Assembly (NCBI RefSeq): GCF_900106765.1
Contig: NZ_FNNG01000006.1
Location: forward strand, 1-64,000
DNA: 64,000 nt
Source: Tepidimicrobium xylanilyticum
GTDB lineage: Bacteria > Bacillota > Clostridia > Tissierellales > Tepidimicrobiaceae
Direction of reading: 5' to 3'
The notes below the pieces were generated by a model. That model saw only the letters and a program-made list of their open reading frames with translations. It searched no databases and was not told the origin of the DNA. The position numbers were made by a program, and so were the translations under genes. Of this stretch, positions 1 to 64,000 are shown in pieces (positions within the stretch are counted from its first letter, which is position 1; each line of letters starts with the position of its first letter).

Positions 1-171
1 ATATTAAAGACTAAAATGTTTTACAGTAAGAAGTTTAAAACACTTGAAAAATTAAGGGAAAAAATAATTCAATATATAAAATTTTACAATGAAAAAAGAT
101 TTCAAAAAGGATTAGGATGCGTGGCTCCTTTAGAATATCGAAACATGCATCCTAATGTGTATAAATTTTAA
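1..171 (+). mobile_element. IS3-family transposase (OrfB), C-terminal fragment
   Basis: An open frame runs in from the left edge and stops at 169-171. Its last ~56 residues carry the typical C-terminal end of IS3/IS150-type DDE transposases: a LKTKMFY-like segment, then YIKFYNEKRFQKGLG and a terminal P-x-EYR motif. The 5' part lies outside the window, so it is not known whether the element is complete. It is followed by a probable right inverted repeat. I am confident of the family but not of whether it is functional. Confidence 0.8.
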
Positions 172-174
172 TTA

Positions 175-206
175 AATTGCTTGTTTACTTGACAAGGGTC
201 AGTTCA
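175..206 (+). repeat. Probable right terminal inverted repeat of the IS3-family element
   Basis: The sequence just after the transposase stop ends in GACAAGGGTCAGTTCA, which resembles the outer ends of IS3/IS150-group elements (terminal CA, GTTCA-like). The matching left end is outside the window, so neither the repeat nor a target-site duplication can be confirmed. Confidence 0.45.
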
Positions 207-368
207 ATTTCCAGCTCTTTTTCATTAATTCCTAAATTACATGAGAGTATTTGGCATATAATATCAATATTTGATAGATAAAATATGAATTTTTGTAAAG
301 GAATTTAATGAGTATTAAAGAATACTTATATAGGACTGTATATAAGATTGTTTGAAAGGGGTATTATA

Positions 369-962
369 GTGTTAGAGGTTGATAAGCAATATACTATATC
401 GGAAGTTGCTGAAATAACAGGTTATCCTCCCCATGTACTAAGATACTATGAAAAGGAATTTGAGCTAAAAATTCCTAGAAATGAATCTAACCATAGATTT
501 TATACCTACTTAGAAATAGAACAATTACAATATATAAAATCTCTTCAAGATAAAGGTTTTAGTAATAAACAAATCAAATTAATTCTTAAATCTCCAGAAA
601 TAGTGGTAGACACAAATGAAGAAACTGCATTAACTAGCGTAAATCCTCCAGCAATAATAGATGCTATAGAAATAGCTAAAGAAATCAGCTTAAACTTACG
701 AGAATCTTTTTTTGATGAACTTGTTAACGTGTTAAATGATAACAATGGATATAATGTAAAGCTTATAAATGAATTAATGGATGAAATCATAGCATTAAAA
801 AACGAATTAAATAGCAAGGAAAGAGATGTATTAATTTGTGAAAATGCAAAGTTAAAAATGAAGCTTAAGGAAAAATCCTATGAGATTGCAGGTTTAAAAG
901 AAAGAATTAAGAGAATGGAAAATAGCAGAGGGTTTTTACAACGGTTATTTAAAGGCAAATAA
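369..962 (+). CDS. MerR-family transcriptional regulator
   Basis: A DNA-binding regulator of about 197 residues. The N-terminus has the MerR winged-helix signature (YTISEVAEITGYPPHVLRYY, then an NHRFYTYLEIEQLQYIKSL wing/helix region). A long charged coiled coil fills residues ~120-190 and probably dimerises the protein. There is no Cys-rich metal site or recognisable drug-binding domain, so the effector is unknown. I chose the GTG at 369 because GAAAGGGG at 354-361 is well spaced for it; an in-frame TTG at 348 lies upstream of that ribosome site. It stands alone, downstream of the IS3 remnant and on the same strand. Confidence 0.8.
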   Translation: MLEVDKQYTISEVAEITGYPPHVLRYYEKEFELKIPRNESNHRFYTYLEIEQLQYIKSLQDKGFSNKQIKLILKSPEIVVDTNEETALTSVNPPAIIDAIEIAKEISLNLRESFFDELVNVLNDNNGYNVKLINELMDEIIALKNELNSKERDVLICENAKLKMKLKEKSYEIAGLKERIKRMENSRGFLQRLFKGK

Positions 963-1075
963 CACAATATGAATTAATGTGAAGGTAGAGTTGCAAATTC
1001 TATAGCCTATTTCGCTATAACGAATGATAAATTGCAATATATAATAATGTATATTACAATATTCAGAAAATTTTC

Positions 1076-1104
1076 TTGTAATATATTAGTTTATATGATA
1101 TAAT
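1076..1104 (+). promoter_or_regulatory. Sigma-A-type promoter for the 48-aa protein gene
   Basis: TTGTAA at 1076-1081 and TATAAT at 1099-1104 are separated by 17 bp, and the small gene starts at 1138. Called from sequence match only. Confidence 0.6.
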
Positions 1105-1137
1105 GTTTTTAGCAACTAAAATTTGGAGTTGATTAAT

Positions 1138-1284
1138 ATGAGAAAAAGAACTAAACATAACAAATTTAAACTTAAAATGTCTTTTAAAAAATGTGGAGCT
1201 ATCTCATGTATTAACAATTTTAGTGGATTGTGTTTTCTTGAAAAATGTCAATTTTATGAAAATGTACTTATACAAGAAGATTAG
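1138..1284 (+). CDS. Small Cys-rich hypothetical protein (48 aa)
   Basis: A short gene with good signals: a consensus-like promoter at 1076-1104, a GGAG ribosome site ~12 nt before the ATG, and a perfect terminator hairpin right after the stop. The protein starts with a basic stretch (RKRTKHNKFKLKMSFKK) and then has four cysteines spaced like a small metal-binding knuckle (CGAISC ... CFLEKC). I do not recognise the family; its Cys spacing loosely recalls small Cys-rich proteins such as DUF1540. It lies between the MerR gene and the mia/mut operon, apparently as its own transcription unit. Confidence 0.6.
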   Translation: MRKRTKHNKFKLKMSFKKCGAISCINNFSGLCFLEKCQFYENVLIQED

Positions 1285-1297
1285 AATAGTGGATTTT

Positions 1298-1332
1298 ATA
1301 AATAGCCTATTGACTTCCAATAGGCTATTTAT
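1298..1332 (+). terminator. Rho-independent terminator-like hairpin after the small Cys-rich gene
   Basis: Perfect inverted repeat ATAAATAGCCTATTG / CAATAGGCTATTTAT with a 5-nt loop (ACTTC). The 3' arm ends in a T-rich stretch. It separates the small gene from the miaB operon. Confidence 0.75.
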
Positions 1333-1424
1333 AATGGTATAATATATAGAAGAAATATGCTTTGAAGAGTTTTTTAGTTTTTTGGAAGTATGATATACGA
1401 TTAACTTAAGGAGGAAAACAAAAG

Positions 1425-2744
1425 ATGAGCAAAAAATATACTATTGTTACCTATGGTTGTCAAATGAATGAACATGATTCAGAAAAAATATCTTGGATAT
1501 TAGAAAATATGGGTTATATATGGACAGATAGTAAAGAAGATAGCGATTTTATAATATATAATACTTGCTTGGTTAGGGAAAATGCAGAGCTAAAAGTCTA
1601 TGGTCAATTAGGAGCACTGAAAGAATTGAAAAGAAAAAAACCCGATTTAATTCTTGCTGTTTGCGGTTGTATGATGCAGAGGGAGCCAATTAGAAATGTA
1701 ATCCTTGAAAAATACAAACATGTAGATATTATATTCGGAACTGGAAATATCCATAAACTACCTCAATTAATAAGTAGGCATTATCAAACAAACGAAACCG
1801 TAGTAGATATAGTAGAAGATACCAGAGAGATAATTGAAAACATAGAAGCAAATCGAAAATATACTTTTAAAGCCTATGTGAATATAATGTATGGATGTAA
1901 TAATTTCTGTACCTATTGTATTGTACCTTATACACGTGGAAGAGAAAGAAGCAGAGAACCAGAAAATATACTAGAGGAAATTAAGAATTTGGCGGAAAAT
2001 GGATGTAAAGAAATAACTTTATTAGGCCAAAATGTTAATTCCTATGGTAAAACCTTAAGCTATGACTATAACTTTGCTAACCTATTAAAGGATATAAATA
2101 AAATTGATGGAATAGAGAGGATAAGGTTTATGACATCCCATCCCAAGGATTTATCTAACGAACTGATCGAAGCCATGGCAGAGTTGGAAAAGGTATGCGA
2201 ACACTTACATCTACCTGTTCAATCAGGTAGTAGTAAAATATTAAAAGCAATGAATAGAAAATATACAAAAGAAGATTATCTAAATTTAGTTGAAAAAATC
2301 AAAACCCGGATTCCAGATATTTCATTATCAACAGATATTATAGTAGGTTTCCCGGGCGAGACAGAGGAAGACTTTAATGAAACTTTAGATTTGGTAAAAA
2401 AAGTTGAATATGATTCTGCTTTTACTTTTCTATACTCTATACGCGAAGGAACTATAGCAGCAAAAATGGAAAATCAAATCCCTGATAAAATAAAACATAA
2501 AAGGTTTCAACAGTTGATAGATACTTTATATCCAATTTTTTATCAAAAAAATCTAAAGTATGAAAATGAAATTGTAGAAGTGTTAGTTGAAGAAGTAAGT
2601 AAAAATAATGAAAAAATATTGTCAGGAAGAACTAGACATGGAAGACTTGTTCATTTTGGGGGCGATAGATCTCTTATCGGTCAGTTAGTAAACGTTAAAA
2701 TAGATAATGCAAAAACTTTTACTTTAGAAGGACATATTATTTAA
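1425..2744 (+). CDS. miaB: tRNA-2-methylthio-N6-dimethylallyladenosine synthase MiaB
   Basis: Radical-SAM methylthiotransferase that turns i6A37 into ms2i6A37 in tRNAs reading UNN codons. The N-terminal UPF0004 domain carries the three cluster cysteines (near C12, C48 and C82). The radical-SAM CxxxCxxC motif is GCNNFCTYC (C158, C162, C165), and a C-terminal TRAM domain follows. Length 439 aa is normal. The ATG has a strong AGGAGG site about 10 nt upstream. It opens the miaB-mutS-mutL-miaA-hfq gene set. Its substrate i6A is made by MiaA encoded three genes later, so both steps of the pathway are together. The paralogue RimO lies at 24.5-25.9 kb. Confidence 0.95.
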   Translation: MSKKYTIVTYGCQMNEHDSEKISWILENMGYIWTDSKEDSDFIIYNTCLVRENAELKVYGQLGALKELKRKKPDLILAVCGCMMQREPIRNVILEKYKHVDIIFGTGNIHKLPQLISRHYQTNETVVDIVEDTREIIENIEANRKYTFKAYVNIMYGCNNFCTYCIVPYTRGRERSREPENILEEIKNLAENGCKEITLLGQNVNSYGKTLSYDYNFANLLKDINKIDGIERIRFMTSHPKDLSNELIEAMAELEKVCEHLHLPVQSGSSKILKAMNRKYTKEDYLNLVEKIKTRIPDISLSTDIIVGFPGETEEDFNETLDLVKKVEYDSAFTFLYSIREGTIAAKMENQIPDKIKHKRFQQLIDTLYPIFYQKNLKYENEIVEVLVEEVSKNNEKILSGRTRHGRLVHFGGDRSLIGQLVNVKIDNAKTFTLEGHII

Positions 2745-2760
2745 TACGGAGGGTTAAAAC

Positions 2761-5379
2761 TTGGATAACTTGACGCCAATGATGAAACAATACAAAAAAA
2801 TCAAGGAAAGGTATAAAGATTCAATCTTATTTTTTAGATTAGGCGATTTCTATGAGATGTTTTTTGACGATGCTATTATAGCATCCAAAGAACTTGAGAT
2901 CGCCTTGACTCAAAGGGATGCAGGTAACAATTTGAAAGCTCCCATGTGTGGAGTACCTTACCATGTTTCAGATGTATATATTTCAAAATTAGTAAAAAAG
3001 GGTTATAAAGTAGCAATTTGCGAACAACTTGAGGACCCTTCTACCGCTAAGGGATTAGTAGAAAGAGACGTTATTCGGGTAGTTACACCAGGCACCATCA
3101 CAGACACCAATGTTTTAGATGAAAAGAGCAATAATTTTCTAGCTTCAATTTATATGGATAGTTGGGGAGCTGGAATATCCTATGTTGATAGCTCAACAGG
3201 TGAAATGTACACCACTGAAGTTTTAATAAAAGATGAAAGAATCATATATGATTTTGTATTGGATGAGTTAGGCAAAATTTCCCCCTCTGAAATAATTTGT
3301 AATAGTGACTTTTTAAAGAATAAAAAAATATTAAAGACCATAAAAAACAGAATCAATCCTTATATAAATAGTTACGACACAAAATCCATTGAAGAGGTTG
3401 ATTGGGAAAAAAATCTTTTATCCCACTTTAAATCAAATGGGTTAGAAGATTTAGGTATAGAAGGTAAAATGTACTGTATTGCATCTGCAGGAAAATTAAT
3501 CGACTATTTATATAATACTCAAAAAGGTTCGTTAAACCATATAAGCTCATTAGAATACTATGATATAAATGAGTACATGATAATGGATATAAATACTAGA
3601 ATCAATTTAGAAATTCATGAAACCATTATGACTAGAGAGAAAAAAGGAGCTTTAATATGGTTATTAGATAAGACTTCAACAGCTATGGGGGGTAGACTAT
3701 TAAAGAATTGGTTAGAACAACCTCTTATTCATATTGACAAAATCAAAAAAAGACAAAAGTTTGTTCAACTCTTTTTGGAAGATATAATTCTAATGGACAA
3801 AGTTAAAGATTGCTTAAAGAATATATATGACTTAGAAAGATTGGCAGGGAAAATTTCTTATGGAAATTGTAATGCTAGGGATTTATATTCCTTGAAAATT
3901 TCTATTGGTCATATACCTGAGCTGAAGAGTTTATTATTCAATTCTGATAAAAAAGAATTTGTTGAATTAGGAATGGAATTGGATTCTTTACAGGATATTT
4001 ACCAACTGTTGGATATATCCATAGTAGACAATCCTCCGATTACTCTTAAAGAAGGAGGATTGATAAAATCAGGATACAATAAAGATTTAGATGAATTAAA
4101 AAATATTAGCAGGACTGGCAAACAATTGCTTACTAATTTGGAAATAGAGGAAAAAGAAAAGACAGGAATTAAAAATTTAAGAATTGGATTCAATAAAATA
4201 TCAGGATACTACTTTGAGGTGACCAAATCCTATATAAACTTAGTTCCAGACTATTTCATTAGAAAACAGACTTTAACTAATTCAGAAAGATATCATACAA
4301 AAGAATTAAAGGAATTGGAAGCCAAGATTTTAGGTGCAGAAGATAAGATAATTGAAATAGAATATAATCTATTTAACCAAATAAGAGAAAAAGTAAAAAT
4401 GGAAATAGAAAGGATTCAAGGAATTAGCAAATTAATTTCTCAAATTGATGTATTAAATTCCCTAGCTCAAGTGGCTTATGAAAATAATTATGTAATGCCA
4501 AAACTTAACGATAAAGGTATAATAAAAATAATAGAAGGAAGGCATCCGGTTGTAGAAGCTACTTTATCAAATGGTTATTTCGTTCCAAATGATACCTATA
4601 TGGATAATCATGATAATAAGATCCAGATAATAACTGGCCCTAATATGGCAGGAAAATCCACCTATATGCGCCAAGTAGCAATAATAATTTTAATGGCTCA
4701 AATTGGTTCCTTTATACCTGCAAAAGAAGCAGATATATGTATTATTGATAGGATATTCACAAGAATTGGTGCATCTGACAATTTGTCTCAAGGAGAAAGT
4801 ACCTTTATGGTTGAAATGAATGAAGTAGCAAATATAATTAAGAATGCAACGAAAAATAGTTTGATTATATTAGATGAGGTGGGTAGAGGTACAAGTACTT
4901 ATGATGGACTAAGCATAGCATGGTCAGTAGTTGAATATATAGCTGAAAACATAGGTGCAAAAACCTTATTCGCAACCCACTATCATGAACTTGTAGATTT
5001 AGAAAACAAGTTAAAAGGTGTAAAAAACTTAACCATTTTAGTAGAAGAAAAAGGAGATGAAATTATATTCTTAAGGAAAATAGTAGAAGGCAGTACTAAT
5101 AAAAGCTATGGAATCCAAGTAGCAAAATTAGCTGGAATTGATAATAAGATTATAGATAGAGCCAATGAGATACTCCAACAAATTGAAAAAAGCAATCTAT
5201 CCACGCCAAAAAGTAATGTAGTTCAAGAAAATAAACAGTTGAATTTTCTAGATTATAAAAAGGACTATTTTATCGATAAGGTTAAAAATTTAAATGTGAA
5301 TCATCTAACTCCTATTGAAGCTATAAATATTCTATTTGAGTTGGTAGAAGAAGCCAAAAAACTTAAGGAGAGAGCTTAA
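2761..5379 (+). CDS. mutS: DNA mismatch repair ATPase MutS
   Basis: Recognises mismatches and small loops and recruits MutL. The N-terminal domain has the F-x-E mismatch-reading motif (FFRLGDFYEMFF, near residue 30). The C-terminal ATPase has Walker A GPNMAGKST (from residue ~626), Walker B LIILDEVGRGTST and the ATHYHEL switch. 872 aa is normal for bacterial MutS. The start is TTG at 2761, placed by GGAGGG at 2748-2753; no in-frame ATG gives a better N-terminus. It lies 16 nt after miaB and 1 nt before mutL, so the genes are probably co-transcribed. Confidence 0.95.
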   Translation: MDNLTPMMKQYKKIKERYKDSILFFRLGDFYEMFFDDAIIASKELEIALTQRDAGNNLKAPMCGVPYHVSDVYISKLVKKGYKVAICEQLEDPSTAKGLVERDVIRVVTPGTITDTNVLDEKSNNFLASIYMDSWGAGISYVDSSTGEMYTTEVLIKDERIIYDFVLDELGKISPSEIICNSDFLKNKKILKTIKNRINPYINSYDTKSIEEVDWEKNLLSHFKSNGLEDLGIEGKMYCIASAGKLIDYLYNTQKGSLNHISSLEYYDINEYMIMDINTRINLEIHETIMTREKKGALIWLLDKTSTAMGGRLLKNWLEQPLIHIDKIKKRQKFVQLFLEDIILMDKVKDCLKNIYDLERLAGKISYGNCNARDLYSLKISIGHIPELKSLLFNSDKKEFVELGMELDSLQDIYQLLDISIVDNPPITLKEGGLIKSGYNKDLDELKNISRTGKQLLTNLEIEEKEKTGIKNLRIGFNKISGYYFEVTKSYINLVPDYFIRKQTLTNSERYHTKELKELEAKILGAEDKIIEIEYNLFNQIREKVKMEIERIQGISKLISQIDVLNSLAQVAYENNYVMPKLNDKGIIKIIEGRHPVVEATLSNGYFVPNDTYMDNHDNKIQIITGPNMAGKSTYMRQVAIIILMAQIGSFIPAKEADICIIDRIFTRIGASDNLSQGESTFMVEMNEVANIIKNATKNSLIILDEVGRGTSTYDGLSIAWSVVEYIAENIGAKTLFATHYHELVDLENKLKGVKNLTILVEEKGDEIIFLRKIVEGSTNKSYGIQVAKLAGIDNKIIDRANEILQQIEKSNLSTPKSNVVQENKQLNFLDYKKDYFIDKVKNLNVNHLTPIEAINILFELVEEAKKLKERA

Positions 5380-5380
5380 A

Positions 5381-7219
5381 ATGAGCAAAATCAAAATATT
5401 GGATAGGTCTACAATTCAAAAAATTGCTGCCGGTGAAATAATTGAAAGGCCTTCTTCAGTTGTTAAGGAACTAATTGAAAACTCATTAGATGCTAATGCT
5501 GCCAGTATAACCCTAGAAATAAGAAACGGTGGCAAAGATTACATTAGAATTACAGACGACGGCCATGGGTTTAATGAGGATGATCTAAAAATAGCGTTTA
5601 AACGGCACACAACTAGCAAATTGAATAATATTGATGATATATATAAAATCATATCCTTTGGTTTCAGAGGGGAAGCCCTTGCTAGCATATCCTCAGTTTC
5701 AAGAGTTGAAGTACTTACAAAAACAGAAAATGCTTTACATGGTATTAGGGGCTATGTTGAAAACGAAGAGATTCTAGAAATGATGCCAATAGGATGCCCT
5801 AAAGGAACTACAATGATAGTTAAAGACCTGTTTTATAATATCCCAGTAAGAAAGAGTTTTCTAAAAAGCAATACCATAGAAGCCAATTATATTAGCGATA
5901 TTATATGTAGACTTGCTTTAGGCAATGAGGGCATTTCATTTAAATATATTAAGGATAATAAAGTAATTTTTAATATTTCTAAAGATAATGACCTATTAAC
6001 AAATATTTACATTTTACTTGGTAGAGAATTTGCTGATAATATGGTGGCAATAAGTTTTGAATCATCCAATATTAGTGTTAGAGGTTATGTATCTAAAAAC
6101 ACTTTCTACAGAAGCAATAGAAATCATCAATACTTGTATGTTAATAATAGGTATGTAAAAAATTATGATATAACAAAATTAATTGAAGAGAAGTATAAAT
6201 CCATTATACCTATTAATAAATTTCCTGTTTATGTTGTATTTATAGATATAAATCCGTCTTTAATTGATGTAAATATTCATCCAACAAAACAAGAGATAAA
6301 GTTCTTAAACTTCCAACAAGTAGCAAATGCTCTTGATAAAGCAATTGATCAAACATTTAACCGTATATTATCCATACCTGAAATCTCTATTGGCAAAGAT
6401 AAAAGCAAAGAAACTGACGAGCTGCCATTGTTATTTGAAAAAGCTTTTGTTGAAAATAATAACTTGCCTGTAAGGGGAAAAAAATATGAAATTGAAGATT
6501 CTCAAGATTGGTTTTTAAAAGATTTTAGCGACTCCATACAAGATAACACCATAAAAGATCATAACGATACTGAGTTAAATATAAATAAAATCAACAATCA
6601 ACTTAATAAAATAGATAAAAACCCAATATTTGACTCATTAAAGAATTCGAGAATCATAGGTGTCCTTTTTTCTACTTTTATTTTATTAGAAAATGCTCAA
6701 TTGGAAAAAGCCTTCTTAATTGACCAACATGCTGCTCATGAAAGGATATTATATGAACAGTATAAAAGAGAGTACGAATCTGAAAATGTTATAATCCAGC
6801 CACTTTTAGCGCCCGAAATAATCGAACTCAACAACCTTGATTTTGAAATAGTAATAAATAATATAGAATTATTTAATAAGTTAGGTTTTATGGTCGAAGA
6901 GTTTAGTAATAATAGCGTTATAATAAGAGGAGTACCTATGTTATTTGGCAAACCCCAAATACGAAGTTTATTTATGGATTTAGCCGATACTATCACAGAG
7001 AATATAAGAAGTAGCTATGAAGTAAAATCGGAAAAGATTATGAAAATTGCATGTACAAAAGCAATAAAAAGTGGCGATAATATTAGTGATATAGAAATAC
7101 AAAGCTTAATAGACCAGTTAAGCAAAGCAAAAAACCCCTATACCTGCCCACATGGAAGACCAACTATCATTGAAATATCAAAAAAAGACATAGAGAAAGA
7201 ATTTAGTAGAATAATGTAA
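5381..7219 (+). CDS. mutL: DNA mismatch repair protein MutL, endonuclease type
   Basis: GHKL ATPase linking MutS to strand incision. The N-terminal ATP-binding motifs are present (ELIENSLDANA, DDGHGF, GFRGEALASI). After a variable acidic linker (~residues 340-420), the C-terminal domain has the metal-dependent nicking motif DQHAAHERILYE together with ACTKAIKSGD and CPHGRP. This makes it the intrinsic-endonuclease MutL found in bacteria lacking MutH. 612 aa. The ribosome site AAGGAGAG lies inside the end of mutS. Confidence 0.95.
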   Translation: MSKIKILDRSTIQKIAAGEIIERPSSVVKELIENSLDANAASITLEIRNGGKDYIRITDDGHGFNEDDLKIAFKRHTTSKLNNIDDIYKIISFGFRGEALASISSVSRVEVLTKTENALHGIRGYVENEEILEMMPIGCPKGTTMIVKDLFYNIPVRKSFLKSNTIEANYISDIICRLALGNEGISFKYIKDNKVIFNISKDNDLLTNIYILLGREFADNMVAISFESSNISVRGYVSKNTFYRSNRNHQYLYVNNRYVKNYDITKLIEEKYKSIIPINKFPVYVVFIDINPSLIDVNIHPTKQEIKFLNFQQVANALDKAIDQTFNRILSIPEISIGKDKSKETDELPLLFEKAFVENNNLPVRGKKYEIEDSQDWFLKDFSDSIQDNTIKDHNDTELNINKINNQLNKIDKNPIFDSLKNSRIIGVLFSTFILLENAQLEKAFLIDQHAAHERILYEQYKREYESENVIIQPLLAPEIIELNNLDFEIVINNIELFNKLGFMVEEFSNNSVIIRGVPMLFGKPQIRSLFMDLADTITENIRSSYEVKSEKIMKIACTKAIKSGDNISDIEIQSLIDQLSKAKNPYTCPHGRPTIIEISKKDIEKEFSRIM

Positions 7220-7231
7220 AGGATGATAGTA

Positions 7232-8185
7232 TTGGATACTAAAAAAAACTTACTTGCTATTGTTGGACCAACTGCTATAGGTAAAACAACATTATCAATT
7301 GATTTAGCACAAAAGATAAATGGGGAAATAATATCTGCTGATTCTATGCAAATATATAAATATATGAACATAGGTACAGCAAAAGTTAAGAAAGAAGAAA
7401 TGGAGAACATTCCTCATTATTTAATTGATATAGTTTATCCTGATGAAGAATTCACTGTAGCAGATTATAAGAAATGTGCTGAGAAATGTATATGTGAAAT
7501 CAATAAAAGGGGTAAAATTCCTATAGTGGTAGGAGGTTCAGGATTATATCTTAACTCTTTAGTATATGACTTAAATTTTTCAAAAGTAAAACCAAATGAA
7601 GAATTTAGAAGAAAATATAATGAACTAGCTGATATATATGGAAATCAATATATTTTTGATGAGTTATATAATGTTGATCAGGCAACTGCTAAACGTATCA
7701 ATTCTAATGATAGGAAAAGAATAATAAGAGCTCTGGAAATTTATTATGAAACTGGTAAACCCATGTCCAATTATAATTTAAATTTTAGAAAAGAAACCGA
7801 TAAATACAATTTAGCTATGATTGGATTAACTACGGATAGAGCCACATTATATAATCAAATAAATAGACGTGTTGACCAGATGATCCAAGAAGGATTAATT
7901 GACGAAGTAAAAAATTTACTTTCTATGGGATACGACAAAAACCTAGTTTCAATGCAAGCTATTGGGTACAAAGAAATTGTTGAGTATTTAGAAGGTAATA
8001 TGAATTTAAATGAAGCTATAGAAATACTTAAGAGAAATACTAGGAGATTTGCAAAGCGGCAATTAACATGGTTTAAGCGCGATAAAAGAATACATTGGAT
8101 AGATGTAACTAGATATAGCTCTGTAGCTGATATTACCGAATACATTATTAACTATATTAAGATAAATGGAAAACTAAAAATTTAA
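7232..8185 (+). CDS. miaA: tRNA dimethylallyltransferase MiaA
   Basis: Transfers a dimethylallyl group to A37 of tRNAs, the step before MiaB. The P-loop GPTAIGKT is at the N-terminus, followed by SADSMQIYKYMNIGTAK and the conserved VGGSGLYLNSL, NDRKRIIRALEI and RQLTWFKRD segments. Start choice: an ATG at 7223 abuts its AAAGG with no spacer, whereas the TTG at 7232 has AAAGGATG 6-8 nt upstream, so I prefer TTG (317 aa). The ATG start would add only three residues. It follows mutL by a few nt and precedes hfq by 12 nt. Confidence 0.92.
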   Translation: MDTKKNLLAIVGPTAIGKTTLSIDLAQKINGEIISADSMQIYKYMNIGTAKVKKEEMENIPHYLIDIVYPDEEFTVADYKKCAEKCICEINKRGKIPIVVGGSGLYLNSLVYDLNFSKVKPNEEFRRKYNELADIYGNQYIFDELYNVDQATAKRINSNDRKRIIRALEIYYETGKPMSNYNLNFRKETDKYNLAMIGLTTDRATLYNQINRRVDQMIQEGLIDEVKNLLSMGYDKNLVSMQAIGYKEIVEYLEGNMNLNEAIEILKRNTRRFAKRQLTWFKRDKRIHWIDVTRYSSVADITEYIINYIKINGKLKI

Positions 8186-8197
8186 GGAGGGGAATAA

Positions 8198-8437
8198 GTG
8201 AAAAACACCAACAATTTACAAGACATTTATTTAAATCAAGCAAGAAAGAATGGACTTACAATTACTGTTTACTTATTGAATGGATACCAAATTAGGGGCC
8301 TAGTTAAGGGATTTGATAATTATACTATTATTGTTGACAGCGAAGGTAAACAACAGCTAATTTATAAACACGCAATATCAACGATAGTTCCAGTAAAACC
8401 AATTAATTTTACAGAAAAATCAAAGGCTGAAAATTAA
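8198..8437 (+). CDS. hfq: RNA chaperone Hfq
   Basis: Sm-like hexameric RNA-binding protein that promotes small RNA-mRNA pairing. The Sm1 motif ([20 protein letters not shown]) and the Sm2 motif YKHAISTI are intact; 79 aa with a short C-terminal tail is typical of Firmicutes. The start is GTG with a strong AAGGAGGGG site. It is last in the miaB-mutS-mutL-miaA-hfq run and is followed by a strong terminator. The miaA-hfq pair is widely conserved. Confidence 0.95.
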
Positions 8438-8441
8438 TACT

Positions 8442-8480
8442 AATACAAATGTCTCTGAGCATTTCAGAGGCTTTTGTATT
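8442..8480 (+). terminator. Rho-independent terminator after hfq
   Basis: Long hairpin with core CTCTGA / TCAGAG around a GCATT loop. It extends outward through AATACAAA / TTTGTATT with two unpaired positions and is followed by T-rich DNA. Confidence 0.8.
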
Positions 8481-8506
8481 TAAATACTATTAGAAAGGAA
8501 ATAAAA

Positions 8507-9811
8507 ATGAAAGAGTTGACAGTAAATTTATTATGTAAACTTTATGGCTTGGATGAAAAAATAATAAAATTCGTTGATGATAAGGAAAGATTACTTAAAG
8601 ACAAATTTAATTATATTGATGAAATTAGAGAATATAATCAATATAAGGTAATTAGAAAAATTCAAGAATCAAAGTTGAGCTCTACAGATTTTAATTGGAC
8701 CACCGGATACGGATATGGTGATATAGGAAGAGATAAGGTTGAAGAAATCTATTCTTTAATTTTTAACACAGAAGATGCGCTGGTAAGGCCTATTATTGTT
8801 TCTGGAACACATGCAATTACTCTAACCCTATCCGGTTTATTAAGGCCTAATGATGAATTTATCTCCATCTCTGGAACTCCATATGATACATTACTAAAAG
8901 TAATTGGCGTAAAAGGAAAGGAAAAAGGTACTTTATTAGAATATGGAATAAAATATAAGGAAGTTCCTTTAAAAAATGGAAGAATTGATGTAGATAGGGT
9001 TGTAAAGTGCATTTCTAGTAGTACTAAACTGTTGCTAATACAAAGGTCCACTGGTTATAGCGACAGGAAAGCTATAACTATAGATGAAATGAAAAGGGCT
9101 ATAAAAATAATTAAAGAAAAGTATAAAAATATAATCATAATGGTAGACAATTGTTATGGTGAATTTGTTGAAATAAAGGAACCAACAGAAGTTGGAGCAG
9201 ATATAATGGCAGGATCTTTAATAAAAAATCCAGGAGGAGGTATAGCTCTTACCGGAGGTTATATAGTTGGAAAATCTGAACTTGTTGAGCAAATTTCAAA
9301 CAGAAGTACTGCACCTGGTCTAGGAAAGGATTGCGGTTTAACATTCGGAACTACCAGATCTACATTACAAGGTCTTTTCGTGGCTCCACATGTTGTGGCA
9401 GAAGCATTAAAAGGAGCATTATTAGTAGGTATGGTTTATAAAGAATTGGGTTTTGAAATTGTACCAGATATAGACGATACTAGAAGTGATATAATACAAG
9501 CCGTAAAATTCGATTCTCCTGATAGAGTCATAGAGTTCTGCAAAGGCATTCAAGAAGCTGCAATAGTAGATTCCTATGTAACCCCGGTTCCTTGGGATAT
9601 GCCCGGTTATCAAGATAAAGTAATCATGGCATCTGGAGGATTTATAGATGGTTCTTCAATAGAATTAAGTGCTGATGCACCAATGAGAGAACCATATTAC
9701 GCCTATTTTCAAGGTGGATTAACATACCAACATTGTAAACTTGGAGTTATGAAGTCATTAAACAACCTTTATCACAACAATTTAATAAATAAAAATAAGC
9801 TAACTACGTAG
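8507..9811 (+). CDS. YnbB-like PLP-dependent enzyme (methionine gamma-lyase / aluminum-resistance family)
   Basis: A 434-aa fold-type-I PLP enzyme of the family annotated as aluminum resistance protein or methionine gamma-lyase (B. subtilis YnbB). The PLP-binding Lys is in MAGSLIKNPGGGIA, preceded by VDNCYGEFVE with the cofactor-binding Asp. The N-terminal TGYGYGDIGRDKVEEIY segment is characteristic. The substrate is not established from sequence. I moved the start to the ATG at 8507, which has AGAAAGGA upstream; the longer frame would run into the hfq terminator. Its stop codon lies inside a palindromic terminator shared with lexA. Confidence 0.85.
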   Translation: MKELTVNLLCKLYGLDEKIIKFVDDKERLLKDKFNYIDEIREYNQYKVIRKIQESKLSSTDFNWTTGYGYGDIGRDKVEEIYSLIFNTEDALVRPIIVSGTHAITLTLSGLLRPNDEFISISGTPYDTLLKVIGVKGKEKGTLLEYGIKYKEVPLKNGRIDVDRVVKCISSSTKLLLIQRSTGYSDRKAITIDEMKRAIKIIKEKYKNIIIMVDNCYGEFVEIKEPTEVGADIMAGSLIKNPGGGIALTGGYIVGKSELVEQISNRSTAPGLGKDCGLTFGTTRSTLQGLFVAPHVVAEALKGALLVGMVYKELGFEIVPDIDDTRSDIIQAVKFDSPDRVIEFCKGIQEAAIVDSYVTPVPWDMPGYQDKVIMASGGFIDGSSIELSADAPMREPYYAYFQGGLTYQHCKLGVMKSLNNLYHNNLINKNKLTT

Positions 9812-9824
9812 TTAGCTTATTTTT
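9791..9824. terminator. Bidirectional terminator between the ynbB-like gene and lexA
   Basis: A perfect 34-bp palindrome: AAAAATAAGCTAACTAC followed directly by its reverse complement. It has an A-tract at one end and a T-tract at the other, so it can terminate both converging transcripts. It overlaps the last codons and stop of the plus-strand gene and ends 14 bp from the lexA stop. Confidence 0.85.
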
Positions 9825-9837
9825 ATTATGGGAAATA

Positions 9838-10455
9838 TTAAAACTTTCTGTATAATCCTATAACCTTACCTAATATGGTTACTTCTTTAGCTAATATTGG
9901 CGACATAGCCTCATTTTCTGGTTGCAAGCGAATATAATCTTTTTCCTTATAAAACCTTTTAACTGTAGCTTCATCTCCTAATAATGCCACTACAATATCT
10001 CCATTTATAGCATCATTCTGTTGCTTTACTAGAACATAATCGCCATCAAGAATACCAGCATCAACCATACTATCTCCTTGTATTTTAAGCATAAAAAGGG
10101 GACCACGTTCTGCAATTTCAATGGGTACTGGAAAAGTATCTTCAATATGTTCTACAGCTAAAATAGGTTGACCAGCAGTAACTTTACCTAATATAGGGAC
10201 ATCTACAGTCTTTTTGGACGTAAATAAAGAATCTTCCTCCTTATCTAAGACTTCAATTGCCCTTGGTTTAGTTGGATCCTTTCTGATATAACCTTTAGTT
10301 TCTAGTTTTTCTAAATGTCTATGGACAGTAGAAGTAGATTTCAAGTTAACGCCTTTGCAAATCTCTCTTACAGATGGGGGATAGCCATTCTTTTGGATTT
10401 GACTTTTAATAAAATGTAAAATTTCAAATTGGACTTGATTTAAATCTTCATACAT
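9838..10455 (-). CDS. lexA: SOS repressor LexA
   Basis: Repressor of the SOS regulon that self-cleaves when stimulated by RecA filaments. The N-terminal winged helix (residues 1-65, with [17 protein letters not shown]) is followed by the S24 peptidase domain. The cleavage site is Ala94-Gly95, the catalytic Ser129 is in GDSM, and the Lys166 is in EATVKRF. 205 aa. The ATG is set by GAGGTG ~5 nt upstream. It is divergent from yneA; a LexA box overlaps its own -35 element (10558-10569), so it is probably autoregulated. Confidence 0.96.
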
Positions 10456-10530
10456 AAAATCACCTCACAATAATAAACTCAATATAGAAACAAAATTAAA
10501 CTATGTAGTAACTAATTCTAAATTTATCTT

Positions 10531-10559
10531 ATTATATCATAAATATAAAGATATTTCAA
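10531..10559 (-). promoter_or_regulatory. lexA promoter
   Basis: On the minus strand TTGAAA (10554-10559) and TATAAT (10531-10536) are separated by 17 bp. The -35 overlaps a LexA box. Confidence 0.7.
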
Positions 10560-10569
10560 ACATTAGTTC
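10558..10569. promoter_or_regulatory. LexA box 1 (lexA -35 side)
   Basis: AAACATTAGTTC, which on the minus strand reads GAAC-TAAT-GTTT: a one-mismatch match to the Firmicutes LexA operator GAACN4GTTC. It overlaps the lexA -35. Confidence 0.7.
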
Positions 10570-10585
10570 TTTTTTGTTTTTTCTA

Positions 10586-10614
10586 TTGACAACGAACTTA
10601 TGTTTTTATAAAAT
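10586..10614 (+). promoter_or_regulatory. yneA promoter
   Basis: Perfect -35 TTGACA (10586-10591) and -10 TAAAAT (10609-10614), spaced by 17 bp. One LexA box lies in the spacer and another just downstream of the -10. Confidence 0.75.
10594..10605. promoter_or_regulatory. LexA box 2 (yneA promoter spacer)
   Basis: GAAC-TTAT-GTTT, one mismatch from GAACN4GTTC, lying between the -35 and -10 of the yneA promoter. Confidence 0.7.
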
Positions 10615-10621
10615 ATAATCA

Positions 10622-10633
10622 GAACATGAGTTC
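10622..10633. promoter_or_regulatory. LexA box 3 (yneA transcription start region)
   Basis: GAAC-ATGA-GTTC, a perfect GAACN4GTTC operator, 8 bp downstream of the yneA -10. Confidence 0.85.
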
Positions 10634-10658
10634 AGAACGGTTGTGCGAGGTGGTGTAT

Positions 10659-10979
10659 ATGAATAGATTAGGTTATAAGATAACAAATAAAAGAAGGTTT
10701 TATACGTTTTTGATCATCTTGCTAACTATACCATTAATAATTATAGCTATATTTAGTAATCAAAAAAGAGTATATAGTTCTACTTATGATAGCTTATATA
10801 AGGAAGTGTTGGTTAAAGAAGGGGATACTTTGTGGAAAATAGCCATTGAAAATATGCCATCCAATTATGACGTAAGAAAAATGGTATATGAGATAAAAGA
10901 GTTCAATCAGATAATAGATAGCAATATCTATCCTGGAGACGTAATAAAAGTACCCATCAAATATGCTCCCGATAAATAG
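10659..10979 (+). CDS. yneA: SOS-induced cell-division suppressor YneA-like (LysM protein)
   Basis: A 106-aa membrane-anchored protein: a basic N-terminus, one transmembrane helix (residues ~14-32), then a C-terminal LysM domain (VKEGDTLWKIA ... NIYPGDVIKVP). This is the architecture of Bacillus YneA, which delays septation during the SOS response. The identification rests on architecture plus position: divergent from lexA, with two LexA boxes in its promoter. I chose the ATG at 10659 because GCGAGGTGG precedes it; a longer frame would begin inside LexA box 3. It is the only plus-strand gene right of 9.9 kb. Confidence 0.82.
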   Translation: MNRLGYKITNKRRFYTFLIILLTIPLIIIAIFSNQKRVYSSTYDSLYKEVLVKEGDTLWKIAIENMPSNYDVRKMVYEIKEFNQIIDSNIYPGDVIKVPIKYAPDK

Positions 10980-11009
10980 CAGGTACCTTAGTTAAGATGC
11001 CTGCTATTT
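10974..11009. terminator. Terminator between yneA and the xer gene (convergent)
   Basis: Stem AAATAGCAGG / CCTGCTATTT followed by GTTTTT on the plus strand. It overlaps the ends of both converging genes. Confidence 0.75.
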
Positions 11010-11981
11010 GTTTTTAGAATTAGGATTAGCTTTTCCAAGAGGATTGCTTTTAACAGCAGCTCTTAATCTTTCATCATCAATATGTGTATATATTTGAGTT
11101 GTAGATACATTTTCATGGCCCAATATGGCTTGCAACGCTCTAATATCTACATTACCATGCTTGTACATTAAAGTAGCAGCAGTATGTCTAAGTTTATGGG
11201 TAGAATAGACATTAGTATCAAACCCAGCCTTTTCAAGATATCTATCAATCATATGTTGTATAGCCCTATTGCTCATTCTCTTTTTTCTCATGCTCAAAAA
11301 AAGAGCTTCTTTATCAGTGCTATCTTTTGGCCTCACAGCAATATAATCCTTTAAGGCATCAATACAAGCTTCATTCAAGTAAATAGTCCTTTCTTTATTG
11401 CCTTTCCCAATAACTGTTAGAGTATCATCTTTGATTTTAGTAATATTAATACTAGATAGTTCTGATAACCTTAAACCGCAGTTTAAAAACAACATCACAA
11501 TTGCATAATCCCTTTTTCTAAAAAATTCATTTTTATTATCTAAGATAGTTTTCAATAACCTTTCCGATTCCTCTAAAGTTAAATAGATAGGTTGTCTTAT
11601 ATTGGTTTTTGGGAACTCAAGCCCAACTGCAGGATTCTTGTCAATTAAATTGACTTTTAAATGAAGGTAATCAAAAAAAGACCTTAAACTCGCAACTTTT
11701 CTAGATTTAGCAAAATTTCCATTATCCCTATATTTGTCTACATAAGAGATGAAAGAGTGGAGGTCTTGTAAATTTATTTTCTTAATCAAATCAATATCTA
11801 CGTCACTAATATCTATTTCTTCAAACGGTATATCTTTATCTACAAGTTTATATCTTAATTTAATATATCTAAAAAAAGTTCTTAAGTCAAAGAAATACTC
11901 CTTTGTAGTGTTATAAGAAGTACCTTTAATGGTTTCCATATAATTTAGATAATCTTCAAGTAATAGCGGTATTTTGTTCAT
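11004..11981 (-). CDS. Tyrosine recombinase, XerC/XerD type
   Basis: Site-specific recombinase with an N-terminal SAM-like core-binding domain (~residues 1-115) and a C-terminal catalytic domain holding the complete set: R171 (NCGLRLSEL), K193/K195 (GKGNKER), H262 and R265 (HKLRHTAA), H289 (LGHENVS) and nucleophile Y298 (TTQIYTH). 325 aa fits a housekeeping Xer better than a phage integrase. The start is the ATG at 11981 with AGAGGG upstream; a longer frame enters an inverted repeat. Two sequences resembling the XerD half of dif lie within 1.2 kb. Whether it is XerC, XerD or a single-recombinase Xer cannot be settled here. Confidence 0.88.
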   Translation of the reverse strand: MNKIPLLLEDYLNYMETIKGTSYNTTKEYFFDLRTFFRYIKLRYKLVDKDIPFEEIDISDVDIDLIKKINLQDLHSFISYVDKYRDNGNFAKSRKVASLRSFFDYLHLKVNLIDKNPAVGLEFPKTNIRQPIYLTLEESERLLKTILDNKNEFFRKRDYAIVMLFLNCGLRLSELSSINITKIKDDTLTVIGKGNKERTIYLNEACIDALKDYIAVRPKDSTDKEALFLSMRKKRMSNRAIQHMIDRYLEKAGFDTNVYSTHKLRHTAATLMYKHGNVDIRALQAILGHENVSTTQIYTHIDDERLRAAVKSNPLGKANPNSKNK

Positions 11982-12006
11982 TTTATCCCTCTTTTCTGTA
12001 TGTTTT

Positions 12007-12048
12007 ATATAAATAGTCACAAAATACATATTTTGTGACTATTTATAT
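12007..12048. repeat. 20-bp perfect inverted repeat upstream of the xer gene
   Basis: ATATAAATAGTCACAAAATA at 12007-12026 and its exact reverse complement at 12029-12048, separated by CA. It sits 26 bp upstream of the xer start codon. It could be an operator, a recombinase site, or the terminator of the ThiF-like gene (no good T-run follows). Confidence 0.85.
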
Positions 12049-12406
12049 ATTCGATATTAAAATAAAAAATCCTTCTTTTAAAATATAATTTCTATGTATA
12101 ATACCAAAACAAAATTACAGTTAAACCATCAAAAACGACCTTCAAAATTGAGCCATAATTGATTTGAATTTGATTTATTGACTTTCTACCGATGATACTA
12201 TACAAAAGCCTTATATCGTAAATTTAGAGACCTATGATTTTTCTATTAATTCTAAAATATATAAAAACGACTATAGTTTATCGTCCGTTATTTTTAGATT
12301 ATAAGGTTAATATAATTATTTTATGTAAACTTTTTTATTTTAAAACTTTATTTCTTATATTAATTGCATTTATAAAATAAATAAAATATTAAATTACAAT
12401 TTTATA
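12049..12406. other. Gene-free AT-rich interval
   Basis: 358 bp without a credible gene on either strand. A 39-codon stop-free stretch around 12190-12300 (plus strand) lacks a start codon and ribosome site. The only notable element is TTATGTAAACT at 12321-12331, which equals the XerD half of the Firmicutes dif consensus. Confidence 0.6.
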
Positions 12407-13093
12407 TTATTCAAATTCAAGGATGTCAAAACTATTTTCTAATAAATCTATAAAAAGTACTTTTCCCCTTAAAAGATCGCCTCTTCTTAATAGAATTTTT
12501 ATTACCTCTGCAACTTCTATGGAAGCGATTAACGCTGGTGTAAAGGAAGGATTTCCCAGTCTCTTTTCAATCCCTCTATCCAATTTGATATCATTAGGAT
12601 ATAGGTAATCTAAAGTATTGTCATTAGGAAAAATAGTTGTAACTTGACCATAAAAGCCTCCAATAGCGCCATGTACCATTGGTATATTTAGCTTTGCTGC
12701 GCTAGATTGAATCAGTTTTCTAGTTTTTATATTATCTAAAGCATCTACTATTATATCATGCCCTTTAAGTAGAAATAAGGAATTAGATTCATTAATCATA
12801 ACATTTACTGATTCTATATTTATAAGAGGATTCACCAATTCTATTCTCTTTTTAGCTTCTTCCGATTTGCTTTTCCCTATATTTTTACTATGGCTAAATA
12901 ATTGTCTATTTAAGTTAGTTTCATCAAACACATCACCATCTATTGCTGTAATTGACCCTACTCCAATCCTTGCTAATAATTCTATTATATATCCCCCAAG
13001 ACCTCCGCATCCAACGACACATACTTTGCTTTTTTCCAAAATCTTCATCTCATCTGCCGTTATTGCCTCCATATTCCTAGCGTATCTTTTCAT
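12407..13093 (-). CDS. ThiF/MoeB/HesA-family adenylyltransferase (E1-like)
   Basis: A 228-aa Rossmann-fold enzyme of the family that adenylates the C-terminal Gly of ubiquitin-like sulfur carriers. It has GCGGLGG (residues 28-34), the DGDVFDETNLNRQ ATP/Mg segment (52-64), DALDN (118-121) and the GAIGGFYGQVTTIFP segment. It lacks the paired CxxC zinc motifs of MoeB and ThiF and has no C-terminal rhodanese domain. No sulfur-carrier, thiG or moa gene is nearby, so the partner is unknown. The ATG follows a GAGGTG site. It is flanked on both sides by unusual palindromes. Confidence 0.8.
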   Translation of the reverse strand: MKRYARNMEAITADEMKILEKSKVCVVGCGGLGGYIIELLARIGVGSITAIDGDVFDETNLNRQLFSHSKNIGKSKSEEAKKRIELVNPLINIESVNVMINESNSLFLLKGHDIIVDALDNIKTRKLIQSSAAKLNIPMVHGAIGGFYGQVTTIFPNDNTLDYLYPNDIKLDRGIEKRLGNPSFTPALIASIEVAEVIKILLRRGDLLRGKVLFIDLLENSFDILEFE

Positions 13094-13148
13094 CCTATAT
13101 CACCTCACAATATTATATGTACGATATATATTTTATATAATTATCGAA

Positions 13149-13181
13149 AGAGGTTTACATAATATATTTATGTAAACCTCT
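13149..13181. repeat. Perfect 14-bp inverted repeat with Xer-arm-like sequence (dif-like site or terminator)
   Basis: AGAGGTTTACATAA (13149-13162), spacer TATAT, then the reverse complement TTATGTAAACCTCT (13168-13181). Both arms contain TTATGTAAAC, 10 of the 11 bases of the XerD half of the Firmicutes dif consensus, but the spacer is 5 rather than 6 bp and both halves are XerD-like. It may simply be the terminator of the aminotransferase gene, although no T-run follows in either direction. Confidence 0.6.
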
Positions 13182-13261
13182 CTGATAAAGTTATTATAAC
13201 ACTTGAATATATAGTGCCTTTATATGTGAAGATCGTCTGCTGCAAAAGCAATAATATAAAA

Positions 13262-14455
13262 TTAATTTCTTTCAATAATCTCTTCAATTCTGTTTAATCC
13301 TTCTTTTATATTTTCCATTGAAGTGGCATAAGATAATCTAATATAATCATCATCTCCAAATCCTATTCCTGGGATTACCGCTACTCTGGCTTTATCAAGT
13401 AAAACCTTAGCAAAGTCTAAGGAACTATTGACCTGAATTCCATCTATAGTTTTACCTTTAATCTGAGTAATATTTACCATTATATAAAAAGCTCCCTTTG
13501 GCTTTCTACAACTTAAACCTTTTATTGAGTTGATTTTTTCCACCATATAATCTCTTCTTCTTTTGAACTCTTCTTTCATCCTATATACTTCTGATTGATC
13601 TCCTAATAAACCTACTACGCTGGCATATTGAGAAATGGAACAGGGATTAGAAGTTGTATGACTTTGAATATTATTCATAACCTTTGCAATTTGCTCATTT
13701 GCTGCTGTAAAACCAATCCTCCATCCAGGCATAGCATAAGCTTTTGACATTCCATTTATTACTATGGTTAGCTCCTTTATCTCAGGATTCATCGAAGCAA
13801 TGCTAACATGTTTTCCATCATAGACTAATTTTTCATATATTTCATCTGAAATTACTATTATATTATTTTTTACTGCCCAATCAGCAATCATTTTTAATTC
13901 CTCTTCCTCATAAATAGATCCTGTCGGATTGCCAGGGCTGTTCAATATTAAAGCCTTTGTTTTCTCTGTTAAAACTTTATCTAACTTTTCAACTGTGAAC
14001 TTAAAATTTTCTTCCTCATTCGTATTTATGTATACCGGAACGCCTCCAGCTATTTTTATTAATTCTGGATAGCTTACCCAATATGGCACTCCTATGATTA
14101 CTTCATCTCCTGGATTTAATATGGCAAGCAAGGCATTATATATTGAATGTTTAGCTCCATTAGATATAACTATATTTTTTGGAGTATAATCTAGGTTATT
14201 ATCATCCTTGAATTTTTTGCAGATTGCCTTTTTTAGTTCTTCTATTCCAGAAGCTGGAGTATACCTAGTTAATCCTTCATTTATGGCTCTAATACCTTCA
14301 TTTCTAATATTTTCAGGAGTATTAAAATCTGGTTCTCCTGCCCCAAATCCAATGACATCTATTCCCTCCGCTTTCATTGCTTTAGCTTTTGCTGTGATTT
14401 CTAATGTTACTGACGGGGAAATACTTAATCCTTTTTCAGATAAAATTAAATCCAT
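13262..14455 (-). CDS. PLP-dependent aminotransferase, aspartate aminotransferase (AspB) type
   Basis: A 397-aa fold-type-I aminotransferase. Visible landmarks are GFGAGEPDFNTPENI near the N-terminus, the SPGNPTGS loop (~173-180), the cofactor Asp in VISDEIYEKL, the Schiff-base Lys238 in NGMSKAYAMPGWRIG, and a C-terminal Arg in the RLSYA segment that binds the substrate carboxylate. This fits class I-gamma aspartate aminotransferases, but side-chain specificity cannot be read with certainty. The ATG follows GGAGGG. It is downstream of padR and apparently separate from the ThiF-like gene, with the palindrome at 13149-13181 between them. Confidence 0.88.
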   Translation of the reverse strand: MDLILSEKGLSISPSVTLEITAKAKAMKAEGIDVIGFGAGEPDFNTPENIRNEGIRAINEGLTRYTPASGIEELKKAICKKFKDDNNLDYTPKNIVISNGAKHSIYNALLAILNPGDEVIIGVPYWVSYPELIKIAGGVPVYINTNEEENFKFTVEKLDKVLTEKTKALILNSPGNPTGSIYEEEELKMIADWAVKNNIIVISDEIYEKLVYDGKHVSIASMNPEIKELTIVINGMSKAYAMPGWRIGFTAANEQIAKVMNNIQSHTTSNPCSISQYASVVGLLGDQSEVYRMKEEFKRRRDYMVEKINSIKGLSCRKPKGAFYIMVNITQIKGKTIDGIQVNSSLDFAKVLLDKARVAVIPGIGFGDDDYIRLSYATSMENIKEGLNRIEEIIERN

Positions 14456-14497
14456 TATATCCCTCCTATTTTAATTCAATTATCATAAATACCAAAA

Positions 14498-14881
14498 TTA
14501 TGCGTCAACTCCATATATATCTTTTAAAACACTCTTCAATATAAATAGCGAGTCTTCAAAGCCTGTCTTATATTGAAGTAAAATTATCTTATAATGTTTA
14601 TATCCTTCATCGGTAATACGATATCTCCTTATAGATCTCTTATCAGGTTCCTCCCACCAACCAGTTACATATCCTTTTTCTTCTAAATCCCTTAAAAGAG
14701 GATAAACCATTCCAGGACTTGGTATCCATTTATTATTTAACCTCTTTTTTATCTCCTCTATAATTTCATTACCATAATAGCTTCTCTCTTTTAACAAATG
14801 GAGTATATATAGTTTAACAAAGGAAGTAGTGCTAATTATCGAAGGAAATTGTCTATTTCTTTCACTTTTATAATGAGTCAA
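14498..14881 (-). CDS. PadR-family transcriptional regulator
   Basis: A 127-aa winged-helix regulator. Typical PadR features are FVKLYILHLLKERSYYGNEII (helix 1-2), PSPGMVYPLLRDLEEKGYVTGWW (recognition helix) and the RRYRITDEGYKHY wing, followed by a short dimerisation helix. The start is TTG, directly after the stop of the PHP gene, with AGGAGG inside the end of that gene, so the two are translationally coupled. Its target is unknown and may be its own operon. Confidence 0.85.
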   Translation of the reverse strand: MTHYKSERNRQFPSIISTTSFVKLYILHLLKERSYYGNEIIEEIKKRLNNKWIPSPGMVYPLLRDLEEKGYVTGWWEEPDKRSIRRYRITDEGYKHYKIILLQYKTGFEDSLFILKSVLKDIYGVDA

Positions 14882-15697
14882 TTAAATCCTCCTTCTCATC
14901 ATAGGAATATGATTGATATTTACGTAATACTTACCTAATAGATAATCTCCATCTATTATGCGTCCATGACAGTCAGAACCACCAGTTGCTATAAGATCAC
15001 TATTATCGCAAATTTGTAATAAAAAATCAATATTATTTTTCGTATGTTTTGAATGGATTACTTCAAGCCCATCAATTCCCTTTTCTATACAGTAGAATAA
15101 AGTTTCTTGGCTTCTTAAAAGGCCTGGATGTGCTAAAATGGCTATTCCATCTAAATCATGTATTAGATCTATAGCTTCAACTATAGATAAAGTTTCTCTT
15201 TCAATATATGCAGGCATGCCTCTATTTAATAATCTATCAAAAGCTTCTTCTATACTATTAACATAGCCCCGATTCACTAGAGCTTGAGCAATATGTGGTC
15301 TTCCAATGTAATCCTTCCTAGTTAGCTTTTGGACTTCTTCTAAAGTCAATTCCATGCCTAAATCATTTATTCTTTCTACCATTTTGATGCCTCTTATAAC
15401 TCGATTTATTCTCAATTGCTCTGTTACATCCATTATATCCTTTGATTTATAGTCAAAAAAATATCCCAGCAGATGCACCTCTTCATCATTATGAATACAA
15501 CCTAATTCAATACCAGGTATAACTATTATTTTATTAATTCTCTTACTATAATTAATAGCAGCTTCAATTCCTAAAACGGTATCATGGTCTGTTATAGCAA
15601 TGCCATCTATTCCTTTGATAATAGCTAAATTCACTACCTCTGTAGGTGAAAATAATCCATCTGAATAATTGGTATGAACGTGTAAATCAAATATCAT
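14882..15697 (-). CDS. PHP-domain metal-dependent phosphoesterase
   Basis: A 271-aa stand-alone PHP protein resembling the YciV/TrpH/RNase AM group, which hydrolyses 3',5'-nucleoside bisphosphates or short RNA 5' ends. Metal-site motifs are visible: DLHVHTNYSDG at the N-terminus, GIAITDHDTV, PGIELGC, the RPHIAQAL segment, LAHPGLL and a C-terminal GGSDCHG. The substrate is inferred from the family only. The ATG follows AGGAGAAATTGCT. It is co-transcribed with padR. Confidence 0.85.
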   Translation of the reverse strand: MIFDLHVHTNYSDGLFSPTEVVNLAIIKGIDGIAITDHDTVLGIEAAINYSKRINKIIVIPGIELGCIHNDEEVHLLGYFFDYKSKDIMDVTEQLRINRVIRGIKMVERINDLGMELTLEEVQKLTRKDYIGRPHIAQALVNRGYVNSIEEAFDRLLNRGMPAYIERETLSIVEAIDLIHDLDGIAILAHPGLLRSQETLFYCIEKGIDGLEVIHSKHTKNNIDFLLQICDNSDLIATGGSDCHGRIIDGDYLLGKYYVNINHIPMMRRRI

Positions 15698-15781
15698 AGC
15701 AATTTCTCCTCTAATTTACTAACTATATTATATACAATTATTTGTTTATCTATCAAGAATATTCAAATGTATTATAAAAAT

Positions 15782-15812
15782 AAAAAACCTACTGAAAACT
15801 AGTAGGTTTTTT
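15782..15812 (-). terminator. Terminator after the spoVS pair
   Basis: AAAAAACCTACT / AGTAGGTTTTTT with a 7-nt loop, giving a long T-run on the minus strand just downstream of the second spoVS stop. Confidence 0.85.
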
Positions 15813-15830
15813 TATTGAGTTCTTTTAACT

Positions 15831-16091
15831 TTATCTAGGCTCAACAATTAATTTAATAGCTGTCCTTTCTTCTCCGTCGATCTCAATGTCCGTAAATGCA
15901 GGTATACAAATTAGATCAATACCGCTAGGTGCAACAAATCCTCTCGCTATGGCTACTGCTTTTACTGCTTGATTTAATGCACCTGCTCCAATAGCTTGGA
16001 TTTCTGCACTACCTTTCTCTCTTAAAACTCCAGCTAGAGCACCCGCTACAGAATTTGGGCTTGATTTTGCTGATACTTTTAATACATCCAT
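15831..16091 (-). CDS. spoVS: Stage V sporulation protein S, downstream tandem copy
   Basis: An 86-aa Alba-like protein needed for progression of sporulation in Bacillus. The whole sequence from MDVLKVSAKSSPNSVAGALA to LIVEPR matches the highly conserved SpoVS family. The product is identical to that of the upstream copy (16117-16377). I chose the ATG at 16091, not the longer frame, because GGGGGATGTTATA precedes it and this is the universal SpoVS N-terminus. It stops with TAA, while the other copy stops with TAG. Confidence 0.93.
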   Translation of the reverse strand: MDVLKVSAKSSPNSVAGALAGVLREKGSAEIQAIGAGALNQAVKAVAIARGFVAPSGIDLICIPAFTDIEIDGEERTAIKLIVEPR

Positions 16092-16105
16092 TATAACATC
16101 CCCCT
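15832..16105. repeat. Tandem direct repeat, copy A (spoVS duplication)
   Basis: 274 bp repeated at 16118-16391 with only two mismatches (16041/16327 and 16044/16330), both silent. The repeat spans the gene plus its ribosome site but not the promoter. The copies are 12 bp apart. Confidence 0.95.
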
Positions 16106-16116
16106 TAAGATTTTCA

Positions 16117-16377
16117 CTATCTAGGCTCAACAATTAATTTAATAGCTGTCCTTTCTTCTCCGTCGATCTCAATGTCCGTAAATGCAGGTATACAAATTAG
16201 ATCAATACCGCTAGGTGCAACAAATCCTCTCGCTATGGCTACTGCTTTTACTGCTTGATTTAATGCACCTGCTCCAATAGCTTGGATTTCTGCACTACCT
16301 TTCTCTCTTAAAACTCCAGCTAGAGCTCCTGCTACAGAATTTGGGCTTGATTTTGCTGATACTTTTAATACATCCAT
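16117..16377 (-). CDS. spoVS: Stage V sporulation protein S, upstream tandem copy
   Basis: Same 86-aa SpoVS protein as the downstream copy, residue for residue. It is the promoter-proximal gene, with a sigma-H-like promoter about 55 bp upstream of its ATG and its own GGGGGATG ribosome site. The two silent differences from the downstream copy (GCA/GCG Ala and GGA/GGT Gly codons) suggest a recent duplication or ongoing gene conversion. Confidence 0.93.
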   Translation of the reverse strand: MDVLKVSAKSSPNSVAGALAGVLREKGSAEIQAIGAGALNQAVKAVAIARGFVAPSGIDLICIPAFTDIEIDGEERTAIKLIVEPR

Positions 16378-16391
16378 TATAACATCCCCCT
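16118..16391. repeat. Tandem direct repeat, copy B (spoVS duplication)
   Basis: Partner of 15832-16105, offset 286 bp; see copy A for the mismatches. Confidence 0.95.
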
Positions 16392-16431
16392 CTAAATTAT
16401 ATTATTAATATATTATAAGTCTATATTTATT

Positions 16432-16456
16432 ATTCTACAGATAAAATTAAAATCCT
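16432..16456 (-). promoter_or_regulatory. Sigma-H-like promoter of the spoVS genes
   Basis: On the minus strand AGGA (16453-16456, in GAGGATTTT) and GAAT (16432-16435, in TAGAATAAT) are separated by 17 bp. This is the same geometry as the B. subtilis spoVG sigma-H promoter as I recall it. B. subtilis spoVS is sigma-H dependent. Sequence match only. Confidence 0.6.
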
Positions 16457-16517
16457 CTTTTAATTTAAATTTTTTTGCAAAAAATATGCGAACTTAATAT
16501 TAAATAGCTCCTTTTAT

Positions 16518-18050
16518 TTATTTTGCATATTCTATTGCTCTAGTTTCTCTTATTACATTAACTTTAATTTGACCAGGATAATCTAATTCAGCTTCAATTC
16601 TTTTAACAATATCTCTAGCTGTTAAAACTATTTCGTCATCTCCAATATCTTCAGGTTTAACCATTATTCTCAATTCGCGGCCTGCTTGAATTGCATAAGA
16701 CTTTTCAATTCCCTCAAATGAATTGGCGATTTCTTCTAACTTCTCCAATCTTTTTATATAAGCTTCTAAAGTTTCTCTACGTGCACCTGGTCTAGCAGCA
16801 GAAATAGCATCTGCAGCTTGTACCAACACAGCTTCTACAGTGGTTGGCTCAATATCTCCATGGTGTGCAGCGATACAATGTATCACTTCCTTAGACTCTT
16901 TATACTTTTTAGCCAATTCTACTCCTATATCAACATGGGGACCTTCTACTTCATGGTCTACTGCTTTGCCTATGTCATGCAATAGGCCTGCTCTTTTAGC
17001 TAGTTTTACATCGGCACCTAGCTCTGCAGCCATTAAGCCTGCTAAATAAGATACTTCTATAGAATGTTTTAATACGTTTTGTCCATAACTAGTTCTAAAT
17101 TTTAGCCTACCCAACAACTTTATTAATTCAGGATGAATGCCATGATTGCCTGTGTCAAAAGCAGCTTGCTCTCCTTCTTCTCTAATAACATTTTCTACTT
17201 CTCTTTTTGCTCTTTCAACCATTTCTTCGATTCTAGCTGGATGAATCCTACCATCTACTATTAATTTCTCCAAAGCAATTCTTGCTACTTCTCTCCTAAT
17301 AGGATCAAATCCCGATAATACCACTGCTTCAGGGGTATCATCTATTATTAAATCGATACCCGTTAAAGTTTCCAATGTCCTAATATTTCTACCTTCCCTA
17401 CCAATAATTCTACCTTTCATCTCATCGTTAGGTAGAGCTACTACAGTTACAGTAGATTCGGTTACATGATCAACAGCACATCTTTGAATAGCACAAGAAA
17501 TGATTTTTCTTGCTTTTTTCTCTGATTCCTCTTTAACTTTATTTTCCATTTCTTTTATAAGAACTGCAGATTCGTGAGCTATCTCCTTTTTAATATCATT
17601 TAATAATATTTCTTTTGCCTCTTCGCTAGTAAGACCTGAAAGCCTTTCCAATTCCTCTACTTGCTTAGTATATAGTTCATCTATAAGATCTTCCTTTTCT
17701 TCTAGCTCTTTGGTCTTTTTATTAAGGACATCTTCCTTTTTTTCCAAGGATTCCATTTTTCTATCTATAGATTCTTCTTTCTGTAGCAAACGCTTTTCTT
17801 GCTTTTGAATCTCAGTTCTTCTTTCTCTAATTTCACGGTCATAATCTATTCTCATTTTATGAATTTCTTCCTTAGCCTCTAAAAGAATCTCTTTTTTACG
17901 GGTTTCTGCATCCCTATTTGCATCTTCGATAATTCTTTTGGCTAATTCTTCAGCATTTCCTATTTTTCTTTCACCGATGGTTTTTCTTATTAAAAAACCA
18001 ATTACGACTCCTACAATAGCAATTAAAATATTAATTATTAGATTACCAAT
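16518..18050 (-). CDS. rny: Ribonuclease Y
   Basis: Membrane-anchored endoribonuclease that starts mRNA decay. The open frame encodes an N-terminal transmembrane helix ([19 protein letters not shown]), a long coiled coil with [12 protein letters not shown], a KH domain ([19 protein letters not shown]), an HD domain with [10 protein letters not shown], and the conserved C-terminal RAIEYAK. From 18050 it is 510 aa, matching the family. There is no in-frame ATG, GTG or TTG before 17855, which would delete the anchor; an in-frame TAG lies at 18069-18071. A perfect TAGGAGGTG site (18058-18066) points to ATT at 18048-18050, or less well ATC at 18054-18056. The start is therefore inferred. Confidence 0.85.
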
Positions 18051-18200
18051 AACGATGCACCTCCTATTCTATTAAGTTTTCAAGTTTCATACCACATATC
18101 CTTTTCAAATGACTATAACATAATCATTAGGTAAAAATATAAACCGATTGACCTTAATTTTCGGCTTATACTGTATTCATATACATATAGGTACGATTAC

Positions 18201-18229
18201 ATTTTATTACTTTTAATTAAATATGTCAA
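18201..18229 (-). promoter_or_regulatory. rny promoter
   Basis: Perfect TTGACA (18224-18229) and TAAAAT (18201-18206) on the minus strand with a 17-bp spacer, between the Rad50-like C-terminal gene and rny. It leaves a leader of about 150 nt before rny. Confidence 0.7.
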
Positions 18230-18234
18230 GTGGA

Positions 18235-18891
18235 TTAATTAGATGTTAACTTCTCTACAACGCTCTCAGTCCCTTTCATCCCAACTCTATAAGCATTTGT
18301 AGCAATGGAAGAAAGGTGATTGTTATGGGTAACCATTATAATCTGTCTTTCGAACAATTCTGAGGTTTGTTTTAAAAAATCAGCTACATTAAAAATATAC
18401 TCTTCACTTACGTGTTTAGCAGGCTCGTCTAAAATTAAAGGGCCATCAATTCTAGGTTTATGAATCTGCAAAAAAGCTATACGTAATGCCAAAGAAATGA
18501 TATCAACTACTCCTCCCCCTCTAGATAATTCTGGTTTGTTTTTTATTACAGTATCGTCATGTTTAGTGACAACAAAAAACTCAGCATTTGGTTTTCCATA
18601 CAATTCTTCAATTTCTATTTTAAATTCAATATTACTTTCAAAAATATACTGTAAACAATTAGTCACTAAGGATTCTACTTGTATTTTTGCTTGATTTCTC
18701 GCAAACTCTGAAGTTTTTTGCAATAAAAGGCTAGCCTTTTCTATTAGGTCCATCTCTTTTTTAATATCCTCTATTATCTTGTTATGCTCTTTTATTTGTT
18801 CAAGTATTTTTTCCTTTTTACCTAATTCTTTAGAAATATAAGATTCTATATTAGAAATGTAATTATCAAGATCATCATAACTATTTATCAT
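18235..18891 (-). CDS. SbcC/Rad50-like ATPase, C-terminal half encoded separately
   Basis: A 218-aa protein that looks like the C-terminal lobe of an ABC/SMC-type ATPase. A short coiled coil (~residues 8-75) is followed by an ABC signature-like ELSRGGGVVDIISLALRIA (121-139), Walker B LILDEP (152-157), a D-loop-like region and the H-loop His189 (VTHNN). It has no Walker A, which lies in the gene two positions upstream (19155-20597). The two proteins should assemble into one composite ATPase. It is last in the recA-sbcD-like cluster, 4 nt after the small coiled-coil gene. The assignment rests on motifs; the split itself is directly seen. Confidence 0.8.
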   Translation of the reverse strand: MINSYDDLDNYISNIESYISKELGKKEKILEQIKEHNKIIEDIKKEMDLIEKASLLLQKTSEFARNQAKIQVESLVTNCLQYIFESNIEFKIEIEELYGKPNAEFFVVTKHDDTVIKNKPELSRGGGVVDIISLALRIAFLQIHKPRIDGPLILDEPAKHVSEEYIFNVADFLKQTSELFERQIIMVTHNNHLSSIATNAYRVGMKGTESVVEKLTSN

Positions 18892-18895
18892 AATA

Positions 18896-19144
18896 TCACT
18901 TCTTTTCTAAAATATCCTTTGGTAATAATTGATTTGCTTCCTTAAATAATTCATCAATTTCAGCTTGTAATTTCTTTATCTCTTCTTCTAAATTCTCTGG
19001 GTTAACCCCTAATTCTTCAAGCTCCTTAATCAATTCTTGTTTCTGGTTATTTAGCTGTTCCAGTCTTGCTTCTGCCTTATATTTTAAGCTCTTTGCTCTC
19101 TCCAAATTATTTCTTAAATTATTAAGTTCCTTCTCGTAATCCAT
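18896..19144 (-). CDS. Small coiled-coil protein in the split Rad50-like operon
   Basis: An 82-aa, highly charged protein, almost entirely predicted heptad coiled coil (ELNNLRNNLERAKSLKYKAE, then EEEIKKLQAEIDELFKEA), with a break at LGVNPENL that suggests a helical hairpin. It has no cysteine and no catalytic motif. The ribosome site AGGAGGG is strong. It sits between the N- and C-terminal ATPase halves with only 4-10 nt gaps, so it may be a third subunit or the detached ascending arm of a Rad50 coil. No function is established. Confidence 0.7.
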   Translation of the reverse strand: MDYEKELNNLRNNLERAKSLKYKAEARLEQLNNQKQELIKELEELGVNPENLEEEIKKLQAEIDELFKEANQLLPKDILEKK

Positions 19145-19154
19145 AGTTTCCCTC

Positions 19155-20597
19155 CTATCTAAAGTTTTCGATTATCTCTTCAATTTTATTTCTATCTATA
19201 CTACTAAAACATAGAGGACAAACCTTCAGTTCTGTCAACAAGGTTTTATAACGATTTAATTGAGAATTGAGTCTTTCTTCTAATTCTTTTAAATTTTTTT
19301 CAGTATCTAGTTTAGTTATATTAATTTTATTATATCTATCATAACAATCTAGTAAAGACTTTAATCTACTATATTTATTTTCTAGCGTATCTTTTAACAT
19401 CAATAACCTATCTATTTGAGATAGTTTGTCTAAGAAATTTTCACCTATGGCTATGCTTTTGTTAATGCTATCTAATTTAGCCTTTGTGCTCATCAGCTGT
19501 GTCATTTTTTCGTAGCTACTTTTAGCTATTTCAATATTAAATCTGACTTTTTCTATTTCCCTTAAGAATTTCAATATCTGGTTATTATATATTATCTTCT
19601 TATTAGCTTCCTTTAAAAGTTTGCTAATTCTATCCAATTTGATCATTCTGTCAATATATGAAGATAAAAGGTTATTTATTTCTGAACATCTGTCAACGCC
19701 CTTTAATCCTTGGATTATAGCTTTATTGATGGCGATATCTCTATTAATAGCTTCTAATCTACTATACTTATTAAAAATAGAGTTAAAGTTATTAATTTTA
19801 TTACTTAATTTCCTTTCAATCTCTTTCATTTCATCTATATTTTTTAATTTATTTAAGTATTCCTTTATAAATAAAATCTCCTCACTTATTTCTTTTAAAC
19901 TATCAGATATTTCAATTAGTCTATTTAACCTTACTTGTGAGTTATAAATGCTACTCTTTATTTTGATTAAATTATCCTTAATTTCAATTAATGAATCTAA
20001 ATAATCATACTCAGCTAATTCGATTTGCAATTTCTTCAACATCTCTTCTAAATTTTTCTTTTTAAGATTCAAGTTTCTTATATCTTTTAATGTATCTTTA
20101 ATAGCATCATCTATAATATGAACTCCAACTAGCCTGCCAATGGCATTAGCTTTAGCAGAGTTTTTTTCTGAAAGCAAAAAGGGTCCTTCTAATTGTTCAG
20201 ATATATTAATTAAATTGGATTGATCCCCATCTAACGATATTTTTCTCATCGATATTTGATCGATTATTTCTTTAGGAACTTTGGTTCCAAATCCTTCAAA
20301 TATGGTTTTCTCTCCTTGACTATTATATAGATAATAAGAATTTTTGCTTTTACTCCTATACCTTTTAATTTTTGTATTATCGCTAAAAATAACAGTTACA
20401 CTACAGTCCTTTTCTCCTTCTCTAATGAAAAAATCTCCAGATGGCTCATTGAATAAAGCCCATCTTAGTCCTCTGATGATTGCTGTTTTCCCATGATCTG
20501 AAGGACCTACTATTACATTTAGGTATGGATCTAATTCTATTTCCGTATATTTGTGAGATTGAAAATTTTCCAATATTATTTTCTTTATATATTTCAT
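19155..20597 (-). CDS. SbcC/Rad50-like ATPase, N-terminal half with terminal Cys hook
   Basis: A 480-aa N-terminal lobe of an SMC/Rad50-type ATPase. It begins KKIILENFQSHKYTEIELD, with Walker A GPSDHGKT at 31-38 and a Q-loop region near EQLEGPFLL (~135). Helical, degenerate-repeat sequence occupies ~165-455. A zinc-hook-like CPLC lies at ~460-463, only 17 residues from the end. It has no signature motif or Walker B; these are in the gene at 18235-18891. Such FQSHK-type ATPases also occur in phage recombination modules (from memory). It starts 2 nt after the SbcD-like gene. Confidence 0.82.
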   Translation of the reverse strand: MKYIKKIILENFQSHKYTEIELDPYLNVIVGPSDHGKTAIIRGLRWALFNEPSGDFFIREGEKDCSVTVIFSDNTKIKRYRSKSKNSYYLYNSQGEKTIFEGFGTKVPKEIIDQISMRKISLDGDQSNLINISEQLEGPFLLSEKNSAKANAIGRLVGVHIIDDAIKDTLKDIRNLNLKKKNLEEMLKKLQIELAEYDYLDSLIEIKDNLIKIKSSIYNSQVRLNRLIEISDSLKEISEEILFIKEYLNKLKNIDEMKEIERKLSNKINNFNSIFNKYSRLEAINRDIAINKAIIQGLKGVDRCSEINNLLSSYIDRMIKLDRISKLLKEANKKIIYNNQILKFLREIEKVRFNIEIAKSSYEKMTQLMSTKAKLDSINKSIAIGENFLDKLSQIDRLLMLKDTLENKYSRLKSLLDCYDRYNKINITKLDTEKNLKELEERLNSQLNRYKTLLTELKVCPLCFSSIDRNKIEEIIENFR

Positions 20598-20599
20598 TT

Positions 20600-21586
20600 T
20601 TATATCTCATCTCCTATATTTTTCATCTGAGAATGAGCTATTCTTCTTAATGCTTCCTTTTTTACTTCCTCAGATACTCCCTCTGCATTTGAAACTTCAA
20701 TTAATATTTCGTTGATTTCTAATTTATCAAAGTTTATAGCTGCATCTATTGACTGCTTAAATTCAAATAACCTTTCGCTCTTAAAAATATGATTTTCTAT
20801 TTCATCTCTATCTAATATCTTTTCTCCTTTTTCAGCAGTTTTTAATCCAACAAGCTCTACTTTTATCGAATCATCCAAATTAATTATGGCCACTTTAGGA
20901 GTTCGTTCTATTTCTGATAAACTATTTGTAATTCTAATTAAACTACCAGGATTGATGAAGTACTTCCCATTAACCTCTACTACCCCAAATCCGGAATGAT
21001 AATGGCCTGATAAAGTAACATGAGCCTTTGTATCTTTGATGTCATCTATTAATGTATAAGGAATCCCTTTAATAAATGGTTTATTTAATAACATACCATG
21101 AACCATATGTATTGCATAATTTACATCCTTTGGTATATCCGTTATTATATATTTATCGCTATTATTTCCATTATCTATGTCATATGTATAAGATTGCCCA
21201 GTCAACTGCACCTTTATCCCATTCTTACATAAGTAGACAGGTTCATCTCTCTGTACTATTTTAACTACACTTAAAGCATCCAAAAGACCTAGCATCGTTC
21301 TGTTAACAGTATTAGGATTATGTCCATAGATATCGTGATTCCCGCAAACAATATATATAGGAACTTTAAATTCATTTAATATGGAAGCAAAATTGCCTAC
21401 TATAGAGACTGAAATATCAGGCCTATCAAATAGATCGCCGCCATGTAACACATAATCAATATTATAATGTTTTATTATCTTTATAATTTCCATTAACTTT
21501 CTTTCTAATGTTTCAACAATGTTGTCCTTCCTACTTTTTGGAGTTGTACCTCTAATGTGAGTATCTGTTAAAAAAAGTAATTTCAA
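20600..21586 (-). CDS. SbcD/Mre11-like metallophosphoesterase (DNA repair nuclease)
   Basis: A 328-aa calcineurin-like phosphoesterase with all five metal-site motifs: FLTDTHIRG, GGDLFDRPD, CGNHDIYG, VHGM and SGHYHSGF. The capping/C-terminal region is shorter and different from standard SbcD. Its placement directly before the Rad50-like ATPase halves and after recA makes an Mre11 role likely. I prefer the TTG at 21586 (AAGGAGTG upstream, protein begins KLLFLTDTH). A TTG at 21604 with AGGAGG upstream is also possible and adds six residues; that ribosome site lies in the hairpin at the recA end. Confidence 0.82.
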   Translation of the reverse strand: MKLLFLTDTHIRGTTPKSRKDNIVETLERKLMEIIKIIKHYNIDYVLHGGDLFDRPDISVSIVGNFASILNEFKVPIYIVCGNHDIYGHNPNTVNRTMLGLLDALSVVKIVQRDEPVYLCKNGIKVQLTGQSYTYDIDNGNNSDKYIITDIPKDVNYAIHMVHGMLLNKPFIKGIPYTLIDDIKDTKAHVTLSGHYHSGFGVVEVNGKYFINPGSLIRITNSLSEIERTPKVAIINLDDSIKVELVGLKTAEKGEKILDRDEIENHIFKSERLFEFKQSIDAAINFDKLEINEILIEVSNAEGVSEEVKKEALRRIAHSQMKNIGDEI

Positions 21587-21604
21587 AACTAACACTCCTT
21601 GCAA

Positions 21605-21629
21605 ATAAACCTCCTAAAAGGAGGTTTAT
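21605..21629 (-). terminator. Hairpin at the end of recA, overlapping a ribosome site of the sbcD-like gene
   Basis: Perfect 10-bp stem ATAAACCTCC / GGAGGTTTAT with a 5-nt loop, starting at the recA stop codon. No T-run follows on the minus strand. The 3' arm contains AGGAGG, so it may attenuate or mask translation of the next gene rather than end transcription. Confidence 0.55.
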
Positions 21630-22663
21630 TATTCTTTATTATCATTGTCACTATCTTTCTTTTCCTCATTTATTAAACCAAATTTTTCTCTAATCTTTCT
21701 TTCAATTTCCAAAGCAACACTAGGATTCTCTCTTAAAAATTCTTTAGCATTCTCTCTACCTTGACCTAGTTTCTGTTCTCCATAGCTATACCAAGAACCA
21801 GATTTGCTTATCACTTCTGCTGTAACACCAGTATCTAATATATTACCTTCCTTTGAAATTCCTAAACCATACATTATGTCAAATTCTGCTTGTTTAAAAG
21901 GAGGTGCTACTTTATTTTTCACAACCTTTACCCTTGTTCTATTACCAATAACATCTTCACCTTGCTTTATGGAATCTACTCTTCTAACGTCTAATCGAAT
22001 ACTAGAATAAAATTTAAGAGCTCTGCCTCCTGTAGTAGTTTCAGGATTACCAAACATAACCCCAACTTTTTCCCTTAATTGATTTATAAATATTATAATG
22101 GCATTTGATTTATTGATAGCTCCAGTCAATTTCCTCAAAGCTTGGGACATTAATCTTGCTTGCAGCCCCACGTGACTATCCCCCATTTCTCCCTCTATCT
22201 CCGCTTTTGGGACTAAAGCAGCAACTGAGTCCACAACTATTATATCCACAGCACCGCTCCTTACTAAAGCTTCTGTAATTTCTAATGCTTGTTCTCCTGT
22301 ATCAGGCTGAGATACTATGAGATTTTCAACATCTACGCCTAATTTTTTTGCATAACTTGGATCTAATGCATGTTCTGCATCAATAAAAGCTGCTATCCCG
22401 CCCATTTTTTGTGCTTCCGCAACAACATGCAATGCAACTGTAGTTTTTCCTGAAGATTCCGGACCAAATATTTCAATAATTCTACCTCTTGGTAAACCTC
22501 CAATTCCTAATGCAATATCTAATTCCAATGAACCCGTTGGAATGACTTCCATCCTTTCAGTCTTAGTGTCGCCTAATCTCATTATAGAACCTTTGCCAAA
22601 CTGTTTTTCAATTTGGCTAATAGCTACATCTAAAGCTTTATTTCTCTCATTTTTGTTAACCAT
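21629..22663 (-). CDS. recA: Recombinase RecA
   Basis: ATP-dependent strand-exchange protein and co-protease that triggers LexA cleavage. Walker A GPESSGKT, the Walker B-like [10 protein letters not shown], loop L1/L2 segments ([30 protein letters not shown]) and the C-terminal KIREKFGL are all present. 344 aa with an acidic tail is normal. ATG start. Its promoter carries a perfect LexA box at 22709-22720. The downstream Mre11/Rad50-like genes follow in the same direction, 40 nt away. Confidence 0.97.
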
Positions 22664-22708
22664 AGCTTCCCCAGATAAACTGGACTCACCACCTTTTCCG
22701 CTAAATTA

Positions 22709-22720
22709 GAACATTAGTTC
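22709..22720. promoter_or_regulatory. LexA box upstream of recA
   Basis: GAAC-ATTA-GTTC, a perfect GAACN4GTTC operator, 8 bp downstream of the recA -10 element. Confidence 0.88.
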
Positions 22721-22727
22721 TTAGTTT

Positions 22728-22756
22728 ATTGTACATTATTTTTATATTTTAGTCAA
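22728..22756 (-). promoter_or_regulatory. recA promoter
   Basis: TTGACT (22751-22756) and TACAAT (22728-22733) on the minus strand with a 17-bp spacer, just upstream of the LexA box. Confidence 0.75.
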
Positions 22757-22773
22757 TTGGGAATAACAACTAT

Positions 22774-23991
22774 TTATAATATTTTCCTTAATTCATCAAA
22801 AACTTTTATACTAGCTCTATTTTGAATAGATTCCCTATCTCCATTAAATATAGACTTTATTACGTATGAATTATCTTTAGTAACAATACTCATAAACACA
22901 AGTCCTACTGGCTTCAATTCAGACCCACCAGTAGGTCCAGCTATGCCAGTAGTAGATACCGCTATATCTACATTTGTTTTATCATAAAGCCCTCTAGCCA
23001 TTTCTAAAGCAACTTCCTTGCTTACCGCACCATATCTTTCTAAGGTGCTTCTTTTAACACCTACTTCCTCTATTTTAGAAATATTGGAATAGGTTACAAT
23101 CCCTCTTTCAAGAACTTCTGAAGCGCCAGGAACTCTGGTCAATTTTGAAGTAATTAAACCTCCTGTACAGGATTCACAAATTGCTATTTTTATCTTTTTT
23201 CTTCTCAACTTATTCACAATCACTTCTTCAATCTTTTCATCTTCATAGCTATAAATGAATTCAGATATTCTACTGCTAATTTTTCCCACCATTTCATCCA
23301 ACAAGAAATTAACTCTTTCAGTGTTATGACCTTTTGCAACAATTTTAATGTCTACTAATCCTTCTTTAGCATATGTTGCAACCGTTGGATTTTGATTACC
23401 AATTAAATCCGCAAGTACAGTTTCTAAAGTAGATTCCCCTATGCCTATAGTATTAATTGTCTTTACTTTAATAATATAGTCCTGTTTAATTAAAGGAACT
23501 ACATACTTATTAAACATCAGGGCCATTTCCTTTGGAGGACCAGGAAGTAAAACTATTCTTCTACTACCATATTCAATATAAACACCAGGAGCAGTACCTA
23601 TTTCATTAATTAAATGTTTAGCTCCCTTAGGCAAATAAGCTTGTTTTATATTGGTATAAGTCATAGGTTTATTTAACCTATTGAAATATTCCTTTATATC
23701 CTCTTCAGCTCTTTTATTCAATTCCATCTCTATCCCTAAAGTCTTGCAAACTATTTCCTTGGTCATATCATCAGATGTAGGTCCTAAACCACCAGTAAAT
23801 ATTAGCAAATCTGATCTTTCTAATCCAATATTTAATACTTCTTTTAATAGTTTAGGATCGTCCTTTATAGAAGTATGGTATAAAACATCTATTCCAATTT
23901 CCCACAGCTTTTTAGATAGATAATTAGTATTGGTATTCAATATATTGCCTAGTATTATCTCAGTTCCTACTGAAATAATTTCTGCTTTCAT
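22774..23991 (-). CDS. cinA: CinA-family protein (competence/damage-inducible; nicotinamide-nucleotide amidase)
   Basis: A two-domain CinA of 405 aa. The N-terminal MoCF/molybdopterin-binding-like domain has GTEIILG and FTGGLGPTSDD. The C-terminal amidase domain has CESCTGGLI and STTGIAGPTGG, which in related enzymes deamidates NMN in pyridine nucleotide salvage. I chose the ATG at 23991 with GGGGTG six nt upstream; a GTG three codons earlier overlaps that site. It lies between pgsA and recA, as in B. subtilis. Confidence 0.92.
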   Translation of the reverse strand: MKAEIISVGTEIILGNILNTNTNYLSKKLWEIGIDVLYHTSIKDDPKLLKEVLNIGLERSDLLIFTGGLGPTSDDMTKEIVCKTLGIEMELNKRAEEDIKEYFNRLNKPMTYTNIKQAYLPKGAKHLINEIGTAPGVYIEYGSRRIVLLPGPPKEMALMFNKYVVPLIKQDYIIKVKTINTIGIGESTLETVLADLIGNQNPTVATYAKEGLVDIKIVAKGHNTERVNFLLDEMVGKISSRISEFIYSYEDEKIEEVIVNKLRRKKIKIAICESCTGGLITSKLTRVPGASEVLERGIVTYSNISKIEEVGVKRSTLERYGAVSKEVALEMARGLYDKTNVDIAVSTTGIAGPTGGSELKPVGLVFMSIVTKDNSYVIKSIFNGDRESIQNRASIKVFDELRKIL

Positions 23992-24005
23992 GCATAACAC
24001 CCCAA

Positions 24006-24551
24006 TTACTTATTGCTAGTATATAGTACATGTCTATTTTTGTAAATATAGTCTACCCCTGATAATATAGTGAAAAACAATGAAATATATAGCATAATAT
24101 AATCAAATGGAAAATTCAACAAATTAAATGGAAAATTCCTGATTAAGAGGCTAATAATAGCTATTAATTGGGTTATTGTCTTGATTTTGCCTAAGGGGCT
24201 GGCAGCAATTGTTATACCTTCAGATGCTGCAACAATGCGAAAACCGGTAATTGTAAATTCTCTTGCAATAATTACTATTACTACCCAAGCAGGCACCTTT
24301 CCCAATTGAACTAAAGAAATTAAAGCTGCTGAAACTAATATTTTATCAGCTAAAGGGTCTATAAATTTCCCAAAAGTAGTCACCTGGCCTTTGTGTCTTG
24401 CAATATAACCATCTAAACAATCAGTTCCTGATGCAATAGCAAAAACCAAGCCTGCTATATAATGGTTGTTTTCAAAATCGGAAAACAGAATTACAACAAA
24501 AATTGGTATCATAAGCACTCGTAACATGGTAATCTTATTTGCTAAATTCAT
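24006..24551 (-). CDS. pgsA: CDP-diacylglycerol-glycerol-3-phosphate 3-phosphatidyltransferase
   Basis: Makes phosphatidylglycerophosphate, the first step to phosphatidylglycerol, in the membrane. The CDP-alcohol phosphotransferase motif is complete (DCLDGYIAR, then GKFIDPLADK). Several hydrophobic membrane helices surround it. 181 aa is typical. Its start overlaps the end of rimO by 4 nt, indicating translational coupling. Confidence 0.94.
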   Translation of the reverse strand: MNLANKITMLRVLMIPIFVVILFSDFENNHYIAGLVFAIASGTDCLDGYIARHKGQVTTFGKFIDPLADKILVSAALISLVQLGKVPAWVVIVIIAREFTITGFRIVAASEGITIAASPLGKIKTITQLIAIISLLIRNFPFNLLNFPFDYIMLYISLFFTILSGVDYIYKNRHVLYTSNK

Positions 24552-25876
24552 TCTACTCTCTCCCCAATCAAATCATATTCCAAACAATCAGTAATCAACA
24601 CATTGGTAAAATCGCCTACTTCTAAACGTTTATTTGATTTAATATATATGACCCCATCTATTTCTGGGCTGTCCATATAGCTTCTTCCAATATAAGTTCC
24701 ATCTCCATTTACTTCTTCAATTAAAGTTTCAAATATCTTCCCAATTTTAGCTTTATTTAGTGAGTATGAAATATTCTGCTGCAATTCCATAATAGCACTT
24801 CTTCTCTGTTCTTTTGTACTTTCATCTATTTGATTTTTAAAATCGTATGCAGGCGTTCCCTCTTCTCTAGAATAAGTAAAAACTCCTAATCGATCAAATT
24901 TTATCTTTTTGATAAATGTGTAAAGTTCACTAAATTTATTCTCATCTTCCCCTGGAAAACCTACTATAAAAGTTGTTCGCAGTATAATATCTGATATTTC
25001 AGTTCTTAACTTATATATCAAATTTTCAATATCCTTTTTTGAAGTTCTTCTATTCATCTTTTTTAGAATTTCATCATTTATATGCTGCAATGGTATATCT
25101 AAATATTTAAGTACTTTTTCATTATTTTTTATTGACTGGATCAGTCTATCGGTAATATTATCTGGATAAAGATAATGTAGTCTAATCCATTTCAATTCAT
25201 CTATTTGATTTAAGTTATCTAATAACTCATATAAGCGATATTCCCCATATAAATCTATTCCATAGTCAGTGATATTTTGTCCAATTAATATTATTTCTTT
25301 TACCCCACTATACACTAGATATTTAACTTCCTTTACTATATCTTCTATCTTCCTACTTCTATGCTTACCTCGGAGTTTAGGTATTATACAATAAGTACAG
25401 TAGTTATTACAACCTTCAGAAATCTTAACGTATTCAGTCGGCCTAAAGCTCTGTCTTTCAATACTTTCAATATAAGCCTCATTAATATTTTTTGTAAATA
25501 CTATCTTTTTCTCCCCTCGTTCTAATCTATTTATTATTTTATCCATATCTTTAATATTGCCGGTACCAATTATTCCATCAATTTCCTCTATCTCATCTAA
25601 TAATTCCTGAGAATATCTTTCTGCTAAGCATCCTGCTAATATTATATATTTACATTTCCCATTTCTTTTATATTTTGTAATTTCCCAAATGGTTTCAATG
25701 GATTCCTCTTTAGCAGCTTGTATAAATCCACAGGTATTGACTATTATTACATCAGCTTCTTCTAATGAATTTGCAGCCATATAATTACTCATTTTTAAAA
25801 TGCCTGCCATTAATTCCGAATCTACTTCATTTTTTGAGCAACCTAAAGTTATAATAAAAAATTTTAATCTATTCAT
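24548..25876 (-). CDS. rimO: Ribosomal protein S12 methylthiotransferase RimO
   Basis: Radical-SAM enzyme that adds a methylthio group to the conserved Asp of ribosomal protein S12. The UPF0004 N-terminal domain (ITLGCSKNEVDSE; NTCGFI; AGCLAERY), the radical-SAM motif CNNYCTYC followed by IIPKLRGKHRSR, and a TRAM domain are present. LGCSKNxVDSE is the RimO rather than MiaB hallmark. I use the ATG at 25876; a TTG directly before it is possible. It lies 3 nt after ftsK. Confidence 0.94.
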   Translation of the reverse strand: MNRLKFFIITLGCSKNEVDSELMAGILKMSNYMAANSLEEADVIIVNTCGFIQAAKEESIETIWEITKYKRNGKCKYIILAGCLAERYSQELLDEIEEIDGIIGTGNIKDMDKIINRLERGEKKIVFTKNINEAYIESIERQSFRPTEYVKISEGCNNYCTYCIIPKLRGKHRSRKIEDIVKEVKYLVYSGVKEIILIGQNITDYGIDLYGEYRLYELLDNLNQIDELKWIRLHYLYPDNITDRLIQSIKNNEKVLKYLDIPLQHINDEILKKMNRRTSKKDIENLIYKLRTEISDIILRTTFIVGFPGEDENKFSELYTFIKKIKFDRLGVFTYSREEGTPAYDFKNQIDESTKEQRRSAIMELQQNISYSLNKAKIGKIFETLIEEVNGDGTYIGRSYMDSPEIDGVIYIKSNKRLEVGDFTNVLITDCLEYDLIGERVE

Positions 25877-25879
25877 CAA

Positions 25880-28030
25880 TTACCTCTCCTTAAATAAAGA
25901 ATCGATTTCATCCTTAGATACAAGTACTTTTCTTGGTTTACTTCCTTCATGACTACCCACTATTCCCATGCTTTCCATTTCATCTACAATTCTAGCAGCT
26001 CTGGCGTAACCAATTTTTAGTCTCCGTTGTAATAAGGATATAGAAGCTTGGCCTTCCTCTACAACCAAATAAGCAGCATTTGGTAATAATTCATCATAAT
26101 TTCCCAATATACCATCTAATTCAATATCATTTTCAATCGTTTCTATTATCTCATTATCGTATCCCGTTAGATTTTGATCTTTTAAAAAATTTACAACCCT
26201 TTCAACTTCTTTATCACTTATAAAAGCCCCCTGAACTCTAATAGGCTTCGGTAAATCTGAAGGATAGAAGAGCATATCTCCCTTACCTAATAGTTTTTCA
26301 GCACCACTCATGTCCAATATAGTTCTTGAATCGACTTGAGATGACACTGCAAAAGATATTCTAGAAGGTATATTTGCCTTAATAGTACCGGTAATAACAT
26401 CTACAGAAGGTCTTTGAGTGGCAACTATGAGATGCATACCAGCAGCTCTTGCCATTTGCGCTAACCTACATATTAAATCTTCAATTTCCTGTGCTGCTAC
26501 TAACATCAAATCTGCCAGTTCATCTATAATTATAACAATACTAGGTAATTTTTTTTCCTTATCATTTTGAAATTTATCATTATAGGATTTAATATCCCTC
26601 ACATTGTTTTTAGCAAATAATTTATACCTTTTTTCCATTTCCTCAACAGCCCAATTAAGTGATAGAGCAGCTTTTTTCGGTTCTGTTACTACTGGTATTA
26701 ATAAATGAGGAATACCATTATAAACACTTAATTCAACTACCTTTGGGTCTATAAGCAATAACTTAACATCATCTGGATGGGCTCTAAATAATATGCTCAT
26801 AATAATGGTATTTATACAAACACTTTTACCAGAACCAGTAGCACCTGCAATAAGTAAATGTGGCATTTTATCAATACTAGAAACTATTGGCTTACCTGAT
26901 ATGTCCTTTCCCAATAGTAAAGGTATATTGCTATCCAAAGAAATATATTCTTCAGACTGCAATAACTCCTTCAATCCTACATTATCCTTTACTCTATTAG
27001 GAACTTCTATACCTACTGCAGATTTCCCCGGTATTGGAGCTTCTACTCTTATATCCGATGTTGCTAAACTTAAAGCTAGATCATCCGCTAAATTAACTAT
27101 TCTACTCACTTTAATGCCAGGAGCTGGTTGAACTTCATAGCATGTTATAGAAGGTCCTTTATTAATTTGAATAACACTTGCTTCAATGCCAAAATTATTT
27201 AACGTTTCTTCAATTTTTTTTGCATTATTTAATATTTCTCTTTTACTAAATGAATCCGATTTATTTTCTATAGTTTCCAATAATTCCAGAGAAGGCAAGG
27301 TATAATTAGTAATTACATTAGTATTTGTTTTAAATTCCATCTCCTTATGTACTGTGTTTTTTTCTTCATATTCAGATTCTTCGTTATTGGTGTAATCATG
27401 GATTATAATTTCATTATTTTCAGCATACAATTTCTTGCTATTATGTTTGCTAACTTCCATTTTTGTATTAGATTTAGGTTTGTTCTTCCTTCTCTTCTTA
27501 AATTCAATCCTTTTAATAAAATCCATAATTCGAATCTCAGTAAAAAGCAGTATAGATATTAATGCAATTAATGTAATAACTATATAAGATCCCACTGAAC
27601 CAAATAATTTTAAAAAAACAAATCCCAAAATTGCACCTAAGATTCCTCCACCTAGACCTTTTTTACCCATTTCAAGGGAACTAGCAACTTTATCAGAAAA
27701 AATAATACCCGTTTCAGCATTAATATCTACTATAGTTAAAAAGCAAAAAAATAAAACTAGCAGATAAACTGATTTTACATCCCTGCCTATATTAAGTTTA
27801 TTTATAATAAATAATAACCCTACAGCTATTATTATCAAAGGAAAAATATAACCTCCAAATCCCATTAAAGTAAAAAATATATTTCGCAAAAAAGCACCAA
27901 TAATACCTGTTTTATTGCTAATTAAACTTATAGATGTAAGTAGACCAAAGGATATAATTATAATACCTATTACCTCTCTAGCGATTTCCATATTCTTTTT
28001 CTTTTTACTCTTAATATTCTTCTTACTCAA
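25880..28030 (-). CDS. DNA translocase FtsK/SpoIIIE
   Basis: Pumps DNA across a closing septum during division and forespore formation. Four hydrophobic helices (~residues 20-170) anchor it. After an acidic linker comes the RecA-like motor with Walker A GATGSGKS, LLLIDPKVVELS and IVIIIDELADLM, then a C-terminal gamma winged helix (LLQRRLKIGYARAARIVDEM) that reads orienting DNA motifs. 716 aa from a TTG start chosen because AGGTGGTGG precedes it; a longer in-frame start adds nine residues. In spore formers this gene is usually spoIIIE. Confidence 0.93.
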   Translation of the reverse strand: MSKKNIKSKKKKNMEIAREVIGIIIISFGLLTSISLISNKTGIIGAFLRNIFFTLMGFGGYIFPLIIIAVGLLFIINKLNIGRDVKSVYLLVLFFCFLTIVDINAETGIIFSDKVASSLEMGKKGLGGGILGAILGFVFLKLFGSVGSYIVITLIALISILLFTEIRIMDFIKRIEFKKRRKNKPKSNTKMEVSKHNSKKLYAENNEIIIHDYTNNEESEYEEKNTVHKEMEFKTNTNVITNYTLPSLELLETIENKSDSFSKREILNNAKKIEETLNNFGIEASVIQINKGPSITCYEVQPAPGIKVSRIVNLADDLALSLATSDIRVEAPIPGKSAVGIEVPNRVKDNVGLKELLQSEEYISLDSNIPLLLGKDISGKPIVSSIDKMPHLLIAGATGSGKSVCINTIIMSILFRAHPDDVKLLLIDPKVVELSVYNGIPHLLIPVVTEPKKAALSLNWAVEEMEKRYKLFAKNNVRDIKSYNDKFQNDKEKKLPSIVIIIDELADLMLVAAQEIEDLICRLAQMARAAGMHLIVATQRPSVDVITGTIKANIPSRISFAVSSQVDSRTILDMSGAEKLLGKGDMLFYPSDLPKPIRVQGAFISDKEVERVVNFLKDQNLTGYDNEIIETIENDIELDGILGNYDELLPNAAYLVVEEGQASISLLQRRLKIGYARAARIVDEMESMGIVGSHEGSKPRKVLVSKDEIDSLFKER

Positions 28031-28075
28031 TAAGACCACCACCTGATCTATAAACATGATTAGCTTGTCTTATTT

Positions 28076-28106
28076 TAGGAAATTAATTTGCTAAGATAAT
28101 TTCCTA
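28076..28106 (-). other. Hairpin at the predicted 5' end of the ftsK/spoIIIE mRNA
   Basis: TAGGAAATTA (28076-28085) and TAATTTCCTA (28097-28106) form a 10-bp stem with an 11-nt loop. It begins right where transcription from the -10 at 28114-28119 would start, so it could be a 5' stabilising stem or an operator. Confidence 0.45.
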
Positions 28107-28113
28107 TAATTTT

Positions 28114-28122
28114 ATTATACCA
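28114..28122 (-). promoter_or_regulatory. Extended -10 promoter element for ftsK/spoIIIE
   Basis: TGG-TATAAT on the minus strand; the -35 is poor. About 85 nt upstream of the chosen start. Confidence 0.4.
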
Positions 28123-28230
28123 TAAAGCGGAAAATTATTGCATAGTGCAATACGATTCAAATGAAATAGAGTCTAATCCCCCTTTAGATTTATATTCTCA
28201 TGATATTATAGCATAAATAGAGTTGTTATA

Positions 28231-28911
28231 CTATGACTTTTTCTCTCTTATAAAGGCATATAGCTTATCTAACGCTTCATTGAAGCCTCCTACTTCGTTT
28301 ATTAAGCCTACTTCCACAGCTTCTTTACCTATTAAGATTGTACCTACATCATTTGCTATTTCATCGGTGGAATACATTAAATCTCTCAGTACATCCTTAT
28401 TAATATTAGATGTCCTTAATATAAAATTAACAATCCTTTTTTGCATTTTCTCAAAATACCTAAATGTCTGTGGTACTCCTATTACTAAACCAGTAGTTCG
28501 AATTGGGTGAATAGTCATAGCTGCAGAGGGAACAATAAAGGAATAGTCAGTGGCTGTAGCCAATGGTACTCCAATACTATGCCCTCCTCCTAGTACCAAA
28601 GACACCTTTGGCTTATTAATGGAATTAATCATTTCTGCTAAAGCCAATCCTGCTTCAACATCTCCACCAATGGTATTTAGAATTACAAAAATCCCTTCTA
28701 TCTTAGAATCTTGAGTTGCAGCAATAAGCATAGGTATTATGTGTTCATATTTAGTAGTTTTTTTCTCAGAAGAAGATATATTATGACCTTCTATTTCCCC
28801 AATTATGGAGATAAATTGAATATTATTTTGAAAAGTTGAAGTGTTAGGAATACCAAATTCATTTACGTTATCTATTATACCCTTATTTTCTTGTCCTGTA
28901 TCCTTACTCAC
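28231..28911 (-). CDS. tepA: ClpP-class serine protease TepA (translocation-enhancing protein)
   Basis: A 226-aa member of the ClpP/SppA superfamily with the catalytic Ser in GGGHSIG and the His in AAMTIHPIR; the nucleation segment LNTIGGDVEAG is also present. The B. subtilis homologue is a cytosolic germination/SASP-degradation or secretion-linked protease next to spoIIIE, as here. GTG start with GGAGGTAATAAA upstream. About 200 bp separate it from ftsK/spoIIIE, with a promoter between them. Confidence 0.88.
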   Translation of the reverse strand: MSKDTGQENKGIIDNVNEFGIPNTSTFQNNIQFISIIGEIEGHNISSSEKKTTKYEHIIPMLIAATQDSKIEGIFVILNTIGGDVEAGLALAEMINSINKPKVSLVLGGGHSIGVPLATATDYSFIVPSAAMTIHPIRTTGLVIGVPQTFRYFEKMQKRIVNFILRTSNINKDVLRDLMYSTDEIANDVGTILIGKEAVEVGLINEVGGFNEALDKLYAFIREKKS

Positions 28912-28986
28912 TTTATTACCTCCATTAAACTATGTTATTTACTATTAATAGTTTTTACAGTTCAAAGTATAATATGCTAAAACATT

Positions 28987-29232
28987 TTATATTTCTACTA
29001 TTATCATATCATTACCAATTTTCCTAATTGTATGCCATGGAATTTCAATTACTGAATTGTCACCAAGCAATTTGATATGAAATTTTCTTTCAGGCACTAC
29101 TAAAGTCAATATTTTCCCAGTTTTTTTATCCACTATTATGTCTGTATCTGCAATTATACCTAAGCGTTGCCCGTTATTTAAATTTATAATCTCCTTTCCG
29201 CCTAGTTGGCTAAGCATGATTGTCACATTCAT
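28987..29232 (-). CDS. YlmC/YmxH-family sporulation protein (PRC-barrel)
   Basis: An ~81-aa PRC-barrel protein of the YlmC/YmxH family found in spore formers: LSQLGGKEIINLNNGQRLGIIADTDIIVD, then LVVPERK and EIPWHTIRKIGNDMIIV. The molecular role is unknown. The start is uncertain: AAGGAG lies 3 nt before the ATG at 29232, and an ATG at 29217 would also give a family-like N-terminus. Between tepA and dut, as in the B. subtilis ymxH neighbourhood. Confidence 0.85.
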   Translation of the reverse strand: MNVTIMLSQLGGKEIINLNNGQRLGIIADTDIIVDKKTGKILTLVVPERKFHIKLLGDNSVIEIPWHTIRKIGNDMIIVEI

Positions 29233-29333
29233 CAACTCCTTATATATTATTCAATATATAGATATGCAGTTGATTTATTTATATGTATTATCAATTATGA
29301 TAACATTAAATATGATATTTGAGTATCGGGAAA

Positions 29334-29765
29334 TTAATATCCCGTGTGACCAAATCCACCTTCTCCTCTCTCTGTTGAATCTAAAGATAAAACCTCTTCA
29401 AATTCTACTCTCTCGTATTTTACAATAACCAATTGAGCAATTCTATCTCCTCTGTTTATAGTATAATCTTCTTTACTTAAATTCAATAAAATAACTCCTA
29501 TTTCACCTCTATAATCACTATCAATTGTACCAATACCATTTGCTAAAGTAATTCCATGTTTTAAAGCTAGTCCACTTCTGGCCCTTATCTGGGCTTCATA
29601 TCCATTAGGTATAGAAATATATAGTCCAGTAGGAACTAACACTCTCTCCATAGGTTTAATTGTAATGGATTCATCTAAATTAGCATACAGATCCATGCCT
29701 GCTGATCCCTTGGTTTTATAGCTTGGAAGTGGAAAATTACTTTTATTTACTACTTTAATTTTCAT
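29334..29765 (-). CDS. dut: Deoxyuridine 5'-triphosphate nucleotidohydrolase
   Basis: Trimeric dUTPase that keeps uracil out of DNA and supplies dUMP. All five motifs are present: [39 protein letters not shown] and the P-loop-like [10 protein letters not shown] at the C-terminus. 143 aa. ATG with GAGGTGATGAT. It lies 9 nt after the M16 peptidase gene. Confidence 0.95.
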
Positions 29766-29774
29766 ATCATCACC

Positions 29775-31046
29775 TCAGTTAAAAAATATTTCCTTTAGTT
29801 GGGTTTCAATTTTATCCTGGTTACCTATGCTTCCAACATAAGCAATATTATACTTGTCCTTATTAAATATCCTTTGAACTATCCTTTCAATATCCTCTAT
29901 AGTTACCACGTCTATTTTTTCTAAGACTTCCTCTAAAGTTACAATCCTACCTAATAATAACTTTGACTTACCTATATCTAACATTCGACTAAATGTCCCT
30001 TCCATACCCAAAATATAGTTTCCCTTTAATTGTTCTTTAGATTTTTCCACCTCATCTTTAGTAATTAAATTTTTTCTTATATCCTCTATGGTTTCATTAA
30101 TTAGTTTAGCAACTTCTACTAATTGTTCTACTCCTAAGCCAGCATATATAGTGAAAATGCCTGTATCTTTAAAAGAAGCCATATTAGAATATATGGAATA
30201 TGCTAATCCCTTTTCCTCCCTAATCTTTTGAAACAATTTAGAACTCATACTTCCACCAAATATATTATTCAAAATCCATAAAGGATAAAGGTCATCAGAA
30301 TCTCTTTTTACTCCTTCCATTCCTAGACAAAAATTTAATTGTTCAATATTTTTATGATAAAATCCAATTTTTTGCTTAAATACTGGATTTATACTAATAA
30401 GTCTATTTACGCCTTTATTCAATATATTATTAAAATAGTTATTTAATATATCTAAAGCACTTTTATAATCAAAATTTCCAGCTATTGAAATAACCATGTT
30501 CTCCGAGATATAGTTTTTATTATAAAACTCCAATAAAGATTCCCTGTTTAAACTATTAACTGTATCATAAGTTCCCAATATAGGCAGCGATAATGGAGTC
30601 CCTTCAAACATTATTTCACTTAATAGGTCATAAACTAGATCTTCTGGAGAATCTAAATACATTTTTATTTCCTCATTAATTACTCTCTTTTCCTTTCTTA
30701 TTTCCTCCTCATTAAATAGAGAATTAATAATCATATCAGATAGTAATTCGATTGCAATAGAAATGTGCTTATCTAATACCTTTACATAATAACAAGTATA
30801 TTCAGTACTGGTATAAGCATTTATCTGTCCACCTATATTGTCAATAGTTTGAGCAATTTCTACTGCTGTCCTATTTTTAGTTCCTTTAAACAACATATGT
30901 TCAATAAAGTGTGATGCTCCATTAATCTTCTTATCTTCTTTTACAACTCCAACATTTACAAAGACTCCAATGGAAACGGAGTTAGCGCTTGGAATTTTCT
31001 CCATAACCACCTGTATTCCATTGTCTAATCTGTCCAATATATACAT
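29775..31046 (-). CDS. M16-family zinc metallopeptidase (YmxG/MlpA type)
   Basis: A 423-aa processing-peptidase-like protein. The inverted zinc motif HFIEHMLFKGT (HxxEH) and downstream Glu (EEIRKEKRVINEEI) are intact in the N-terminal half, with a non-catalytic second half containing the family RxxxxY-like segment (EKGLAYSIYS). Physiological substrates are unknown. I chose the ATG at 31046 with TAGGAGGAC upstream over the longer frame. In B. subtilis the counterpart (mlpA) is also next to pnp/ylxY. Confidence 0.9.
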   Translation of the reverse strand: MYILDRLDNGIQVVMEKIPSANSVSIGVFVNVGVVKEDKKINGASHFIEHMLFKGTKNRTAVEIAQTIDNIGGQINAYTSTEYTCYYVKVLDKHISIAIELLSDMIINSLFNEEEIRKEKRVINEEIKMYLDSPEDLVYDLLSEIMFEGTPLSLPILGTYDTVNSLNRESLLEFYNKNYISENMVISIAGNFDYKSALDILNNYFNNILNKGVNRLISINPVFKQKIGFYHKNIEQLNFCLGMEGVKRDSDDLYPLWILNNIFGGSMSSKLFQKIREEKGLAYSIYSNMASFKDTGIFTIYAGLGVEQLVEVAKLINETIEDIRKNLITKDEVEKSKEQLKGNYILGMEGTFSRMLDIGKSKLLLGRIVTLEEVLEKIDVVTIEDIERIVQRIFNKDKYNIAYVGSIGNQDKIETQLKEIFFN

Positions 31047-31070
31047 AGCTGTCCTCCTAATCATTAGTAA

Positions 31071-31778
31071 TTATTTTATTACATCGCTTATTTTCCCAAT
31101 TTTATATCCTTTATTATTTAAATACTCTATTATTTCAGGTAAAGAATACACTGTTTCTTTTGTAGGATGCATGAGTATAATGGCAGAATCATGTATTTTA
31201 CTAATTACTCTATTAATAATTTTTTCTTTTGTACTATCGTCTCTCCAATCTATAGTATCAATACTCCACATAATTATATCATAGTTTAAATCCTTAGCAG
31301 CTTTAATAGTGTTATCATTATATGCTCCAGAAGGAGGGGCAAAGTATTTTGGTTCTACACCTAATATATTGTATATAATATTATGTGCTTTTAATATTTC
31401 TTCTCTATTGCCTTCATAGCTCAATTTATCATAGTCAATATGTCTATACCCATGGTTTCCAATTTCATGACCTTTATTATAAATTGTCTTTAATAACTCA
31501 GGATTTTTTTTCGCCCAAGTACCAGTTACAAAAAATGTTATTTCAATGTTATTCTGTGCAAAAATTTTTAGCATAGGCTCTATATACTCATTTCCCCAAT
31601 CCACATTGCAAGCAAAGGACACAATCTTATCATCTACATTTCCTTTATAATAGATATCAATTTTAAAAGTTTCATCAGCTCTATTATAAAAAGAAAAATA
31701 AATACCTACAACTATAATTATTAAAAAAATGATAATAAATGTAGAAAGCATCTTTTTGTTTATTATTAAAACCTTCAA
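31071..31778 (-). CDS. Polysaccharide deacetylase, YlxY/PdaB-like, membrane-anchored
   Basis: A 235-aa NodB-fold deacetylase with one N-terminal transmembrane helix (LSTFIIIFLIIIVVGIYFSF). Catalytic/metal residues: Asp in FACNVDWGN, and HxxxH in GNHGYRHIDYD. APPSGAYN replaces the usual RPPxG, and ILMHP is the C-terminal His. In place of the family's tandem Asp pair there is NVDWG, as in YlxY-type sporulation proteins. TTG start with AGGAGGG. It probably acts on spore or cell-wall glycan; no substrate is shown. Confidence 0.85.
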   Translation of the reverse strand: MKVLIINKKMLSTFIIIFLIIIVVGIYFSFYNRADETFKIDIYYKGNVDDKIVSFACNVDWGNEYIEPMLKIFAQNNIEITFFVTGTWAKKNPELLKTIYNKGHEIGNHGYRHIDYDKLSYEGNREEILKAHNIIYNILGVEPKYFAPPSGAYNDNTIKAAKDLNYDIIMWSIDTIDWRDDSTKEKIINRVISKIHDSAIILMHPTKETVYSLPEIIEYLNNKGYKIGKISDVIK

Positions 31779-31873
31779 TTACATCCCTCCTAATTTCTTT
31801 CTACCAATATTTATATTCAGAGGGATATCTTTTTATTTTAATAATATAGATAATATTAAATTATTTATAAATT

Positions 31874-31901
31874 AAAAACATGAACCATATCTGGGTTCAT
31901 G
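31874..31901 (-). terminator. Intrinsic terminator after pnp
   Basis: CATGAACC / GGTTCATG stem followed by TTTTTAATTT on the minus strand. Confidence 0.85.
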
Positions 31902-31924
31902 CGTTTTGATATCATATTTAAATT

Positions 31925-34015
31925 TTATCCCTTCTCTACCTTAGGAAGTGCAGCCTTCCTTGATAGGTTTATTCTACCTTGACTATCTATTTCTACTACC
32001 TTTACCAAAACTTCATCTCCAGTAGATAATACATCTTCAACTTTATTTATCCTCTCATTTGCAATATTAGATATGTGAAGCAATCCTTCTTTCCCATTAG
32101 CAATTTCTACAAAAGCACCAAAGGGAACTATTTTGATTACTTTTCCCATATAAACTTCTCCAACCTTTACGTCTTTTACGATATTGTTAATTAGTTCTCT
32201 AGCTCTTTCTCCGTTATCCATATTGTCAGAGGCTATTTGAACCAAGCCATCATCTTCAATGTCGATTTTTACTCCAGTTTCATCAATTATCTTATTTATT
32301 ACTTTTCCACCAGGCCCTATAATATCCCTTATCTTTTCTGGATCAATTTGCATTGTAATTATCCTTGGAGCATAAGGAGAAAGTTCTTTTCTAGGTTCTG
32401 AAATAACTTCCTTCATCTTTTCTAGAATATACAATCTACCTTCTCTAGCCCTTCTCAATGCTTCCGCCAATATAGTTCTGTCAATGCCAGGTATTTTTAT
32501 GTCCATCTGTATGGCAGTAATTCCTTTTTCTGTTCCAGCTACTTTAAAATCCATATCTCCTAAATGGTCTTCCATGCCTTGAATATCGGATAAAATCACT
32601 ACTCTATCTTCTGATTTGATTAATCCCATTGCAATTCCTGCAACTGGAGCCTTTATAGGTACTCCCGCATCTAATAGTGCCAAAGTGCTGCCACAGACGC
32701 TAGCTTGAGAAGTAGAACCATTCGAACTCAATACTTCAGACACCAATCTAATGGTGTAAGGGAATTCCTCTACATCTGGTATTACAGGTTCAAGAGCCTT
32801 TTCAGCCAATGCACCATGACCTATCTCCCTCCTTCCCGGGCCTCTTAGTACTCTAGTTTCACCAACCGAATAGGGAGGGAAATTATAGTGATGCATATAT
32901 CTTTTTGACTCTTCTTCACTTAATCCATCAATTATTTGAACATCACTTGAAGCTCCCAATGTTGCTACAGTTAATACCTGAGTTTGCCCTCTTTTAAATA
33001 GACCTGACCCGTGGGTTCTTGGAAGTATACTTACTTCACAGCTAATCGGACGTATTTCATCTACTTTCCTATTATCAGGTCTAATGCCTTCCTCTAAAAT
33101 TAGTCTCCTAACCTCTTCTTTTAACATCACATCTAATACCTCTATAATGTCCTTTTCACTTTCAGGATATTCTTCAGCAAAATACTCCAATGTCTCCTCA
33201 TATACCTTTTCAATTGCATCTTCTCTTTCCAATTTGTCTTCAGTTTGAATGGCATCTATAAGCTTTTCTGTTGCAAATTGTTTTACTTTTACCTCTATCT
33301 GGGGATCTGGTTTAAATATTACAAAATCTTGTTTTTCTTTGCCTACTTCCTTTTGTATTTCTTCAATGAATATACATAATTTTTTAATTTCTTCATGAGC
33401 AAATAAAATAGCTTCTAACATAACATTTTCTTCTACTTCATTTGCTCCAGCTTCCACCATCATGATTGCATCTTTGGTTCCTGAAACCACCAAGTTAAGC
33501 ATTGAATTATCTCTTTCCTCAGCCGTTGGATTAATTATAAACTTTCCATCTACCAATCCTATTAATACAGAGCCAGTAGGGCCATTAAAGGGAATATCTG
33601 ATATAGTCAATGCAATGGAAGAACCTAGCATTCCAACTATGTCTGGTGTACAATCTTGATCAACTGATAATACTGTTGCAATAACTTGTACATCATTTCT
33701 ATAACCTTCTGGAAAAAGGGGTCTTATAGGTCTATCGATTAACCTCGAAGTAAGTATTGCTTTATCACTCGGCTTACCCTCCCTTTTTATGAATCCCCCG
33801 GGTATCTTTCCTACTGAGTACAATCTCTCTTCATAATCTACACTTAATGGGAAAAAGTCTATACCTTCTCTTGGCTCTTTAGATGCTGTAGCAGTTACTA
33901 GTACGACTGTATCTCCATATTGGACCAAACATGCACCATTGGCCTGTTCAGCTACTTTTCCTATAGTTATAACTAGATCTCTTCCAGCTAAGGTGTATCT
34001 AAACTGTCTTTCCAT
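31925..34015 (-). CDS. pnp: Polyribonucleotide nucleotidyltransferase (PNPase)
   Basis: 3'-5' phosphorolytic exoribonuclease. Two RNase PH domains flank a helical domain; [19 protein letters not shown] and [20 protein letters not shown] are typical. The C-terminus has a KH domain ([17 protein letters not shown]) and an S1 domain ([26 protein letters not shown]). 696 aa. ATG with AGGAGGTAGAGC. It follows rpsO, the usual order, with a hairpin between them where RNase processing could occur. Confidence 0.96.
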
Positions 34016-34126
34016 GCTCTACCTCCTTTTAATATTTTTTCATTATTATAGTATAACCCTTTATTGATTTTAAACACCAATTGTTGCTATGATTATTATT
34101 TTTAAATTCGATAAAGGGTAAACAAT

Positions 34127-34147
34127 AGAGCGGGAAAGTCCCCGCTC
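34127..34147 (-). terminator. Hairpin between rpsO and pnp
   Basis: GAGCGGG / CCCGCTC stem with a 5-nt loop; the T-run is weak (TATTGTTT). It could be a partial terminator or a processing site. Confidence 0.6.
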
Positions 34148-34150
34148 CTA

Positions 34151-34420
34151 TTATCCTCTAATACCTAATTTTTCAATTAGTGCTCGATATCTTTCTATAT
34201 CTTTGTTCTCTAGATATTTCAATAGACCTCTTCTTTGACCAATCATCTTAAATAGGCCTCTCCTCGAATGATGGTCCTTTTTATGCACTTTAAGATGTTC
34301 TGTTAAAGCGTTGATTCTATGTGTTAAAATTGCAATTTGAACTTCTGGTGAACCAGTATCGCCTTCATGTAGTCGATATTCTTCAATTATTTGTTGTTTT
34401 TGTTCTTTTGTCATTGTCAT
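34151..34420 (-). CDS. rpsO: 30S ribosomal protein S15
   Basis: An 89-aa primary 16S rRNA binding protein. The full conserved sequence is seen: [16 protein letters not shown], then [19 protein letters not shown] and [21 protein letters not shown]. Own promoter at 34518-34546 and a ~90-nt leader that could bind S15 for autoregulation. Confidence 0.97.
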
Positions 34421-34517
34421 TTCTATTTTACCTCCCTCTTAATTATATTGCACCATAAGCTAAGTAAACCGCCGAGGTACGATGAACTTTGCAAATGGTA
34501 TTACTACTATCAAATCA

Positions 34518-34546
34518 ATATTATCACATATTTTGCTAAATGTAAA
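34518..34546 (-). promoter_or_regulatory. rpsO promoter
   Basis: TTTACA (34541-34546) and TAATAT (34518-34523) on the minus strand, 17-bp spacer, right after the ribF stop. Confidence 0.6.
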
Positions 34547-34548
34547 CA

Positions 34549-35472
34549 CTATTGTTTTTTCATCACATATTCAATATCCATTTTAATCTGATTAATTAAT
34601 TCTTCAACAGTATCAAATTTTACATCATCTCTTATATAATCAATGAAACTTACTTCAATATATTTATCATATAGATTTCCTTCAAAATCTAATATATGAT
34701 TTTCAATTTTCAATTCGTTTCCATCAAATGTTGGATTATATCCAATATTGGTTAAGCTCCTGTATTTCTCGTTGTCTATAATAGTCATAGTTTCATATAC
34801 ACCAATCTTAGGTATTACATAATTATCATCTAACTTTAAATTAGCAGTAGGAAAACCCATACCAGTTCCTCTTTTATCACCTTTTACCACTTTCCCAATA
34901 ATAGAATAGTTTTTTCCAAGATAATGGTTAGCCTTACTAATCAAACCAGATTTTAATAGGTTACGAATCTTAGTACTGCTAACTGGTTCTCCTTCAATGT
35001 AAATTGGTTCTATTATATTAACTATAAACCCCATATCCTTACCTAATTTTTTTAAATATTCACTATCGCCTTTGGCTTTATATCCAAATCTATAATCGAA
35101 TCCTACAGTAATAAGTTTTGAATTTAACTTTTTAACTAAAAACTTCTCAACAAATTCTTCCGGTGATAATTTCATTATACTTTCATCAAAGTAAATACTA
35201 TATATTAAATCGATACCTAGTTTTTTTAATAAATGTATTTTTTTGTAATATGGAGTGATAATTTCTAACTTTAATTTATCTTTATTATTAAGAGTTGTTT
35301 TAGTATGATTTTTAAATAATAACACAGACGATTTTAAATTAATTTCTTTTGCTTTTTTTATGTTATCTTTTAGCAAAAATTCGTGACCAACATGTACACC
35401 ATCAAAATTCCCTAAAGCAACAGCTGTTCCAAATCTTCTTTCCACATATCCATTTAAATCTATAATTTCCAT
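34549..35472 (-). CDS. ribF: Bifunctional riboflavin kinase / FAD synthetase
   Basis: Makes FMN and then FAD. The N-terminal nucleotidyltransferase has ALGNFDGVHVGHEFLL (HxGH) and a degenerate SSTKIRNLL motif. The C-terminal flavokinase has GKVVKGDKRGTGMGFPTANL. 307 aa from the ATG at 35472 with AAGGTGG upstream. It lies 10 nt after truB. Confidence 0.95.
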   Translation of the reverse strand: MEIIDLNGYVERRFGTAVALGNFDGVHVGHEFLLKDNIKKAKEINLKSSVLLFKNHTKTTLNNKDKLKLEIITPYYKKIHLLKKLGIDLIYSIYFDESIMKLSPEEFVEKFLVKKLNSKLITVGFDYRFGYKAKGDSEYLKKLGKDMGFIVNIIEPIYIEGEPVSSTKIRNLLKSGLISKANHYLGKNYSIIGKVVKGDKRGTGMGFPTANLKLDDNYVIPKIGVYETMTIIDNEKYRSLTNIGYNPTFDGNELKIENHILDFEGNLYDKYIEVSFIDYIRDDVKFDTVEELINQIKMDIEYVMKKQ

Positions 35473-35482
35473 AGCTACCACC

Positions 35483-36376
35483 TTATATAAGCACTTTATC
35501 CATTTTTAAATTTACTTTATTATCTATTTTAAATATCCTTCCTATTCCTATAAATTTGCCTTTACAATATACTCTCATAGGTTTATTTAATTGATAAGGC
35601 CTTTCCATTTCCCAACCTAAGGGAATAATATTGCCATTTACTAAGTTGCCATAAAATTTATTTTCCATATCAATAGAATCCAAGTGTATTAAACTCTTAT
35701 CTAATGGACAAATGATCTCCTTTAAATCTCCTTTACTTAAATTCTCTATATATTCAATGCTATAGCTATCCTTAATATCAAAATTACCCACTCTAACTCT
35801 TATTAAGTAAGACATATAGCCATATGTACCCAAAATTTCACCTATATCATTGCATAAAGTCCTTATATAGGTGCCCCTTGAACATCTAACATAGAATATT
35901 ACTTTTTTATTACCTATTATTTGATGTATTTTTAAATCATATATCTTTACTTTTCTAGAAGGACGCTCTACTTCTTTACCTTCTCTTGCCAATTCATATA
36001 ATTTTTTTCCTTCATGTTTTATGGCAGAATACATGGGGGGAACTTGATATATCTCCCCTATAAATCTGTTAAATGCAGAGTATATGTCAGATTCATTGAC
36101 CTCTTTGTTGGAGTAACTTATTACTTTTCCCTCCATGTCTTGAGTGTCGGTAGCCATTCCAAGAGTCAATTCCCCAATATAGTCCTTGTCTAAATCTAAT
36201 AGATATTCGCTAATTCGCGTTCCCTTACCAATACACAAGGGAAGTACCCCAGAAGCATTGGGGTCTAAGGTTCCAGTATGACCAATTTTCTTTATTCCTA
36301 AAACCTTTCTCATCTTTTTAACTACATCATGGGAAGTAATGCCTCTAGGTTTGAATATATTTACTACTCCATTCAT
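35483..36376 (-). CDS. truB: tRNA pseudouridine(55) synthase TruB
   Basis: Forms pseudouridine 55 in tRNA. Conserved N-terminus NIFKPRGITSHDVV, GHTGTLDPNASGVLPLCIG with the catalytic Asp, YSAIKHEGKKLYELAREG, and SRGTYIRTLCNDIG are present. 297 aa from the ATG at 36376, preceded by CAGGTGATTTT; a longer frame exists but lacks a ribosome site. It follows nrnA closely. Confidence 0.95.
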   Translation of the reverse strand: MNGVVNIFKPRGITSHDVVKKMRKVLGIKKIGHTGTLDPNASGVLPLCIGKGTRISEYLLDLDKDYIGELTLGMATDTQDMEGKVISYSNKEVNESDIYSAFNRFIGEIYQVPPMYSAIKHEGKKLYELAREGKEVERPSRKVKIYDLKIHQIIGNKKVIFYVRCSRGTYIRTLCNDIGEILGTYGYMSYLIRVRVGNFDIKDSYSIEYIENLSKGDLKEIICPLDKSLIHLDSIDMENKFYGNLVNGNIIPLGWEMERPYQLNKPMRVYCKGKFIGIGRIFKIDNKVNLKMDKVLI

Positions 36377-36380
36377 AAAA

Positions 36381-37355
36381 TCACCTGAAATTTGATATGA
36401 TTTCATTTAATATTAACTTCTTAGCATCTAATATTTCTTCATAGATAGTACAACCAGCAGCTCTAACATGGCCACCACCATTAAATTTACTACATATCCT
36501 TGAAACATCAATATACCTTTTACTCCTTAAACTAACCTTAATTTCCCTTTGATCCATTTCTTTTAAAAGACAAGCTACTTCAACGGAATCAATACCCTTT
36601 ATGAAGGATATTATCCCTTCAGTATCTTCCATCTTAGCATTATTCTGTTTTAGCATATCTTGGGTTATCATAACTAGCCCTACCTTATCATCTAAGTAGG
36701 TTTCCAAGGAGTTTAGGGAGTCAATGAATAATTTCGTTCTAATCATACTCCTGTTTTGATAGAGATTTATATTAATATAGTCAGCATCAATGCCAGTTTT
36801 TAGTAGCTCTGCAGCTATAAGATGAGTTTTATAGCTAGTATTGCTGTATGTGAAACTACCTGTATCTGTGCTAATGCCAGTATACAAACAAGTCGCAATG
36901 TCTTTATCAATCAAGACTCCCATTTTATTAATAAAATCATAAACTATCTCAGCTGTAGCAGCAGAAGAAGGTGATACGATATTTATGTGCCCAAAATTGT
37001 CATTCGATATATGATGATCGATGTTAATTACTATATTAGCTTTCAAAGCAAATTCCTTTCCTATACCTAGTCGACCCAAATCACTGCAATCCAAGGATAT
37101 CAATAAATCTATAGGTTTATTGATATCCTGCTCTTTAATCATATCTATATTAGGCAGAAACATGAAATCAGAGGGTATATCATCTACTTTAATAATACTT
37201 ACATTTCCTTTTAATCTCTTAATAGCCAAACCCAGAGCTAACAATGACCCAATATTGTCACCATCAGGTTGTACATGTGATACTAGATAGATATTATCGG
37301 ATTTATTTATCCAATCTATGGCTTCCATCATATTTTGATTTATGAGATTACTCAT
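36381..37355 (-). CDS. nrnA: DHH/DHHA1 phosphoesterase NrnA (oligoribonuclease / pAp phosphatase)
   Basis: Degrades short oligoribonucleotides and 3'-phosphoadenosine 5'-phosphate. The DHH core shows VSHVQPDGDNIGSLLAL, LDCSDLGRLG and NIDHHISNDNFG; the DHHA1 domain has the FNGGGHVRAAG motif. 324 aa. The ATG at 37355 has AGAGGAG well placed; it overlaps the end of rbfA by 8 nt. This position between rbfA and truB is common in Clostridia. Confidence 0.93.
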   Translation of the reverse strand: MSNLINQNMMEAIDWINKSDNIYLVSHVQPDGDNIGSLLALGLAIKRLKGNVSIIKVDDIPSDFMFLPNIDMIKEQDINKPIDLLISLDCSDLGRLGIGKEFALKANIVINIDHHISNDNFGHINIVSPSSAATAEIVYDFINKMGVLIDKDIATCLYTGISTDTGSFTYSNTSYKTHLIAAELLKTGIDADYININLYQNRSMIRTKLFIDSLNSLETYLDDKVGLVMITQDMLKQNNAKMEDTEGIISFIKGIDSVEVACLLKEMDQREIKVSLRSKRYIDVSRICSKFNGGGHVRAAGCTIYEEILDAKKLILNEIISNFR

Positions 37356-37725
37356 TCTCATCTCCTCTTCTAATTCTATTTTCCTTACTTACCTCATCAA
37401 TTAATTTTGAAATATAAAGGCCTTGTTCTATCGATTCATCTAGATGAAAGTTGATTTCTGGAACATGTCTTAAATCTATCCTTCTTCCCATCTCTTTTCT
37501 GATGAAACCTTTTGCATTATTAAGCCCTGTTATAGTATCATTTTTAGCTTCTTTATCACCAAGAACACTGACATAAATATTTGCATAACTCAAATCGTTA
37601 GTCACCTTTACATCGACTATACTAGTCATAGGATTAACTCTTGGGTCCTTTATTTCTCTAGATATTAGCTCTGAAACAACCTTTTTAATTTCTTCTGAAA
37701 TTCTATTCAATCTTTTAGGATTCAT
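37348..37725 (-). CDS. rbfA: 30S ribosome-binding factor RbfA
   Basis: A 125-aa KH-like cold-shock and 30S maturation factor. Motifs: RISEEIKKVVSELISREIKDPRV, DLSYANIYVSVLGD, GFIRKEMGRRIDLRHVPEI and FHLDESIEQG. ATG with AGGTGTGATCTC. Overlaps nrnA. Confidence 0.95.
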   Translation of the reverse strand: MNPKRLNRISEEIKKVVSELISREIKDPRVNPMTSIVDVKVTNDLSYANIYVSVLGDKEAKNDTITGLNNAKGFIRKEMGRRIDLRHVPEINFHLDESIEQGLYISKLIDEVSKENRIRRGDENE

Positions 37726-37738
37726 GAGATCACACCTC

Positions 37739-39772
37739 TTATCTTTCCACTTCTTTCATTATATAGGCTTCTAAAATGTCACCTTCTTTTATATCATTGT
37801 AATTTTCTAATCCTAAGCCACCCTCATAACCTGAGCTTATCTCCCTAACGTCGTCTTTAAATCGTTTTAAAGATGAAACTTTTCCTTCATAAACTACTAC
37901 ATCATTTCTCAATAGACGAATGCTGCTACTTCTTGTAATTTTGCCTTGCTGTACGTAGATTCCTGCTACATTCCCTACATTTGGCACCTTAAATACTGCT
38001 CTTATTTCAGCTCTGCCTATAACTTCCTCTTCGTACTGAGGCTCTAACATCCCTTTAATAGCCGATTTTATGTCCTCTATTGCATCGTAAATAACTCTAT
38101 ATGTTCTTACATCTACCTTCTCTCTTTTTGCTATATCTAGAGCATTCAATGTGGGTCTAACGTTAAATCCAATGATAATAGCATTTGATGCTGAAGCTAA
38201 CATTATATCGCTTTCAGTAATACCTCCAACCCCTCCATGAATTATATTGATCTTTACCTCATCAGTTTCCAATTTTTCTAATGATTGTCTTATAGCATCT
38301 ATTGTTCCTCTAACATCAGTTTTTATAATTATATTTAAATCTTTTATTTCTCCTAATTGAATTCTTTCAAACAGGTCATCTAAAGATACCTTTTGTGAAG
38401 ACTTCAGTTGTTCTTCCCGTGCAAGCTCTTTGTTTCTTTCAGCATATTCTTTAACAGTTTTCTCATCATCAGCTGCATATAACAAGTCACCAGATAAAGG
38501 CACTTCCGATAATCCCAATATGGCAACTGGCATGGATGGACCTGCTTTTTTAACCCTCTTTCCTTTATCATCAAACATTGCTCTAACTCTTCCATATGCA
38601 CTTCCAGATACCACCATATCCCCTACTTTTAATGTACCCTTTTGCACTAATACTGTTGCAACTGGACCCCTTCCCTTATCTAACTGGGCTTCAATAACAG
38701 TCCCTACAGCATTTCTATTTGGATTGGCTTTTAATTCCTGCATTTCTGCTACTAAAAGAATCATCTCAAGTAATTCATCTATACCCTCTTTTTTCAATGC
38801 TGAAACGGGTACACAAATTGTATCTCCTCCCCACTCTTCTGGAACCAATCCATGCTCTACCAATTCTTGTTTAATTCTATCCACGTTAGCTGTAGGTTTA
38901 TCAATTTTGTTAACCGCTACTATTATAGGTACATTCGCAGCTTTAGCATGGTTTATAGCTTCTACTGTTTGAGGCATTACTCCATCATCAGCTGCTACGA
39001 CTAAAATTGCTATATCTGTAACTTGTGCACCTCTAGCTCTCATAGAAGTGAAAGCTTCATGCCCTGGTGTATCCAAAAAAACAATTTTATTACCATCTAT
39101 ATTTACCGTTGAAGCCCCTATATGTTGTGTTATCCCACCTGCTTCTTGTGAAGTTACTGAAGTCTTTCTAATTGCATCTAATAACGAAGTTTTGCCATGG
39201 TCTACATGTCCCATAACTGTAACTACAGGTGGTCTTGGTTTTAAATCCTCTGGATCATCTTCAAAATCTAAACGGAACTCCTCTACCATACTCGTTTCAT
39301 CTTCTATATTGCTCTTAACAATTTTAAATCCAAACTCGTCTCCAACAATACTAGCAGTATCAAAATCGATGGATTGGTTCTGGTTTGCCATAACACCTAA
39401 TCCAATCAACTTGCTAATTACCTGGGTAACACTTAATCCCATTTTGTCTGCCAAATCCTTTACTATAATCGTATCATCTATTTCTATAATTTCCTCTTTC
39501 TCTTCTTTCTCTTTTTGTGGTATTACTTCAGCTTTTTTACCCTTATTTTCTTTATTCACTTTTTTCTTACTCTTTTTCTTGCTTGGTTTACTGTCTTTGA
39601 CTTTTGATTCCTTTTCCTCTTCAAAAAGCTCTTTTATCATCTCTGCTTCTTCATTTTCTATTGAACTCATATGGCTGCTAATATTAATATCTAAATCTTT
39701 TAGCTTTTGCATTAAATCTTTACTAGTCATTCCAAGTTCCTTTGCCAATTCATAAACTCTTATCTTAACCAA
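37739..39772 (-). CDS. infB: Translation initiation factor IF-2
   Basis: GTPase that brings initiator tRNA to the 30S subunit. N-terminal IF2N helices ([19 protein letters not shown]), a Lys/Glu-rich linker ([19 protein letters not shown]), a second IF2N, then the G domain with [17 protein letters not shown] and NKIDKP, and C-terminal domains. 677 aa from TTG at 39772, placed by GGGGGTG six nt upstream; an ATG five codons earlier overlaps that site. The usual L7Ae-like ylxQ gene upstream is absent. Confidence 0.95.
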
Positions 39773-39813
39773 ACTATGCACCCCCATTTATTATAGGTGA
39801 TAATCTATAACCA

Positions 39814-40095
39814 TTATTTATCAGCTTCTGACGCTTCTTCTATTACTTCCATTATTTTAGAATAAACATCTTCGGGTATTGTTATTTCTAAAGCTCTATC
39901 CAATTTCTTACCTTTTTTGGATTTACTTAAACAATCCACATTATAACAAATATAAGCACCTCTGCCATTCATCCTACCAGTTAAATCTACATCCACAACT
40001 CCTTCTTTATTCTTTACAATCCTAATCATTTCTCTTTTTGGCTTATTTTCATTACAAGCAACGCATTTCCTCAATGGTATTTTTTTCTTTCTCAA
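39814..40095 (-). CDS. ylxR: YlxR family RNA-binding/nucleoid protein
   Basis: A 93-aa DUF448 protein. Signature PLRKCVACNENKPKREMIRIV and GRMNGRGAYICYNVDCL are clear. Members bind RNA or the nucleoid and affect RNase P or transcription in some bacteria. TTG start with GGGGTGGTAAT. It lies between nusA and infB as usual. Confidence 0.92.
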   Translation of the reverse strand: MRKKKIPLRKCVACNENKPKREMIRIVKNKEGVVDVDLTGRMNGRGAYICYNVDCLSKSKKGKKLDRALEITIPEDVYSKIMEVIEEASEADK

Positions 40096-40112
40096 ATTAC
40101 CACCCCTTTATA

Positions 40113-41162
40113 TCAAGATCTCGTTTCTTCATTATATTGACTTTCACTTTTAATGTCTATTTTCCAATTAGTAAGCTTAGCAGCCAATCTAGCATTTTGT
40201 CCTTCTTTGCCAATAGCCAAGGATAGCTGATAGTCTGGAACTACAATCAATGCAGATTTCTCTCTTTCATTGATTTCTACTTTTAGGACTTTAGAGGGAC
40301 TTAAGCTATTAGCAATAAATTCCTCAATATTTTTACTCCAAACTATAATATCTATTTTCTCACCGTTTAATTCTTCAACTATTGCTTTAACCCTGCTACC
40401 TTTAAACCCAACACATGCCCCTACAGGGTCTACATTAGGGTCTTTTGAGTAGACCGCTATTTTAGTCCTTGAACCTGCTTCTCTTGATATGGCGTATATC
40501 TCTACGATGCCTTCGTGGATTTCAGGGACTTCCAACTCAAAAAGTCTTTTTACCAATCCAGGATGGGACCTAGAAAGTATTATTTGTGGTCCTTTAGTAG
40601 TCTTCTTAACTTCTAGTATATATAATTTTAGCCTATCCCCTTGATTGTACACTTCTCCCTCAATTTGTTCTGTGGGAAGTAGTACCCCTTCAGTCCTTCC
40701 TAAATCGATATATACGTTATTCTTACTGATTCTCTGTACCATCCCAGTTATTATTTCATTTTCTCTATTTATAAATTCTTCATATATAACATCTCTTTCC
40801 GCATCCTTAATTCTTTGTATTACTACCTGTTTTGCAGTCTGAGCAGCAATCCTTCCAAAATTTCTTGGGGTCACTTCTATTTTAACCACATCGCCAATCT
40901 GATATTTTTCATTAATTGCCTTAGCATCTTCTAAGCTAATCTCCAATGTTTCATTTTCCAATTCTTCAACTACTGTTTTTTTAGCAAATACCTTAACTTC
41001 TCCAGTATTCCTATCAATTGTCACTTCAACATTTTGAGATGATCCAAAGTTCTTCTTATAACTTGATATAAGAGCAGACTCTAAAGCATCAAAAATGATG
41101 TCTTTGGAGATCCCTTTTTCCTTTTCAATCTCCACAAGGGCATCAATAAACTCTGCATTCAT
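40113..41162 (-). CDS. nusA: Transcription termination/antitermination factor NusA
   Basis: Binds RNA polymerase and modulates pausing, termination and antitermination. N-terminal polymerase-binding domain (residues ~1-125), S1 domain (IITGMVQRISKNNVYIDLGR), and two KH domains (VGACVGFKGSRVKAIVEEL and LAIGKEGQNARLAAKLTNWKI). At 349 aa it lacks C-terminal acidic repeats, as in other Firmicutes. Strong ribosome site GGGAGG. 14 nt after rimP. Confidence 0.96.
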   Translation of the reverse strand: MNAEFIDALVEIEKEKGISKDIIFDALESALISSYKKNFGSSQNVEVTIDRNTGEVKVFAKKTVVEELENETLEISLEDAKAINEKYQIGDVVKIEVTPRNFGRIAAQTAKQVVIQRIKDAERDVIYEEFINRENEIITGMVQRISKNNVYIDLGRTEGVLLPTEQIEGEVYNQGDRLKLYILEVKKTTKGPQIILSRSHPGLVKRLFELEVPEIHEGIVEIYAISREAGSRTKIAVYSKDPNVDPVGACVGFKGSRVKAIVEELNGEKIDIIVWSKNIEEFIANSLSPSKVLKVEINEREKSALIVVPDYQLSLAIGKEGQNARLAAKLTNWKIDIKSESQYNEETRS

Positions 41163-41176
41163 TAATTAAACCTCCC

Positions 41177-41641
41177 TTAAAATTCAACAGTCAATTTTAT
41201 ATTTGAAATAGCTTCTCTTTCAATATTTCTTTCAATTCCATTTTCCTCTTCTATTGTTATATGAGTTTCAGTATAACCTAATAATATACCGTAGAACTTT
41301 TTCCTCCCATCAATGTTTTTATAGAGACTTATCTCTACATTCCTACCAATATTGCGCTTTAAGTCTTTGTCAGTTTTTAATGGTCTATCTAGGCCTGGGG
41401 AAGAAACTTCCAAATAGTAGCTGCTCTCAATAGGATCTATTTCATCCAATTTATCACTAATCACTTCGCTTACCTTCTGACAGTCATCAATACTTATACC
41501 CTCGGGTTTTCCTATGTAAAACCTCAAAAAGTTTCTACCATTTTCTTTTACATATTCTAAATCTACCAAATCGTATCCTAATTCTTCAATAATGGGTTCA
41601 CAGTGTTCTCTGACAGTTTTTATAATGTTTTTTCTGCTCAT
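41177..41641 (-). CDS. rimP: Ribosome maturation factor RimP
   Basis: A 154-aa 30S assembly factor. Motifs: GYDLVDLEYVKENGRNFLRFYI, GISIDDCQKVSEVISDKLD and YYLEVSSPGLDRPL. It opens the rimP-nusA-ylxR-infB-rbfA operon. The promoter at 41791-41818 is followed by two hairpins before the gene, suggesting regulated read-through. Confidence 0.95.
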   Translation of the reverse strand: MSRKNIIKTVREHCEPIIEELGYDLVDLEYVKENGRNFLRFYIGKPEGISIDDCQKVSEVISDKLDEIDPIESSYYLEVSSPGLDRPLKTDKDLKRNIGRNVEISLYKNIDGRKKFYGILLGYTETHITIEEENGIERNIEREAISNIKLTVEF

Positions 41642-41725
41642 ATTCTCACCTCCACAAAATCATTCCTATTTTTTGTAATACCAAAATAAATATACTATCG
41701 TTCTCTATTAGAAATTAAACAAATA

Positions 41726-41745
41726 AGAGTGGGTCAGCCCACTCT
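41726..41745 (-). terminator. polC terminator / possible rimP leader attenuator
   Basis: Perfect 8-bp stem AGAGTGGG / CCCACTCT with a 4-nt loop, followed by TATTTGTTTAATTT on the minus strand. It lies downstream of the putative rimP promoter, so it may act as an attenuator as well as ending polC. Confidence 0.7.
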
Positions 41746-41790
41746 ATTAGCAATCAAAGTCATTATTGTCTTCTGATATTGGTCAATAAT

Positions 41791-41818
41791 ATTATAACAT
41801 AATATGAAATAAAATCAA
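41791..41818 (-). promoter_or_regulatory. Putative rimP-nusA operon promoter
   Basis: TTGATT (41813-41818, overlapping the polC stop) and TATAAT (41791-41796) with a 16-bp spacer on the minus strand. Confidence 0.5.
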
Positions 41819-44800
41819 ATATTAAAAAGGCTAATTTGGTTGCTTTCAGGCAAATTATTTAAACAACCATGAGCTTTAAGGGCTTCCACAACTGTCTTGC
41901 TTACCTTAGTTCTAGAAACTAAGTCTTCTATAGACATAAATTCTCCATTTTCTCTTTCCTTTACAATGCTCTTTGCTGCAGTATCTCCAATTCCTTCTAA
42001 ACTTACTAGAGGAGGAATTATTCCTTTTTCTCCTATTAAAAAACGATTGCTATGTGATTTATATAGATCTACATTTTCAAAATTATAACCTCTCGCATAC
42101 ATTTCTTGAACTACTTCTAAAACGGTAAGTAAATTCTTTTCCTTAGCTGTCATTTGATTAGATAAACTATCCAATTCTCTGATTTTTTCAGCCACTGCTT
42201 CCTTGCCTTTTAATACTAGTTCTGCATCAAAATCTTGCGCTTTAGTCGTAAAATAGGTAGCATAAAAAGCTTCGGGATAGTGAACTTTAAAATAAGCTAT
42301 TCTAAAAGACATCATTACATAAGCCACAGCATGAGCTTTAGGAAACATATATTTGATCTTATTACAGGATTCAATATACCATTCTGGGATATTAAAACTC
42401 CTCATATATTCTACATCTTCTGGAGTTAAACCTTTACCTTTTCTTACATTCTCCATTATTTTGAAAGCCCTCTTTTTATCTAAGCCAGAATAGATTAAAT
42501 AAAGCATAATATCGTCTCTAGTAGAAATTACTTCCTTTAAAGTAGCAATGCCACTTCTAACTAAATCCTGAGCATTATTTAACCAAACATCGGTTCCATG
42601 AGATAAGCCGCTTATTCTAACAAGTTCAGCAAACGTAGTAGGCCTTGTATCAATTAACATCTGCCTGACAAACTTAGTACCAAATTCAGGAATCCCCAAG
42701 GTTCCAACTTCTAATTTAACACTTTCATCTTTAATATTTAAAGGTTTTGAACTAGTGAAAAGTTCCATAGTCAATCTATCATCTAAAGGAATTTTCCTTG
42801 GATTAACTCCAGTTATCTCTTCTAACATCCTTATTATAGTAGGAACATCATGTCCAAGAATATCCAATTTAAGTATCCTACCGCTTATAGAATGATAGTC
42901 GAAATGGGTTGTTATTACTCCAGAGTTTTTATCATCAGCTGGATATTGTATAGGAGTAAAATCATAAATTTCTTTATTCCTTGGTACTATCATTACCCCG
43001 CCAGGATGTTGACCCGATGTACGCTTCACTCCAGTACAGCCTTGTACTAATCTATTTATTTCAGCAGGATGGACATTTGATCCTTTTTCTTCAAAGTATT
43101 TTTTTACAAAACCATATGCTGTTTTATCTGCAATAGTGCCAATAGTTCCTGCTCTAAAAACATAACCTTCACCAAATAGCTCTTCTGTATATTTATGAGC
43201 AGTGGCTTGATATTCTCCAGCAAAGTTTAAATCTATATCTGGCTCTTTATCTCCCTCAAAGCCTAAAAAGACCTCAAAGGGAATATCGTGCCCATCCTTA
43301 AACAATTTAGTACCACATACAGGACAATCCTTATCAGGTAAATCAACTCCCGAACCTACTGAACCATCTTCTATAAATTCGCTATATTTACAATTAGGAC
43401 ATACATAATGGGGTACCAATGGATTAACTTCAGTAATTCCACTCATGGTAGCAACAAAAGAAGAACCTACTGAACCTCTTGAACCTACTAGGTAACCATC
43501 TTCCAAGGATTTCCATACCAATTTTTGTGCTATAATATACATAACTGCATATCCATTGGATATTATGGAATTTAACTCCCTATCTAATCGATCCCTAACT
43601 ATCTTTGGCAATGGGTTACCATAGATTTCTATAGCCCTTTTATAGGTTATCCTTCTTAATTCCTCATCACTTCCTTCTATTACAGGAGGAAAAGTGCCTT
43701 TAGGAATGGGGTCTATTTCATCTATCATATCAGCAATTAAATTTGGGTTTTTAACAACTACTTCCTTGGCTTTTTCACTGCCTAAATATTCGAACTCCTT
43801 TAACATTTCATCAGTAGTTTTTAAATATAAAGGAGGTTGAAAGTCTGCATCATCGTACCCTTGTCCATGCATTAAAATTCTTCGGAAAACTTCATCCTCC
43901 GGGTCTAAAAAATGCACATCTCCCGTAGCTACTACAGGCTTATTATATTTTTCCCCTAATTCTACAATTTTTTTATTTATACTAATTAACTCTTCTACTC
44001 CTTTCACAAGACCATTTCTAACTAAATGCATATTATTACCAATGGGTTGAATTTCTAAGTAATCGTAAAAATCAACTATCTCTTTTAACTCATTTGTGTC
44101 TTTATTATTAATGATGGCTCTATACAGTTCACCCGCTTCACATGCACTTCCTAAAATTAACCCTTCCCTATAGGTTTTGAGTAAAAATTTAGGTATTCTC
44201 GGTCTCCTATAAAAATAATTTAAATGGGATTCAGATATTAACTTGTATAAATTCTTTAAGCCAGTTAGATTCTTAACCAATATGATAATATGAAAGGATT
44301 CATTTTTTGAAATATTCTTGCCCTCTACTAGCCTGTTGATCGCATCAAATCCATTAATCCCACTACTTTTTAAAATCTCCATACATTTGATAAATATCTC
44401 TGCAGTAGCTTTTGCATCATCTACTGCCCTATGATGATTTAATAAGCTTACATTTAAATGTTTAGCTACTAAATTAAGTTTATGACTTTTAAGCTCAGGA
44501 AATAATGCCCTTGACAATTCCAATGTATCAAAAATGGGGTTATCAAAAGTTAAGTTTAATCTTGCACACTGTTCTTTAATAAAGGAAACATCGAAGGAAG
44601 CATTATGAGCAACCAAGACTGAATTCTCAATAAAAGCATAAAATCTAGGCAATACCTCTTTTATGGTAGGTTTATCCTTTACCATTTCATCAGTAATCCC
44701 AGTTAGATTTGTAATTTTACTGGGAATAGGTACTTCAGGATTTATCAGCTGACTAAATCGATCAACTATCTGCCCATTTTTAATTTTAACGGCACCTATT

Positions 44801-46092
44801 TCCGTTATCATATCATTTCTTGAAGATAAACCTGTAGTTTCAATATCAAATACTACAAAACTATCGTATACTTTTTCTCTACTGTAATTGGAAACTATGG
44901 GCTTTTTATCATTTACTAAATATCCCTCTACTCCATACAAAACTTTAATCCCTAATTCTCTGCTAGCCTCCATGGCTTCTGGAAACCCTTGAACGACTCC
45001 ATGATCGGTAATAGCAATGGCAGTATGACCCCATTTTTTTGCCCTTTTAGCTAATTTTTTAAAACTACTAATTCCATCCATGGCGCTCATTTGAGTATGT
45101 AAATGCAATTCTACTCTTTTTTCTTCAGCTAAATCCATTCTCTCTTCTTTCTCCACAAGGTTTAATGCTTTAAGCATTAACACTAGATATTTAGAATAGC
45201 TATCATATGCTACATCGCCCATTGCTTTCACATGCAGTCCATTTTTGATATTGGCTTTAAAATCCTCAAATTGCTTATCATTTAAAAAGGCTTTTACAGT
45301 TAAAGAATCCGTTAAGTCTGTAATATTAAATGTAACAAGTATTCTATTCTCACGAATTTCCTTATATTCTAGCTGAAATATCTCCCCACATATTGCTGCA
45401 GTTCCACTATTCAACGTAATGTCCTTAATTTTTATTATTTCATCATCAATTTTTCTCCCGAATACATAATTCCCGTTAGAAACAGGTTTTTCATTCTTTA
45501 TTTTTTTATCTTTATTTTCATTAATGCTATTTAAAGTTTCAATAGAAATCTTTTTCTCCTCATCAATGGTTTTTTCTATTATCTTATCACCATTATTCTC
45601 TATTTTGGAATCATCAATTATTACATTAATATCTAACTTGAGTTCTTCTCTAAATTTATCCCTTATCTTATTATCTATCCCATTATTTATTAATGCAAAA
45701 CTTATTACCCCATTTAAAGGATATATAATAATAGATTCATCATTTATTTTGTATTCTAATTGGTCAATCCAAGATCGACTAGAGGGTAGATCTTTTTCAA
45801 CTAAGTATAATATATTACTCCAAAACTTTTCCATTACTTCATCATTTTTTTTATCTATTTTATACTCAATTTTAAGAGATACCTGCAACCCATCAAACTT
45901 CTCTTTAAATAAACAAGTTATATTATCCAAAATTTTCTCTTCCACAATGTTATTAGAAATTAATAATATCTCAACTAAATTTAAATCCCTGTTTATTTTT
46001 ACCTTATCAATAATTATTGAATCTAGTTCACTATCTATTGGTATGTTATTCTTCTTCAACACTTCTGCCAATCGTATACTGGACTTGCTCAT
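41815..46092 (-). CDS. polC: DNA polymerase III subunit alpha, PolC type
   Basis: Replicative polymerase of Firmicutes. After an OB-fold region, the PHP domain starts near residue 325 (ELHLHTQMSAMDG). It is interrupted by the inserted 3'-5' proofreading exonuclease near 410 (VVFDIETTGL ... NASFDVSF), then continues (ITDHGV before; ATGDVHFLDP after). A Cys4 zinc module (CPNC, CPVC) and the polymerase palm with PDIDLNFAGEYQ follow. 1425 aa is normal. ATG with a purine-rich GGGGG site. This domain order separates PolC from DnaE. Confidence 0.97.
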   Translation of the reverse strand: MSKSSIRLAEVLKKNNIPIDSELDSIIIDKVKINRDLNLVEILLISNNIVEEKILDNITCLFKEKFDGLQVSLKIEYKIDKKNDEVMEKFWSNILYLVEKDLPSSRSWIDQLEYKINDESIIIYPLNGVISFALINNGIDNKIRDKFREELKLDINVIIDDSKIENNGDKIIEKTIDEEKKISIETLNSINENKDKKIKNEKPVSNGNYVFGRKIDDEIIKIKDITLNSGTAAICGEIFQLEYKEIRENRILVTFNITDLTDSLTVKAFLNDKQFEDFKANIKNGLHVKAMGDVAYDSYSKYLVLMLKALNLVEKEERMDLAEEKRVELHLHTQMSAMDGISSFKKLAKRAKKWGHTAIAITDHGVVQGFPEAMEASRELGIKVLYGVEGYLVNDKKPIVSNYSREKVYDSFVVFDIETTGLSSRNDMITEIGAVKIKNGQIVDRFSQLINPEVPIPSKITNLTGITDEMVKDKPTIKEVLPRFYAFIENSVLVAHNASFDVSFIKEQCARLNLTFDNPIFDTLELSRALFPELKSHKLNLVAKHLNVSLLNHHRAVDDAKATAEIFIKCMEILKSSGINGFDAINRLVEGKNISKNESFHIIILVKNLTGLKNLYKLISESHLNYFYRRPRIPKFLLKTYREGLILGSACEAGELYRAIINNKDTNELKEIVDFYDYLEIQPIGNNMHLVRNGLVKGVEELISINKKIVELGEKYNKPVVATGDVHFLDPEDEVFRRILMHGQGYDDADFQPPLYLKTTDEMLKEFEYLGSEKAKEVVVKNPNLIADMIDEIDPIPKGTFPPVIEGSDEELRRITYKRAIEIYGNPLPKIVRDRLDRELNSIISNGYAVMYIIAQKLVWKSLEDGYLVGSRGSVGSSFVATMSGITEVNPLVPHYVCPNCKYSEFIEDGSVGSGVDLPDKDCPVCGTKLFKDGHDIPFEVFLGFEGDKEPDIDLNFAGEYQATAHKYTEELFGEGYVFRAGTIGTIADKTAYGFVKKYFEEKGSNVHPAEINRLVQGCTGVKRTSGQHPGGVMIVPRNKEIYDFTPIQYPADDKNSGVITTHFDYHSISGRILKLDILGHDVPTIIRMLEEITGVNPRKIPLDDRLTMELFTSSKPLNIKDESVKLEVGTLGIPEFGTKFVRQMLIDTRPTTFAELVRISGLSHGTDVWLNNAQDLVRSGIATLKEVISTRDDIMLYLIYSGLDKKRAFKIMENVRKGKGLTPEDVEYMRSFNIPEWYIESCNKIKYMFPKAHAVAYVMMSFRIAYFKVHYPEAFYATYFTTKAQDFDAELVLKGKEAVAEKIRELDSLSNQMTAKEKNLLTVLEVVQEMYARGYNFENVDLYKSHSNRFLIGEKGIIPPLVSLEGIGDTAAKSIVKERENGEFMSIEDLVSRTKVSKTVVEALKAHGCLNNLPESNQISLFNI

Positions 46093-46098
46093 TTTAAG

Positions 46099-46782
46099 CT
46101 ATTCCCCCTTTTTAATGCCCTCGGAGACTTCTAATATTCCATCTATACTTGCAAGGGAATTAAGTATTTCATATTTTATATTAGAATCTTTTATTCTTGT
46201 ATCTATGTTTATTCTCACTAATCTATCATCTTTATGTTCAATTTCTATATTAAATATGCTAGAATCATACTCTCCTAAAATCTTTCCTATTTTTCCAATT
46301 TGCCCTGGCTTATCTGTTGTCAAAATACTTAACGAAATAAATGGAACAAATCTTCTCTGTAAACCTCTTCCAAACCTATGAAAGGACATAAGGGTAACCA
46401 TTACTAATAAAGTGGCTATTATTGCACCAATATAAAAACCAGCTCCAACAGCTAAGCCTATAGCAGCCACTACCCATAAACTTGCAGCAGTAGTCAATCC
46501 AGTTACAGCCCCAGTATCCCTTCTTAGTATAGTTCCAGCTCCTAAAAAACCAATACCACTTATCACTTGTGCTGCAATCCTATCTGAATAATAGCTAGGA
46601 GTATCATGATAATAGGTATTCATGTATATGGACAACAACATAATTAATGTAGAGCCTAAAGAAACTAAAATATGAGTTCTTAAACCGGCAGGCTTTTTTG
46701 TACTCTCTCTATCAATGCCTATAAAGCCAGACAATAAAATGGATAACAACATTCTAATTACTACCTGTTTGTTATCTAGCAT
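46099..46782 (-). CDS. MgtC/SapB-family membrane protein
   Basis: A 227-aa protein with four or five hydrophobic helices. The family signature is clear: LLSGFIGIDRES, KPAGLRTHILVSLGSTLIM and QVISGIGFLGAGTIL. A cytosolic C-terminal domain of ~85 residues (FVPFISLSILTTDKPGQIGKIGKIL) resembles an ACT fold. MgtC proteins affect magnesium-limited growth or ATP synthase in other bacteria; the role here is unknown. It is inserted between ispG and polC, 6 nt before polC, which is not the usual content of this operon. Confidence 0.88.
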   Translation of the reverse strand: MLDNKQVVIRMLLSILLSGFIGIDRESTKKPAGLRTHILVSLGSTLIMLLSIYMNTYYHDTPSYYSDRIAAQVISGIGFLGAGTILRRDTGAVTGLTTAASLWVVAAIGLAVGAGFYIGAIIATLLVMVTLMSFHRFGRGLQRRFVPFISLSILTTDKPGQIGKIGKILGEYDSSIFNIEIEHKDDRLVRINIDTRIKDSNIKYEILNSLASIDGILEVSEGIKKGE

Positions 46783-46803
46783 ATTAACACCCTTTACATT
46801 GAA

Positions 46804-47853
46804 TTAAAGGTCCTCAATTTCCTTTAACAACTCATCCAATAAAAGCTCTTCTTTTACCTTTCTGTAAACTTTTCCTTTTTTAAATATTAAACCTTCACCT
46901 TTTCCTCCTGCAATTCCTATATCAGCTTCTTTAGCTTCTCCTGGCCCATTTACTGCACATCCCATAATGGCAACCTTTAAGGGTTTCTTTATGAACTTAA
47001 ATCTTTCTTCAGCTTCTTTTACCAGCTCAATAAGGTCTATCCTTGTTCTGCCACAAGTTGGACACGATATTATATCTACCCCTTCTTGCAATAGGCCTAA
47101 GGACCGTAGAATCTCACGTCCTACTCTTACTTCTTCGACAGGATAACCAGTTAGTGAAACCCTTATAGTATCCCCAATCCCCATTGAAAGAAGGCTACCC
47201 ATACCTATAGCTGATTTTATAGTGCCATTCCAAACAGGTCCAGCTTCTGTTACTCCAAGATGCAGAGGATAATCAACCATTTTAGATATTTTTTTATATG
47301 CTTCTATGGTAAGAAGAACATTACTTGCCTTTAAAGATATTTTCATCTCGTCATAGCCCATTCTTTCTAATATTCTTACATGTTCAAGGGCACTTTCCAC
47401 CATAGAATTGGCGTTGACGCCATTGTATTTATTTAAGTATTCTTGCTTTATAGAGCCTGAATTAACCCCTATGCGAATAGGTATCTTTCTTTCTTTGCAA
47501 GCACTTATTACCTCTTTTACTTTTATATCAGAGCCTATGTTGCCTGGATTTATCCTTAAACAATCAGCTCCATTTTTAACAGCCTCAATTGCTAATCTAT
47601 AATCATATTGAATATCTGCAATGAATGGAATATTTATATGTTTTTTAATCTCTCTTATAGCTTTAGCATCATCAGAATCAGTTATAGCAGATCTTATTAT
47701 ATTACAACCTGCTTCCTCCAACTCCTTAATCTGTTTAATAGTTGCATTGATATCTTTTGTGATAGTATTGGTCATAGACTGGACGGTTATTGGACTATCC
47801 CCTCCAATGGCAACATCTCCAACCATAATCTTTTTTGTCTTTTTTCTTTCCAC
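46804..47853 (-). CDS. ispG: 4-hydroxy-3-methylbut-2-en-1-yl diphosphate synthase (flavodoxin)
   Basis: Penultimate enzyme of the MEP isoprenoid pathway, with a 4Fe-4S cluster. TIM-barrel N-terminus (DVAIGGDSPITVQSMTNT) and C-terminal cluster Cys in IISCPTCGRT and MGCAVNGPGEAKEADIG; the cluster-ligand Glu is in this last segment. 349 aa. GTG start with AAGGTGATTAT. It lies 4 nt after rseP. Confidence 0.95.
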   Translation of the reverse strand: MERKKTKKIMVGDVAIGGDSPITVQSMTNTITKDINATIKQIKELEEAGCNIIRSAITDSDDAKAIREIKKHINIPFIADIQYDYRLAIEAVKNGADCLRINPGNIGSDIKVKEVISACKERKIPIRIGVNSGSIKQEYLNKYNGVNANSMVESALEHVRILERMGYDEMKISLKASNVLLTIEAYKKISKMVDYPLHLGVTEAGPVWNGTIKSAIGMGSLLSMGIGDTIRVSLTGYPVEEVRVGREILRSLGLLQEGVDIISCPTCGRTRIDLIELVKEAEERFKFIKKPLKVAIMGCAVNGPGEAKEADIGIAGGKGEGLIFKKGKVYRKVKEELLLDELLKEIEDL

Positions 47854-47857
47854 ATAA

Positions 47858-48871
47858 TCACCTTCTAAGCATATTTATTCTAGTTATATCAGAATAGGTA
47901 ATAGTTAGCATCAATAAAATCAAGGCTATAAATCCAACAAAATGTATAAAGCCTTCCTTTTCAGGATCAATAGCTTTTCCTCTTATTATTTCAAGGAATA
48001 AAATAACTATTCTACTTCCATCTAAAGCTGGTATGGGTAATAGGTTGAAGAATCCTAGGTTCACACTTATTAAACCTGTTAAAAAAAGTAGGTCTGTAAT
48101 TCCATATTTTGCAGCTTCTCCAATGGTATATATTACTCCTACCGGACCTGACAGGTCCTTAGTGGTTACTTGCCCTTTAAATACCATCTTAATGAAGTCA
48201 AACATAAGTGTAAGGGCTGAAATGGTCTTTTGAATACCACCCTTTATAGCAGGAATCAATCCCTTATCAATAACTGGTGTTATACCTATCAAAACCCTAT
48301 TCTCACTATTTATCTCCGGTCTTAAAACAAAACCTATCCTTTCTCCATTACGCAATACTTCTATAGTCATATCTTCATCTGGGCTAGAGTTACTTATTTC
48401 ATTTACTATGGATTCCCAGTTTTTTATTTTTGCGTCATTTATGCTGACTATCTTATCTCCAGCTTTGATACCCACTTTTTCTGCTGGAGATCCAGCTAGT
48501 GTTTCTGCTACTGTAGTTGTTTGCATACCTACACTAAAAGAAACTAAGGAGAAAACTATTAATGCCAAAACAAAGTTCATCAATGCTCCTGCTCCAACTA
48601 CTGCAATCCTATATATGGCAGGCATATTATTAAAGCTTCTTGGGTCTTTAGACTTTTCATCTTCTCCTTCCATGCTCACATATCCGCCAATAGGAAGTAA
48701 CCTAATACTGTATTTTGTTTCATTTTTTTCTCTTTGAAAAATTTTAGGCCCCATACCAATTGAAAACTCATTTACCTTGATACCAACCAATTTTGCAATT
48801 ATAAAATGACCAAATTCATGAAAAAGTACTACCAGTAGAAATACAAAAATTGCTGCTACTAGCGTTACCAT
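47858..48871 (-). CDS. rseP: Site-2 intramembrane zinc protease RseP/RasP
   Basis: Cleaves anti-sigma factors and leftover signal peptides in the membrane. Zinc motif LFHEFGHF in the first transmembrane helix, a periplasmic-type PDZ domain (GSPAEKVGIKAGDKIVSIND), and the second metal motif LLPIPALDGSRI. 337 aa from the ATG at 48871, which has AGGTGGTG upstream; nearer in-frame starts overlap that site. dxr, which usually precedes it, is missing. Confidence 0.93.
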   Translation of the reverse strand: MVTLVAAIFVFLLVVLFHEFGHFIIAKLVGIKVNEFSIGMGPKIFQREKNETKYSIRLLPIGGYVSMEGEDEKSKDPRSFNNMPAIYRIAVVGAGALMNFVLALIVFSLVSFSVGMQTTTVAETLAGSPAEKVGIKAGDKIVSINDAKIKNWESIVNEISNSSPDEDMTIEVLRNGERIGFVLRPEINSENRVLIGITPVIDKGLIPAIKGGIQKTISALTLMFDFIKMVFKGQVTTKDLSGPVGVIYTIGEAAKYGITDLLFLTGLISVNLGFFNLLPIPALDGSRIVILFLEIIRGKAIDPEKEGFIHFVGFIALILLMLTITYSDITRINMLRR

Positions 48872-48893
48872 ATACATCACCACCTGTTAAACA

Positions 48894-49667
48894 TTATATG
48901 AAATAATTAACTATGTAGTATACATATGGTGCAATAAATAATATACTATCAAATCTATCTAGTACACCGCCATGACCAGGCATAATAAAACCAAAATCCT
49001 TTATGCCCGTTTTCCTTTTAATTTTTGAAGCAGTTAGATCTCCAATTTGAGCTAAAACAGACCCAATTACAGAAAGCAATATAAATTTCCCCATTGAAGA
49101 TAAATCAAAATAATTCACAAAAATTATAGTTAAAAAAATTGAACCCAATATTCCTCCTAAGGCCCCTTCTACAGTCTTTTTTGGGCTAATCTTTGGACAT
49201 AATTTAGTTTTTCCAAATAATAATCCTATTAAATAAGCAAAAGTGTCAGTACCCCATGCAATTATGAAAACAAACCAAAGATAAGAGCTTCCTCTTAAAT
49301 GTATAATATATTGAAACAAAAAAGGTATATAAATTATGCCAAGAATTGTAATCATAACATCTTTCACATTGGCTTTCTTTCTATAAAGGGAAAAAATTGT
49401 CGGTATAATAATCAATAAACTTATAGATTTCAACGTAATCCATTTAATATTTAATGAATTAAAAAGGAAACCAATACAACTTATATACCCTATCTCTTTG
49501 ATAGGGTTAAAACCATTATTATTCACAGCTGCATAAAACTCTCTTATTCCAATAAGGGATAATATGAATATATAAAAGGATGTATAAAACCCACCTTTAT
49601 AGAGCATAGATAAGGTTAGCAATACTAATACAGTTCCACTTAAAGTTCTTATTATTAAATTTCTCAC
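48894..49667 (-). CDS. cdsA: Phosphatidate cytidylyltransferase
   Basis: Makes CDP-diacylglycerol for phospholipid synthesis. Multiple membrane helices and the CdsA signature SKIKRKTGIKDFGFIMPGHG with GGVLDRFDS at the C-terminus. 257 aa. GTG start with TTGGAGGAATTTAG; its first codon follows the uppS stop directly. Its product feeds PgsA, encoded at 24 kb. Confidence 0.95.
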   Translation of the reverse strand: MRNLIIRTLSGTVLVLLTLSMLYKGGFYTSFYIFILSLIGIREFYAAVNNNGFNPIKEIGYISCIGFLFNSLNIKWITLKSISLLIIIPTIFSLYRKKANVKDVMITILGIIYIPFLFQYIIHLRGSSYLWFVFIIAWGTDTFAYLIGLLFGKTKLCPKISPKKTVEGALGGILGSIFLTIIFVNYFDLSSMGKFILLSVIGSVLAQIGDLTASKIKRKTGIKDFGFIMPGHGGVLDRFDSILFIAPYVYYIVNYFI

Positions 49668-50411
49668 CTAAATTCCTCCAAATCTTCTATTTCTTCTCTG
49701 ATAATCAATTATTGCCATATACAAATGTTCTTCTTTAAAATCGGGCCAAAGTATATCAGAAAACCAGAACTCGGTATAAGCAATTTGATATAACATGAAA
49801 TTGCTAATTCTAAGTTCACCACTTGGTCTAATCAATAAATCTGGATCAGGAATATCTTTGGTATAAAGGTAATTCTTAAATGAACCTTCATCCACTTCTT
49901 CTATATTTATTTTACCCATTCTAATATCTTCTAACAAACTCTTTATACCCCGAATAATTTCATCTCTACCACCATAGTTCAACCCTATATTCAATACCAT
50001 TTTTGTATTATTTTGGGTAGTATCTATTGCTCTTTTTATTTCCTTCCTAGCAAACTCAGGTATCTTTGATAAATCTCCCATGGTTTGAATTTTAATGTTA
50101 TTCCTATGGATTCTGTCTAATTCAATCCTTATATATTCAACTAATAATTTCATCAATCCATCTATTTCTTCCTTTGGTCTTTTCCAATTTTCCGTTGAAA
50201 ATGCATAGAGAGATAGATATTTTATATTTAATTCTGAGGCAACTTGAACTATATCAATTACCCTTTTCATTCCCTCTCTATGGCCTGCTGTCCTAGGTAA
50301 AAGTCTTTTTTTAGCCCATCTTCCATTACCATCCATTATAATGGCAATATGACTTGGCAATCTATCCATATCAATTTTTTCTCTAAGCTCTGTAACAGGG
50401 TTCCTCTCCAT
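49668..50411 (-). CDS. uppS: Isoprenyl transferase (undecaprenyl diphosphate synthase)
   Basis: Cis-prenyltransferase making the C55 carrier for wall polymers. Substrate-binding IAIIMDGNGRWAKKR, STENWKRPKEE, and the C-terminal RPSGELRISNFMLYQIAYTEFWF and RNRRFGG. 247 aa from the ATG at 50411 with TAGGAGGAATTTTC. Preceded by a terminator-like hairpin separating it from frr. Confidence 0.95.
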   Translation of the reverse strand: MERNPVTELREKIDMDRLPSHIAIIMDGNGRWAKKRLLPRTAGHREGMKRVIDIVQVASELNIKYLSLYAFSTENWKRPKEEIDGLMKLLVEYIRIELDRIHRNNIKIQTMGDLSKIPEFARKEIKRAIDTTQNNTKMVLNIGLNYGGRDEIIRGIKSLLEDIRMGKINIEEVDEGSFKNYLYTKDIPDPDLLIRPSGELRISNFMLYQIAYTEFWFSDILWPDFKEEHLYMAIIDYQRRNRRFGGI

Positions 50412-50430
50412 GAAAATTCCTCCTATCATT

Positions 50431-50457
50431 AAAAACCCCTTCTATTGCAAGAAGGGG
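50431..50457 (-). terminator. Internal terminator between frr and uppS
   Basis: CCCCTTCT / AGAAGGGG stem with a 6-nt loop followed by TTTTTAATG on the minus strand: a complete intrinsic terminator inside what is otherwise a continuous operon. Confidence 0.8.
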
Positions 50458-50462
50458 AATGC

Positions 50463-51020
50463 TTAGATTTCTAACAACTCTTCCTCTTTTTTTCTCGTAA
50501 GCTCATCGATTTCTTCAATATATTTATCTGTAATCTTTTGGGTCTCATTTTCTGCTAATTTCCGTTCATCTTCACTTAATTCCTTATCTTTTTCCATCTT
50601 TTTAATGGCATCATTTGTTTCTCTTCTTATATTTCTTATGGAAACCTTAGCATTTTCTGCACTTTTCCTAACAATCTTTACTAACTCTTTTCTTCTTTCT
50701 TCGGTCAGCAATGGAATAGGAAGCCTTATTAGCTTACCATCATTTGATGGGTTTAACCCTAGATCGGATTTGAGTATTTCCTTTTCAATAACCGGTATAA
50801 GATTTGCGTCCCATGGTTGAACCACCAACAACCTAGGTTCAGGAGCAGAAATGCTAGCTACTTGTTTTAGAGGTGTTAAAGTTCCATAGTAGTCAATAGA
50901 TATTTGGTCTAATAATGCAGGATTAGCTCTTCCAGCTCTTAAACTTTTTAGCTCTTCTTTGAAAACTTCAACGGTTTTTTTCATTTTCTGTTCAGATTCC
51001 TTATGAATGTCTAAATACAT
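50463..51020 (-). CDS. frr: Ribosome recycling factor
   Basis: A 185-aa factor that splits post-termination ribosomes with EF-G. Typical [57 protein letters not shown] and the C-terminal helix. One nt after pyrH. Confidence 0.96.
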
Positions 51021-51021
51021 A

Positions 51022-51738
51022 TTACCCCTCCTTTACATGAGTGCCTATTTTTTTACCCAAAACCACATCCACTATGTTATTTGGTTTGTCTATACCAAAT
51101 ACGATAATTGGTATATCATTGTCCATACATAGAGATGTTGCAGTAGAGTCCATAATTCCCAAACCCATATTTAGTATATCTATGTACCTCAATTCATCAA
51201 ACTTCTTAGCAGAAGCATTAACATATGGGTCAGAATCATAAACGCCATCTACCCCTTTTTTGGCTAATAATATAACATCTGCTTCTATTTCAGCAGCTCT
51301 TAAAGCTGCAGTTGTGTCAGTAGAAAAATATGGATTGCCTGAGCCTGCTGCAAAAATAACCACTCTTCCTTTTTCCAAATGTCTTATAGCTCTTCTTCTG
51401 ATATATGGTTCAGCAATTTGTCTCATTTCAATGGCAGTTTGCACTCTTGTAATGACCCCAATATTTTCTAAAGCATCTTGAAGAGCAAGTGCATTAATAA
51501 CTGTACCCAACATACCCATATAATCTGATGTGGCTCTATCCATATTCGATGCAGACCTACCCCGCCAGAAATTCCCGCCACCTACTACTATAGCTACTTC
51601 TACTCCAAGATTTCTTAACTCCTTAATTTCTGTAGAAATCCTATTGATAGTTTCCATATCTATTCCAAACCCTTTACCACCAGACAGTGCTTCTCCACTT
51701 AACTTTAGTACAACTCTTTTGTAAACAGGTTCTACCAT
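51022..51738 (-). CDS. pyrH: UMP kinase
   Basis: Amino-acid-kinase-fold UMP kinase. [55 protein letters not shown] and [15 protein letters not shown] are present. 238 aa. ATG start. It lies between tsf and frr as in most Firmicutes, after a hairpin that follows tsf. Confidence 0.96.
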
Positions 51739-51780
51739 ATATATCCTCCCAAATTTTATGAATAAAATGATTGCCTATTT

Positions 51781-51809
51781 AAATGGAGAACAACTAGTGT
51801 TCTCCATTT
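51781..51809 (-). terminator. Hairpin between tsf and pyrH
   Basis: AAATGGAGAAC / GTTCTCCATTT with a 7-nt loop, just after the tsf stop. The T-tract is short, so read-through into pyrH is likely. Confidence 0.6.
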
Positions 51810-51811
51810 AA

Positions 51812-52459
51812 TTACATTTTTAATTGCTTTGCTACTTCTTCGGCAAAGTTCTCTTCTTTTTTTTCTAATCCTTCTCCAACTTCAAATCGAACAAATCTTC
51901 TAATTACTAGGTTTTCACCTATCTTTGCTATTTTTTCATTTAATAAATCTTTAACTTTCATGCTTGGCTCCCTAATGAAGGGCTGTTCTAATAAACATAC
52001 TTGTTCGAAGAACTTCTCTAGTCTTCCTTCCACTATTTTCTGTGCTATATGTTCTGGTTTTCCTTCATTTAATGCTTGATGCACTAGTATTTCTCTTTCT
52101 TTTTCTATTTCTTCTTGAGGAACATCTTCTTTCTTAACATATTTAGGACTTGATGCAGCTACTTGCATAGCCATATCCTTTACAAATTGTTTAAATTCAT
52201 CAGTTTTTGCAACAAAATCTGTTTCCGAATTAACTTCAATCAAAACACCTATTCTTCCACCATGAATGTAGGCTTCTATTAATCCTTCTGCTGCAATTCT
52301 TCCAGATTTTTTAGCAGCTTGTGACAATCCTTTTTCTCTTAATAAAACTATAGCTTTTTCTATATCGCCATTAGTCTCTTCTAAAGCTTTTTTACAATCA
52401 AGCATTCCAGCTCCAGTTCTCTCTCTTAGTTCCTTTACTTGTGCAGCACTTATACTCAT
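51812..52459 (-). CDS. tsf: Elongation factor Ts
   Basis: Nucleotide-exchange factor for EF-Tu. UBA-like N-terminus [21 protein letters not shown], then [28 protein letters not shown] and [10 protein letters not shown]. At 215 aa it is the shorter (T. thermophilus-like) form with one core subdomain. AGGAGGGT precedes the ATG. Confidence 0.95.
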
Positions 52460-52486
52460 TCTAACCCTCCTTTATTGTTAAAAATG

Positions 52487-52525
52487 GTAAGAGCGTAAAG
52501 GAATATAACCCTTTAAACCCTTACC
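52487..52525 (-). terminator. Weak hairpin between rpsB and tsf
   Basis: GGTAAG ... CTTACC pair with a long interior, followed by ATTTTTAAC on the minus strand. Possible attenuator; low confidence. Confidence 0.3.
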
Positions 52526-52530
52526 CTTTC

Positions 52531-53238
52531 CTATTCTTCTACATCTATTATTTGTTCTCCCTGTTTGCCCTCTAATACAGCATTAGCCATAGTTTCAGTT
52601 AATAATTTAACGGCTCTTATAGCATCGTCGTTTCCAGGAATTACATAGTCTACTTCGTCCGGATCACAATTAGTATCAACTATTGCTACAACTGGTATTC
52701 CTAAAATCTTTGCTTCGTTTACAGCAATCTTTTCCTTCCTAGGATCTACAACAAATAAAGCATCAGGAATTCTATCCATATTCTTTATACCACCTAAGAA
52801 CTTTTCAAGTCTTTCTCTTTCATGTTTCAATTGGATTACTTCTTTCTTAGGCAATATTTCGAATAGCCCTTCTTCCTCCATTTTGCCTAATTCATGCAAT
52901 CTCTCGATTCTCTTCCTGATGGTTTTATAATTGGTAAGCATTCCTCCAAGCCATCTTTGATTTACGTAATGCATGCCACATCTTTTAGCTTCAGTTTCAA
53001 TAGCTTCCTGAGCTTGCTTTTTAGTCCCAACAAAAAGAATTTCTCCACCATTGGCAGCTACTTCTTTAACGAAATCATATGCAATCTCAACCATTTTAAC
53101 CGTTTTTTGAAGGTCGATGATATAAATTCCGTTTCTTTCAGTAAAAATGTACTCTGCCATCTTAGGATTCCATCTTCTAGTTTGATGTCCAAAGTGTACT
53201 CCTGCTTCTAGTAGACTTTTCATTGTAATAACTGACAT
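52531..53238 (-). CDS. rpsB: 30S ribosomal protein S2
   Basis: A 235-aa S2. [54 protein letters not shown] and [15 protein letters not shown] are conserved. Own promoter at 53342-53370 with a ~100-nt leader. Paired with tsf as usual. Confidence 0.97.
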
Positions 53239-53341
53239 ATCTAATTCACCTCCATGTTTTAATCCTCCACTTCCCTCATCTATTTAAAGGACCTATAAGG
53301 CACAACTTCAAATATCAGAAAGTGTGTGTAATCACGTTAGT

Positions 53342-53370
53342 AGTATAACATATACGAAATTATTTATCAA
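53342..53370 (-). promoter_or_regulatory. rpsB promoter
   Basis: TTGATA (53365-53370) and TATACT (53342-53347) on the minus strand with a 17-bp spacer. Confidence 0.65.
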
Positions 53371-53392
53371 TATTTTCAAGTTAATATTTTTA

Positions 53393-53851
53393 TTAAATAT
53401 CAGACCAAATTTTTAATATCACTTCAATTTCCCTGACACTTTTATTCAATGTCTTAGCTATTTCTTCCTTGGATAAACCTTCCCTATTTAATTGATGAAT
53501 CTTTTTTCTCAATTCCCTGAAACTAATTTCATTTTTATCAGGGATTTTTACTCCATCATTGGTTCTAGCCATCTTTTCTTCTAGCTGAATATCACATACT
53601 TCATTAGATTTTATACGTCCTAATTGTTGATAATCTATAGACTGTAGCTTATCCAATTTAGCTAAGCTTTCTTCAATTAACTCGTCGAAGCTGGTTAAAA
53701 TATCCTCCATAATACCATGATAATATTTTACATCTCTATGCATTGATACAATGGATTCATAAATCTCTTTTTCACCTTTATCTGTCCTGTTGATAACCAT
53801 TAATGATGCTAAGATAAATAATATACCTAATATATTCAATGTAATAGCCAT
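53393..53851 (-). CDS. SwrB-like membrane-anchored protein at the end of the fla/che operon
   Basis: A 152-aa protein with an N-terminal transmembrane helix (LNILGILFILASLMVI), a coiled coil, and a C-terminal helix-turn-helix-like segment (LNREGLSKEEIAKTLNKSVREIEVIL). This layout, and its place between sigD/fapA and rpsB, match B. subtilis SwrB, which promotes flagellar basal-body activation, and the DUF6115 group. The assignment is by architecture and position, not by strong sequence identity. ATG start. Confidence 0.6.
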   Translation of the reverse strand: MAITLNILGILFILASLMVINRTDKGEKEIYESIVSMHRDVKYYHGIMEDILTSFDELIEESLAKLDKLQSIDYQQLGRIKSNEVCDIQLEEKMARTNDGVKIPDKNEISFRELRKKIHQLNREGLSKEEIAKTLNKSVREIEVILKIWSDI

Positions 53852-53865
53852 CTAATCATCCTCAT

Positions 53866-54177
53866 CTAAATTTTAATATCTACTTTATTGCCCAGTTGAC
53901 TATTATTATCTGTTCCACTATTATCCCTTTTTTTTCTTTTTCTATTGCTTTCACTAGAATTGTCCCTAGACTGATCTCTTTTATCAACATCAATTCGTAG
54001 ACCTTCACTTTTATTTGTATTTAATACCCTTTTACTTTTCGTCTCCCTTAACTTTTCCTGTTGTACAATCCCCTGTTCCACTTGAACTCGCAACTTATCG
54101 TGTTCAACTTGTCTGATCTTCGACACTTCTTGAGATTTAGTTACTATGTTAACATAATCTACGGACCTAATGGACAT
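53866..54177 (-). CDS. Hypothetical hydrophilic protein of the flagellar operon
   Basis: A 103-aa, highly charged protein. A short conserved-looking N-terminus (SIRSVDYVNIVTKSQEVSKIR) is followed by Glu/Gln/Lys-rich and then Ser/Asn/Lys-rich low-complexity sequence. It has no membrane segment and no motif I know. I chose the ATG at 54177 with GGGAGTG upstream. It sits between fapA and the SwrB-like gene; similar small proteins occur at this place in clostridial flagellar operons (from memory). No function assigned. Confidence 0.6.
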   Translation of the reverse strand: MSIRSVDYVNIVTKSQEVSKIRQVEHDKLRVQVEQGIVQQEKLRETKSKRVLNTNKSEGLRIDVDKRDQSRDNSSESNRKRKKRDNSGTDNNSQLGNKVDIKI

Positions 54178-54182
54178 GAAAA

Positions 54183-55592
54183 TCACTCCCAATATGGACC
54201 AATTCGTATTTCTCCACCTTCATTGTAGAAAGTACACCTTTTAAGCTCATCTCTAACAGTCATAGTGCCATTACCTATAACAATCTTAACTCCTGGATAT
54301 ACAGTATCTGCAACTTTAATTTTTCCTCTCGAAATACTTTCTATTTGTACTCTTATAAACTCATATTCATCTTTCAGTTTATTTAGATCTTCTTCCAATG
54401 TCTCTTTAGTCATAATGAGTTTTGAGTACATTTCAGCTTGATCATTATTTAACGATCTAATATTTTTCAACTTATTCATTAACTCCAATGATTTCATTAT
54501 TTTTCCTAAATTCTCTTCCAATTGCTCAATTTCATTTTTCAATTTTTCGCTTTTATCCTTGAGTTCAGGATCTGTTCCTACTTCCAAAATAGTTTTAGTA
54601 GCCATGGAGGATCCAATGGTTTTAGCATGAATATTCTTTCCTGCCCTACAAACTCCTCCAACAATGAGACCTCTTTTACCTATTAATGTAATGTCTTCTT
54701 TAGTAAATACTTGGCTATGCATAATGGCCTCTGCTGTAATAGTCATTTTAGAATTTATTATTGCATTTTCAATAAACCTAGTAGTTACTCGACCTGCTGT
54801 TTTGATAGTTAACTTGTTAAGTCCCTGTATCCCTCTTTTAACTACTACATCTCCCCCATTTTCCACATAAGCCCCTTCAATTAAACCGTTTATAACAACA
54901 TCTCCATCAGCTTTAATTTGAAAACCATTATATACATTGCCTTTAACAAAAACCGAACCATTAAAATATATATTCCCTACCGTATTGTCTACATTTTCAA
55001 CTTCATACACATCTGAAACTACAATTTTCCCACCCTTTATTTCTACATGTCCATCTTTCGTTGCAACAAGGGTAACTCCATTATCCAACAACCTAACATT
55101 TTTCCCATATCTTAATACGGGAGATTTTCCTTTTTTATAGGATATTGTTTCACCTGTAACCTTTAATCCATCTTTCCCTTCCTTAGGTGGGACTAATTCA
55201 GCCAAAACGTCTCCCTTACTAACATTATTTATTATATTTAATTCTCTATAATTGACGGTACCATCTTCTAATACTTTAGGTGCAATTTTCTTTTCTAAAT
55301 CAAAAAAATATTTTATGTACCCATCTTTTCCATTAACTGGCTTGAACCCTTCTGCGATTAATATCTTGGTATTATAATACCTTTCATAAAGTGCCCTTTT
55401 CAATGTATCTTCATCTAATCCAATTTTTATTACCTTCTTCACTTCTTCAATAATTCCTTCTATTTCTCCATCGCTATATATTCCTTCTGTAAATTCTTCG
55501 CTATAATCCTGAGGTTTGCCTACTATCGTAATATAGCCTTCCAGTCCATCTCTAGAAACTTCAATTATAATATTGGGAGAAATCTTATACAT
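54183..55592 (-). CDS. FapA / DUF342 family protein
   Basis: A 469-aa protein of the FapA (DUF342) family. The N-terminal ~150 residues precede a beta-helix-like polymer-forming repeat region (GNIYFNGSVFVKGNVYNGFQIKADGDVVINGLIEGAYVENGGDV, ~residues 205-330). A coiled coil (~335-410) and a conserved VYPGVKIVIGN segment follow. Homologues cluster with flagellar or polar-localisation genes and influence sigma factor or kinase localisation in some bacteria. The role here is unknown. Located right after sigD. Confidence 0.8.
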   Translation of the reverse strand: MYKISPNIIIEVSRDGLEGYITIVGKPQDYSEEFTEGIYSDGEIEGIIEEVKKVIKIGLDEDTLKRALYERYYNTKILIAEGFKPVNGKDGYIKYFFDLEKKIAPKVLEDGTVNYRELNIINNVSKGDVLAELVPPKEGKDGLKVTGETISYKKGKSPVLRYGKNVRLLDNGVTLVATKDGHVEIKGGKIVVSDVYEVENVDNTVGNIYFNGSVFVKGNVYNGFQIKADGDVVINGLIEGAYVENGGDVVVKRGIQGLNKLTIKTAGRVTTRFIENAIINSKMTITAEAIMHSQVFTKEDITLIGKRGLIVGGVCRAGKNIHAKTIGSSMATKTILEVGTDPELKDKSEKLKNEIEQLEENLGKIMKSLELMNKLKNIRSLNNDQAEMYSKLIMTKETLEEDLNKLKDEYEFIRVQIESISRGKIKVADTVYPGVKIVIGNGTMTVRDELKRCTFYNEGGEIRIGPYWE

Positions 55593-55607
55593 GCTCCTGC
55601 CTCCTAT

Positions 55608-56354
55608 TTAATTTTCATATATTCCTAATTTCATCAGTTTATTTTTAATATTCAATATGGCTTTACTGTGTATTTGAGAAATTCTTGATTCTGACAGTTC
55701 CATAATATGACCTATTTCTTTATAAGTTAATTCCTCGTAATAGTAAAGGGAAATAACCATTTTCTCATTTTCCTGTAACTCATCGATTATCTTACCTAGT
55801 ATTTCTATTAATTCCTTTTTTTCAAATATGCTTTCTGGGGTATTTGGGTTCTGACTATCCTTTATATATTGCTCTCCCTTATTTATTAGTAAATCTTCTA
55901 AAGAAGCCATATTGAAATTAGTTATATCAGCAAGACAAGCTTCCACTTCCTCTAAAGGTATACCTAAATGTTCTGAAAGCTCTTCGTTAGTTGGGTTTCT
56001 TCCTAACTTATTTTCAAGATGGAATATTGCATTTTGAATATCCTTTGATTTTTTCCTTAAACTTCTTGGAATCCAGTCAAGTTTTCTTATATTGTCTATG
56101 ATGGTTCCCTTAATCCTAATCTGAGCATAAGTTTCAAACTTTATATTCTTATTGACATCAAATCGCTCTATGCTGTCAATTAAACCAATAATCCCAAACC
56201 CAATTAGGTCCTCATACTCAACCTTACTTCCATAGAAATTATACATTCTACCAGCAACTATTTTTACTAGATCTATGTACGTTTCTATTAGCTGTTGCTT
56301 TGTCGCTCTATCCCTGTTCTTAGCATATCTTTTCCATAGTTCATCTTTTTTCAT
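55608..56354 (-). CDS. sigD: RNA polymerase sigma factor for motility (SigD/FliA)
   Basis: A 248-aa sigma-70 family factor for flagellin and chemotaxis genes. Region 2 (EYEDLIGFGIIGLIDSIERFD, KFETYAQIRIKGTIIDNIRKLDWIPRSLR), region 3 and region 4 (LTYKEIGHIMELSESRISQIHSKAI) are clear, and the SLR/KSK junction is typical of FliA/SigD. It follows cheD, as in B. subtilis. Confidence 0.94.
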   Translation of the reverse strand: MKKDELWKRYAKNRDRATKQQLIETYIDLVKIVAGRMYNFYGSKVEYEDLIGFGIIGLIDSIERFDVNKNIKFETYAQIRIKGTIIDNIRKLDWIPRSLRKKSKDIQNAIFHLENKLGRNPTNEELSEHLGIPLEEVEACLADITNFNMASLEDLLINKGEQYIKDSQNPNTPESIFEKKELIEILGKIIDELQENEKMVISLYYYEELTYKEIGHIMELSESRISQIHSKAILNIKNKLMKLGIYEN

Positions 56355-56378
56355 AATAGCTACAACCTCCCTATGGAA

Positions 56379-56861
56379 TCAGATTATTTTAATGCCATGA
56401 CCAATAGTTTTTATTAGCAAAGAACCATCTTCTGCATTCAATTCCACAGTTCTTCCATAGTTTCCACCAGTATCTTCTGCCAAAATCCTAATCTTTAATT
56501 CCTTCAATTTCTCTCTTGTAGCTAATACATTCCTTTCCCCAATTCTTAAAATACTACTATTGTCATTAAAGGAGAACATCTGAGAACCACCAACTATCTT
56601 TGCAACTAAATTATCCATATTTGCTCCTTCCTTCAATAGCTTTTCTATAAGCAATTCAATACCTGTGTCAACAAATTTTGACTTATTTTGGTTATTTTTT
56701 ATTTCTTTACTAGATGGCAACATAACATGTGCCAATCCAGCTATTTTATTGTATTTGTCATATAAAGCTATACCTACGCAAGATCCTAAACCAAGCGTTG
56801 TTAAAATTCCAGGAGCCTTTACTACATTGTAATCAGCCATACCTACTTTAATCGCTTTCAT
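56379..56861 (-). CDS. cheD: Chemoreceptor glutamine deamidase CheD
   Basis: Deamidates receptors and partners with CheC. The catalytic Cys is in LGLGSCVGIALYD and the His in AGLAHVMLP; the Thr and KIVGGSQMF segments follow. 160 aa. One nt after cheC, consistent with the CheC-CheD complex. Confidence 0.94.
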   Translation of the reverse strand: MKAIKVGMADYNVVKAPGILTTLGLGSCVGIALYDKYNKIAGLAHVMLPSSKEIKNNQNKSKFVDTGIELLIEKLLKEGANMDNLVAKIVGGSQMFSFNDNSSILRIGERNVLATREKLKELKIRILAEDTGGNYGRTVELNAEDGSLLIKTIGHGIKII

Positions 56862-56862
56862 T

Positions 56863-57465
56863 TTACAAAACCCCTAATTTAGAAAGTATTTTATCAAATG
56901 AATCTATATCTGGTAATAAGAATAGATTCCCATGAACGGAATTTTCTCCCTCTTTAAATACGGTTTCTATAAAAAGCACTTGGTCAGCTACAAGGCCAAA
57001 TTGAATAGCTGGAACAGATAAAATTGCTCCTGCCATATCGATGGCTAACGAAGGCACAGAAACGGTTATCTTTAACCCAGTTAAACCGCTTAACGAATTG
57101 ACGTAGGAAGAAGCTAATATATTGCCTATCTCAGACAAGGCAGATACAGCAATATCATCTAATTCCTTATCCTCCCTATTAAGAAGCATATTAGTTAGAT
57201 TAATGGCAGATTCCATATCCAATATGAACATAATATTTCCATGTATATCAACATTTAAATCTAAATATATACCTACTACTATATTTTCTTCTCCTCCTAG
57301 TATTTCTGCTACATCATTAAATTCCATAATCCTTACTTTAGGAACTGTCATATCAACCCTTTTATCCAACATATTAGCTAAAGCAGTTACTGCATTGCCA
57401 GAACCAATATTCCCAATTTCCTTCATGATATCTATCATCATATTGTTTAAATTATCTATATCCAT
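56863..57465 (-). CDS. cheC: CheY-P phosphatase CheC
   Basis: Dephosphorylates CheY-P. Two copies of the active-site helix are present: EIGNIGSGNAVTALANM and SEIGNILASSYVNSLSGLTG, both with the E-x2-N pair. 200 aa. Between cheW and cheD. Confidence 0.94.
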   Translation of the reverse strand: MDIDNLNNMMIDIMKEIGNIGSGNAVTALANMLDKRVDMTVPKVRIMEFNDVAEILGGEENIVVGIYLDLNVDIHGNIMFILDMESAINLTNMLLNREDKELDDIAVSALSEIGNILASSYVNSLSGLTGLKITVSVPSLAIDMAGAILSVPAIQFGLVADQVLFIETVFKEGENSVHGNLFLLPDIDSFDKILSKLGVL

Positions 57466-57478
57466 ACCTACTTCTCCC

Positions 57479-57910
57479 TTAATTAAGTAGTAATTTCCCT
57501 AAATCCAATAGTATAACCAATCTATCTGGAACTTTACCAATTCCACTGATATAATCTAATAGCTGATTATCTTCCATCTTAGGAGGCTTGTCTATACTTT
57601 CTCCATCTATCTCCAGTACCTCTGAAGAAAAGTCCACTATTAACCCCACAACCATATCATCATCATTAACTACTATTATTCTTGAATTCTTATTTATACC
57701 ATTTTCATCTATCCCTAATTTTCTCCTTAAATTGACAATAGGAATAACCTCTCCTCTTAAATTGATGACACCATTAATATAATCAGGTGCATTTGGTACT
57801 CGGGTAATTCTTCCTATTTTTTCTATGGATATGACTTTTTCTATTGGTATTCCATAATATTCCTCTTTTAGTTTAAATACTACATACCTACTGCCTATAT
57901 TAGAAGACAT
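57479..57910 (-). CDS. cheW: Chemotaxis coupling protein CheW
   Basis: A 143-aa scaffold joining receptors to CheA. FKLKEEYYGIPIEKVISIEK, PNAPDYINGVINLRGEVIPIVNLR and VGLIVDFSSEVLEI are typical. 17 nt after cheA. Confidence 0.95.
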   Translation of the reverse strand: MSSNIGSRYVVFKLKEEYYGIPIEKVISIEKIGRITRVPNAPDYINGVINLRGEVIPIVNLRRKLGIDENGINKNSRIIVVNDDDMVVGLIVDFSSEVLEIDGESIDKPPKMEDNQLLDYISGIGKVPDRLVILLDLGKLLLN

Positions 57911-57927
57911 AACGCCACCTCCTATTC

Positions 57928-59925
57928 CTAAATCATAGAATTAACATCCAAAATTAATGATACGTTCCCATTTCCTAATATAGTTGCCCCAGAAATATAT
58001 CTAATATTAGATAAATATTTGCCTAGTGGCTTAATAACAATTTCCTGTTGACCAATTAAATCATCCACCAATAATGCAGCTAATTTTTCTCCCTTCCTTA
58101 CAACTACCACCAAATATTCTTCATCCGAATTATTGAATTCCAATCCCATTATTTGATGTAATCTAACCATAGGGATGGTTTTCCCTCTGTAAAGGATAAT
58201 ATCCTGTCCTTGAACATTCCTAATGCTGTTTCTAGGCAAATCGATTATTTCCGTAACAGAACTTAATGGTATAGCATATATTTCATCATTTAATTTAATA
58301 AGCAATGCTTGTATAATTGCTAAAGTCAATGGTATTCTAATTATAAACTTTGTACCTACATTTTCTTGAGTTTCTACTTCAACTGAGCCATTAATCGATT
58401 CGATTTTATTCTTCACTACATCAAGACCTACTCCTCGTCCTGATATATCAGATATCTCATCAGAAGTGCTAAAACCTGGTTGGAATAATAAAGATAATAT
58501 ATCATCTTCAGATAATAACTCTGCTTCTTCAGCAGTAAGAAGATTTTTTTCTACAGCTTTTTTCTTTACTTTAAGGACATCAATTCCTTTTCCGTCATCT
58601 ATTACTTCAATCACAACACTATTACCATCGGGATAAGCCTTTAAAATTACATTTCCTTCCTTAGGTTTGTTTAACCTTATCCTTTCCTCAGGTGTCTCAA
58701 TCCCATGGTCAATTGAATTTCGTATAATATGAATTAACGGATCCCCTATTTCATCTATTACAGTTCTGTCTACCTCAGTTTCTTCACCAAACATTTGAAG
58801 ATTTATTTCCTTATTCAATTCTTTTGATAAATCCCTTACCATACGAGGGAATCTATTAAAAACTCTCTCAATGGGTACCATTCGCACCTTCATTACTGCA
58901 TCATGTAAACTAGTTGTAATCCTTTCTAGATACTCAATTGCCTCTGTCATGTTTTCCCTGTTGGATATACCGCTTAAATCATCCATCCTAGTTTTAATAA
59001 TTATTAATTCACTTACTAAATTCATTAAATTATCCAATCTATCTATGTCAACCCTAACTGTTTTTCCAACCTTGCTTTGCCTTTCAAAAACTTTAGATTT
59101 TTCTGTATCTATAGAACTATCTTTTAAATTGGAACCAGGAGTGCTTGCTTCTTCTAAATATTCCAATTGTTCCTTAAATGCCTGCTCCAAATGGTTGATG
59201 GTAATGTTTTCTATTTCTGATATTTTTTCCAAGCTTTCTTTTATCTTTTCTTCGCTTGCCTCAGAAATAACGATTAAACTAAAGCTTAAGTCAAATTTTT
59301 CATCTTCAATTTCCTCAATAGCGGGATTAGAGTATATTATTTCTCCCATTGATTCTAAAGTATTAATTATAATAAAAGCTCTAGCAGATTTTAACATACA
59401 ACTAGGACTCAATTCTATTTCTATGTTATAGGCACTTAATCCCTTTTCCTTAGCTGCACTTATTATATTTGTAACGTATTCATTAATATGAATTTCTTGT
59501 TTCCTGTCATTGGGTAGATTATCACCCTCAATCCCATTCTTATCTAAAACATTTCTTAGCTTTCCAATAAGAAAGCTATAATTTTCCTCTTCTTCTTTGC
59601 CAGTTTTAGCTATATGATTTACCGAATTATCCAAGACATCAAAACACTCAAAAATAATATCTATAACTTCCTCTGACAATACTGTTTGCTTATTTCTAAT
59701 ACCATCCAAAACATTTTCCATCTCATGGGTTAAGTTGGCCATGTTGATAAATCCCATAGTACCTGCCATACCCTTTAGAGTATGGGCTATTCTAAAAATT
59801 TCATTTACTAATGACTCATTATTTCTGTCCTTCTCTAAGGCTAATAGTGCATCATTCATATTTTGCAAATGTTCCTTTCCCTCTTCAACGAATAAATTAA
59901 TATATTGATTTATGTCGAAATCCAT
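57928..59925 (-). CDS. cheA: Chemotaxis histidine kinase CheA
   Basis: Receptor-coupled kinase. P1 HPt with the phosphorylated His in FRIAHTLKGMAGTMGF (~48), a P2-like region, P3 dimerisation (VRVDIDRLDNLMNLVSELIIIK), the P4 kinase (HIIRNSIDHGIETPEER, DDGKGIDV, GRGVGLDVVK) and P5 CheW-like regulatory domain. About 665 aa. Of two adjacent ATGs I use the second, which is better spaced from GGAGGTG; it overlaps the cheB stop. Confidence 0.95.
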   Translation of the reverse strand: MDFDINQYINLFVEEGKEHLQNMNDALLALEKDRNNESLVNEIFRIAHTLKGMAGTMGFINMANLTHEMENVLDGIRNKQTVLSEEVIDIIFECFDVLDNSVNHIAKTGKEEEENYSFLIGKLRNVLDKNGIEGDNLPNDRKQEIHINEYVTNIISAAKEKGLSAYNIEIELSPSCMLKSARAFIIINTLESMGEIIYSNPAIEEIEDEKFDLSFSLIVISEASEEKIKESLEKISEIENITINHLEQAFKEQLEYLEEASTPGSNLKDSSIDTEKSKVFERQSKVGKTVRVDIDRLDNLMNLVSELIIIKTRMDDLSGISNRENMTEAIEYLERITTSLHDAVMKVRMVPIERVFNRFPRMVRDLSKELNKEINLQMFGEETEVDRTVIDEIGDPLIHIIRNSIDHGIETPEERIRLNKPKEGNVILKAYPDGNSVVIEVIDDGKGIDVLKVKKKAVEKNLLTAEEAELLSEDDILSLLFQPGFSTSDEISDISGRGVGLDVVKNKIESINGSVEVETQENVGTKFIIRIPLTLAIIQALLIKLNDEIYAIPLSSVTEIIDLPRNSIRNVQGQDIILYRGKTIPMVRLHQIMGLEFNNSDEEYLVVVVRKGEKLAALLVDDLIGQQEIVIKPLGKYLSNIRYISGATILGNGNVSLILDVNSMI

Positions 59926-60977
59926 CATAACACCTCCACTTTCCTAGTTATCTCATAAGCTATTTCATCTAATGGTACAACTTTATCTACATGATTAGTA
60001 TTAATAGCAGATTTAGGCATTCCAAATATTACAGAGGTCTTCTCATCTTGTGCAATAGTAAAACCATTAGATTGCTTTATAGACACAATACCTTTTGAAC
60101 CATCCGACCCCATTCCTGTCAAGATTACACCAATCTTTCTTATACTATCTAAACGGGCTACTGAATCCATTAACACATCTACTGAAGGTCTTAAACCTTT
60201 AATAGGACTGTCCTTGTTTAATCTAATAACATACTCACTGCCCCTTTTCACTACTTCCATATGAAAATCCCCAGGTGCTATATAACAATGACCCCTCTTT
60301 AATACTTCACCTTCTTCTCCTTCTTTTATATTGATACTTGAAATTTCATTCAATCTCTGAGCAAGGGATTTTGTAAATTTGGGAGGCATATGTTGTACTA
60401 CAACTATTGATCCATTGATATTCTTAGGTATTAATGGCAAAACTTGTTGTAAAGCTTTAGGACCCCCAGTTGAACTCCCTATGGCTATTATATAATCAAA
60501 ACCATCTTTAGATGTTTTCCCTGTTAAAGCAGCCCTTTCAGGAATACTTTTAGGTTCTTTTATAACGGGTTTAACATGAACATTGCATTGAGCCGAAATC
60601 TTAATTTTATCGATAATCTGAGTTTTTATAGTTTCATTATTTAAGCTAAATATATTTTTAGGCTTAGGTATAAAATCAATTGCACCCTTGTCTAACGCTT
60701 CTAACGTTAGTGTTGCACCTTCTTGTGTTAGATCGCTAACCATAATGACCGGTATATCATATTTATCCACTATTCTTTCCAGCGTAACAATGCCATCCAT
60801 AATGGGCATGACTACATCAAGGGTTACTAAATCGGGCTTTAAAATGGGGATTTTTTCTAAAGCTTCTTTTCCATTTTTGGCTACTCCTACTACTTCTATA
60901 TCTTTATCGCTATTCAATATATCAGTTAATATTTTCCTAGCAAACAAAGAATCGTCTACTATTAATACCTTAACCAC
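59925..60977 (-). CDS. cheB: Chemotaxis response regulator protein-glutamate methylesterase CheB
   Basis: A receiver domain (LIVDDSLFARKIL; phospho-Asp in DLVTLDVVMPIMDG; K in the GAIDFIPKP segment) linked to a methylesterase with catalytic Ser in IGSSTGGPKAL, His in VVQHMPPKFT and Asp in GMGSDGSKG. 350 aa. GTG start. It overlaps cheA by a few nt, so the pair is coupled. No cheR or cheY is visible in this part of the operon. Confidence 0.95.
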   Translation of the reverse strand: MVKVLIVDDSLFARKILTDILNSDKDIEVVGVAKNGKEALEKIPILKPDLVTLDVVMPIMDGIVTLERIVDKYDIPVIMVSDLTQEGATLTLEALDKGAIDFIPKPKNIFSLNNETIKTQIIDKIKISAQCNVHVKPVIKEPKSIPERAALTGKTSKDGFDYIIAIGSSTGGPKALQQVLPLIPKNINGSIVVVQHMPPKFTKSLAQRLNEISSINIKEGEEGEVLKRGHCYIAPGDFHMEVVKRGSEYVIRLNKDSPIKGLRPSVDVLMDSVARLDSIRKIGVILTGMGSDGSKGIVSIKQSNGFTIAQDEKTSVIFGMPKSAINTNHVDKVVPLDEIAYEITRKVEVL

Positions 60978-61643
60978 TTATATCAATCCTTTTTTCTTTA
61001 ATTCTCTTTCTTTTTGAAAAATAAACCTTATAATTCTGTCCCTATCTTTTTCCTTTAAACCAATAAACTTAATGCCTAATCCGTATTTATAATAAAAAAC
61101 ATCAACTTCCTCAATTCTTACAACTTCACCCTTTATAACAATTTTGTGGTTATTGATATAAAAACTACAAACTACTCTATCCCCAATTCTGTGATGAAAA
61201 TTAGAATAAAGCTTTAGCCCTCCACCGCTAATATTTTTCGTCCTACAATTTTCAGTAATTACTTCTTTTTTGCCATCTATTTCGATAGCAAAATCTTTTT
61301 CAACCGGCAAATCTAAATCAAATCGATAATAATTCCTTAGTTGTACTCGTTTAATATCTGAAACCTTTTTCAATTTAATTTTATAAATCCTTTTATCACA
61401 CCTTTCCAATACTTTGGCTTTAAAGTAATATTTTCCTTTATTCTCTACCATATAGCTAACCTCAATTATTTCACCCTTATGTAGTAAAACTACACCTCTT
61501 TTATACATCGGTCCACTTACTACAAAAATGTCGTCATCTAAAATATCTAATATTTGGCTAGGATAAGTCTTTTTAGTCTTCGATGAACCTCTGCCAATAT
61601 TAATCTTATGGCCAATCATTAGTTCATCCTTCTCATTGTACAT
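60978..61643 (-). CDS. Flagellar brake protein YcgR-like (PilZ)
   Basis: A c-di-GMP receptor of the YcgR/YpfA type: an N-terminal YcgR-like domain (GHKINIGRGS ... VSGPMYKRGVVLLHKGEIIEVSY) followed by a PilZ domain with RNYYRFDLDLPV and NISGGGLKLYS, i.e. the RxxxR-like and D/NxSxxG ligand motifs. 221 aa from the ATG at 61643 with AGGAGAGG upstream. The longer frame would overlap the flhG end. It probably slows flagella when c-di-GMP is high. Confidence 0.85.
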   Translation of the reverse strand: MYNEKDELMIGHKINIGRGSSKTKKTYPSQILDILDDDIFVVSGPMYKRGVVLLHKGEIIEVSYMVENKGKYYFKAKVLERCDKRIYKIKLKKVSDIKRVQLRNYYRFDLDLPVEKDFAIEIDGKKEVITENCRTKNISGGGLKLYSNFHHRIGDRVVCSFYINNHKIVIKGEVVRIEEVDVFYYKYGLGIKFIGLKEKDRDRIIRFIFQKERELKKKGLI

Positions 61644-61644
61644 G

Positions 61645-62523
61645 CTATAAACCGCCTCTCCTAACAAGTAATTTTTTTAATCTACCAGTAAAACTATTAT
61701 CCTTAATATCATTATTGGATTCAACAAATTTCAAAGCCATAACATTAATTTTTTTTGATATGGACGACTTAGGATTGGATAATAAAAAAGGTATCTGTTT
61801 TTTTACAGCGTTGTCTACTGCAGTGTTTCTTTCCAAATATCCTAAAAAATTAAGTTTGATTTTTAAAAAATTATCGGCAACCAAGTTCAATCTATTAAAT
61901 GTGGAAATAGCCTCTTTTTTGTTGTTTACAATATTAGCAACTACATTTATCCTACCATTATAACCATTGTTTACCAAAGTCTTAATCATAGTATATGCAT
62001 CCATTACAGCAGTTGGATCTGGAGTAGTTATAATTATAACTTCATCTGCTGCCATTACAAAATTGGTCACTACTCCCGATATGCCTGCACCTGTATCTAT
62101 TATAATAAAATCTGTTGATGATTCTAAGCCTTCTAATTCCTTTATTAATCTGTTAATATTATTTTCATCCATAACGGATAATCCTTCCAAACCAGATCCA
62201 CCAGAAATCAATTTAATTCCTTCAGGACCTGTGGCAATTATTTCATTAATACTTTTTTCCCCTATTATAAAGTCAAATATTGTAAATTTTACATTAGTAC
62301 CACTCAATATTTCCACATTTGCTAATCCTAAATCTGCATCTAAGACTAATACTTTATGGCCTAATCGTTTAATGGATATGGCTAAGTTGAGTGCAAAATT
62401 GGTTTTACCAACGCCCCCCTTACCACTTGTTACTGCTAATACCTTGGCTTTATTGCTAATACTTTTATTCAGTTCATCCTTGTTTTTCATTATTTGCCTT
62501 AATCTTTCTGCTTGGTCTTTCAT
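61645..62523 (-). CDS. flhG: MinD/ParA-family ATPase FlhG (FleN, YlxH)
   Basis: Controls number and placement of flagella with FlhF. Deviant Walker A GKGGVGKTNFALNLA, Walker B VLVLDADLGLANV and the IIDTGAGI segment are present, with a C-terminal membrane-targeting helix (FTGRLKKLLVRRG). 292 aa. It follows flhF with no gap. Confidence 0.92.
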   Translation of the reverse strand: MKDQAERLRQIMKNKDELNKSISNKAKVLAVTSGKGGVGKTNFALNLAISIKRLGHKVLVLDADLGLANVEILSGTNVKFTIFDFIIGEKSINEIIATGPEGIKLISGGSGLEGLSVMDENNINRLIKELEGLESSTDFIIIDTGAGISGVVTNFVMAADEVIIITTPDPTAVMDAYTMIKTLVNNGYNGRINVVANIVNNKKEAISTFNRLNLVADNFLKIKLNFLGYLERNTAVDNAVKKQIPFLLSNPKSSISKKINVMALKFVESNNDIKDNSFTGRLKKLLVRRGGL

Positions 62524-63594
62524 TTAAATCTCCCCAATTAGGCTATTCGCTATCTTTTCTCTGTTTAATATCTCAATATCATCAGGTACATTTTGACCTG
62601 TTGTAATATAAGAAAGTGGCTTATTGGTCAACAATTTTGCATTTAATATATTTCCAAAATTCTCACATTCGTCAACCTTAGTAAAAATTATTTTATAGTC
62701 TGGAATAAAACTATATTGCTCAATTATAGATTTCAATACACCATATTCTGTAGTACAGCTTAATACCAGAAAAATCTCTTTATTCTTGATTGAATTTATC
62801 AATTTAAAAATAATATCATCATCTTTTATTTCCTTATGATTTCTTCCAGCTGTATCAACGAGTAAAACATCCTTATCCCTAAAGTTTACTAAAGATTTAT
62901 ACATATCCTCTTCGCTATATATTACCTTTAAAGGTAATTGTAAAATATCTGAATATACTTTTAACTGTTCCACGGCTGCTACTCTATAAGTATCAGTTGT
63001 AATTAATCCTATGTTATATTTTCCTTCCATTACTAATTTAGCTGCAATTTTTGCTAATGTAGTCGTTTTTCCTACCCCTGTAGGTCCCAAGAAGAATATA
63101 AATTTCTGATTTAAATCATCCATATTCAAAGGTTCAATTAAACCAATATATTCCATTAAAGTTTCTTTTAAGATACTCTTGATTGTGTTATCGCTCTTAT
63201 CATTAATATTAATCTGCTTGTTCAATCTCTCTAGAATTGTAGTAGCAATTTTATAATCTACCCCATTTTCAATTAGCTTAGTTTTAAAGTTATCCAGCTC
63301 TTTAGGAAGAGCTGGTGGCTTAATATTTGCTTCAGAAGTAATCTGCAACACCATATTTTTCAATAGATATAATTCGCTATTAATTTTTTTAAGTTTTTCA
63401 TCAAATAATTCGCTGTTTAAATCTTTCTTTTCATAGGCGGCAGTTATCTCCACCATTGGTTTTTTTAAAAAGCCAAAAAGGCCTTTTTGCTTTATGGTTC
63501 TAGTACTTAAAATAACAGCCTCAGAACCAAGATCCTTTTTCAACTTACTCATAGCTTCGTGGGTGGTATATCCAACATACCTTTTTATTTTCAT
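62524..63594 (-). CDS. flhF: Flagellar biosynthesis SRP-type GTPase FlhF
   Basis: SRP-like GTPase that positions the flagellar base. A basic N-terminus (KIKRYVGYTTHEAMSKLKKDLG), a linker, then the NG domain with P-loop FFLGPTGVGKTTTLAKIA, DTYRVAAVEQLKVYSDIL, LLVDTAGRNHK and FTKVDEC. 356 aa. The ATG overlaps the flhA stop (TAATG), showing translational coupling. Confidence 0.95.
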   Translation of the reverse strand: MKIKRYVGYTTHEAMSKLKKDLGSEAVILSTRTIKQKGLFGFLKKPMVEITAAYEKKDLNSELFDEKLKKINSELYLLKNMVLQITSEANIKPPALPKELDNFKTKLIENGVDYKIATTILERLNKQININDKSDNTIKSILKETLMEYIGLIEPLNMDDLNQKFIFFLGPTGVGKTTTLAKIAAKLVMEGKYNIGLITTDTYRVAAVEQLKVYSDILQLPLKVIYSEEDMYKSLVNFRDKDVLLVDTAGRNHKEIKDDDIIFKLINSIKNKEIFLVLSCTTEYGVLKSIIEQYSFIPDYKIIFTKVDECENFGNILNAKLLTNKPLSYITTGQNVPDDIEILNREKIANSLIGEI

Positions 63595-64000
63595 TATAAG
63601 TTCACCATCCCAACGGATTGAACTTCTACTGAAGGTTCAATTTCATTATATGATAAAACAATTAAATCTCGAGTCATCTGTTCTGTTAATCGTTTAAAAT
63701 ATAATCTCACTATCGGAGCAGTTAAAATTATAGGTTGTTGTCCAACAGAGGTAAGCCTTTGTACTGCTTTTAATGTATTGTTTAGTATTCTTTGAGCTAT
63801 ATTTGGCTCCAAAGTTAAATAGGAGCCGGTTTCTGTTTTATTTATGGACTTCATAATTATATCTTCGACTTCACTATCTAAGGTTATTACATTTAAAGTG
63901 CTATTTTCAACATATTTATTAGTTATATACCCAGATAACCTCTGTCTAACATATTCAGTTAATAAATCTACATCTCTTGTTACATTTCCATAATCAGCTA
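63594..64000 (-). CDS. flhA: Flagellar export protein FlhA, C-terminal part (runs off the window)
   Basis: The last ~135 residues of the cytoplasmic domain of the flagellar type III export gate. It reads ADYGNVTRDVDLLTEYVRQRLSG and then TLEPNIAQRILNNTLKAV, with PIILTAPIVRLYFKRLTEQ and the conserved VLSYNEI. The frame stays open to position 64000; the N-terminal membrane part is outside the window. It is first of the fla/che genes seen here. Confidence 0.93.
   Translation of the reverse strand, partial: ADYGNVTRDVDLLTEYVRQRLSGYITNKYVENSTLNVITLDSEVEDIIMKSINKTETGSYLTLEPNIAQRILNNTLKAVQRLTSVGQQPIILTAPIVRLYFKRLTEQMTRDLIVLSYNEIEPSVEVQSVGMVNL

Follow-up and report, generated by a model that had tools for sequence, protein, structure and literature searches.

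Rad50 and SMC proteins are single chains, in which a coil that folds back on itself connects the two halves of the ATPase. The window (the whole stretch of 64,000 nt of Tepidimicrobium xylanilyticum DNA that was analysed) raises the question of whether nature can do without that covalent connection, because directly 3′ of recA it carries genes that look like one Rad50/SbcC-type ATPase in three pieces, beside an Mre11-like nuclease. Is this a working enzyme, and if so, what has become of SbcCD in the organisms that have it? We consider it probable that this is a genuine three-piece Rad50 that works with the adjacent nuclease in place of SbcCD, its physical assembly and nuclease activity being inferred. 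Searches of the open-access literature on split Rad50 or SbcC, on SbcCD in Clostridia and on genes downstream of recA brought up no earlier description of it.

Genes and control elements around recA

The gaps MPE/N, N/M and M/C (Table 1) are only 2, 10 and 4 nt, and for MPE a TTG start preceded by AAGGAG is preferable to the more distal one. Inspection of the proteins upheld what a sequence-only reading had made of these genes, including the small coil gene between N and C and its short gaps. N has a Walker A (GPSDHGKT), a Q-loop with an invariant Q135 and a CPLC hook 21 residues from its C-terminus, and lacks a Walker B; C has the signature SRGGG, the Walker B LILDEP and the H-loop VTH, and lacks a Walker A. 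Between them, N and C therefore have every motif of an ABC head, from Walker A and Q-loop (N) to signature, Walker B and H-loop (C). Across the approximately 30 genomes compared these residues show little or no variation, and the CPxC hook occurs in every aligned N protein. MPE has the full set of five phosphoesterase motifs, with D8, H10, D51, N83/H84, H163, H195 and H197 invariant across relatives. No Rfam family matched anywhere in the window.

Table 1. Features of the recA-side operon in the window.
Feature	Position	Strand	Evidence or remark
LexA-type operator GAACTAATGTTC	22709..22720	(-)	perfect box, 57 nt upstream of recA start
recA	21629..22663	(-)	Pfam RecA E 2e-147
Hairpin AATAAACCTCC-TTTT-AGGAGGTTTATT, recA/MPE junction	21604..21630	(-)	perfect, 12 bp; terminator-like or attenuator-like
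MPE, Mre11/SbcD-like metallophosphoesterase	20600..21604, likely true start 21586	(-)	Pfam Metallophos E 1e-13; Mre11 1ii7 E 3e-8
N, Rad50 N-lobe, rod and terminal CPLC zinc-hook motif, 480 aa	19155..20597	(-)	AAA_23 E 5e-16
M, coiled-coil protein, 82 aa, constant size	18896..19144	(-)	phrog_18563 E 2e-9
C, Rad50 C-lobe with N-terminal coil, 218 aa	18235..18891	(-)	phrog_15167 E 2e-59

The arrangement is not peculiar to one genome. A survey of what follows recA found the order recA-MPE-N-M-C-rny in 27 of the 27 relatives' loci whose contig reaches far enough, with rimO-pgsA-cinA upstream. The set is present in [Clostridium] ultunense, Tissierella, Schnuerera, Anaerosalibacter, Soehngenia, Peptoniphilus, Thermosediminibacter, Tepidanaerobacter and Natroniella; most of these named loci have the same order, and rny has been relocated in several Peptoniphilus loci. 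MPE, N, M and C are all under strong purifying selection, with dN/dS values (where dS is finite) of 0.05-0.09, 0.12-0.18, 0.03-0.05 and 0.04-0.09, respectively, and of 0.04-0.06 for RecA. Their protein distances follow those of RecA (r 0.80-0.85) and still co-vary mutually once RecA has been removed (0.61-0.79).

Some loci have peculiarities of their own. In a same-genus metagenome assembly (L052, 3307-4302; also L089) MPE lies in two open frames, through sequencing error or real loss; one genome (G060) has a diverged second copy of the set, with a 604-aa N and a 414-aa MPE, which is not beside recA and is likely mobile or prophage (L083); and several relatives have two copies of spoVS behind rny (L086, 9521 and 10690; also L087 and L101).

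Are the genes induced by DNA damage, as their place after recA had suggested? The LexA-type box lies directly behind a promoter-like element of recA, and 40 of 63 related loci have a GAACN4GTTC box in the 300 nt before recA, so SOS induction of MPE-N-M-C is plausible. It has not been shown, and it may be attenuated, as a conserved hairpin separates recA from MPE, a junction in which we found no LexA box. The hairpin, with its CCTCC and GGAGG arms, recurs in most Tissierellales loci (L086-L130), and it is absent from the Peptoniphilus and Thermosediminibacter types, in which the gap is 0-30 nt. Its CCTCC arm resembles the 16S rRNA anti-Shine-Dalgarno sequence, and the element could be a terminator, an attenuator or a translational switch.

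The two halves of the head, fused and apart

If N and C are halves of one ATPase, each should find its own half of Rad50, and this is what profile searches of a structure database returned. The N profile matches Rad50 N-halves (1ii8_A, E 5e-10; 1f2t_A, E 2e-8) and, at its C-terminal end, the Rad50 zinc hooks 1l8d (E 7e-4) and 6zff (E 6e-4); the C profile matches Rad50 C-halves (3qkr_B, E 2e-8; 1f2t_B, E 2e-6), and MPE matches Mre11. Separate PHROG families match N (phrog_16465, E 1e-65), M and C, and so the pieces have already been catalogued as phage families but, as far as we could find, not as one split Rad50.

The expectation that structure prediction would bring the lobes together was met only in part. 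N, M and C of locus L140 were given to AlphaFold2 as one chain with ordinary alignment rows, two stop codons being read through (TGA as G, TAG as S) purely as a modelling device, with no claim of read-through. This pseudo-chain is predicted to fold as one Rad50/SMC head (mean pLDDT 66.9) that matches Rad50 3av0_B with Z 26.0 over 348 residues, spanning model residues 1-792. The model shows only that the lobes are compatible; pairing in trans remains unproven, since the artificial joining biases the result. A two-chain Rad50 head does have a laboratory precedent, because in 1f2t (P. furiosus) and 1ii8 the head was deposited as two chains, a form that is a laboratory construct.

Further evidence comes from natural fusions. 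The three Rad50 genes are separate in all chromosomal loci read, with the exception of those of one family of Bacillota (f68), in which the C-lobe lies inside a longer frame in all eight genomes. Three fully read genes from this family encode proteins of 684-700 aa in which MPE is followed by lobe I and lobe II, with neither rod nor hook, and a fourth, of 783 aa, has the identical domain order; two of the eight genomes have a separate MPE and both lobes in one protein of 373-375 aa, and for the remaining two only the frame length (690-695 aa) is available. Closely behind the coil-less MPE-N-C gene there is, on a reading by eye, an addB-like gene in L212, L213 and L214, which may point to a functional link. 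In the phage loci L166, L168 and L169 MPE is fused to N, and C is a separate gene. L168, a 218,948-bp viral contig that we take to be Bacillus phage 0305phi8-36, also has M as a separate gene. An Mre11/Rad50 fusion has been reported from Bacillus phage 0305phi8-36, with one segment of the P-loop NTPase unobserved in the phage protein (PMC3175470). A separate C gene would explain the missing segment, and the passages of PMC3175470 available to us contain no description of a separate C-lobe or of a split chromosomal operon. Other viral contigs have long insertions between N and M; by eye, the one in L182 resembles a DNA polymerase III alpha-type gene and the one in L187 looks cytosine methyltransferase-like.

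Could N, M and C instead be a split SMC-like ATPase with another role, such as DNA tethering or RecN/RecF-like loading of RecA, to which MPE is only loosely linked? SMC heads fit the joined model at least as well as Rad50 does (Z 29.2 vs 26.0), the fold search cannot tell the two apart, and both the adjacency to recA and a rod unlike that of SbcC are in keeping with such a role. We nevertheless think it unlikely, for MPE forms one protein with N in phages and with N-C in f68, it is a relative of Mre11 with all the nuclease motifs, and the hook matches Rad50 hooks.

The phage and prophage relatives, together with weak matches to the Lamassu protein LmuB, also suggest a module distantly like Lamassu, either a mobile anti-phage defence or one derived from phages. 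We rejected this very improbable reading because whole lineages have the set at a fixed chromosomal locus by recA, its distances track those of RecA, and the LmuB matches lie mainly over generic ATPase parts. Whether the split set arose in phages, a possibility already raised by the sequence-only reading, or in their hosts is undecided: phages have relatives of it, yet the chromosomal set tracks recA.

Do the pieces stay together when their genes do not? In Acetivibrio mesophilus, Herbivorax and relatives C stands alone between folD and rny and MPE-N-M precedes rimO-pgsA, and N has been retained in nine of the ten Acetivibrionales genomes with an unlinked C, the tenth being a 1.6-Mb assembly. 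SbcC was found in none of the nine genomes that retain both N and C. That an ancestral single sbcC was split by mutations and is now drifting, as the complementary and adjacent lobes might suggest, can be dismissed with near certainty on grounds of selection and conservation, since the same three-piece split, with its own starts, constant sizes and dN/dS of 0.03-0.18, recurs in dozens of genera and the relative frames of the genes vary between genomes. The very short gaps could likewise hint that programmed frameshifting yields a single N-M-C protein, which is refuted by the unlinked C gene of the Acetivibrionales and fits neither the differing N/M/C frame offsets among loci nor the phages that place an AP2-domain gene and others between N and M.

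A rod of 47-residue repeats

The three-piece Rad50 differs from its single-chain counterparts in its rod as well as in its genes. In the rod of N the sequence recurs every 47 residues (profile autocorrelation 0.48 and 0.45 at lags 47 and 94, as against a maximum of 0.18 in 500 heptad-block shuffles), a periodicity that we did not find in clostridial SbcC rods. In the AlphaFold2 model of N from the window (mean pLDDT 79), helices of approximately 44 residues are interrupted where one repeat meets the next, at 254, 301, 348 and 395. Walker A-to-hook distances centre on 422 residues, and the outliers differ from this value by about whole repeats: 375-376 (minus one), 324 (approximately minus two), 466-474 (approximately plus one) and 516-523 (approximately plus two). 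Herbivorax N has recent, near-identical repeat copies. M, and in C the distance from start to signature, are nearly constant across these length classes, although the rare classes contain few sequences.

The sequence-only reading had taken over the simple antiparallel coil of Rad50, and that part of it did not survive. Since N changes by repeats while M and C stay constant, and since the ascending coil (N) has approximately 300 residues and the descending one (M plus C) approximately 160, the rod cannot be a classical antiparallel two-strand coil from end to end. What might replace it? One possibility, which we put forward tentatively and would not rate as the likelier outcome, is a modular, self-contained rod in which the variable repeats of N pair mutually or fold on themselves and M and C serve merely to close tip and base, the separable C-lobe being a control point for assembly of the head.

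Distribution relative to SbcC and the proposed complex

In a sample of 398 genomes of the phylum, C-lobe matches occurred in 64 genomes and SbcC in 173, and only three combined the two, against an expectation of 27.8 (Fisher p 7e-14). Two of the three overlaps are phage-type copies with MPE behind C (G419 and G160), and the third (G230) is a short N-terminal stretch only, model positions 3-113, in a 650-aa frame. Among 61 relatives one genome had both systems (p 1.6e-10), and none did when the window's own family was left out (p 2e-7). An apparent co-occurrence with SbcC was also seen in G018, an assembly of 80% completeness that has its piece of sbcC on a contig of 3.5 kb. The genomes do not count as independent observations, and kinship inflates the significance of this exclusion. 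Three families (f4, f7 and f44) each hold both types, in different genomes, from which it follows that the swap between split set and SbcC has occurred repeatedly. As 164 of the 398 genomes have neither, the function itself must be dispensable.

No full-length sbcC was found in the window's own genome, where TIGR00618 matched only SMC proteins, although even single-chain clostridial SbcC proteins fall below its curated cut-off. The sequence-only reading would have been refuted by a full-length sbcC elsewhere together with decay of the genes at the recA locus, and neither is the case. The only other SbcCD-like pair found in this genome is a YhaO/YhaN-like one of 366 and 809 aa on another contig (L085, 1369-4895), which could share work with the split set. 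It appears that the split set takes the place of SbcCD and fills an apparent gap, in that many Clostridia which seemed to lack SbcC, Peptoniphilus species included, have the split set instead.

How might such an enzyme be built? Lobe I and its Walker A would come from N, together with the cysteines of the zinc hook and most of the rod; lobe II, which bears the signature, Walker B and H-loop, would come from C; and M, a small obligate coil, probably belongs to the returning strand, close to the hook or the base, a placement that is inferred. Neither lobe alone can hydrolyse ATP and N and C must consequently pair in trans, each head being, to judge from the complementary motifs and the fusions, one N with one C. 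By analogy with Mre11 and SbcCD the nuclease would comprise two such heads and two MPE subunits, and zinc bound by the cysteines at the end of N may join two rods. SbcCD acts on hairpins, palindromes or blocked ends (PMC6265447). From this and from the mutual exclusion we infer that the complex may open such structures and feed RecA. The three-piece Rad50 with its nuclease, as first read from the DNA, is thus supported by operon order, co-retention of unlinked genes, fusions, half-profiles and purifying selection. That an Mre11-type complex forms is itself inferred, only indirectly from operon order and fusions, with no direct data on interaction or activity. A natural, lineage-wide three-piece Rad50, sometimes without coils, lets the roles of the covalent coil, of its length and of the hook be asked directly.

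Known systems resemble the split set only in part. LmuB of Lamassu (best match E 4e-14) is limited to N residues 3-114, with C at 2e-9 and no match over the whole protein; the neighbours of the split set are recA, the Mre11-like MPE and rny. YhaO/YhaN is similarly a phosphoesterase with an AAA_23 ATPase, but in the pair in the window's genome the ATPase is a single chain of 809 aa and of AAA_27 type. In Bacillus phage vB_BboS-125 gp32, gp34 and gp35, annotated as exonuclease, hypothetical protein and ATPase, correspond to N, M and C and keep their order, although an AP2-domain gene lies between N and M and MPE is downstream, the MPE gene falling in a gap of the phage annotation (L012, 8989-9969). 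The best matches of solved structure are the archaeal Rad50-Mre11 complexes of P. furiosus and M. jannaschii, N corresponding to 1f2t_A and C to 1f2t_B. Natural archaeal Rad50 is one chain with an antiparallel coil, and the split set fails both the single polypeptide and the equal ascending and descending coils expected of Rad50/SbcC. With SbcCD of E. coli and B. subtilis it shares the ABC lobes, a CxxC hook and an Mre11-type nuclease partner, and in the phylum its distribution is almost perfectly complementary to that of SbcCD, from which it differs in an ATPase of three polypeptides, a hook at a chain end, a rod of 47-residue repeats and a signature that reads SRGGG rather than LSGGE.
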